DNA of 39,210 bases from Thermodesulfovibrionia bacterium (GTDB lineage Bacteria; Nitrospirota; Thermodesulfovibrionia; UBA6902). The translations under genes were made by a program, and so were the position numbers. The notes beneath the pieces are model-generated. The model ran no database searches. It was not told the DNA's origin and saw only the letters and a program-made list of their open reading frames with translations. Numbering within the stretch: position 1 is the stretch's first letter; each line of letters opens with the position of its first letter. Positions 1 through 39,210 of this stretch are shown in pieces. The stretch is from contig CALZJD010000017.1 of NCBI GenBank assembly GCA_945787795.1, positions 1-39,210 of the forward strand, given 5' to 3'.

Positions 1-633
1 AATTTTATTTAATGCCTCAAGACTTGTCCCGGGACCTCGAAGCATGCGGAGTGTGCTCTTTGTAGCTTCTTCCAATGTATATCCTGTCATTATGGTGAAT
101 GCTTCATTTACATAGAGGATCCGCCTTCCCATCATTTCCCCGGGCTCTGCTTCCAATATGATAATCGCATCATTTGCGCTCGTGACTGCAGATTCAAGCA
201 GCCTGAGTTTTTCTTCAAACTCCTTGCGTTTGATCGCATTTTCTATCGTCATCGGCAGGACTTTAAGGTAGTTCATGTCAGGATCTTTTATGATGTAGTC
301 ATACGCGCCTGCCTTCATGGCTTTGACTGCAATTGCTTCATCACCTCCTTCGGTCACAACTATTATGGGTATTCCCTTGATAGACTCGAAGATATTAAAT
401 ACTGTGCCGTCTCTGAGCAGGAAGTCAGTTATTATGACATCAAACGGACCTGTCTCGACCAGTTCCCTTGCCTCTGCAATAGATCCGGCAATGACATATT
501 CGTATTTACTGCTCTGCTCTCTGGGCAGCTGCTTTAGACCCATCTGGCCTGTGCTGTGATCTTCAATCAGCAGTACCCGGCTCTTGACAGCAGGACTGTT
601 CTCTGTGTCTCTTTTTTCCTGTTTGACGTTCAT
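1..633 (-). CDS. Response regulator receiver domain plus PAS domain protein (N-terminal part; truncated by window start)
   Basis: Reverse-strand reading from ATG at 633 gives MNVKQEKRDTENSPAVKSRVLLIEDHSTGQMGLKQLPREQSSKYEYVIAGSIAEARELVETGPFDVIITDFLLRDGTVFNIFESIKGIPIIVVTEGGDEAIAVKAMKAGAYDYIIKDPDMNYLKV followed by a PAS-like segment (NDAIIILEAEPGEMMGRRILYVNEAFTIMTGYTLEEA); open to position 1. Confidence 0.85.
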   Translation of the reverse strand, partial: MNVKQEKRDTENSPAVKSRVLLIEDHSTGQMGLKQLPREQSSKYEYVIAGSIAEARELVETGPFDVIITDFLLRDGTVFNIFESIKGIPIIVVTEGGDEAIAVKAMKAGAYDYIIKDPDMNYLKVLPMTIENAIKRKEFEEKLRLLESAVTSANDAIIILEAEPGEMMGRRILYVNEAFTIMTGYTLEEATKSTLRMLRGPGTSLEALNKI

Positions 634-920
634 GATAGTTTAATTATACATCCAGTCTGCTAAAGGTGAAACCCCTTTTTATGCCCTGTCCAGTACCCGT
701 TTTTATACATATAATTAATACCTGACAGTCTCATAGATCTAATCGACTGGAATATATAATATCTTAATAGTAATCCTGGAATTATAACTATTGAGTACAA
801 AAAGTCTCCTCCCCTGAACGGGAGGCAGTCTGCCGGAGTGAAAGGAGGATAAACAGGGTGTATAGACAGAGTCACCTTCCTGGAATGCAATAAAATCTGT
901 CCTCACTAATTCAAATTCTT

Positions 921-1184
921 ATGGTACTATACGGTGCTATGGTCAAAGTAACGTTATATTACAAAGAGGGCTGCTGGCTCTGCGACACGGCAGAGGAGAT
1001 GCTGAACGGGCTAAAATTAAAATATGACATTCATATAAACAAGGTCGACATTGAATCAAATGATGAACTCTATGAACTGTACAGGTATGATATCCCGGTA
1101 TTTGAATTCATTGACGGCTCCAACCTTTATGGCCGTATAAAGAAAAAAGAGCTTATAGATAACCTGGAACAGAACAGGGAATAA
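921..1184 (+). CDS. Glutaredoxin-like (DUF836-type) small thiol protein
   Basis: 87 aa; KVTLYYKEGCWLCDTAEEML... and IPVFEFIDG typical of the glutaredoxin fold; start may be the internal ATG at MVKVTLYY. Confidence 0.85.
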   Translation: MVLYGAMVKVTLYYKEGCWLCDTAEEMLNGLKLKYDIHINKVDIESNDELYELYRYDIPVFEFIDGSNLYGRIKKKELIDNLEQNRE

Positions 1185-1236
1185 TTATCTGCCATATGGT
1201 GATTTGTCAGCTTTATGCGTACCTCTGTGTTTCACG

Positions 1237-1995
1237 TTACTTCCCTTTTGGCAAAGGTACAAAAAGTCTGAAGCGGTATATCCCCGTCTTTTGAAGAATA
1301 AACTTTAACATGACCCAAATGGTTAGAAATCCGTATTTCAGGCTTCTTTTGAAATTAATTGAAGATGCCTCAGAAAAGTAACGGGTGGGAACAGGGATAT
1401 CACCCAGGCGGTAATTAAAATATACGGCCTGCGTCAGAATCTCTGTATCGAAAACAAAATCGTCTGAATTCTGATGATAATCAACAGTTTCCAGCACGCT
1501 TCTTTTGTACACCCTGAATCCTGAATGGAAATCACCTAAATTCTGGCCAAGAACAAAATTTTCAAGTATGGTTAAAAATCGATTGCTTATGTACTTATAT
1601 AGCGGCATTCCGCCTTCAAGAGTTTCGCGACGCGTCCTGACGCGGGACCCAATAATGATGTCACAAATATCGGCGGTGAGAAAACCTGCAGCAAAATGAA
1701 TAAGCCGGGGATCGTATTGATAATCAGGATGAATCATGACAATGATATCTGCGCCTCTGCTGAGGACATCATCAAAGCAGGTTTTCTGATTGGCTCCGTA
1801 TCCCATGTTTCTCTCATGGCGATTAACAGTAATCCCCAACCTTTCAGCTATCTCAACAGTTCTGTCGGAGCTTTCGTCGTCAGTAAGTATGATCTCATCA
1901 ACGATTTCCATTGGGATGTCCTGATACGTCTTTTCGAGTGTAGACTCAGCATTATAGGCAGGCATCATCACAATTATTTTATTTCCATTCAGCAT
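1237..1995 (-). CDS. Family 2 glycosyltransferase (dolichol/polyprenol-phosphate mannosyltransferase-like)
   Basis: 252 aa; VMMPAYNAESTLEKTYQDIP, DEIILTDDESSDRT, NMGYGANQKT, DIIVMIHPDYQYDP. Confidence 0.9.
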   Translation of the reverse strand: MLNGNKIIVMMPAYNAESTLEKTYQDIPMEIVDEIILTDDESSDRTVEIAERLGITVNRHERNMGYGANQKTCFDDVLSRGADIIVMIHPDYQYDPRLIHFAAGFLTADICDIIIGSRVRTRRETLEGGMPLYKYISNRFLTILENFVLGQNLGDFHSGFRVYKRSVLETVDYHQNSDDFVFDTEILTQAVYFNYRLGDIPVPTRYFSEASSINFKRSLKYGFLTIWVMLKFILQKTGIYRFRLFVPLPKGK

Positions 1996-2146
1996 CTTAG
2001 AATTAATTACGGTATGGAAATGTATTTGAATTCAACATTGAATATTTCATGTCATATCAGCCATTGCACGTTACATATTCTAATCAAACGGGATTTTAAT
2101 GTACAATATTGACGGAATATGCTGTAGCAGATGTAATACGCAGTGC

Positions 2147-4072
2147 TTACTGCGCTTGCCTGAGACGGCGGTAGTTGGCCTGGAAGTCCCTGTTGTCAGG
2201 CTCAAGATCCAGAGCCATCTTCATGTTACGCAGTGCCTCTGATATATCGCCGCGCCTGTATGCCAGAAAGGCCAGTTCATTAAGTGCCCCGGTGTTTGTC
2301 CTGTCAAGTTGATGCAGCTTCTCGAAGCTTTCCCTGGCAGACTCCCATCGCATAAGCTCAAGTTGGACTTTCCCCAAACGCTGCAGAAACCACTCTGACT
2401 TCTGTCCAAACTGCAGTGAACGTTCAAGGTGAACAGCAAGCGCTTCTCTCATTCCTGTCCAGGCGAGAAAAGAGGACAGATTAAAGGCATCATCAACGCG
2501 AAAGGAATACGGTATATTTTCCGGCATAGAGAGATCAACCGCCGGCGGTGTTCCGGAGACACCAGATGGTATCCAAAATGATGCGACCTGATCCAGATAG
2601 ACTAAACGCCACTCTGCATCACCGGACAGGGAAGGAAGCATGGCCTGGGCTTCCCCCGAGGAATGCGAAAGCAAAATCCCTTTAATATCATATCGTTCAA
2701 TAAGCTGTCGCCAATAATCTCCGGTTCTTGAAGACGAGCGAATGAATTCCAGCTCATCCTGATCGTAAATTTCCCACCGGCCATCGATGAGCGGAACCGC
2801 GTCAGGGAAGAAATGATAAAGGTAAAATCCTCCGAGAGTGCTGGAGTTCAGCACCTGTCCCTTAAAATGTATGCTTTTCAGAAATTGCGGCAGGCCAAGG
2901 GGGTAAAATGAAGGGGTTACCCCGAGTCCGGTGCGGGAAGGGAATTTCATAACAGAATAAAATGCACCTGACAACGGGAACCAGGCACAGGCCAGTATGA
3001 TACATGCTATTGATACAGCCCATGGTTTTTTCAGCTGCCGGTCTTTTGATATGATCATTGATAAAGATTCGGCAATGGAGGGAGCAGACACGAGTGCAAA
3101 GAGTACGATGTTTCGGCGTCCTGTGAGAGAGATAAGAAAGAGCCCGATTACAATCAACGTGCGCGGAGATATGCTTCGGCTGCGAAACCATGCAATCAAT
3201 CCTGATCCTGCTGTAGCTGCCAGCAAAACCAGATATAACCAGAATGCAATACCCGCACGGGCGTTCTTTCCAAATGTCGGTGATAATTCTCCCAGTTCCT
3301 GAAATACCCCGGGAGACGGTTCTCCTGCCTCCTTAAAAAGGAGAAGAGCATATGTCCAGCCATCTAATCCGTAAGGCGTGATAAAGCTGCAGACAGTGAC
3401 CACAATAAGCAGAATCGATAGAGGCTTTAAAGCAGAAGTGCGTCCTCTGAGCTGGTCAATCAGGGCAAACAGCCAGTAACATCCCACCATGAAGATACCA
3501 ATAATGAAAATTCCATGGCTGTTGACCCACAACACCTGAAGCAGACCTAATAGTGCCTGATCTTTCCATGACATAAACCTGTTTTCCTGAAGGAGCAGGT
3601 AAAAGGCTGTTATCCCCAGAAACGTAATAAGCTCGGGTCTGGGGAGAAAGCGTTCCACTGATGCCATGGCAACAACAAACACCAGAATAGAGGCAAGAGA
3701 TATCCCTGACCATTTCCGAACAGCCCTGTAACAGAAAAGCAGGACTGCCCCCCACATGATGGTCATTATCACCTGTACCCCGACCATACCCATCACATTA
3801 TGGGCCAGCGCCATGACAACCTGAAACAGCCAGTGTGAATCATGATAGGGGCGGCCATATCCAGCAGCTGAATAGATATCATGAACAGGAATTCTTCCGG
3901 ACTCAAGAATGTCCGTGCCGATGGTAATTTGCCACCATATATCATATGAATGGATCTCGTGGACAAGAAAGGGAAGTATGGCAAAAATAACTGCAAACAG
4001 AATAAGGAATCCGGAACGTCCGGATTTCCCGGAAGGCGGTAGTTCTTCAGATGTAGAGCTTAAAACAGTCAC
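2147..4072 (-). CDS. Polytopic membrane protein with C-terminal TPR repeats
   Basis: 641 aa; many hydrophobic segments, C-terminal TPR-like helices (ALNELAFLAYRRGDISEALRNMKMALDLEPDNRDF). Confidence 0.8.
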   Translation of the reverse strand: MTVLSSTSEELPPSGKSGRSGFLILFAVIFAILPFLVHEIHSYDIWWQITIGTDILESGRIPVHDIYSAAGYGRPYHDSHWLFQVVMALAHNVMGMVGVQVIMTIMWGAVLLFCYRAVRKWSGISLASILVFVVAMASVERFLPRPELITFLGITAFYLLLQENRFMSWKDQALLGLLQVLWVNSHGIFIIGIFMVGCYWLFALIDQLRGRTSALKPLSILLIVVTVCSFITPYGLDGWTYALLLFKEAGEPSPGVFQELGELSPTFGKNARAGIAFWLYLVLLAATAGSGLIAWFRSRSISPRTLIVIGLFLISLTGRRNIVLFALVSAPSIAESLSMIISKDRQLKKPWAVSIACIILACAWFPLSGAFYSVMKFPSRTGLGVTPSFYPLGLPQFLKSIHFKGQVLNSSTLGGFYLYHFFPDAVPLIDGRWEIYDQDELEFIRSSSRTGDYWRQLIERYDIKGILLSHSSGEAQAMLPSLSGDAEWRLVYLDQVASFWIPSGVSGTPPAVDLSMPENIPYSFRVDDAFNLSSFLAWTGMREALAVHLERSLQFGQKSEWFLQRLGKVQLELMRWESARESFEKLHQLDRTNTGALNELAFLAYRRGDISEALRNMKMALDLEPDNRDFQANYRRLRQAQ

Positions 4073-4204
4073 TTTCGAACGGGTAGAATTAATTTTTTAT
4101 TAATAACTCAATCTGTTGATACTCATTGTTAAATAATTCATCCTGTATTACGTTACGATGAAGTATAAAAAAGTTACATCAATAAAACAATATTAAATAG
4201 TAGC

Positions 4205-4264
4205 ATGTATGGCCGTATAAAGAAAAAAGAGTTTATTCAGAAGTTAAAGCAGAACAGGGATTGA
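4205..4264 (+). pseudogene. 5'-truncated second copy of the glutaredoxin-like gene 3' end
   Basis: Encodes MYGRIKKKEFIQKLKQNRD-stop, compared with LYGRIKKKELIDNLEQNRE-stop at the end of 921..1184; 24-nt identity TATGGCCGTATAAAGAAAAAAGAG at 1128-1151 and 4208-4231. Confidence 0.75.
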
Positions 4265-4305
4265 TGATCTTGCGGAGTAAATAAGTAATGTCCCAATGGT
4301 TGAAT

Positions 4306-4371
4306 GTAGGGCGTATTGTAATACGCCCTTACGATCAACGTTCAATAATAGGGGCGAGGTATTCTCGCCCC
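4306..4371. repeat. Composite intergenic palindromic element (two hairpins: GTAGGGCGTATTGTAATACGCCCTTAC and GGGGCGAGGTATTCTCGCCCC)
   Basis: Inverted repeats at 4306-4332 and 4351-4371 joined by ACGATCAACGTTCAATAATA. Confidence 0.85.
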
Positions 4372-4389
4372 AAAGGGTAATCTCACTTT

Positions 4390-5667
4390 TTATGATGCAA
4401 CCGAGTGCGCCGGCTTTGTCCTTCGCCCGCTCTTATGAGAAAGAGAAGAAACATTAGTCCAGGCCATTGTCTTCTTTTTGTGACTCTTGCCACGTTGTGC
4501 TCCCCGATGTGGGCGCGCAACGCGCATACTGTCTGACGGGGCAGGCTTTTTATAATCAAAGCCCTCCAGAGTGCGGCGCTCCACTTTTTCTCCAAGAACG
4601 CGCTCAATGCTGCGAACCATATATTCGTCTTCACGGGTAATAAACGTGAATGCATCACCGGTCTTCGCGGCCCTGCCTGTACGCCCGATCCGGTGTGTGT
4701 ATGCATCTGTTGTATCGGGTATATCATAGTTTATTACATGGGAAATGCATGAGACATCAATACCACGAGCCGCAATGTCTGTTGCGACGAGAACCTGATA
4801 GCTGCCGTTACGAAACCCTGTCAGGGCTTCCTGGCGTTTGTTCTGAGAAAGGTTTCCCTGCAATGATGCAGCACGGTAGCCGGCTTTTTCCAGCTGCTCT
4901 CCCACGCGCTTGGCACGGTGTTTGGTGCGTGTAAAGACCAGTACCGATTCAGTGTCGGTCTTACCCAGCAGTTTAAGCAGAAGTCCTGTCTTGAGATGCT
5001 GATCAACTGAGTAGAGCGCGTGCGATACTGTGTCTGCAGGAGCGCTGTGGTCGATCTGTACAGTAACAGGAGCCTTCAGAATGTCGTTGGCCAGCTTCCT
5101 GATACCATCAGGCATTGTCGCTGAAAAGAGCAGTGTCTGTCTGGATCTCGGTATGTGCTGAATGATCTTCTTTATATCAGGCAGAAAACCCATATCCAGC
5201 ATCCGGTCTGCCTCATCAAGGACGAGCACCTCCAGTTTGGACAGGTTGATCGTGCGCCGGTTAATGTAATCGAGCAGGCGTCCGGGACAGGCTATAACAA
5301 TATCAACGCCTTTACGCAGTTTATTCATCTGTGAACTCATGCTGACTCCTCCGTATACAGTGGCGCTCCTGAGTCCTGTTTTACGTCCCAGTGTTCTACA
5401 GGTATCATGCGTCTGTTCCGCAAGTTCACGTGTTGGGGCTATGACAAGGGCGCGTATATGTCCACTCGGTCCATTGATCAGTCGCTGAAGTATCGGCAGC
5501 ACAAAGGCAGCTGTCTTTCCTGTTCCGGTCTGTGCAAGACCCATAACATCCTTGTTCCCGAGGGCCGGCTGAATCGTGCGGGCCTGGATTGGTGTTGGTG
5601 TTACAAAACCCGCAGCAGTGATCCCAGACATAACCTGGGGGTGAAAATCAAATTCATTAAATTCCAT
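4390..5667 (-). CDS. rhlE: DEAD-box ATP-dependent RNA helicase, RhlE type
   Basis: Motifs AQTGTGKTAAF, PTRELAEQ, VLDEADRML, LLFSATMP, HRIGRTGRA. The ORF track starts at a GTG at 5691; the ATG at 5667 (MEFNEFDFHPQV) fits family N-termini better. Confidence 0.93.
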   Translation of the reverse strand: MEFNEFDFHPQVMSGITAAGFVTPTPIQARTIQPALGNKDVMGLAQTGTGKTAAFVLPILQRLINGPSGHIRALVIAPTRELAEQTHDTCRTLGRKTGLRSATVYGGVSMSSQMNKLRKGVDIVIACPGRLLDYINRRTINLSKLEVLVLDEADRMLDMGFLPDIKKIIQHIPRSRQTLLFSATMPDGIRKLANDILKAPVTVQIDHSAPADTVSHALYSVDQHLKTGLLLKLLGKTDTESVLVFTRTKHRAKRVGEQLEKAGYRAASLQGNLSQNKRQEALTGFRNGSYQVLVATDIAARGIDVSCISHVINYDIPDTTDAYTHRIGRTGRAAKTGDAFTFITREDEYMVRSIERVLGEKVERRTLEGFDYKKPAPSDSMRVARPHRGAQRGKSHKKKTMAWTNVSSLSHKSGRRTKPAHSVAS

Positions 5668-5691
5668 TATCTTCTTTATCGCGGCGGGCAC

Positions 5692-5720
5692 AAAAAAAGC
5701 CCCGGTGTATTCCGGGGCTT
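5692..5720 (-). terminator. Intrinsic terminator-like hairpin (possible attenuator) directly upstream of the helicase start
   Basis: On the minus strand AAGCCCCGGaatacaCCGGGGCTTTTTTT, ending one nt before the GTG at 5691 and about 25 nt before the ATG at 5667. Confidence 0.75.
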
Positions 5721-6006
5721 ACATTGTCGTAGGTTTCATCCGGGTACAGCAGTATTAAGTCATAATATTAGCAGGTTATGGGATGGGATGTCAAGGTTGT
5801 TTCAGTGAGCGAAGACTGTCCGGTGAAAGATCTGATTCCACACAGCAGCAAAATATTTACCGATATCCTTACTCATTAGATAAAATTAATGGCTGACCCT
5901 GTGTCTATCCGCCTGTTTAAAGGTGACACGGACCTGGAGATACTAAAAATATAAATACAGTTGCTGCATATGTGATCCAGCTCTCTGCTGTCATATTATT
6001 TGCCTT

Positions 6007-6507
6007 CTATTTTTTGCAACTACTGATGCGCATACCTTTAAAACGGTTTACAGTAGGTACCCAAACAGCCTTTGGTCCAGAGTAGTTTATTTCAGAATAT
6101 AAAGAACCTATGAATGATGTACGTGTGTAATTAATATTTCCTTTGGCTCGAAGTGTGGGATATCGCTTCGCTATCATTGAACCATCTTCAGCAATAAAAC
6201 TAGATTCTTCCTCACATTCCTGTTTCCACGATATTACGCTGTCAGTTTGAAGTTTGTTAAGTACTTTGCAACCACTCTCTTCTTTTGTTTGTTCCAGCCA
6301 TGGAAGAGGCATGCGACCATTCTTTATGTCATCCAACGTATAACATTCAGTTTTACTTTGAAATGGCATCACCACCCTCCCCTTCATTTCCATAGAGCTG
6401 CCTATTTGCCACAATCCCGGCATTACAGTTGTTTTTTCTGCAGCCAGTAAAAAAGAAGAATAGAATAGCAGGCCTACTAAACAACATATGTAAGTAAATT
6501 TATTCAT
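6007..6507 (-). CDS. DUF3617-like secreted protein
   Basis: 166 aa with signal peptide; MPGLWQIGSSMEMKGR... is characteristic of DUF3617. Confidence 0.75.
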   Translation of the reverse strand: MNKFTYICCLVGLLFYSSFLLAAEKTTVMPGLWQIGSSMEMKGRVVMPFQSKTECYTLDDIKNGRMPLPWLEQTKEESGCKVLNKLQTDSVISWKQECEEESSFIAEDGSMIAKRYPTLRAKGNINYTRTSFIGSLYSEINYSGPKAVWVPTVNRFKGMRISSCKK

Positions 6508-6636
6508 TCCATGACTCTACATAAAATAACTTATGTATTTAAAATGTATTTTTACACTTACGCAGACGTCATATATGCGAGACTGATGGGGTCATGACTG
6601 CACACTGCACATATTTTATGTAAACGATTGTACTGC

Positions 6637-7698
6637 TTAGTGTTGAGGTAGCGCATTAATCGCCTTCCAATATTCATAAACTGGTTTGGGAATACCATCA
6701 TTATCATGCAGACTGAGTGAATCAAATATACCGCCGGCCAAACCAAATTCAGCATCAACCGGAAAAACCCAGATAATAACACGTACATCAATCAAGTTTG
6801 CCTGACCAGATAATTTCAACATATAGTCAATCTGGTCCTGGTCAGAACCATTTACTCCACTAATAAGATCTACTGTCGGCCAACCTGTTTCAGTAATTAA
6901 AACCGGCAAATCAGTGTGTTCACGAATTTCACTTAAATAATTATCAGGTATATCACCAACCAATGATCTATGAAAAAATGGATACACTGTAAAAGAAACT
7001 GCATCAACTTTACCGGTAAACTTATCGATAACATCCCAATGCGGTGCAAAACTCTCACCGGTTAGATCAGTTTCTCCCTTCATTCTTTCAAGCTGAAAAT
7101 TATTCATTACCTGTGTATTTGGGCTAACTGCTTTAATTTGATCATACGCTGCCCGCGCATAGCTTACATATAGATCAAAGCTATCAGGCTGAAAAAGATA
7201 AAAAGAGTTAATCTCAACCCCTAATGATAAATATTTGGGATGGTATTTTTCTGCATTGGCAACAGCCACTCTTATTAGCTCTTCACCACGCTCATCAGTA
7301 AACGGCCCATCTTCAAAGTTCACGGCCAATTCAATATAAGGCTCTACATTTTTCACCTCTTCATAAGCAAGCCGCACCTGAACCAGAATATCATTTTTAT
7401 CTTTAGCACTATTGGGATTGATATGAACACCGAACCAGCCTCCATAGCTTGCTGCAAGCTCTTCAAAAAACATGCGCCAATCTTCTTCACTTGAAGCAGG
7501 ATAATGTGGAGGCGTATAACCCGCAGTACCCATTTCAAAGCTTCGACTCAAAAAAGGTAACTGCTCGACGATAGCTGGATCAGCATTATCTCCAATTGTG
7601 GGGGCTTTCGATTGGCCACTATTTGATGAACTTGAGCCACCACTACAGCCACTTACAAGAGCTGCAACTGTTACTACCAAACAAAATATTCTTTTCAT
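6637..7698 (-). CDS. Lipoprotein glycosyl hydrolase (TIM-barrel, clan GH-A-like)
   Basis: Start at ATG 7698: MKRIFCLVVTVAALVSGCSGGSSSS (lipobox LVSGC); VLITETGWPT resembles a GH-A nucleophile motif; NSFY and VIIWVFPV also GH-like. Upstream in-frame extension to 7788 is probably non-coding. Confidence 0.75.
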   Translation of the reverse strand: MKRIFCLVVTVAALVSGCSGGSSSSNSGQSKAPTIGDNADPAIVEQLPFLSRSFEMGTAGYTPPHYPASSEEDWRMFFEELAASYGGWFGVHINPNSAKDKNDILVQVRLAYEEVKNVEPYIELAVNFEDGPFTDERGEELIRVAVANAEKYHPKYLSLGVEINSFYLFQPDSFDLYVSYARAAYDQIKAVSPNTQVMNNFQLERMKGETDLTGESFAPHWDVIDKFTGKVDAVSFTVYPFFHRSLVGDIPDNYLSEIREHTDLPVLITETGWPTVDLISGVNGSDQDQIDYMLKLSGQANLIDVRVIIWVFPVDAEFGLAGGIFDSLSLHDNDGIPKPVYEYWKAINALPQH

Positions 7699-7827
7699 GT
7701 TCACCTTCAAATGATTAATTGTTACTGTAAGTAAACCGCTTAAGCCCTTGTGATTTCGTACTATAAAAGAATACCCCTGAGGTGTCAAGAAATAAAAGAC
7801 AGGTTATGGGTTATGGATTATTAATTA

Positions 7828-7855
7828 GTAGGGGCGTATTGAAATACGCCCTTAC
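7828..7855. repeat. Intergenic palindromic element (GTAGGGGCGTATTGAAATACGCCCTTAC)
   Basis: Near-perfect inverted repeat followed by ACAAACAATGTTC, as in the 4306 copy. Confidence 0.85.
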
Positions 7856-8008
7856 AAACAATGTTCTAACGCTGGGGTAACATAATTTTTTAAATTAGTG
7901 TACTATCTTTAGTTGGAGTTAAAGTAATAATTCGTTTTCACCGAATATTATAGCAATGCATTAAACAGGAAGTCTGATTAACATTAAAAGTTTAATAAGG
8001 AATCAACA

Positions 8009-8206
8009 ATGGAAATATTATCAAATGCATATATAGCAGCAATCCCCGTTTTAATCTTTATTGTCTTTCTAATCATAGCCAAAAAAGATAAAAAAGAGGA
8101 TGCTCTTTTAAAGAAGCGAATAACAGACTCTATCAGTGCAAGATCAACACCATCCCCCTCATCGAATGAAGCAGAAAAGGAAGTTGTTTCAAATCTCGAT
8201 ATTTAG
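8009..8206 (+). CDS. Small single-pass membrane protein
   Basis: 65 aa; one hydrophobic segment (AYIAAIPVLIFIVFLIIA) followed by a charged tail; upstream AATAAGGAATCAACA. Confidence 0.55.
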   Translation: MEILSNAYIAAIPVLIFIVFLIIAKKDKKEDALLKKRITDSISARSTPSPSSNEAEKEVVSNLDI

Positions 8207-8298
8207 CGTTTTTACCAAAAAATGCTATAAATAATATTCTGCCCCCGTCGATTAACAACGATAATTGTTCCCGTGTTCAGCTATTTAATTGTTCAATT

Positions 8299-8365
8299 GC
8301 AGGGGCATATTGCAATATGCCCTTACGAATAACGTTCCAATATAGGGGCAAACGGCTCTTCGCCC
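8299..8365. repeat. Composite intergenic palindromic element (GCAGGGGCATATTGCAATATGCCCTTAC plus GGGGCAAACGGCTCTTCGCCC)
   Basis: Two inverted repeats joined by GAATAACGTTCCAATATA; same architecture as 4306-4371. Confidence 0.85.
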
Positions 8366-8499
8366 GGAGAATGGCCCCTTACCTGTTCAGCGCAAGAAAA
8401 AAGATATTGACAGACGGTCAGGAATGTGAGATATATAAGCTAATCTCTGATACGTTCACATTACATTTACTTTAATTAGAATAAGAAAGGAGGTTTGAC

Positions 8500-9099
8500 A
8501 TGTCTACTTTATTGAGCATGCTGACACAGCAACTGGGAGGCGATACCATGAAAAAAATCAGCAGCCAGCTCGGTGCCGATGAAAATGCCACGAAAGGAGC
8601 AATTTCTGCTTCTCTTCCTCTGCTGATAAATGCGCTTTCGCGTAATGCATCAAGTGATGACGGTGCCAATGCACTTTCAAGTGCCCTCTCAAGAGACCAT
8701 GACGGAGGTATTCTCGACAACCTGCAGGGCTATCTCGGCAAGTCTGATACGTCTGCCGGCGAAGGCATACTGCGTCATGTGCTTGGCGGGAAGCAGGAGG
8801 TGGTACAAAACGGTTTGAGCAAGTCCAGCGGTCTTGACTCATCATCGGTCGGAAAACTCATGGGTATGCTTGCACCGGTCGTTATGGGTACTCTCGGGAA
8901 AGTAAAAAAGGAAAAAGGTCTCGATAATCAGGGCCTTGCCGGGTTCCTCGGTCAGGAGAGACAGGAAATGGAGAGCAGCGAACCAAAAGCCATGGGCTTT
9001 ATGAGTACCCTGCTTGATGCAGACAGGGACGGAGACGTTGATGCAAGTGACATGATAAAACACGGGATGAGTCTTGTAAGTAAATTCTTTAAAAAATAA
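8500..9099 (+). CDS. DUF937 (YidB-like) protein with a C-terminal EF-hand-like calcium motif
   Basis: 199 aa; LLSMLTQQLGGDTMKKISSQLGADENATKGAISASLPLLINAL; C-terminal DADRDGDVDASDMI; AAGGAGG upstream. Confidence 0.85.
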   Translation: MSTLLSMLTQQLGGDTMKKISSQLGADENATKGAISASLPLLINALSRNASSDDGANALSSALSRDHDGGILDNLQGYLGKSDTSAGEGILRHVLGGKQEVVQNGLSKSSGLDSSSVGKLMGMLAPVVMGTLGKVKKEKGLDNQGLAGFLGQERQEMESSEPKAMGFMSTLLDADRDGDVDASDMIKHGMSLVSKFFKK

Positions 9100-9154
9100 A
9101 TGAGTAAGACAGTATAAACGGCTTATTCATTTAACATGGAAAGGAGGAAGTGAA

Positions 9155-9607
9155 ATGGGAATTTTTGATTTTGTAAAGGACGCCGGAGAAAGACTCTTTG
9201 GAGGCAAGGAGGCACGGGCAGAGGCCAAGCAGGATTCTGAGGAGGCCCTTATCAATCAGGTAAAGCAGATGGGTCTAAAAGTAGATGACCTGAGCATTGA
9301 TTTTAATGACGGGGTTGCCCTAATTAAGGGGAGTGCCGCTTCACAGGAAGAGAGGGAGAAGGTTGTCCTGCTTGTTGGAAATACAAAAGGAGTCGGTCAG
9401 GTGGATGACCAGATGACGGTCCGGATGCAGACAGCCGAGGCCTTACTCTATACGGTTGAGAGCGGAGATACACTTTCTAAAATTGCCAGGGAGCAATACG
9501 GAAGTGCGGGCAAGTACATGGCCATATTTGATGCAAATAAACCGATGCTCAAGGACCCGAACAAGATCTATCCGGGACAGGTACTGCGTATTCCCCCTTT
9601 AAAGTAA
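9155..9607 (+). CDS. lysM: BON plus LysM domain protein (YgaU/Kbp-like)
   Basis: 150 aa; MGIFDFVKDAGERLFGG N-terminus, BON core, C-terminal LysM (YTVESGDTLSKIAREQYGSAGKYMAIFDANKPMLKDPNKIYPGQVLRIPPL). Confidence 0.92.
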   Translation: MGIFDFVKDAGERLFGGKEARAEAKQDSEEALINQVKQMGLKVDDLSIDFNDGVALIKGSAASQEEREKVVLLVGNTKGVGQVDDQMTVRMQTAEALLYTVESGDTLSKIAREQYGSAGKYMAIFDANKPMLKDPNKIYPGQVLRIPPLK

Positions 9608-9655
9608 TGAGTTACCTGGGCAGCGAACAACAGGAATGTGCATGAAAGGTTGCGC

Positions 9656-10486
9656 ATGAATAGAACGCGTACATTTTTCCTCATGGTTACGCTTACGATA
9701 CTCTTTGTCATTATTGGTGGTGCTATAGGGGGCAGACAGGGAACGGTCATGGCATTTCTTATCGCTGCGGGAATGAACGTATTTTCTTACTGGTTCAGCG
9801 ACAAAATGGTCCTTCGACGCTATCGGGCTTCACAGGTGGGACCGGATGATCAGTCCCGCCTGTACCCTATTGTTGAGGCTTTAGTCGAAAAATCCGGAAT
9901 GCCCATGCCAAAAGTCTTTGTCATCCCCGAACGCAATCCAAACGCATTTGCGACCGGTCGAAACCCTGAGCACGCGGCCGTAGCAGCAACAGAGGGATTA
10001 CTGGAAATACTTGATGATGAGGAATTATCGGGTGTTATGGGACATGAATTGGCGCATGTTAAGCACAGGGACATACTCACGGGCACCATTGCTGCCACAT
10101 TTGCTGGCGCTATTGCCATGCTTGGGCAGTTTGCCCGCTTCGGTGTCGGCGGTCAGGGGCAGAGAAACAATCCAGTCGGCATGCTGCTGATCATGATCGG
10201 TGCGCCTTTGGGAGCCATGCTCATACGTATGGCTGTTTCCCGGGTAAGAGAGTATGCTGCTGATCAAGGCGGGGCCCGGATAAGCGGACACCCCCGGGCC
10301 CTCGCCAGTGCGTTAGAAAAGCTCCATAGCGGTGTCCGGGCATTTCCCATGACCCATGGAAATCCGGCTCATTCTCACATGTTTATCATGAACCCGTTCT
10401 TTGGCGGATTGCAGAAATTTTTTTCAACGCATCCGCCTGCTGAAGAACGAATCCGTCGGCTGCGTGCGATGGATGATACAGGATAA
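9656..10486 (+). CDS. htpX: M48 family membrane zinc metalloprotease HtpX
   Basis: HELAHVKHRDILTGTIAATFAGAI, REYAADQGGARISGHPRALASALEKL; start at MNRTRTFF (9656) rather than the ORF-track 9638. Confidence 0.92.
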   Translation: MNRTRTFFLMVTLTILFVIIGGAIGGRQGTVMAFLIAAGMNVFSYWFSDKMVLRRYRASQVGPDDQSRLYPIVEALVEKSGMPMPKVFVIPERNPNAFATGRNPEHAAVAATEGLLEILDDEELSGVMGHELAHVKHRDILTGTIAATFAGAIAMLGQFARFGVGGQGQRNNPVGMLLIMIGAPLGAMLIRMAVSRVREYAADQGGARISGHPRALASALEKLHSGVRAFPMTHGNPAHSHMFIMNPFFGGLQKFFSTHPPAEERIRRLRAMDDTG

Positions 10487-10592
10487 CGCATTATGAATAG
10501 TGTACAGGGAGTGCTGCAACTGGGAATCTCTGCCGAACGGAGTTTGTAAGAAAAAAAGCTGTGTAACATGATTATAAAAGGAGGCAGGTCAT

Positions 10593-10793
10593 ATGTCTAT
10601 AGTAAAAGTAATTGAAATAATCTCTGAAGGAGATAGTGTTGAAAACGCTGTTTCAGCTGCAGTAGATGAAGCGTCAAAAACAGTGAGGAATATTAAGACC
10701 GTGTATGTTAAGGATATCCAGGCAATCGTACAGGACAACAAGGTCACAAAATACAGGATAGATGCAAAGGTTTCATTCGTTGTAGGCAAGTAG
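10593..10793 (+). CDS. Dodecin family flavin-binding protein
   Basis: 66 aa; VVKVIEI-type start, SVENAVSAAVDEASKTVRNIKTVYVKDIQAIVQDNKVTKYRIDAKVSFVV; AAAGGAGG upstream. Confidence 0.92.
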   Translation: MSIVKVIEIISEGDSVENAVSAAVDEASKTVRNIKTVYVKDIQAIVQDNKVTKYRIDAKVSFVVGK

Positions 10794-10890
10794 GCCAGGG
10801 CTGTTAGCCAAAACCGCAGGGAATGAGCAAAAGGATAAAACATCTTAGCTGGCTGCTGAGATAGTCATTTCCTCCAATAGAAAAATAGCG

Positions 10891-10936
10891 GGTATCCAGT
10901 AACTTCTGAAAAGACTGGATACCTGCTTTTGCGGGT
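10891..10936. repeat. Intergenic double hairpin (GGTATCCAGT/ACTGGATACC plus ACCTGCttttGCGGGT)
   Basis: Exact 10-nt inverted repeat (10891-10900 and 10914-10923) followed by a second small hairpin. Confidence 0.6.
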
Positions 10937-11305
10937 TAGTCATTTTACCGTCAATAATAGCGTTCCCCCCTGCCCTGAGTTATTTCTATCAGCAAATGTA
11001 ACTACCATAACAGACCTGTAGTAACGAAGCAGGTGAGACCCTTTTCAGGCAAAAGTATGCGGCAGTATTTATCCTTTCGCTCACCTTTCATGCAGCCGCA
11101 TTATTCATAATTAACAACCACAGTATCATTATAAATATGCCGGGATATCCTCCTGAGAAATCTGAGGGAACGCTCACCATGAAATCCACCTGTCCCGGTA
11201 TTGACAAATATTTTTATCAGCAGTAAAAAAAACATTGAAAAAAATATTTAAAAATGCGATTATTATTGTCAGCAATAACTTAAATCCTTTAATAAGGAGG
11301 GGTAA

Positions 11306-11737
11306 ATGCCGAAGAAGAAAAAAGCTGCAAAGAAAAAAGCTGCAAAGAAGAAAGTAGCAAAGAAGAAAGTAGCAAAGAAGAAGAAAGTAGTAAAGAAGAA
11401 AAAGGTAGCAAAGAAGAAGGTAGCAAAGAAGAAGAAGGTAGCAAAGAAGAAAAAGGTAGCAAAGAAGAAGAAGGCAGCAAAGAAGAAGAGAAAACCAAAT
11501 CCCGCATTCATGAGGCCGGTGAATATAAGTGATGCACTGGCACAGATAGTTGGGAGCAAACCTATCCCCAGGACCGAGGTCACAAAAAAGCTGTGGGCAT
11601 ACATTAAGAAGAACAAACTTCAGGATTCTGTCAATAAGAGGATGATTAATGCTGACCTTAAGCTGAAGGCAGTATTAAAGAAGGCCAAGGTGTCGATGTT
11701 TGAAATGACCAAGCTGGTCAGCAAACATCTGAGCTAA
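11306..11737 (+). CDS. Histone H1-like lysine-rich tail fused to a SWIB/MDM2 domain
   Basis: 143 aa; N-terminal (KKK[AV]A)n followed by MRPVNISDALAQIVGSKPIPRTEVTKKLWAYIKKNKLQDSVNKRMINADLKLKAVL; TAAGGAGG upstream. Confidence 0.92.
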   Translation: MPKKKKAAKKKAAKKKVAKKKVAKKKKVVKKKKVAKKKVAKKKKVAKKKKVAKKKKAAKKKRKPNPAFMRPVNISDALAQIVGSKPIPRTEVTKKLWAYIKKNKLQDSVNKRMINADLKLKAVLKKAKVSMFEMTKLVSKHLS

Positions 11738-11785
11738 AGGAGAAGCTCACAGTAGACATTATATTGTTAGTTCAGCAGAGTATGT

Positions 11786-11837
11786 GGGGGCAGGCTTAAA
11801 TTTTGATATATACCAGTCAATATTTAAGCCTGCCCCC
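11786..11837. terminator. Long hairpin between convergent genes (possible bidirectional terminator or MITE-like remnant)
   Basis: GGGGGCAGGCTTAAAT (11786-11801) and ATTTAAGCCTGCCCCC (11822-11837), 16-bp perfect arms. Confidence 0.65.
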
Positions 11838-11898
11838 TTTCGTTTCCCATTTTCTCATTTAACCATTCAATGTATTCTGAAGACAATACCTCATATTG

Positions 11899-12153
11899 TT
11901 ACAAGCCGGCAATACTTTTGATCATAGCTATTATTCTTTCAGAAAAATAATAGTACAATACACTTAATACCATAAGTGTCAACGAGCCTTTGAGAAGTCC
12001 TTTTATATTAAATTTCTGTTTAACCTGGAGCTTCTCAATTGTAGCACTTTGCTCTTCCGGCGTTTGAAGAATCTTCCCGCAGGCCACACATCTCATTGCA
12101 CCCTCCATTACGGTCTTACCGCAATATGGACAATTCAAGAATGTATTATTCAT
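11899..12153 (-). CDS. Zinc-ribbon small membrane protein
   Basis: 84 aa; CPYCGKTVMEGAMRCVACGKIL plus C-terminal transmembrane segment. Confidence 0.8.
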   Translation of the reverse strand: MNNTFLNCPYCGKTVMEGAMRCVACGKILQTPEEQSATIEKLQVKQKFNIKGLLKGSLTLMVLSVLYYYFSERIIAMIKSIAGL

Positions 12154-12432
12154 TTATTACCTCCATTCATTTATTCGGCACTATCATGCTTAGAACTTAA
12201 GGAGTGTATTGTCTGCATGAAGATTGTTAGCTGCAGATCGAAAAGAAGAAGGATGAGGTAAATATAAGGCAACTATTTATAATTTCATAAACTTTATTAA
12301 TTGATAATTAAAGCTTTTGGTGTTACATATACTTTATGGGACAAAACACACATAAAAGCCAGGCCCTTTGTAATAAAGGGGGTGGAATACAGGTAGTCCT
12401 GGTAACATCGAGCTGTCAAGCCATATTACATC

Positions 12433-12460
12433 GTAGGGGCGAACGGCCGTTCGCCCCTAC
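12433..12460. repeat. Intergenic perfect 28-bp palindrome (GTAGGGGCGAACGGCCGTTCGCCCCTAC)
   Basis: Exactly self-complementary. Confidence 0.9.
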
Positions 12461-12528
12461 ATTATTATTGGATATAAGCAGATAAAAAAAGGCTTAGTGC
12501 TGAAACAGGCTTCAATGAATTAAGGGAT

Positions 12529-14406
12529 GTGCCCGGTTTAAACGAACAGGAGAACCCTGTGAGAAAAAAGTTCCAGTTCAAGAGCATAAGAGCACGCCTC
12601 ACCTTCTGGTTTTTTATTATGGCCATGGTTCCGCTGATTATGGTCAATATCGTAATTTATATCCATATAGTGCATTCAATGAAGGTATCCATATTCAACA
12701 ATATCGAGGCTCTCAGGGATCTGAAGGTTAATGAAGTTAATCACTGGCTTAATGAAAGAATAGCAGATGTTCGTACCATCGCATCCAGTGATGAGATACG
12801 CATACTGGAAGAGTTATACATTGATAAGGAAGAAAATAGACACCCTGATCTCGAGATTGCAGCAAAGGCTCGGATTCTTCTCAACAGATACCTGAAAAAT
12901 TATGATGACTTTCACGAATTCCTTATTGTAAGTCCATCCACAAAAAACGTCATGGTATCCACTGAGCAAGAGATTGAAGGGGAACTGCATTCGAAAGACA
13001 ATCAAGTTTCAGAGGTATTGGAGTTTAAGGATTTAGCCATCACAGATATCCATTATTCAGACAGACTCAATAAGCCCAGCATGGCGTTTTCCGTTCCGGT
13101 TTTTAGTTCGATGCACCGAAATCGAATCATTGGTATTCTCGTTGCCAATATTAACCTTGAAGCTTCTCTGTATAAAATATTATTAAATCGTACAGGAGTC
13201 GGAAAAACAGGCGAAACTCTGATTGTGAACAAAAATGGCATGGCTTTGAATAAACTGCGCTGGTACGATAATACCCCGCTTAAGCTGGACATCAAATCAC
13301 AAGCGGCTGTCTATGCGGTCTTTGGGAGAACAGGCATTATGGAGACAGTGGACTATAGAGAGGAAAAAACACTGGCCGCCTATACATATATTCCGCGTAC
13401 CGGCTGGGGATTTGTAGCAAAGCAGGACCTTCAGGAAGTCTATGCCCCTATTTATCGTCTCAGAAAATGGATGCTGGCCATAGTATTTATGACGTTAATC
13501 GGGGTGATTATAAATACCCTTCTTGTTTCACGGTCGATATCAAATCCAATCAAGGAATTACATAAGGGAAGTGAAATAATTGGAAGCGGTAATTTGGATC
13601 ATAAAGTCGGTACTGATGCTAATGATGAAATTGGAGAATTATCCCGAACATTTGATTTGATGATAGAGACGTTAAAAACTACTACCGCGTCCTGGGATGA
13701 CCTGAATAAAGAGATCGCCGAACGCAGACACCTGGAGAAAATGCTTCTTGATATTAGAGAACACGAACGACGGCGTATTGGACATGATCTGCATGACAAT
13801 CTGGGACAGCAACTGACAGCCATATCATATAAAACTCAGGGCCTAGAAAACATATTGAGAAAAAAAATGGTTCCTGAAGCCGAAGATGCTGAGAGGATTA
13901 CATCCCTGATAGAGATGGCAAAAATACAGGTCAAATCTCTTTCAAAAGGTCTCTCGCCCATTCTGGGAAAGGGTGAGTATGGTCTCATGTCAGCCATGGT
14001 AGAGCTTGCATCTAATTCTGAAAGACTATTCGGGATTCCATGTGTTATCAGTTGTTCAAAACCTGTTCCCATATATAATGAAGCTGCGTTAATTCATCTT
14101 TATCGCATAGCTCAGGAGGCTATTACCAATGCTGCGAGACATGCCCGTCCCAAAAAAATCGAAATTCAATTTAAGAGGAATCATGACAATATTTCATTGA
14201 CAGTAATAGATGATGGAACAGGTTTCGCTGTACCGGCCCATTTAGAAGGAATCGGCCTGGAGATTATGAAATACAGGGCAAGAAGAATTAATGCATCCCT
14301 TGATATACGGCCGGGTATCGATAAAGGGACAATTGTATCATGTATTTTTAAGGATAAACAGGAAAGTGAGATCAATATTGCTGAAAACACCAACTTTCCG
14401 GCATAG
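12529..14406 (+). CDS. Membrane sensor histidine kinase (Cache-like sensor, HAMP, HisKA_3, HATPase)
   Basis: 625 aa; N-terminal TM, extracytoplasmic sensor, second TM, HAMP (SRSISNPIKELHKGSEIIGSGNLDHKV), IREHERRRIGHDLHDNLGQQLTAI (NarX/DegS type), AQEAITNAARHARP, DDGTGF. Confidence 0.92.
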   Translation: MPGLNEQENPVRKKFQFKSIRARLTFWFFIMAMVPLIMVNIVIYIHIVHSMKVSIFNNIEALRDLKVNEVNHWLNERIADVRTIASSDEIRILEELYIDKEENRHPDLEIAAKARILLNRYLKNYDDFHEFLIVSPSTKNVMVSTEQEIEGELHSKDNQVSEVLEFKDLAITDIHYSDRLNKPSMAFSVPVFSSMHRNRIIGILVANINLEASLYKILLNRTGVGKTGETLIVNKNGMALNKLRWYDNTPLKLDIKSQAAVYAVFGRTGIMETVDYREEKTLAAYTYIPRTGWGFVAKQDLQEVYAPIYRLRKWMLAIVFMTLIGVIINTLLVSRSISNPIKELHKGSEIIGSGNLDHKVGTDANDEIGELSRTFDLMIETLKTTTASWDDLNKEIAERRHLEKMLLDIREHERRRIGHDLHDNLGQQLTAISYKTQGLENILRKKMVPEAEDAERITSLIEMAKIQVKSLSKGLSPILGKGEYGLMSAMVELASNSERLFGIPCVISCSKPVPIYNEAALIHLYRIAQEAITNAARHARPKKIEIQFKRNHDNISLTVIDDGTGFAVPAHLEGIGLEIMKYRARRINASLDIRPGIDKGTIVSCIFKDKQESEINIAENTNFPA

Positions 14407-14414
14407 GGAAAAAT

Positions 14415-14479
14415 ACCTAAGCAAACATAAGCAATCTCATTAAAGAAGACCCTGGATATCCTGTCGATTTACAGGGCAA
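14415..14479 (+). promoter_or_regulatory. Regulatory module copy 1 (ACCTAAGCAAACATAAG, 28 bp, CCTGTCGATTTACAGGGCAA) upstream of the LuxR-type regulator
   Basis: Shares both motifs and spacing with 15400-15463. Confidence 0.55.
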
Positions 14480-14542
14480 TGTATTTGACCTATAATGATG
14501 GTAAGGAGGACAACCCTAAAGGATTTTTATGGAGGAGAAAGC

Positions 14543-15211
14543 ATGAAAGCTCTAAAAGCTGGAAACAAAACAAAAAAAAATAAAGTTTTCATAGTTGATG
14601 ACCATTGCATTTTACGCGAGGGACTTTCACATCTCATTAATAGCGAGGAAGACCTTTTGGTATGTGGAGAGACAGACAATGTTTCCGATGCATTGCAGGC
14701 TATTGAAGATGCTAAACCTGATATTATCATAGTTGATATCAGTCTTGGAGACGGCAGCGGAATCAGACTTACAGAGAACCTCATGTATTCCCATCCCGGG
14801 TTACCGGTTCTGGTTCTTTCCATGCACGATGAATCCGAATATGCCGAAAGATGTTTAAAGTCAGGGGCAAGGGGCTATATCATGAAACAGGAGTCATCCA
14901 TAAAAGTGCTGTCAGCGATAAGAAAAGTCCTGAATGGAGAAATATACGTTAGTGATAAATTAAATGTAACCCTCTTACATAAATTCGTTAAAAATAAATT
15001 TGAAAGTTTTGATTCTTCCACAAAACCCCTCAGCAACCGTGAACTGGAAGTGTATCAACTCCTTGGTCAGGGACTGAAAAAGCACAAGATAGCAGAACGA
15101 TTAAACCTCAGTGTTAAAACCATTGAAACATACATAGAGCACATCAAGATAAAGCTGCAGTTAAAGGGCACACATGATGTCCTCATGCACGCGGTCAAAT
15201 CTATTTATTAG
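14543..15211 (+). CDS. NarL/LuxR-family response regulator
   Basis: Receiver domain (VFIVDDHCILREGL, DIIIVDISLGDGSGI) plus HTH_LuxR (LSNRELEVYQLLGQGLKKHKIAERLNLSVKTIETYIEHIKIKLQ). Start at MKALKAG (14543) with GGAGGAGAAAGC upstream; the ORF track starts at 14495. Confidence 0.93.
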   Translation: MKALKAGNKTKKNKVFIVDDHCILREGLSHLINSEEDLLVCGETDNVSDALQAIEDAKPDIIIVDISLGDGSGIRLTENLMYSHPGLPVLVLSMHDESEYAERCLKSGARGYIMKQESSIKVLSAIRKVLNGEIYVSDKLNVTLLHKFVKNKFESFDSSTKPLSNRELEVYQLLGQGLKKHKIAERLNLSVKTIETYIEHIKIKLQLKGTHDVLMHAVKSIY

Positions 15212-15240
15212 ATGATAAACAAAAAATCATAGCAGCGCCG

Positions 15241-15317
15241 TAGGGACAACCCCTTGTGGTTGCCCTTGTCCTGTTGACCTTCCGCAAAAGGGCAGGCACA
15301 GGGACCTACCCCTACAA
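15241..15317. repeat. Inverted pair of GTAGGG-family palindromic units
   Basis: GTAGGGACAACCCCTTGTGGTTGCCC opposed to GGGCAGGCACAGGGACCTACCCCTAC. Confidence 0.75.
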
Positions 15318-15337
15318 CATCCCTCATAAGGAATTTC

Positions 15338-15463
15338 ACCTAGTCCACCATAAGAAAATTCCTCAAAATAGTTTTCAGTATTCGATTTAGTATAAAAATA
15401 CCTAGTCGATCATAAGTATTTTCTACCTATAAACTTTCGACTTCCTCTCGATTTACAGAGCAA
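15338..15463 (+). promoter_or_regulatory. Regulatory module copy 2: two 17-mer boxes (15338-15354, 15400-15416) and a 20-mer (15444-15463) upstream of the nfn-type locus
   Basis: ACCTAGTCCACCATAAG and ACCTAGTCGATCATAAG, then CCTCTCGATTTACAGAGCAA. Confidence 0.55.
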
Positions 15464-15558
15464 GACTTTTATCCCACAATCTAAATAAGGAGGCAACCTT
15501 CAGCAATGATAAAGAGATTGATGGAGAGCACATATAACGAGAGAGGAGGCTTAAGGGA

Positions 15559-16410
15559 ATGTTCAATATTTTAAAGAAGGAGGAATTATCAGAGCACGTA
15601 ACTTTATTTGAGATTGAGGCAGGAGATATAGCAAGGAAAGCAAAGCCAGGGAATTATTTTATACTCAGGACCCATGAGAAAGGTGAAAGGGTACCTTTAA
15701 CTATTGCTGATTTCGACCGGGGCAGAGGGACCATTACAGCTGTTTTTCAAAAGGTCGGCAAGTCGACCAATCACCTGGGTACTCTCAATGAAGGAGATTT
15801 TATCACCGATGTCGTGGGCCCTCTCGGCAACGATTCCCATATAGAGAATTTCGGCAGGGTAATATGTGTGGGCGGCGGCGTCGGGATAGCGCCTGTGTAT
15901 CCGATAGCAAAGGCGCTCAAGGAAGCAGGCAACAGGGTCACATCAATTATAGGCGCCCGGTCCAAGTCAATTCTTTTCTGGGAAGAAAAAATGCGGGACG
16001 TATCCGATGAACTCATTATTACAACAGATGACGGTTCATACGGTACAAAGGCACTTGTAACGGCACCTCTCGAAGATATTCTGTGTATTGAGAAGGTTGA
16101 TCTGGTACTTGCCATCGGCCCTGCCATCATGATGAAGTTCGTATGCAGGACAACGGAAAAATACAACGTGAAAACCATAGTCAGTCTGAACTCAATCATG
16201 ATTGATGGTACGGGGATGTGCGGCGGCTGCAGGGTGGAAATTGGAGGTGAGACAAAATATACATGCGTAGACGGCCCTGAATTTAATGGTCACGAAGTTA
16301 ATTTTGATCTGCTCATGAACAGGCTTCAGGGATATATTGACGAGGAAAATATGGCTATGAATCGAGTACAAGCCTGTGGAGGTAAGAATTATGGAATTAA
16401 GTACAGCTGA
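15559..16410 (+). CDS. nfnA: NfnA-like FAD/NAD-binding ferredoxin:NADP+ oxidoreductase subunit (sulfide/dihydroorotate dehydrogenase electron-transfer subunit family)
   Basis: 283 aa; FNR fold, GGGVGIAPVYPIAKALKEAGNRV, C-terminal MCGGCRVEIGGETKYTCVDGPEFNGHEVNFD [2Fe-2S] region; followed directly by NfnB. Confidence 0.88.
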   Translation: MFNILKKEELSEHVTLFEIEAGDIARKAKPGNYFILRTHEKGERVPLTIADFDRGRGTITAVFQKVGKSTNHLGTLNEGDFITDVVGPLGNDSHIENFGRVICVGGGVGIAPVYPIAKALKEAGNRVTSIIGARSKSILFWEEKMRDVSDELIITTDDGSYGTKALVTAPLEDILCIEKVDLVLAIGPAIMMKFVCRTTEKYNVKTIVSLNSIMIDGTGMCGGCRVEIGGETKYTCVDGPEFNGHEVNFDLLMNRLQGYIDEENMAMNRVQACGGKNYGIKYS

Positions 16411-17821
16411 GAAAGAAACAAAAAAAAGAGTAGACATGAGAGAGCAGCCTCCCCTGGTCAGGGCGAGAAATTTCCTGGAAGTCCCTTACGGGTATACCCC
16501 TGATGAAGCGGTTGAAGAGGCAAGCAGATGCAAGACATGTAAAAAAGCCGCCTGCAGGACAGGATGCCCGGTTGAAGTAGATATCCCCGGTTTCATGGAT
16601 CTGATAAAAGAGAAAAAATTCCTGGAAGCCTGTTACAAGGTGAAAGAAAAAAACGCATTGCCAGCAGTGTGCGGACGGGTCTGTCCCCAGGAGAATCAGT
16701 GTGAATCCCGCTGCCTTTTGGGAAAAAAGGGAAAGCCCATAGCAATCGGAAACCTGGAGAGATTTGTTGCTGACTATGAGGCTGATAAAGGTGAGATGAA
16801 AATTCCCGAGATGCCAAAGCCCACAGGGAGAAAAGTTGCGGTCATAGGGTCCGGTCCAGGCGGTTTGACATGTGCAGTTGATCTGGCAATGTCAGGACAT
16901 ACGGTTACCCTGTTTGAAGCATTTCATGACCCGGGAGGCGTGCTCATATACGGCATACCTGAATTCAGACTGCCAAAGGAAATCGTAAAAAAAGAGGTCG
17001 AGTATATAAAGAAACTGGGGATCGAGCTCAGGCTGAACACAGTAATCGGAAAGCTCCATACAATCGATGAATTGCTGAATGGCGGGGGATATGACGCATG
17101 CTTTATTTGTACAGGTGCAGGGTTACCCATGTTTTTAGGAATACCGGGTGAAAATCTCAATGGTGTCTGTTCTGCAAATGAATATCTGACAAGGGCAAAT
17201 CTGATGAAGGCGTATCTCTTTCCCGAGTATGAGACCCCCATAAAGAAGGGCAAGGAGGTCGCGGTATTGGGGGGAGGTAATGTCGCTATGGATTCTGCAA
17301 GGGTGGCATTAAGGATTGGAGCGGAAAAGGTCTATCTTATATACCGGCGCTCTGAGGCCGAAATGCCGGCAAGAAAGGCGGAAGTGCACCATGCACATGA
17401 GGAAGGCATCGAGTTTTTATTCCTGACAAATCCCATTCGATTTATTGATGATGGCAAGGGCAACCTATGCGGAGTTGAATGTATAAAGATGGAACTTGGA
17501 GAGACTGATGAGTCGGGCAGGAAAAGGCCGGTTCCCATTAAAGGCAGTGAATTTCAAATCGAAATAGATGTGGCAATCCCCGCATTAGGGTCCAAAGCAA
17601 ATCCGCTTTTAACCAAAACAATGCCGGAGTTAACCTTAAACAAGGGCGGTTATATTGCAACTGACGAAGGGACAGGCATGACATCGAAGAAGGGTGTATT
17701 CGCCGGTGGAGATATTGTTACAGGTTCTGCAACGGTTATCTCGGCTATGGGAGCAGGAAGGAGGACAGCGAATGCAATTAATGAGTATCTCAAATGGAAA
17801 CACTGGGATTATCAGCAGTAG
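16391..17821 (+). CDS. nfnB: NfnB-like / NADPH glutamate synthase small-chain (GltA) family oxidoreductase
   Basis: CKTCKKAACRTGCPVEVDIPGFM, AVCGRVCPQENQCESRCLLGKKGKPIAIGNLERFVAD, VIGSGPGGLTCAVDLA, GGGNVAMDSARVALRIGA. Start at MELSTAEKE (16391). Confidence 0.9.
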   Translation: MELSTAEKETKKRVDMREQPPLVRARNFLEVPYGYTPDEAVEEASRCKTCKKAACRTGCPVEVDIPGFMDLIKEKKFLEACYKVKEKNALPAVCGRVCPQENQCESRCLLGKKGKPIAIGNLERFVADYEADKGEMKIPEMPKPTGRKVAVIGSGPGGLTCAVDLAMSGHTVTLFEAFHDPGGVLIYGIPEFRLPKEIVKKEVEYIKKLGIELRLNTVIGKLHTIDELLNGGGYDACFICTGAGLPMFLGIPGENLNGVCSANEYLTRANLMKAYLFPEYETPIKKGKEVAVLGGGNVAMDSARVALRIGAEKVYLIYRRSEAEMPARKAEVHHAHEEGIEFLFLTNPIRFIDDGKGNLCGVECIKMELGETDESGRKRPVPIKGSEFQIEIDVAIPALGSKANPLLTKTMPELTLNKGGYIATDEGTGMTSKKGVFAGGDIVTGSATVISAMGAGRRTANAINEYLKWKHWDYQQ

Positions 17822-17846
17822 GGGCGGGTTTGAAACCCGCCCCTGC
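17818..17846. repeat. GTAGGGG-family palindrome overlapping the nfnB stop codon (GTAGGGGCGGGTTTGAAACCCGCCCCTGC)
   Basis: 23-nt core palindrome 17821-17843; the TAG of the repeat (17819-17821) is the nfnB stop. Confidence 0.85.
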
Positions 17847-17862
17847 AAAAGGAGGTGTACCG

Positions 17863-18606
17863 ATGAAAGATTACATTAGCATAATGGTCGCAGATAATGA
17901 CCCTGAAATTATAAAAAGCGCACTGACGATCCTTTATCACGAAGGCCATTCTGTTGAAGGCGTGCTCAGTGGAATAGAAGCGATACAAAAGATAAAGCAA
18001 AATAATTATGATCTTGTTTTCACGGACCTGTCGCTGCGCGGTTTAGACAGCATTACCCTTATAAGATGGATAAAACAATACTGGCCTGCCACAGGTGTAG
18101 TTGCTATAACAGGAAAGCACTTAAAAAAAGCCATTAAAGAGGCCCACAGGATCGGCATAATCAGCCATCTGATCAAACCATTTACGCCGGAATTGTTAAT
18201 AGACGTTTCCAACAGGGCAATTGAGTGGATAAAGGAAAATGAATTAAAGAATGAACAGGAAGATGGATTTAAACCGGAAATGTTTGCAGAGTTGGATGAG
18301 GCGATTAATCAATACGGGAAAACGTCCAGTCAGGCAATTCAGGTGCTCACGCGTGCCCAGGAGATATTCGGGTATCTCCCCTCTATCGTACAGAAACGAA
18401 TTGCGCATGGACTGAACATGCATCCTTCTGAAATAAGAAATATTGTTTCCTTTTACTCCAACTTCAGGATGCAACCAGAAACTCCCCCTACTCGAGGATA
18501 TATAAGCGGAATCGAAAAGGCATGGAATAGCGTGACCTGGATGACAGGAAATAATGCATTGCATTCGGTTAACGAGTTTATCAAATGGAGGCAATTGGCA
18601 TCTTGA
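17863..18606 (+). CDS. Response regulator receiver domain fused to the N-terminal helical domain of NuoE/HndA (no [2Fe-2S] thioredoxin-like domain)
   Basis: MKDYISIMVADNDPEIIKSALTILYHEGHSVEGVLSG...DLVFTDLSLRG...GIISHLIKPF (receiver) then ELDEAINQYGKTSSQAIQVLTRAQEIFGYLPSIVQKRIAHGLNMHPSEIRNIVSFYSNFRMQP (NuoE-type). The protein contains no Cys. AAAGGAGGTGTACCG upstream; the ORF-track N-terminus (VGAGLKPAPAKGG) is translated repeat. Confidence 0.85.
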   Translation: MKDYISIMVADNDPEIIKSALTILYHEGHSVEGVLSGIEAIQKIKQNNYDLVFTDLSLRGLDSITLIRWIKQYWPATGVVAITGKHLKKAIKEAHRIGIISHLIKPFTPELLIDVSNRAIEWIKENELKNEQEDGFKPEMFAELDEAINQYGKTSSQAIQVLTRAQEIFGYLPSIVQKRIAHGLNMHPSEIRNIVSFYSNFRMQPETPPTRGYISGIEKAWNSVTWMTGNNALHSVNEFIKWRQLAS

Positions 18607-18721
18607 CATCTTAAAGGGAGATATCTGTATGGGCGGAGTATAACCGCTGTTTAAAAATGACGTGTAATCGCATCAGCGCCTCCTGGAGGGTCTGGTGCAG
18701 CAGCAGGAAAGGAGAAATATT

Positions 18722-19105
18722 ATGGCCAGGTTAAGCATAGCAGACCTTCAGCATGTCAGGGATGAAAATAAGGCAACGTTTACTCTCAGAAAAGGTGATT
18801 TCAAAGCTAAGATTGTTGTGCATATGGGGACCTGCGGAATCGCGGCCGGTGCAAGGAATGTTATGACTGCCCTGATGAATGAGATAGCCCTTTCCGGAAG
18901 AGAAGATACAGTTTTAAAGACTGCAGGATGCGGCGGGCTCTGCGCACGTGAACCAATGGCTGTTATTGAATTAAAGGACCAGACGCCTGTCATTTATGGC
19001 GACCTGGACGAAGAAAAGATTACAGAGATATTCAGAGAGCATGTTATGCATGGAAATCCTGTAGAAAAATATGCAATGGCGCTTGGAGCAGAAACAATAA
19101 TTTAA
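18722..19105 (+). CDS. hndB: HndB-like thioredoxin-fold [2Fe-2S] protein
   Basis: HMGTCGIAAGARNVMTALMNEIALSGREDTVLKTAGCGGLCAREPMAVIEL; start ATG 18722 with AAAGGAG upstream. Confidence 0.85.
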   Translation: MARLSIADLQHVRDENKATFTLRKGDFKAKIVVHMGTCGIAAGARNVMTALMNEIALSGREDTVLKTAGCGGLCAREPMAVIELKDQTPVIYGDLDEEKITEIFREHVMHGNPVEKYAMALGAETII

Positions 19106-19108
19106 TAA

Positions 19109-19193
19109 AGTAGCTAGTAGTTAGTAGTAGGTAGATAGGGTGAAAGATTTACTGTATGGCCCGTTAACTACTAACTACCATCTACTAACTACT
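19109..19193. repeat. TAGTTAGTAG-family intergenic inverted repeat
   Basis: agtagctagtagttagtagtaggtag opposed to ctactaactaccatctactaactact between hndB and the hndC-like gene. Confidence 0.7.
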
Positions 19194-19213
19194 TATGAAA
19201 AAAGGAGGTAACC

Positions 19214-21077
19214 ATGGAAACTGCGGTTCGTACACATGCAATGCTTTGCGGAGGGACTGGCTGTATGGCAAGCGGCACCAATAAAGTCAAGGCATCTCTT
19301 GAAGAGGAGTTCAGGAAGAAAGGGATTGATGATGAAGCAAAGGTGGTCCTTTCAGGATGCAACGGATTTTGCGCCAAAGGGCCTGTTATGGCTGTGTATC
19401 CGGATGAGACATTTTATCAGGACATAACTCCGGATGAGACATTTTATCAGGACATAACTCCTGAAGATGTACCCGCTCTGGTTGAGGAGCATTTTCTTAA
19501 AGGAAGACCTTATCAGAAACTGGCGTTCAAGGAGCATGATAAAAAAATTGCCATTCCCTCAATACATGATATCCCTTTCTTCAAACACCAGGTTTTGGTG
19601 GTGCTGAAAAATAAAGGACTCATTGACCCGGAGCGTATTGAAGACTATATAACAATGGACGGATATAAGGCCCTTTCAAGGGCTCTCACCCTGATGAAGC
19701 CGGAAGAGATAGTTAAGATAGTTACAGACTCAGGGCTAAGAGGAAGAGGCGGTGCAGGTTTTCCCACAGGGAAGAAATGGGAGCTTGGTCTGAAGATAAA
19801 ATCCGATGAGAAATATGTCATATGTAATGGGGATGAGGGTGACCCCGGCGCATTCATGGACAGGTCGGTTATGGAATCAGACCCGCATTCGGTCATTGAG
19901 GGTATGATTCTCTGCGGCGTGGCAACTGAATCACATAAAGGCTATATTTATGTAAGGGCCGAATATCCACTGGCGGTAAAACGCCTTCAAATCGCCATAG
20001 ACCAGTGTTACGAATCAGGATTGCTCGGCAGCAATATCCTCGGCACCGGGTTTGCTTTTGACCTTGAGATATACCAGGGCGCAGGCGCGTTTGTCTGCGG
20101 TGAAGCTACGGCCCTTATGCGTTCTATTGAGGGTAAGCGCGGTATGCCCAGACCCAAGCTGTGGCGTTCTGCGGTAAAGGGCTTGTGGGACAGGCCGACA
20201 ATTCTTAACAATGTCGAGACCCTGGCAAATATTCCTCAGATCATCTTAAACGGGGCCGGGTGGTATAGAACCCTTGGTACCGAGGAAAGCGCCGGGACAA
20301 AGGTCTTTGCGCTTACTGGTGATATACATAACGTCGGACTGGTCGAAGTCCCGATGGACACCTCTCTCAGGAAGATTATCTTTGATATAGGCGGAGGGAT
20401 ACCAAAGAAGAAGAGGAAATTCAAGGCCGTACAGTTGGGAGGACCTTCAGGGGGCTGCATCCCCGAGGAGTTCCTGGATATACCCGTCACGTATGAGGCC
20501 ATCAGGCAGAGCGGAGCAATTGTAGGCTCAGGCGGTATGGTGGTAATGGATGACAGTACCTGCATGGTGAACACGGCAAAGTTCTTCCTTGATTTTACTG
20601 CTGACGAATCCTGCGGTAAATGTGTGCCGTGCAGGATCGGAACATGAAGACCTTTCACAGGATATCATCGATGCATCACTCTGCGGCCTGGGCCAGTCAG
20701 CGCCTAACCCGGTACTTTCAACATTAAAGTATTTCAGACGCGAGTATGAAATGCATATACATGATAACTGGTGTCCGACAGGTGTTTGCAGTGACCTCAG
20801 CACATTCTACATAGATGAAAAGCTTTGCAAGGGATGCGGGGCCTGTTTGAGGGCATGTCCTTCAAACGCGGTAAGCGGTGAGAAGAAAAAACCCCATACC
20901 ATACATCAGGAAAACTGCGTGCATTGCAGAACATGCTGGGAGGCATGCAAATTTGATTCTATAAAGATCCTTCCTGCTGCAGCCCGCAATGCAGGAGATG
21001 CAGAATTAGAGTATCTCGTGGATATGGTAACGTCAGGTCGGACAGGAATTCAAGAGACAGTAGACATTAGACAGTAG
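19214..21077 (+). CDS. hndC: HndC/NuoF-like NAD(P)-binding flavoprotein subunit with N-terminal [2Fe-2S] and C-terminal 2x[4Fe-4S] domains; interrupted by an apparent frameshift near 20645
   Basis: ORF 19214-20647 has LRGRGGAGFPTGKKWEL, CNGDEGDPGAFMDRSVME and ends ...ESCGKCVPCRIGT-stop; the +1 frame resumes ...EDLSQDIIDASLCGLGQSAPNPVLSTLKYFRREYEMHI plus CKGCGACLRACPSNAV and CVHCRTCWEACKFDSI. Confidence 0.88.
19400..19459 (+). repeat. Perfect 30-bp tandem duplication inside the hndC-like gene
   Basis: CCGGATGAGACATTTTATCAGGACATAACT twice (19400-19429, 19430-19459), in frame, PDETFYQDIT x2. Confidence 0.97.
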
Positions 21078-21078
21078 G

Positions 21079-21142
21079 CAGTAGTTAGTAGTTAGGGGAA
21101 AGACTTAAGCTAACGCCCTTCCCTAACTACCATCTATCGACT
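21079..21142. repeat. TAGTTAGTAG-family intergenic inverted repeat, second copy
   Basis: CAGTAGTTAGTAGTTAGGG opposed to CCCTAACTACCATCTATCGACTG between the hndC-like and nuoG-like genes. Confidence 0.7.
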
Positions 21143-21209
21143 GCAAGCTACTATATTTTGTAATTTAAAATTTGAAATTTGAAATTCATTTTTTTAAAGG
21201 AGGTGTCAG

Positions 21210-23676
21210 ATGGTAAAGCTCAAAATTAACGGTCAAAAGATCAGTACAAAAAAAGGAAGCACCATCCTTGAGGCTGCATTGGACAATGGCATAAAAATTC
21301 CCCATCTCTGCCACGACAAAAGATTAGTGCCATATGGCGGCTGCAGGTTATGTATTGTGGAGATAGAGGGAATGAGGAAACCCGAGGCTTCATGTGCAAC
21401 ATTTGCAGCCGAGGGACTTACCGTGTGGACAGAAACCCCGAAAGTGAGAAAGATACGCCAGACCGTGCTTGAGCTCATGCTGGTCCATCACCCTCTTGAA
21501 TGTCCTGTATGCGACAAGGCTGGAGAGTGCGAAATTCAGGACCTGGCTTATCAGTACGGCAATCCCCGGACACGTTTTATAGCAGAAAAAAACCACGCGC
21601 TGCCTGATACCAAAGGTCCCCTTGTTGAATTGACTTCCAGCAGGTGCATACTCTGCGGAAAATGCGTGCGTATATGTGCAGAACATCAGGGACAGGGGGC
21701 ACTCGGATTGATCGGGAGAGGCTTCCCCACTGTTGTACAGCCTGCATTCGGTGAGGCCCTTGAATGTGATTACTGCGGACAGTGCATTGATGTGTGCCCC
21801 ACAGGTGCCATTACAAACAAATCCCTTAAATTCAAGTTACGCCCATGGTTTCTTGAGGAGAAAGATACAATATGCCCTTTCTGCAGCTGCGGCTGCACGC
21901 TCACCCTTGGAATACAGGATGGGAAGATTCTGAGATCAAGGGGGAGGCAGGACAGGGGATTGAATGAGGGGAATCTCTGCGGCAGGGGAAGGTTCGGAAT
22001 TGATTATATCTACAGTGAAAACCGTCTCAGGTCACCCATGCTAAATAAAGGAGGTGAGTTTGTTTCTGTATCATGGGACGAGGCCTTTCATTATATAAGC
22101 GACAGACTGAAAAATATCATCAATGCCCATGGTTCTTCCACCATAGGGGGGATAGGTTCGCCCAGATGCACAAATGAGGAAAATTATTTTTTTCAAAAAT
22201 TCATGCGTGAGACGATAGGATCGAATAATATAGATTCTTCAGCTTCCTTTGGATACGGCCTTATCGAGAAAGCCTGGAACATGGCCTTTGGCCTGAGCGG
22301 TCACAACATCGACCTGAAATCCCCTATTGGCAAAGATGTAATTCTCGTTATCGAATCAGACCTCAGCATTACACATCCTGTTTTCGGGCTGAACATACTG
22401 AAGGCTCAAAGGGAGGGATCTAAGCTCATCGTTGCTGACAGCCGAGAAACAAAGTTGACAAGGCACAGCACACAGTGGCCGAGAATACATCAGGGGACCG
22501 GGGTGGCACTCCTGAACGGAATAATGAGGGTCATGTTGGACAGGGGTCTTGTTGATAGTGAAATTGCGTCAAACATTAAATGGTTTTCAGAACTTGAGGA
22601 AATGTTAAAAGAGTATCCTCCGGAGAGAGTATGTGAGATTACCGGGCTGAGCATCGATGAGCTTTTTACTGTTACAGAAACATTGGTAAATGCCGGGACT
22701 AGAATGCTCACTCTATCCATCGGCGTCTCTGAAAATACAAAGGGACTGGATACGATTCTGGCTGCAACGAATTTAATTCATCTTCTTGGGGAGGGTCCTG
22801 ATGCCCTTCAGGTACCGGCAGAATACTCCAATACCTTTGGACTGTATCAAATGGGTGTAAGACCGGATGCCGGACCAGCCTATCAGAGGATTCATCCTGC
22901 CGGTAAAAACATAATGGAGATGCTCTATGAGCCCTACTCTCTCAAGGCACTTTATATCATGGGAGCAGACCCTGTTGTGACCTTTCCCGATGCCCCGGAG
23001 ATTATCACGACATTGAAATCTTTATACCTGCTGATTGTACAGGATATTGAATTAACAGAAACAGCAAAATTCGCTCATGTAATACTGCCTGCATCCAGCT
23101 GGGCAGAAAAAGACGGCACATATACGAACGCCGAAGGAGTTACACAAAAAGTACACAAAGTAATTGATCCTGCGGGCCAGTCTCCTGAAAAAACTTGCAC
23201 AGACCATGGGAAAAGACATCGGCATAGAAGACAAAACGGACATAGCGGGTTATATTTACTCATTGCTTGATGACCCTCGTAACATGAAACCCATGACCCG
23301 TGCATTTAATCCTGTTCATTATGCACCCGGTGAAAAACCGGATGAAGAGTATCCGTTGAATTTGGTTGTGCGGGATGTATTGCAGCACGGCGGCAGTATG
23401 TCAACAAGGTCCAAAGCGCTTAACCTTGTTTCATCCGAGGCGCTGCTGGAGATAAACGGCAGGGATGCTGAAAAGTTCGGTATTTCAGATAACGGTCATG
23501 TCAAGGTAACTTCCAGACGGGGCTCGGTGTATCTCAAAGCCGCTGTTGCTGATGGCGTGCCTCATGGAATTGTCTATGTACCGACACATTTTCCTCACAG
23601 TGAAGTAAGCAGCCTTACCTTTGCTGCAGGCAAAGGAGGAATATCTACTGATGCAGTCAGGATTGAAACAGCATAA
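21210..23676 (+). CDS. NuoG/formate dehydrogenase alpha-like molybdopterin-fold iron-sulfur subunit; interrupted by an apparent frameshift near 23185
   Basis: [2Fe-2S] (CHDKRLVPYGGCRLCIVEIEGMRKPEASC), HHPLECPVCDKAGEC, SRCILCGKCVRICAEHQG, CDYCGQCIDVCPTGA, CPFCSCGCTLTLG, molybdopterin domain. Frame changes after VIDPAGQ; the other frame continues LLKKLAQTMGKDIGIEDKTDIAGYIYSLL...VRIETA. Confidence 0.88.
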
Positions 23677-23685
23677 TGTTTTACT

Positions 23686-23713
23686 GTAGGGGCACGTTGC
23701 AACGTGCCCCTGC
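23686..23713. repeat. GTAGGGG-family palindrome (GTAGGGGCACGTTGCAACGTGCCCCTGC)
   Basis: 22-bp perfect palindromic core 23689-23710, just after the nuoG-like gene stop. Confidence 0.9.
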
Positions 23714-24175
23714 TCGTATTGCTTGTGGAAAAACACCGCTGTAAAAAGATGCAGAGTCTGTGGGGTCTACAATTTACTGGTGGGGTTGTGTATACGTTTT
23801 ATACATATTTTATTAATTTTATACAGATTGAATTATGAATTTTCATACATTAGCCCTCCTCTAATGTCTGTTAAACCATACAGAATCAGGCCTTTCATTC
23901 AGGTGCTATATTACTCGCCAGGTAAAATTTATTTGACTTCTCTACACTTATATAATATTACATATACAGGCATTACTTTTGCTATATAATTATAATCCAA
24001 TAACAAACTTATCCAACAGGAAAGGAGGGGGATGCCTGCTTATAACTAGAGGCGGTGTCTGTTTATGATTTGATAAAAGTCATTACAGGCAGGGTTCTTG
24101 AGGAACCGGGAAGTAAAGGATGTTTCCATTAAATTGAAAATTAGAATATTAACGTATTGAAAGGAAAAAATTATT

Positions 24176-24469
24176 ATGACAAAGTTATTTGCAGTTACAG
24201 TGATGAGTATTTGCCTTATAATGTCTGTTGGATTTTACGGTATTGCAGGTGCTGATGATATGAAAGAAAAGATTGCAGGTGCTGCTGACGTGAAAGAACA
24301 GGCTGAAGAGATGATTAACGTGAACCGTACACTGGAACAGGACACGGAAGCAGCTGCGGCAGAAGGCGAGGAAGTTCTTGAGGATACTGAGATGAAAGAA
24401 GAAGCTGAAGAGATGATAGAAGGAAAAGAAATGGCAGAAGATACCCTGAAGGAAGAGACAGCCAAATAA
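24176..24469 (+). CDS. Small secreted acidic Glu/Ala-rich protein
   Basis: 97 aa; signal peptide MTKLFAVTVMSICLIMSVGFYGIAGA then repeated (M)KEEAEEM-like segments. Confidence 0.6.
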   Translation: MTKLFAVTVMSICLIMSVGFYGIAGADDMKEKIAGAADVKEQAEEMINVNRTLEQDTEAAAAEGEEVLEDTEMKEEAEEMIEGKEMAEDTLKEETAK

Positions 24470-24500
24470 CATTCCGCGGGATACTGTATTGTATGCTTAT

Positions 24501-24532
24501 AGCCGGGGCCTGATTTCAGGTCCCGGCTTTCT
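24501..24532 (+). terminator. Intrinsic terminator
   Basis: AGCCGGGgcCTGATTTCAGgtCCCGGCTTTCT, about 30 nt downstream of 24469. Confidence 0.75.
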
Positions 24533-24764
24533 ATTACCATGCGATAGTCACCAACAGTGTTTATAAGTCTTATAAAGGCGTATCGTAACGTATGCTCTTA
24601 ATTTTTGATATTTGTTATGTATGCCCTGTTATAGCAGGGAAAGCATTAACACACATTGTATGTGCAGTTAGTATTTAGGACAATTAACAGATCTCCATTG
24701 CTGTAGTGCCCTTCAAAGGAATACAAAGCAGTCAATGTAAGCACGTTCTGCTATCATGTACAAA

Positions 24765-24959
24765 TCAGCCTATCGAACAGCTCATGTCCTGACCACAACA
24801 CATGGGAGATTTGATTTTGCCATGACCATTTGGACATTTTGATACCTGAACTTCTGAACCATCATCCATTTTTAACGTATCATTGACAAGTGGTGCATCG
24901 CATGTAGCGCATGTTGCATTAACTGCCATACCGCATTTAGAACATTTGTACGTTGACAT
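24765..24959 (-). CDS. Small Cys-rich zinc-ribbon-like protein
   Basis: 64 aa; MSTYKCSKCGMAVNATCATCDAPLVNDTLKMDDGSEVQVSKCPNGHGKIKSPMCCGQDMSCSIG. Confidence 0.75.
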   Translation of the reverse strand: MSTYKCSKCGMAVNATCATCDAPLVNDTLKMDDGSEVQVSKCPNGHGKIKSPMCCGQDMSCSIG

Positions 24960-25082
24960 TCAGAATATCTCCTAAGATTATTATATTTACAATTGTCTGT
25001 ATTAAGCCAATGATATCAGGTTTAGAAAATATTCTCAACCGTTGTCATTTATGTACTTTCAAGCCTGTCCCTTTTGTTATAT

Positions 25083-25110
25083 GCAGGGGCGTATTGCAAT
25101 ACGCCCCTGC
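25083..25110. repeat. GTAGGGG-family perfect 28-bp palindrome (GCAGGGGCGTATTGCAATACGCCCCTGC)
   Basis: Exactly self-complementary; followed by GAGCAACGTTCAA as in other copies. Confidence 0.9.
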
Positions 25111-25157
25111 GAGCAACGTTCAAAGGATAACGGACAAGGGATAACGATACTTGTATA

Positions 25158-25901
25158 TTAGTTGCTGTTATCAATAAAAAAAACCAGGTTTACACTGCCC
25201 ACTAATTTTATGGAACCCGGCTCTATAGATGGTACGCTCTTTGACACAAGCGCTTCCTGTGCAAAACCCCGTGGATATACCGGTGGCTGGTCAGCATCAC
25301 TGCATGAGGATAAAACAGATTTTATGCCGGTAATTGCGGTACCGAGAGACCGTGCAACTACTTCAGCCTCAACTTTGCCTCTTTTTGCGGCCCTGTCCAG
25401 AAGCTGTTCGCAATAATTATTATCATCATTGATAGTGAAATTAATATTATGGACCCGATTTGAGCCCTGTTCTGTAGCACTATCTATGAGTTTCCCTATG
25501 GCATGTATCTTTCCGGTTTTAACAGTGATCTGATTTGTAACCAGATATTCGATAAAGATATTTCTCTTTCTTGTTTTGTCATATTCATATTTAGGGTGTA
25601 TGGAGTATGAAGACGTCTTAACCATATCCCCTTTTGCTTTATCAATGAGTTCCTTCAACGTATTGACGACTTTTTCAGATATGGTGTTATTCTCTTGAGT
25701 TGCCTGTGACACAGTTTTTGCTCTGGTCTCAACAGCCAGGATAACTTCTGCAGTATCCGGCGGGTAATTATTCGATGCAGTACCTGTTGTCGAAATAGTT
25801 CCTTTTGTGCTGTCAGGCAGAGCTTTGGCAAAAATAGTATGAGGGGTACATATTATTGCAATACAAAACAACATCAATGCCGGGAATTTTATATTGTTCA
25901 T
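25158..25901 (-). CDS. SIMPL (DUF541) domain periplasmic protein
   Basis: 247 aa with signal peptide; GTISTTGTASNNYPPDTAEVILAVETRAKTVSQATQENNTISEKVVNTLKEL. Confidence 0.88.
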   Translation of the reverse strand: MNNIKFPALMLFCIAIICTPHTIFAKALPDSTKGTISTTGTASNNYPPDTAEVILAVETRAKTVSQATQENNTISEKVVNTLKELIDKAKGDMVKTSSYSIHPKYEYDKTRKRNIFIEYLVTNQITVKTGKIHAIGKLIDSATEQGSNRVHNINFTINDDNNYCEQLLDRAAKRGKVEAEVVARSLGTAITGIKSVLSSCSDADQPPVYPRGFAQEALVSKSVPSIEPGSIKLVGSVNLVFFIDNSN

Positions 25902-26274
25902 AATTCAAACCTTTCTATAGACATAATGAATGATTATGTGTTGATATGGTCCTATAGTCAACCTTTTGGTTAATTATTGCACATCTTATCTGTGGTAAAG
26001 AAATCTACCGTATTATTAACATATAATTGTCATGAAATCCAGGTTTGCGATGATACAACTGATCTCAAACTGTTCCTCCCTATATCACGTCTCATCCCCT
26101 GTAAATATGTCAATTAGTCGTCATACCTGTCTCTCCTCTGACACCTGATAAGCCAAGTCGGAACATTAATATCTTTTTAATTCAAACGGTTTCATAACTT
26201 GCACAGTTATTGCTTCTTTGTTTGTTATGTTCGGCTGATTGCCGGAGCAAATTAATTATCAAAGAGGTGAATGT

Positions 26275-26946
26275 ATGAAAAAGTTGGGAAGCATAAGTCT
26301 TTCAGGTTGTTTGATTGCTGTCTTAGTTATGGCATATACATCCTTTGCACAGGATAATCAGTCCGGGGTATCATCTACCCTGAGGGAGATGTCTGTCATG
26401 TATGAGGACCAATTTGATACTCATACCAACAAGTGGCCGGAATATCAAAACAGTACGTCCTCTGCCCTGATTGAAAATGGAGAATACCATATCGAACATA
26501 ATGATAAAGAAAGCGTTCATGTTGTCCTGCATCCCGATGGTATTTCCAGGGGAATGGACTCCATGATTCAGATCTCCATCAGTGATGTCCGTGGATCAGG
26601 AAAGTATTCATATGGATTCGTCTTCGGCGCACAGGATTCATCCAATAACTATTCATTCCAGATCAGGAACGGTAATATCTATGTCATAGAACAGATGTTC
26701 GATGGAAAACGCAAAGAAATTGCCAGTGGAGAAATCGATAATATTTTTAGCAGCAACAATTTCGGTAAGACCCTGAAACTGGTAAAGCAGCGCGATAAAA
26801 TCCGGTTTTATGTAGATGATAACTATGTTGATGAACTTTCCCTTGCCAACGCCAATTTTACGGGAGACCTGATCGGGTTCCTGGTCGAAGGCAGAGTAAA
26901 GATATCCGTAGATTGGACGAGGACGCAGATTAAATACAAAGGGTAG
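26275..26946 (+). CDS. Secreted protein with a laminin-G/concanavalin-like beta-sandwich domain
   Basis: Signal peptide MKKLGSISLSGCLIAVLVMAYTSFA; YEDQFDTHTNKWPEYQNSTSSALIENGEYHIEH...VLHPDG; start at 26275 after AAAGAGGTGA. Confidence 0.65.
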   Translation: MKKLGSISLSGCLIAVLVMAYTSFAQDNQSGVSSTLREMSVMYEDQFDTHTNKWPEYQNSTSSALIENGEYHIEHNDKESVHVVLHPDGISRGMDSMIQISISDVRGSGKYSYGFVFGAQDSSNNYSFQIRNGNIYVIEQMFDGKRKEIASGEIDNIFSSNNFGKTLKLVKQRDKIRFYVDDNYVDELSLANANFTGDLIGFLVEGRVKISVDWTRTQIKYKG

Positions 26947-27240
26947 AAAGCGTATTTTGTAAAGGCTGGCGTATTTCTCAAAAGAATGAACACCGCTTTC
27001 AGCCTCATGAAGTACACATACGTCGCCATAGTCTCTCCAGCAGTAATGGCATAAGAACTGATTATTGGTCTTACCCTGAATTTGGTCAAATAAGTAATCA
27101 ACCGGGCAATTCCAGGGAAGACCCCTCTCTGATCTAAACTTTCCCAAAACAAAGTCCGATAATAAAGAGGCTTATGGAAAAAGTGCAAAGTTTAATTACA
27201 TGTTCAGTTTACTGATCAATGTGTAAGGAGAGAGACACTA

Positions 27241-27858
27241 ATGGAATCTGAGAATAATAAAACTTCAGAATGTGACCCGGCATACGAGAAAAAAATTGGA
27301 ATATTAATTTGTACCGGTATTTCAGTTATCGCGTTAGCTCTCATTATTCTCGTGGTTGCTCTGCCGTCGATATATAAAAATAAGAACGAAAAAGCTGAAA
27401 TGGCAGCATTGAGCCGTCTGGATTCTTTTAGTAGCAACACGGATAAGAAGATAGCTGTTCCTCCATCAGAAAAGAAAAGCACAAAAAAAGTTGAGTTGCC
27501 TGAAGCTGAATCAGATGATATTCATGCCAAAGCATCAGAGGACAGCATAGAGCGTAAAGTAGTTCTCGGGCCTTACAGCACGCCATCTTTATTCTATACA
27601 ATACAGGCCGGCAGTTTTAATGACATGGACAGTGCCTGGAAACTGTATGATTCCATAATTAATAAGTTAAACGAAAAAGACCTTGATTATCTGAGGATAG
27701 AGAAAGTCGGGCAGTATTATGCAGTACGGATTGGAAAGTTCTGGGAGCAGAGGCACGCAAAAATATTTCATGATAATATAAAGTCTCAACTCTCAACGTC
27801 CAGGATGATGAAAGCCTACATAAAAAAAGAACGCCTTAAAATGCTGCATTCCTCATGA
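27241..27858 (+). CDS. SPOR-domain membrane protein
   Basis: 205 aa; N-terminal TM, C-terminal FYTIQAGSFNDMDSAWKLYDSIINKLNEKDLDYLRIEKVGQYYAVRIGKFWEQRHAKIF. Confidence 0.85.
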   Translation: MESENNKTSECDPAYEKKIGILICTGISVIALALIILVVALPSIYKNKNEKAEMAALSRLDSFSSNTDKKIAVPPSEKKSTKKVELPEAESDDIHAKASEDSIERKVVLGPYSTPSLFYTIQAGSFNDMDSAWKLYDSIINKLNEKDLDYLRIEKVGQYYAVRIGKFWEQRHAKIFHDNIKSQLSTSRMMKAYIKKERLKMLHSS

Positions 27859-27984
27859 GCTGCAGAACATAATACATAATCTTTTGCAAAATTTCTTTTG
27901 TTCCTCAGGTATGCAGCAAAAGATTTCCTCATAAACGGTTTCAACCTTGTATTAATAATGATGGTACAAATATAATAATGAGTT

Positions 27985-29196
27985 ATGAAAACACCCTCTA
28001 CAGATGAACATAACGTGCCCGTCGGAAAATATCTTCTTTTTCCTCTGAATTACGAACAGTCACCTTGTGAAATTTGCGGTAAATGCTGCAGTACTGACTG
28101 GAAAGTGGAACTGGATGCTGATGAATTTTTACGCTATAAGGGATTTTTTGAAGAGTCGGAACTGCCCAGAGAGTTGCAGGAAGTTAAGGATGGATCGGGA
28201 GTCTCTTATAAGCTTTTACCTGTGGATGGCAAGTGTATTTTTCTTCAACCTGATAATAAATGCTTTATTCACGGAAAGCATGGGCCAGAGGCCAAGAGCC
28301 GCACGTGCCGCTTTTTCCCGTTATCACCTGATACGTTCACTCCAAGAGGAATGCATCTCAAGATAAGCTTCGTGTGCCCGGCTATTCTTAAATCCCTCTT
28401 ATCACACGAACCGGTTGAAATAACGAGACAGGAGTGGGACAATGATCTTCGCTGCCCCGGCACTGCTAAATTCTTCCAGGATAAGGAGATATCCTGGGAA
28501 AGTTTTTTTGCATACAATGACGTGCTCTCCAGTCTGTTCCTGCAAACACCTTATCATGTCGAGCAGAATCTATTAATCGCGAGCGTGTGGACTTCAGACC
28601 TGTATGCCGGATTGAGGGAGGGAAGCATACATGAATTCGGTTCAATATTGTCCAGAGAGAATCTTTCCGGAAAGAGGCAATCATTATTGGAGACAGGGAC
28701 CAGTTTTGCCCCCCAGTACACAGAGCATATGAATGTTATCACTCATATAGCCTATGATGCCATGAAGAATGAATTCGCAGAGCTGCAGAGGGGAACAGAT
28801 TATGTAAGTATTGCGGCTTTTCTGGATCCACAAGAAAAATTATTTAATGAAAGGGACAGGGTTCTGGATGCATATCATAATTATTATCTGAAAGAACTAC
28901 CCGGCTTTTCTCAAATTATTGAAAGATACCTGCTTTATAAAGTGCTTGGTGTTGGAATATTTACATCACATGGAGTAATTTACGGGATCAATTTTCTTAA
29001 TCTCTGTTATTGTTTTTTTCGATTATATCTTTTGGCAGATATTATCTTTGGTAATAAAGAGCTGAATAATGAGGCTGTGCTCAAGGCGGTCAGTTTTGTG
29101 GAGATAGTCTTTTTCCACAGGCGATCGATGCAATTTCCTCAGATGGAAAATATCTTTTCAAAACCAGTGCTGTCTCTCCTGTTGTTAAGGCTGTAG
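27985..29196 (+). CDS. YkgJ-like cysteine-cluster protein
   Basis: 403 aa; CEICGKCCSTDWKVELDADEF, CIFLQPDNKCFIHGKHGPEAKSRTCRFFPL. Confidence 0.8.
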   Translation: MKTPSTDEHNVPVGKYLLFPLNYEQSPCEICGKCCSTDWKVELDADEFLRYKGFFEESELPRELQEVKDGSGVSYKLLPVDGKCIFLQPDNKCFIHGKHGPEAKSRTCRFFPLSPDTFTPRGMHLKISFVCPAILKSLLSHEPVEITRQEWDNDLRCPGTAKFFQDKEISWESFFAYNDVLSSLFLQTPYHVEQNLLIASVWTSDLYAGLREGSIHEFGSILSRENLSGKRQSLLETGTSFAPQYTEHMNVITHIAYDAMKNEFAELQRGTDYVSIAAFLDPQEKLFNERDRVLDAYHNYYLKELPGFSQIIERYLLYKVLGVGIFTSHGVIYGINFLNLCYCFFRLYLLADIIFGNKELNNEAVLKAVSFVEIVFFHRRSMQFPQMENIFSKPVLSLLLLRL

Positions 29197-29310
29197 CCCT
29201 GATTATTCATACATAATGTGGGTTCGCATAAGGTATCACAGCGTCCCTCCCCTGCAGACAACAAACAACAGCATCAATAGTAGTCAGGAAATAGTGACGT
29301 AAGGTTGTCC

Positions 29311-30141
29311 TTAATCTTCGGAATTTACATATCCGACCACTCTGGATTCAATATCATTCAGATCTTCCTCATTGATGCCAAGCACGTCAAGCGCAGCAGC
29401 GTCAAGAGGATAACCCGGATCTTTATCTACAGGGCTGAGTATGTTTTTTGTGGATATGTAATCAGCCAGATGAGTGACTGACACATGCTTTGCACTCCGC
29501 TTTGCATGAGAAGGTGTATGATGAAACTCAATAGTGTCTTTTATATTATTAGGCAGCTGCCACTGTTTGGCAAGCCAGACGCCCAATTCTGCATGATTAA
29601 ATTCCAGTTCACTTTTTTCTGCCTCAAGCAGGGTCTGGCCATTGTTCATACGTTCAAGAACGTCTTTATAACTGTCATCAAAATATCTGCTTAATACGAG
29701 AAAACCAACATCATGCAGTATGCCGTTAAGAAATATTTCTTCTGACGTGCCGAGCTTGAGTTCATCTGAAAGACGTTTTGCAATAAATCCAACTGATACG
29801 GAGTGGTTAAAAATTCTCTGATAATCAAGAACCTTCGGGCCCTTGCCTTCATCAAACACAGTCATGATAGAAATGCCGAGAGCTATATTCTTGACATTAT
29901 TAAATCCGATCCTCATGATCGCATTATCAAGGGTCTTTATTGACTGTCTGGTTCCAAAAAAAGCAGAATTTGCCACACTGAGAATCTTACCGGAAATGGC
30001 AGGATCATTTTCAACAATACTTTCAATCTTATTGACCGAGACTTTTTCATCACCTATCAAATTTAGTATTTGATGGGCAATTGCAGGTATGGTAGGCAGT
30101 TTGTCGATTCGCTTAACATAATTTTTTAAAGCGTTGCTCAT
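29311..30141 (-). CDS. HDOD domain protein
   Basis: 276 aa; KLPTIPAIAHQILNLIGDEKVSVNKIESIVENDPAISGKILSVANSAFFG; ILHDVGFLVLSRYF. Confidence 0.92.
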   Translation of the reverse strand: MSNALKNYVKRIDKLPTIPAIAHQILNLIGDEKVSVNKIESIVENDPAISGKILSVANSAFFGTRQSIKTLDNAIMRIGFNNVKNIALGISIMTVFDEGKGPKVLDYQRIFNHSVSVGFIAKRLSDELKLGTSEEIFLNGILHDVGFLVLSRYFDDSYKDVLERMNNGQTLLEAEKSELEFNHAELGVWLAKQWQLPNNIKDTIEFHHTPSHAKRSAKHVSVTHLADYISTKNILSPVDKDPGYPLDAAALDVLGINEEDLNDIESRVVGYVNSED

Positions 30142-30211
30142 GGCATGTCCTCTTTAACATCTGTATTTATTTTAAAAACAGCATGTTATGAATTTTATTA
30201 TCTCATATCTC

Positions 30212-31123
30212 TTATGTCAAGTCTTCGAAATGAGTCAGTTTCCTAAACTCCCTGAAACGGCTCTCCAGTTCAGGGTAGTCAAGACTTTTTATCCTGTCAA
30301 GGCTGAAGGCTTCGACATTATATGAAGCCATAACGCTTCCAAAAATTATGGCCTTGCGCATATTGGCATCTTCAAAATTCATGGTACTGGACAAAAAACC
30401 CATAAATCCTCCGGCAAAGCTGTCGCCGGCGCCAGTCGGGTCAAATACTGATTCAAGAGGATATGCCGGTGCTGAAAAAATCCTTCCGTCCTTAAACATA
30501 AGGGCGCCATACTCACCCTGTTTTATTATCAGGGTCTTTGGCCCGAAAGAATGGATAACGTTAGCTGCTTTAACAAGATTTGGCTCTCCTGAAAGCTCTC
30601 TTGCCTCGCCGTCGTTGATAAGGAGAATATCGACCATCTTGAGCGTCTTGAGAAGTGAATCCTTCTTTCCCTCGATCCAGAAGTTCATTGTATCGCATGC
30701 AACCAGCGAAGGGTTCTCAACCTGTTCCAGAACCTCTCTCTGCAGATCAGGATCTATGTTGGCAAGAAACACAACATTCTTGTTTTTGTAACTCTCAGGC
30801 AGCCTGGGCTTAAAGGACTGGAACACATTGAGCTGGGTATCAAGGGTACGGGCCTCGTTAAGGTCATACCCGTATTCGCCCTTCCATCTGAATGTTTTTC
30901 CCTCGGTCTTTTCTATTCCCTCAATATCAATTTTGCGGCTCTTTAAAAAAGTAAGATGCTTGTCAGGAAAATCAGATCCTACAACTGCCACAACTGAAAC
31001 ATCAGTAAAGTAACTTGCTGCTGTTGAAAAGTAAGTAGCAGATCCTCCCAGTACATCATCGGCCTCACCAAAAGGTGTCTTAACAGAATCAAATGCAACC
31101 GAGCCTACAACTAGTAATGACAT
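30212..31123 (-). CDS. PfkB-family sugar kinase
   Basis: 303 aa; GGSATYFSTAASYF, DPTGAGDSFAGGFMGFL. Confidence 0.92.
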   Translation of the reverse strand: MSLLVVGSVAFDSVKTPFGEADDVLGGSATYFSTAASYFTDVSVVAVVGSDFPDKHLTFLKSRKIDIEGIEKTEGKTFRWKGEYGYDLNEARTLDTQLNVFQSFKPRLPESYKNKNVVFLANIDPDLQREVLEQVENPSLVACDTMNFWIEGKKDSLLKTLKMVDILLINDGEARELSGEPNLVKAANVIHSFGPKTLIIKQGEYGALMFKDGRIFSAPAYPLESVFDPTGAGDSFAGGFMGFLSSTMNFEDANMRKAIIFGSVMASYNVEAFSLDRIKSLDYPELESRFREFRKLTHFEDLT

Positions 31124-31219
31124 GCGTGTTCCTCCGTATTTTTTCTAGTATTTATTTAATGACAAACAGTCTTTACCTTTTTCAAGATGTCATCCTGAAT
31201 TCATTTCAGGATCTCTTCT

Positions 31220-32263
31220 TTATTTCTTTCTCTGAGGTTCAAAGATGACCTTAATTGATTCTTTTGCCTCAGATACCAGTTTAAATCCCAGACCGCCCTC
31301 ATCAAAGGTAAGCTTATGCGTGATCATATTTCCCAGCTTTACCCTCTGACTGGCTATGAGCTTGATGGCAAGCTCAAGGTCAAGAGGGCTTGCACCATAG
31401 GATGTCATCAGGGTTATTTCATTCCGCCACAGATCATTCATTGGCACAGGTACCATTATCTCCGGTTCAGGCACGGCAAAATACAGGACCGTGCCGCCAC
31501 GGTCAACACACTTAATTGCTTCTGTTGAAGCAGACAAGGCACCTGCGCAGACAATCACAAGGTCGGCAAGCCTGTTACTGTTCAGCGCGAGTATCTTTTC
31601 AGGAACATTGTCCCTGGCATTAATTACTGCATCAGCCCCGAATTGCCCTGCTGCCTTCATACGGTTCTCATTTATGTCTGTTGCGATGATCCGGCCGGCC
31701 CCGAGCGCCCTGGCAAGGTTAATATGTATGAGTCCTGAAATACCGCTTCCGATGACCAGTACGCACTGCCCCGGTTTAAGATCAGCCAGTCTCTGCCCCC
31801 TCATAACACATGCAAGGGGTTCAATAAATGTCCCCTCATCATAGGACATTTCTTCAGGCAAAACATACACACCGCGGTCAACATTTATCTCCGGTATCCT
31901 TATATATTCAGCAAAACCTCCGGGATCATAGTTGGTCACGTGCAGTGTTTCACAGGCGGTATGATACCCGTTCAGGCAGTAGTGACAGTTATTACAGGGC
32001 ACATGATGGGACACAAATACCCTGTCACCCTTTTTATACTTTTTAACATCTGCTCCAACTTCTACTATTTCTCCGGTAATTTCATGACCAAGCACACGGG
32101 GGGCTTTCTTTATCCTGTACCACTCCATGACGTCACTTCCGCAAATACCGCTGGCAAAAACCTTTATCAGAACCTCTCCCGGGCCGATCCGGGGAACATC
32201 CATCTCCTCGACCCTGATATCCTTATTGTTGTAATACATCAAAACCCGCATTTTCTTACTCAT
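31220..32263 (-). CDS. Zinc-dependent MDR-family alcohol/polyol dehydrogenase
   Basis: 347 aa; GICGSDVMEWY, VLGHEITGEIVEVG, VPCNNCHYCLNGYHTAC, VLVIGSGISGLIHINLARALGA. Confidence 0.9.
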   Translation of the reverse strand: MSKKMRVLMYYNNKDIRVEEMDVPRIGPGEVLIKVFASGICGSDVMEWYRIKKAPRVLGHEITGEIVEVGADVKKYKKGDRVFVSHHVPCNNCHYCLNGYHTACETLHVTNYDPGGFAEYIRIPEINVDRGVYVLPEEMSYDEGTFIEPLACVMRGQRLADLKPGQCVLVIGSGISGLIHINLARALGAGRIIATDINENRMKAAGQFGADAVINARDNVPEKILALNSNRLADLVIVCAGALSASTEAIKCVDRGGTVLYFAVPEPEIMVPVPMNDLWRNEITLMTSYGASPLDLELAIKLIASQRVKLGNMITHKLTFDEGGLGFKLVSEAKESIKVIFEPQRKK

Positions 32264-32332
32264 GGTTATTCCCTTAAAATCATTTCTGTATTACTAAGCA
32301 GCAACTATTTAATAAAAAAGACTATATCAATC

Positions 32333-32403
32333 CCTGTCATTCCGGCTTGTCCGGAATCTGATACGTTCGATTCCCGTCGCGCTTCGCATGCGGGAATGAC
32401 AGA
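32333..32403. repeat. Intergenic repeat with GTCATTCC...GGGAATGAC ends
   Basis: cctGTCATTCCGGCTTGTCCGGAATC...GATTCCCGTCGCGCTTCGCATGCGGGAATGACAG. Confidence 0.7.
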
Positions 32404-32467
32404 GCTTCTATAGTTTCTTGCTTACAGACCTGCCTGGTATATCGTACTGCTAACTACCAACTACTGA

Positions 32468-33274
32468 CTATTTTCTACTTCCCTTTGCCTTGCTTTTCAT
32501 ATCCTTAAATATCTGGTCAGCCTCTTTCGGTGTTGCTTTCTTATGAATCACGGCATGCAGCGCCTTCATCATTGCAACGGGGTATTTGTGCTGCCAGACA
32601 TTTCTGCCGAGGTTAACACCTATGGCGCCATTTGTTATTCCATCATGAACAAAGTTAAAGACTTCAAGTTCAGTCGTGCATTTTGGTCCGCCCGCAATGA
32701 CTATGGGAACAGGACATGAATGGGTGACCTTTTCAAAATCTTCACACCAGTAGGTTTTAACGACCCTGGCGCCGAGTTCAGCAGCAATTCTTGAGCATAA
32801 TGCCAGGTAACGTGCATCACGCTTGGCAAGTTCCTTACCAACAGCGGTTACCGCCATTACCGGAATACCATATCTTTCACACCTGTCTACAAGTCTGCCG
32901 AGATTGGTGAGTGTCTGCTTTTCATATTCGGTCCCCACAAATATGGACATCCCAACAGCCATGGCATTCAAACGGATAGCCTCTTCTACAGAAGTGGTCA
33001 GTTCTTCATTTGCAAGATCACCACCGATCACACTTGTACCGCCTGAGACCCTGAGAATAACTGGTTTAGTCTTCATCGGATCAATGGCATTGCGTAACAC
33101 ACCTCTTGTAACGAACAGGGCATCAGCATATGAAAGAAGGGGTTTTATGGTCTCTCCCGGTCTCTCCAGCCGACTGGTCGGTCCAAGAAAATATCCATGA
33201 TCTATGGGAAGGAAAAAACATTTCCCATCAGATTTTGTGATTTGCGCCATACGGTTTTTCATTCCCCAGTCCAT
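32468..33274 (-). CDS. DeoC/LacD-family class I aldolase, LsrF-like
   Basis: 268 aa; MDWGMKNRMAQI...FLPIDHGYFLGPTSRLERP, VKTYWCEDFEKVTHSCPVPIVIAGGPK, GAIGVNLGRNVWQHKYPVAMMKALHAVIHK resemble LsrF. Confidence 0.85.
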   Translation of the reverse strand: MDWGMKNRMAQITKSDGKCFFLPIDHGYFLGPTSRLERPGETIKPLLSYADALFVTRGVLRNAIDPMKTKPVILRVSGGTSVIGGDLANEELTTSVEEAIRLNAMAVGMSIFVGTEYEKQTLTNLGRLVDRCERYGIPVMAVTAVGKELAKRDARYLALCSRIAAELGARVVKTYWCEDFEKVTHSCPVPIVIAGGPKCTTELEVFNFVHDGITNGAIGVNLGRNVWQHKYPVAMMKALHAVIHKKATPKEADQIFKDMKSKAKGSRK

Positions 33275-33317
33275 AACATTACCTCCTTATATTTTTTTAT
33301 CAGGAATAAACAGATCG

Positions 33318-34103
33318 CTATTTCTTTTTATACTTGGAAGCGTCCTTCTTCAGTTGCAATGATTCTTCAAGCATCATGACATATGTAATATACTTGACAC
33401 CGAACTTTATCAGCTCGATATCATCATTCTTCAGCTTTTCTACTGTCTCCTCATCTATATCAAAAATATTCAGAAAATTACTTTCAAAAATGAACCTCCT
33501 GAATTTGTCCAGATCATAACTGGCCATAAAAAACTGCATCTGCTTTTTTTCATCCAGCTCTTTACCGGGAAGGTTCTTTCTCAGCATCAGTGCCTTCCAC
33601 TCCTTGTTGATCTCATCGTACCTGTCAACTTCCTGGTCCTCTCTCCATGATGCTATGGTCCAGGTTTTTTTTTCATCAAATCCATAACAGTGCGGTTCAT
33701 CAATGACAAAATAAAACTCTTCAAGTTCAGGACCATCCTTCCCATCTTTTTTAAAGGTGCCCTGCCCTACCGGGTAATACCTGCAATTGGCAGGCCGGTC
33801 AGTATACACTTTGCAGCCCTCTTCAGAAACAAAGGGGCATCTCCTCTCTTCATCATCGATCATCTGCAGCATAAGAAGAGGATGGGATGTCTTATCATGA
33901 ATTTTCGCATATGTGTATTTCGTCAGAAACTCCTCTGATGTCATCCCAAGTCTGTCGCGCAGTCTCAAAATATCATAAGGTGTTAACATGATATCTATAT
34001 TACTGCAGCATTTTGTAAAGCATTTTATGTCCTTGTGGCACCTGAATTTCAACTTTGAATCAAGCGTCAGTTTTGTAGGCACAACAGCATCCATCTTACC
34101 CAT
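33318..34103 (-). CDS. YkgJ-family cysteine-cluster protein
   Basis: 261 aa; FRCHKDIKCFTKCCSNIDIMLTPYDILRLRDRLGM, CPFVSEEGCKVYTDRPANCRYYPVGQG. Confidence 0.88.
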   Translation of the reverse strand: MGKMDAVVPTKLTLDSKLKFRCHKDIKCFTKCCSNIDIMLTPYDILRLRDRLGMTSEEFLTKYTYAKIHDKTSHPLLMLQMIDDEERRCPFVSEEGCKVYTDRPANCRYYPVGQGTFKKDGKDGPELEEFYFVIDEPHCYGFDEKKTWTIASWREDQEVDRYDEINKEWKALMLRKNLPGKELDEKKQMQFFMASYDLDKFRRFIFESNFLNIFDIDEETVEKLKNDDIELIKFGVKYITYVMMLEESLQLKKDASKYKKK

Positions 34104-34232
34104 TTTTTATATATCTCCTTGAATAAATTGACAGTTCGTCATTAACATGTCATTCTGATTAAAGCGATTCCACTTCGAATTACAACTAAAGAGGCTTTTC
34201 AGGAGGGTGTTAATTTTCACGTAATGATTGGA

Positions 34233-35261
34233 CTAGTTCATCTTTTTCTGGTGACACTTCTGGCAAAACTCAAACCGGTTTTCAACGTCAAATGCCCACA
34301 GATGCGGGTAGTCAGAAGCATGAGAGTCGTGACAGCTCGCGCAGGTAAGCTCCCTTCCTTTTCTCAAGGGGTCATCCCTTTCCTTTGTGGGATGGCCCTC
34401 CTTGGAAAATGAGTCTCCCAGAACATGCCGGCCCGAGCCCATTTCAATATGACAGTTCACACAAAGGTCCCATGTCCTTTTATGAAGGTTAAATGCATTT
34501 CTTGCAGCATGAGGACTATGGCAAATGGTACACTTGCCCAGTGTAACAGGTCCGTGCTTGTATTTCTTGTTCAGCCACAATTGCTTCTGATCAAGGTGAC
34601 ATTTGAAACAAACTTCTGTATCAGGTTTTGCAACTGTATATCTGGGTTTTGAATATTCTTCATGACAGCTTAAGCAGCTCCACACCGCAGCAGGACCATG
34701 GACAAATTGAAATGACATTATGCCTTTATGACAGGAATAACAGGTAGAGGTATTTCTACTCTTCTCATCATTTGGACCACCGGTAGCAAGAGTAGTAATA
34801 TTCACAGGCCTTCTGTCCGCTTCTGTTGGTTCAAGCTGATGACATTCAGCACAGAGCTCCTTTTTTTCTGAATGAAAACTGTCTCTCCTGTAATCTGGGG
34901 GCCATTTCCTGTAGGCGCCAATAAGGTCAGTTCTGAGAAATACATCCCGGGTCACTATGTTTATAAGGGCATTATTCTTAAACGCTGCAAATTCAATCGT
35001 GTTTTTCCCTGGTTCAAGATGTACCGAATAACAGTTGACCTTGGCAATAATGCGAAATTCTATAATAATTTCGTTATTGACCCTCACAACCACTTTGTCA
35101 GCAGTCCCCTCTTTCACACTAAATGAAATCCCCACGGGCCCGTACTCCTTGATTATCCTGTCAGGCGGGTAATGGATGGTATAGATATCCTGTGCGTATC
35201 CTGCGTCTGCAGAAAGAGCCGTAAACCAAAGGAGTGAAAAAAAAATACGTCTTATTGACAT
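34233..35261 (-). CDS. Octaheme c-type cytochrome
   Basis: 342 aa with signal peptide; eight CXXCH: CAECH, CYSCH, CLSCH, CFKCH, CTICH, CVNCH, CASCH, CQKCH. Confidence 0.92.
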   Translation of the reverse strand: MSIRRIFFSLLWFTALSADAGYAQDIYTIHYPPDRIIKEYGPVGISFSVKEGTADKVVVRVNNEIIIEFRIIAKVNCYSVHLEPGKNTIEFAAFKNNALINIVTRDVFLRTDLIGAYRKWPPDYRRDSFHSEKKELCAECHQLEPTEADRRPVNITTLATGGPNDEKSRNTSTCYSCHKGIMSFQFVHGPAAVWSCLSCHEEYSKPRYTVAKPDTEVCFKCHLDQKQLWLNKKYKHGPVTLGKCTICHSPHAARNAFNLHKRTWDLCVNCHIEMGSGRHVLGDSFSKEGHPTKERDDPLRKGRELTCASCHDSHASDYPHLWAFDVENRFEFCQKCHQKKMN

Positions 35262-36259
35262 TTAGATATGGAGGACGGGAGAATCTGTTTCCTGACTATT
35301 TTCTCTATCGCTTTTTTATACATTTCTATTGTCTTGTCCTTATTACCTTTCAGTTCGTATGCCTTTCCAAGTTCATAGTATGTCATCTGGGAGTATGGAT
35401 TGGCCACTGTTGCGCCCTCAAGGACTTCAATGGCCTTATCGTATTCCTTATTCAGGATCAACGCCCCTCCCAGTCCTGTCTTGATATCATTGGATTCAGG
35501 ATCAAGTTCAACAGCCGTATTAAATGTCTCGAGGGCCTTTTCGGCATCATCAGTTTCAAGGTAGAGAAAACCTAGAAGAGTAAGCGATTCAATACGGTCA
35601 GGTTTGGCCTCCGCAGATTTGACAGCCGTATCAACAGCCTGGTCAAACATCCTCATATTGACGAATTTCATTGCAAGATTATACAGCCTCATTGACTCAA
35701 GCGTTGCATCATCTGTCTTTGCCTTCTGTGGAGACAGTACATGTTCAAGTTCTTCATCATTGATTTCACCCAGCAACTTTCGTACATACCCATCAAGTTT
35801 CATCTTGTATGTGAGAGGATGACTGGGTATATCATAGGCTACAGCTCCTTCTTTATTAACCAGTATGGTTGTGGGAAATACCCGTATTCCATAATCGCCG
35901 TATGCCCTGCGGTCAGAATCAATAAACAATGGACAGGAGATGTCCTTTTCCCTGATCATGTTAGCGGCTTCTTCCTGATCATCACTGCTCTGAATGATAC
36001 AGATTGCCTGCACCCCTTTTTTATTGTACTTTTTCAGGACCTCATCAGTTTCCTTCAGGGCCATGGCCGACCTCTTCTGTCCTGTACGCCAGAAGAGGAC
36101 AATTAATGTCTTGTCCTTAAAATTGCTGATAGAGACTGTATCTCCATTAGTGCTGGATAAGGAAAAATCAGGTGCACCATGTCCGAGGGGAATACTGATG
36201 GCACTGGACAAAGGCGCAAACAGCAATAAACATACCAGGAAATATACAAGTCTCATCAT
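35252..36259 (-). CDS. Secreted AhpC/TSA (TlpA-like) redoxin domain plus TPR repeats
   Basis: 335 aa with signal peptide; GAPDFSLSSTNGDTVSISNFKDKTLIVLFWRTGQKRSAMALKETDEVLKKY; TPR region AEAKPDRIESLTLLGFLYLETDDAEKALETFNTAVELDPE. Confidence 0.88.
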   Translation of the reverse strand: MMRLVYFLVCLLLFAPLSSAISIPLGHGAPDFSLSSTNGDTVSISNFKDKTLIVLFWRTGQKRSAMALKETDEVLKKYNKKGVQAICIIQSSDDQEEAANMIREKDISCPLFIDSDRRAYGDYGIRVFPTTILVNKEGAVAYDIPSHPLTYKMKLDGYVRKLLGEINDEELEHVLSPQKAKTDDATLESMRLYNLAMKFVNMRMFDQAVDTAVKSAEAKPDRIESLTLLGFLYLETDDAEKALETFNTAVELDPESNDIKTGLGGALILNKEYDKAIEVLEGATVANPYSQMTYYELGKAYELKGNKDKTIEMYKKAIEKIVRKQILPSSISKCQ

Positions 36260-37635
36260 TCGTTCGTCACCTTTTTGACTCTGTCGTATTGTTTGATTTT
36301 ATGACATCCAGGAGCACAACTGCCGCCTGATTCGGTCTTCTCATAGTTGACTGGCAGGTCCCAGACACCAAATGGAACAGACTCCCTGATATGCTTCGGA
36401 AAATTACTTGCATGCGTTTCATGACAGGCACGGCATGTCCTGCCTTTAATGGCCTTGTTCACATGCAGGAAGTGAAGGTTCTGGCTGCCGTTTCTGAAGT
36501 TTGTCAGCTTGGTAGTGTCAGGATTCAGGGCAATTGTTTTCTCATGACATCCAAAACAGAGATTATAATTTTCAACTGCAAAGGGTTTATAAAAGGTAGG
36601 CGGATAATCGTTTCTCAATATCCTGAAGCTGTTGGAACCATGAGGATTATGGCAACCGGAACAGTCCTTCTGTTTGATCGGACCGTGGTGGTCCGTGTTT
36701 TCTGCAAGCCATTTGGTTATATTCGCCACAGACTCGCCCTTCTCTCTCTTATATTCCTGATTATGACAGCTGAGGCAGAGGTCCATCGGCTCCATTTTCA
36801 GGTTCTTTGCGATCTGGGACATGTGTGCATCATGGCAGTTCAGGCATGATTTGTCCCTGTCGATAGCCCCATGTTTTACTGATACGTTACTTAACTGATT
36901 TTTTATGTCTTCATGACACCCAACGCACAACTCGGGAGCACCGGCCTCAAGCATGAACTCCTTTGCTGCAGAATGAGGGTTATGACAACTTGCGCAGTCT
37001 TCTGATACGGGCTTATGCACAAAGGCAGCCTGCTGTATGGACTCGGCCTTGTCTGTATGACACATGTAACAGAGCTCTGATCCTTTTGCCCTGAGGTTCT
37101 TTTCATAATCAGATACATGTGGTTCATGACAGGCAATGCATCCTCCAACAGCAGCCGGACCATGTACCCATTTGCCTTTGATAATTTCATCATCATGGCA
37201 TTCAAAACAGACCTCTCCCCCCTTGGATACCATCTGGAATTTGTAGTCAGATCCATGAGGATTATGACATGATGTACATTCCCCTTCTTCTACCGGAGAA
37301 TGGATAAATTTCTTTGTCTTGAAATTATCATGACATGAGTAACAAGCCTTTGATATATCTTCTATCGCTTTAAACTTGAACTTTTTCGGGTTCTCTATAT
37401 GTCCCTTTGCTTCTCCGTGACATTTATCACAGGCCCCTTCACCTACTGGTCCGTGGACATACTTTACCTTATTAATATCTGCATGACATTTTGCAGTAAT
37501 ACAGGAAACAGTATTTTCAGCGGATTTTTTTTCCTGTGAATGAGATTCAGTCCCTGAAAAAATAACAGCAGCTGAACATATTAAAACTAAAACAATTAAC
37601 AGTACAATACGTTCTCTTCTCATTATCCCTCCCAA
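36256..37635 (-). CDS. Large multiheme c-type cytochrome (13 CXXCH plus one CX3CH and one CX4CH)
   Basis: 459 aa; CDKCH, CYSCH, CTSCH, CFECH, CIACH, CYMCH, CASCH, CVGCH, CLNCH, CLSCH, CSGCH, CFGCH, CRACH plus CITAKCH and CAPGCH. Confidence 0.92.
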   Translation of the reverse strand: MGGIMRRERIVLLIVLVLICSAAVIFSGTESHSQEKKSAENTVSCITAKCHADINKVKYVHGPVGEGACDKCHGEAKGHIENPKKFKFKAIEDISKACYSCHDNFKTKKFIHSPVEEGECTSCHNPHGSDYKFQMVSKGGEVCFECHDDEIIKGKWVHGPAAVGGCIACHEPHVSDYEKNLRAKGSELCYMCHTDKAESIQQAAFVHKPVSEDCASCHNPHSAAKEFMLEAGAPELCVGCHEDIKNQLSNVSVKHGAIDRDKSCLNCHDAHMSQIAKNLKMEPMDLCLSCHNQEYKREKGESVANITKWLAENTDHHGPIKQKDCSGCHNPHGSNSFRILRNDYPPTFYKPFAVENYNLCFGCHEKTIALNPDTTKLTNFRNGSQNLHFLHVNKAIKGRTCRACHETHASNFPKHIRESVPFGVWDLPVNYEKTESGGSCAPGCHKIKQYDRVKKVTNE

Positions 37636-37924
37636 ATAACATAAACTAAAATGCTGGATGAAATATAATATAATTTAATTCGCTGTTTTTTCAAGTTTTT
37701 CATGTGGTGAAATATATATATTTTACTAAAAATTCCCGAAAGACCATATTTTATTCCTGCCCTCCTCCAATTTAATTACAACCAGTTTGTACCCTCGAAG
37801 ATGCCCTGTCTGCGGGCAGGCAGGCGTTAGGTTGGGCAGAGCTGATACAATTTTGAAGTGCTAATAATCATTGAGACTTAATAATAATTGTGTTATAGAG
37901 ATTATGTAACGAAGATTAGCTGAT

Positions 37925-39210
37925 ATGAATATTTCAAGAAGAGATTTTCTCAGATACACAACACTGACCGCAACCGGCACTGCTGCAGGACTTGCTGATG
38001 CAGAGTTCATGAGTGAGCTGCTGGCAATGGGCATGAAGCCCCCTTTCAATATAAGTCAGGTACCGACATTTTGTGAAATGTGTTTCTGGAATTGCGGTGC
38101 CATAGCAACCGTTGTCAATGAACGGGTCGTGAAACTTGAGGGGAATCCAGTATGCCCGAGGTCAATGGGAAAACTGTGCGCAAGAGGCAACGCCGGCATT
38201 GGACAGCTTTATGACCCTGACAGACTTAAACACCCGATGATAAGAACGGGCAGCAGAGGCGACGGGAAATACAGAAAGGCGTCATGGGATGAAGCTCTTC
38301 ACTATGTAGCAGACAAAATGACCGGTATCAAGGAATCTTATGGGGCTGAGTCAATGGCATTTATGATGCATGGGGGAATCACGAGTCATCTCATGACCCT
38401 GCAGGGAGCATATGGCAGTCCAAATTTTGCTTTTCCTTCATTTGCCCAATGCAGAGGAGCAAGGGTTATAGCATATGAACTGACCTATGGAACAGATGTC
38501 GGGTCACCTGAACGGGTAGATTTAAGTAACAGTAAAGCCGTTGTTTTATTCGGGACGCATCTGGGCGAAAACATGCATAATTCCCAGGTGCAGGATTTTA
38601 CTGAGGCCATTGGCAATAACGCCACCATAATTGTTGCCGATCCCAGGTTTTCAACTGCTGCAGGTAAAGCGAGGTACTGGCTTCCCATTAAGCCCGGAAC
38701 AGATATGGCCCTTATCCTTGCATGGATTAACATTATCATTCAAAAAAAAATGTATGATCACGATTACGTCAACAGATATACTCTCGGGTTTGATGAATTA
38801 AAGAACACGGTAAAGGACTATTCACCTGAATGGGCCTCCGGGGAAACCGAAATTCCTGCCTCAATCATTGTTAAGACCGCAGTGGAACTTGCATCAAAGG
38901 CACCCTCGGTATGTGTGCACCCCGGACGCTTCACTGCATGGCACGGAAATGATACCCAGCGCGAAAGAGCAATAGCCATTCTTGGAGCAATTCTCGGTAC
39001 ATGGGGCAGGCAGGGAGGAATATATCTCCCTACCAAATCCTTGCTCCCCATGCCAGAAAGCAAAGCTTTTCCAAAACCTGACCGGCCAAGCCTTACCGGC
39101 GGACCGCACCGTTTTTCAAAACCGCAGTTAATGCAGGAAGTCAGAAGAGCAACTATCGAGGAAACACCCTATCCGATAAAAGGATGGGTTGTGGCAGGCA
39201 CTAATATGCT
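37925..39210 (+). CDS. Tat-exported molybdopterin oxidoreductase (DMSO reductase family, PsrA/PhsA-like); 3' end beyond window
   Basis: MNISRRDFLRYTTLTATGTAAG (twin-arginine), CEMCFWNCGAIATV...CPRSMGKLCARGNAG [4Fe-4S], WDEALHYVADKM, ADPRFSTAAGKARYWLPIKPGTDMALILAWI; open through 39210. Confidence 0.9.
   Translation, partial: MNISRRDFLRYTTLTATGTAAGLADAEFMSELLAMGMKPPFNISQVPTFCEMCFWNCGAIATVVNERVVKLEGNPVCPRSMGKLCARGNAGIGQLYDPDRLKHPMIRTGSRGDGKYRKASWDEALHYVADKMTGIKESYGAESMAFMMHGGITSHLMTLQGAYGSPNFAFPSFAQCRGARVIAYELTYGTDVGSPERVDLSNSKAVVLFGTHLGENMHNSQVQDFTEAIGNNATIIVADPRFSTAAGKARYWLPIKPGTDMALILAWINIIIQKKMYDHDYVNRYTLGFDELKNTVKDYSPEWASGETEIPASIIVKTAVELASKAPSVCVHPGRFTAWHGNDTQRERAIAILGAILGTWGRQGGIYLPTKSLLPMPESKAFPKPDRPSLTGGPHRFSKPQLMQEVRRATIEETPYPIKGWVVAGTNM

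Follow-up and report, generated by a model that had tools for sequence, protein, structure and literature searches.

A receiver-fused NuoE protein without its [2Fe-2S] domain in an Nfn-linked operon of Thermodesulfovibrionia

The gene at positions 17863-18606 of a 39,210-nucleotide stretch from a Thermodesulfovibrionia bacterium (contig CALZJD010000017.1; the whole stretch is termed the window) encodes a receiver domain fused to the N-terminal helical half of NuoE, followed by a short tail where the [2Fe-2S] domain would stand. This receiver-NuoE variant without the [2Fe-2S] domain is denoted dFeS. Its homology and gene neighbourhood make it somewhat probable that the protein acts as a cluster-less docking or regulatory NuoE stub on an Nfn-linked, Bfu-type NADH complex that works without C1-gated bifurcation. 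What is distinctive is not the fusion but that the [2Fe-2S] domain was subsequently lost.

Gene and Domain Anatomy

The gene starts at an ATG (17863) with AGGAGGT just 5' of it, and its parts are as follows.

17863..18606, + strand: receiver-NuoE(dFeS), P0001, 247 aa (translation, Pfam, PDB sequence match, relatives)
17881..18204, + strand: receiver domain, residues 7-114, with sites D11, N12 (normally D), D55, T83, and K105 (Pfam, site alignment)
18295..18480, + strand: NuoE/HydC N-terminal four-helix domain, residues 145-206 (Pfam, 7p5h_C, model with pLDDT ~80, Foldseek)
18481..18603, + strand: Cys-free 41-residue tail in place of the [2Fe-2S] thioredoxin-like domain (alignment, codon models, structure model)

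Pfam recovers Response_reg over residues 7-114 (1.4e-18) and 2Fe-2S_thioredx (PF01257) over residues 145-206 (2.6e-13; 50.5 bits, cut-off 24.8), with the latter confined to profile positions 2-63 of 145 and positions 64-145 unmatched. By sequence comparison, residues 141-207 align with residues 33-99 of 7p5h_C, the HydC of T. maritima. Modelling of residues 134-247 gave a confident four-helix bundle (pLDDT ~80) whose best Foldseek matches are all NuoE/FdsG/HydC/NDUFV2 chains, with a top probability of 1.00 and a TM of ~0.5. The AlphaFold model of the full protein, built with a 3-sequence alignment, was poor (pLDDT 47) and was set aside. An earlier note, made from the sequence alone, had read the protein as a receiver fused to the helical half of NuoE and lacking the N1a/C1-type [2Fe-2S] domain. 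Pfam, 7p5h_C, and Foldseek agree on the fusion, with NuoE similarity present in the C-terminal region, and the unmatched half of PF01257 together with the Cys-free tail bears out the absence. All four [2Fe-2S] cysteines are missing, there being no Cys in the C-terminal 41 residues of the window protein, and blastx of all frames as far as the next gene, HndB, found no trace of the [2Fe-2S] domain.

Distribution and Origin of the Variant

An initial contig scan gave two close relatives and was followed by a broader survey of 198 Thermodesulfovibrionia genomes at the class level and 395 genomes at the phylum level. Among the 198 class genomes, matches to the NuoE half split into a larger group of receiver-NuoE proteins of ~290-310 aa with a full [2Fe-2S] domain and a second group whose matches run to the very end of the query. 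A profile search of 37 family genomes, with inspection of neighbouring matches, found 12 dFeS copies in 11 genomes of one family spanning five genus codes (G000, G092 (twice), G098, G040, G048, G078, G080, G096, G024, G060, and G062). Because one G092 copy, near-identical to the window, could be mis-binned, 11 distinct lineages are counted. The earlier note had allowed that homologs might all be complete and this copy simply truncated; retention in at least 11 distinct lineages means that dFeS is not a private truncation.

The full receiver-NuoE fusion is found in ~114 of the 395 phylum genomes, all of them in the window's class, and the relative in f25, a family of the phylum outside the class, is an unfused NuoE of ~170-210 aa. 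This makes the receiver fusion an old, class-wide feature. An example of receiver plus complete NuoE is L044:6281-8116; in G040 this fusion is preceded by receiver-GcvH-like and DRTGG/PHP/HATPase genes. No published description of a receiver-NuoE fusion was found in the open-access literature searched.

In a tree of the receiver and N-domain, the 12 dFeS proteins and one intact copy, from G155, form a single clade (support 100/99). The tree of the HydB-like (HndC) subunit recovers the same operon lineage (100/100) and groups the dFeS operons in 70% of bootstrap trees; constraining dFeS to one clade is not rejected (p-AU 0.24). Because the closest outgroup copy, that of G155, retains the [2Fe-2S] domain, the loss is derived. 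The simplest reading is that the operon of a receiver-NuoE-[2Fe-2S] ancestor was duplicated and the domain then lost once or twice.

The tail that stands in place of the lost domain follows the motif G-x-x-+-A/V-W-x-x-V/M ... V-x-x-F-I-+-x-R, is recognisable in 11 of the 12 copies, and is shortened in G060. Across the 11 distinct copies, 0-2 Cys follow the N-domain. The model predicts the tail to be helical at low confidence, and a PDB profile search returned no relative of known fold. That the tail might be a relic of the early part of the [2Fe-2S] domain finds only a weak hhalign match in its favour (probability 21%, E 0.001, 24 columns). The copy in which the motif is not recognisable, L098:7915-8658 of G062, lies in the same operon and has a tail nearly unrelated to the others, which suggests that the tail may be free to diverge in some lineages.

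Operon and Partner Subunits

The dFeS operon runs in the order histidine kinase, LuxR-type response regulator, NfnA, NfnB, receiver-NuoE(dFeS), HndB, HydB-like (HndC), and NuoG/FdhA-like. In the window, the genes around dFeS are the following.

12529..14406, + strand: dCache-HAMP-HisKA_3 histidine kinase (Pfam)
14495..15211, + strand: LuxR/NarL-type response regulator (Pfam, synteny)
15559..16410, + strand: NfnA-like subunit, FAD/NAD-binding with DHODB-type [2Fe-2S] (Pfam)
16376..17821, + strand: NfnB-like (GltD-type) subunit (Pfam, relatives)
18695..19105, + strand: HndB-like thioredoxin-fold protein with 3 ligand Cys (C-x4-A ... C-x3-C), likely start ATG 18722
19214..21077, + strand: HydB/BfuB-like flavoprotein (HndC) with N-terminal thioredoxin-fold domain, FMN domain, and [4Fe-4S] regions
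21210..23676, + strand: NuoG/FdhA-like subunit (BfuA type), molybdopterin-type domain without catalytic Cys/Sec

Gene order from NfnA to the NuoG-like gene is conserved, and the ORFs are unbroken, in G040, G092 (second copy), G096, G024, and G060. NfnB of the operon type (79-91% identity) is found only in genomes with a dFeS operon and is absent from G155 and others. The most reduced version lies in G048 (L045:7366-10176), where the operon is without NfnA, NfnB, and HndB and the phospho-accepting Asp of the receiver is replaced by Glu.

A NuoF/HydB-type partner, HndC, is encoded downstream of dFeS in the same operon. The HydB-like partners retain essentially all 26 conserved Cys columns, those of relatives (G040 was checked) match 7t2r_B/7q4v_B over their full length, and the BfuB layout of thioredoxin-fold, FMN, and C-terminal 2x[4Fe-4S] domains is present in relatives, the window copy being broken by a deletion. 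In the NuoG/FdhA-like subunit, the position expected to carry the catalytic Cys/Sec motif of formate dehydrogenases has S-S-A-x-F-G-Y in the majority of copies, whichever of the two operon types they belong to. It holds Cys or Sec in none, so formate dehydrogenase activity is not proposed and that assignment was rejected. At the contig end (window 37925-39210) is a partial molybdopterin-oxidoreductase-like ORF, 26% identical to the NuoG/FdhA-like subunit, that is possibly another Mo/W enzyme.

The full-length receiver-NuoE shares with dFeS the same receiver and N-domain and the same HndB, HydB-like, and NuoG-like partners. It differs in keeping C-x4-C...C-x3-C in 48 of 48 distinct proteins, and its operon differs in lacking NfnAB. 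In G040, where it was checked in detail, that operon comprises a histidine kinase, receiver, DRTGG, HATPase, DRTGG, PHP, HATPase, receiver-GcvH-like, receiver-NuoE, HndB, HydB-like, and NuoG/FdhA-like genes. A further Bfu-like cluster (L125:1674-9661, L126, and L128), divergent from a second NfnA-NfnB pair, has a complete unfused NuoE, a HydB-like subunit, and a NuoG/FdhA-like subunit in two ORFs, and is kept in at least three genomes of the family.

Receiver Chemistry

The active site of the receiver is conserved in the full-length proteins and variable in dFeS. Of the 48 distinct full-length proteins, all have Asp55 and Lys105 and 46 have Thr83; the acidic pair reads D-D in 47, and the last one is not aligned at that site. 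In the window protein the Asp and Lys that the earlier note had singled out are present as phospho-acceptor D55 and K105; conservation of the Asp does not extend to G048 and G024, where it is Glu. The acidic pair of dFeS is D-N (D11-N12) in the window, G098, G040, and G048 and D-D in the other copies; position 83, normally Thr, has Ser in G098 and Ala in G078. The window receiver may be phosphorylatable, though atypical, and the substitutions across copies indicate that phosphorylation cannot be a universal requirement of the dFeS subfamily.

The LuxR-type response regulator is likely the cognate of the kinase at 12529 and the regulator of the operon. A related kinase is absent beside the dFeS operon in G080 and G096, so the HisKA_3 kinase is probably not a dedicated partner of the NuoE-fused receiver. 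A precedent for a receiver acting on such an enzyme is Rv3143, an orphan CheY-like receiver that binds the NADH dehydrogenase Nuo; it is likewise a CheY-like receiver associated with an NADH dehydrogenase and differs in being a separate protein that crosslinks to NuoD of a complete Nuo complex (PMC9274095).

Proposed Role

The encoded protein would be the BfuC subunit (NuoE/HydC) of a Bfu-type NADH complex linked to Nfn, a membership that we infer from the operon and from homology. The receiver joined NuoE first, in a fusion found throughout Thermodesulfovibrionia, after which, in one paralogous operon lineage, the C1/N1a [2Fe-2S] domain was deleted and a short, mostly conserved, putatively helical tail came to stand in its stead. 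Its NuoE N-domain, the docking element of known complexes, would hold the stub on the HydB-like subunit, with the receiver beside the FMN/ferredoxin-arm region to serve in regulation or assembly. Among the Foldseek matches are the NAD-bound cryo-EM entries 7t30_C, 9n5v_C, and 9bov_C, in which chain C is resolved over ~64-72 residues, covering the N-domain without the ferredoxin domain. Because the N-domain is the part that stays ordered in these NAD-bound structures, that of dFeS probably still docks.

In NiFe-HydABCSL, the HydC C-terminal domain passes electrons from FMN to the HydB [2Fe-2S] and moves as a gate, the C1 domain being described as the element that gates low-potential electrons; it is stabilised by the N-terminal domain of HydB (PMC8880783). 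The dFeS stub would no longer pass electrons from FMN to the HydB [2Fe-2S]/[4Fe-4S] arm, and so the complex should run without the C1 gate. It may be a non-bifurcating NAD(H) oxidoreductase, or bifurcation may be performed by the NfnAB partner. NfnAB is a bifurcating pair in its own right; that it takes over the C1-type function is no more than suggested here. A different Nfn-adjacent Bfu cluster of these genomes has retained its complete NuoE, so NfnAB adjacency alone does not make C1 dispensable. A strict rule by which NfnAB replaced C1 is weakened both by this cluster and by G048, in which dFeS is kept without NfnAB in the operon.

The missing domain could also be supplied in trans, by HndB or by the full-length receiver-NuoE of the same genomes. 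The first source corresponds to the proposal of the earlier note, a split NuoE in which HndB gives the [2Fe-2S] module and the phosphorylation state of the receiver controls its docking on the HydB-like subunit. In its favour, HndB lies directly downstream of dFeS in most of the operons and is related through its thioredoxin fold both to the missing domain (it matches positions 65-143 of 145 of PF01257) and to the N-terminal domains of HydB; D55 and K105 are present in the window protein. The note was right that a thioredoxin-fold HndB is encoded next, but the protein has three ligand Cys, not four, and the same C-x4-A...C-x3-C pattern recurs in full-length operons, where HndB stands beside a complete receiver-NuoE. 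Its alignment with HydB-type N-terminal domains (NfnB of the T. sibiricus Nfn-Bfu and StnB) makes it of the B5 type rather than the C1 type. Being also found beside a complete NuoE and missing from the dFeS operon of G048, HndB is unlikely to be a severed half of NuoE, and the variation of the receiver (Glu for D55 in G048 and G024, with N12 and A83 also seen) speaks against control by phosphorylation. A split NuoE completed by HndB is a weak reading and is judged unlikely.

Another reading is a regulatory decoy, in which dFeS would compete or mix with the full-length receiver-NuoE for HydB-like subunits and thereby tune bifurcation. The N-domain is conserved, and dFeS genomes from which both loci were retrieved carry the full-length receiver-NuoE operon as well. 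Every dFeS gene, however, belongs to a complete operon that encodes a diverged HydB-like subunit of its own and no other NuoE, and a decoy is slightly less probable still than HndB completion.

Selection and Integrity of the Operon

In codon models of nine dFeS proteins, omega is 0.212 for the receiver, 0.205 for the N-domain, and 0.298 for the tail, and omega=1 is rejected for all three (for the tail, 2 delta-lnL is 43.9). Pairwise dS is ~0.3-1.0 between the closest species, so this result does not rest solely on saturated comparisons. The full-length paralogs are held more tightly (omega 0.050 and 0.052), and invariant residues of the N-domain are common to them and dFeS. The dFeS protein is retained under purifying selection, yet is less constrained than its full-length paralogs.

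The window carries several breaks downstream of dFeS. The HydB-like gene has a 68-bp deletion near 20645 relative to G098, with a frameshift, and is intact in relatives; because of this deletion it is read as two ORFs (19214-20647 and 20589-21077). The NuoG/FdhA-like gene is split by a 17-bp deletion near 23183, and NuoG-like ORFs are split at other places in G098 (L010) and G078 (L051). Within window 19330-19480, a tandem duplication of 30 bp repeats DETFYQDITP in the N-terminal domain of the HydB-like protein; it is absent from the near-identical G092a and from contig L009 (99% identical). The window indels may be assembly errors or real strain decay. The receiver-NuoE gene itself is intact in the window and agrees with its relatives.

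These deletions and split ORFs, the variable active site of the receiver, and an omega ~4x that of the full-length paralogs are what would be expected of a decaying paralog, with the operon on its way out and dFeS without function. Such decay is very improbable given an omega well under 1 in every region, tail included, and the unbroken syntenic ORFs in the five copies listed above. A frameshift or assembly error as the cause of the missing domain, to which the indels in two genes further downstream might point, is refuted by independent genomes that share the architecture and a homologous tail (the single-contig assembly G040 included) and by the lack of a [2Fe-2S] remnant in other frames.

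Comparison with Known Systems

The dFeS protein resembles BfuC/HydC/NuoE/FdsG (PF01257) in its N-terminal four-helix domain and in the position of its gene beside HydB/NuoF-like and NuoG-like subunits, and differs in having an N-terminal receiver, no C-terminal [2Fe-2S] domain, and a different conserved tail. In Bfu complexes (BfuABC), which link a third substrate to NAD(H) and ferredoxin, the C1 [2Fe-2S] of BfuC is said to be conserved across all Bfu enzymes (PMC9304861), and the dFeS subunit is without it.

Nfn-Bfu and Stn enzymes (StnABC, PMC10482914; T. sibiricus and S. ovata Nfn-Bfu, PMC9304861) similarly combine a HydBC-like core and a GltD module of the NfnB type with a NuoG-like subunit whose FdhF-like domain is catalytically dead. 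The FdhF-type domain of Stn is catalytically inactive (PMC10482914), and the corresponding subunit of the dFeS family is likewise without Cys/Sec. In Stn, however, the NfnB-like module is fused to the NuoG-like subunit, NfnA is absent, and the NuoE-like subunit keeps its [2Fe-2S], whereas here NfnB is a separate ORF (16376-17821) accompanied by NfnA. A likeness in cluster loss is seen in the N-terminal region of HoxF from a non-bifurcating hydrogenase, which is NuoE-like and without the C1 iron-sulfur cluster (PMC8880783); it differs in being fused to the flavoprotein and in having no receiver.

Implications

Taken as a whole, the dFeS operon may represent a Bfu-type complex that discarded the mobile C1 gate and kept the docking half of NuoE as a receiver carrier, leaving FMN uncoupled from ferredoxin, or coupled to it through NfnAB or HndB, under signal control; this fuller picture is tentative, and the comparisons behind it are of genes and predicted proteins. 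If true, the BfuBC core would not be as invariant as has been claimed. The fusion also points to an NADH/ferredoxin enzyme that takes two-component-type input directly, as a protein. Carrying two paralogous operons that both encode a receiver fusion and of which only one has the gate, this one family of anaerobic Nitrospirota provides a natural comparison for the function of C1.
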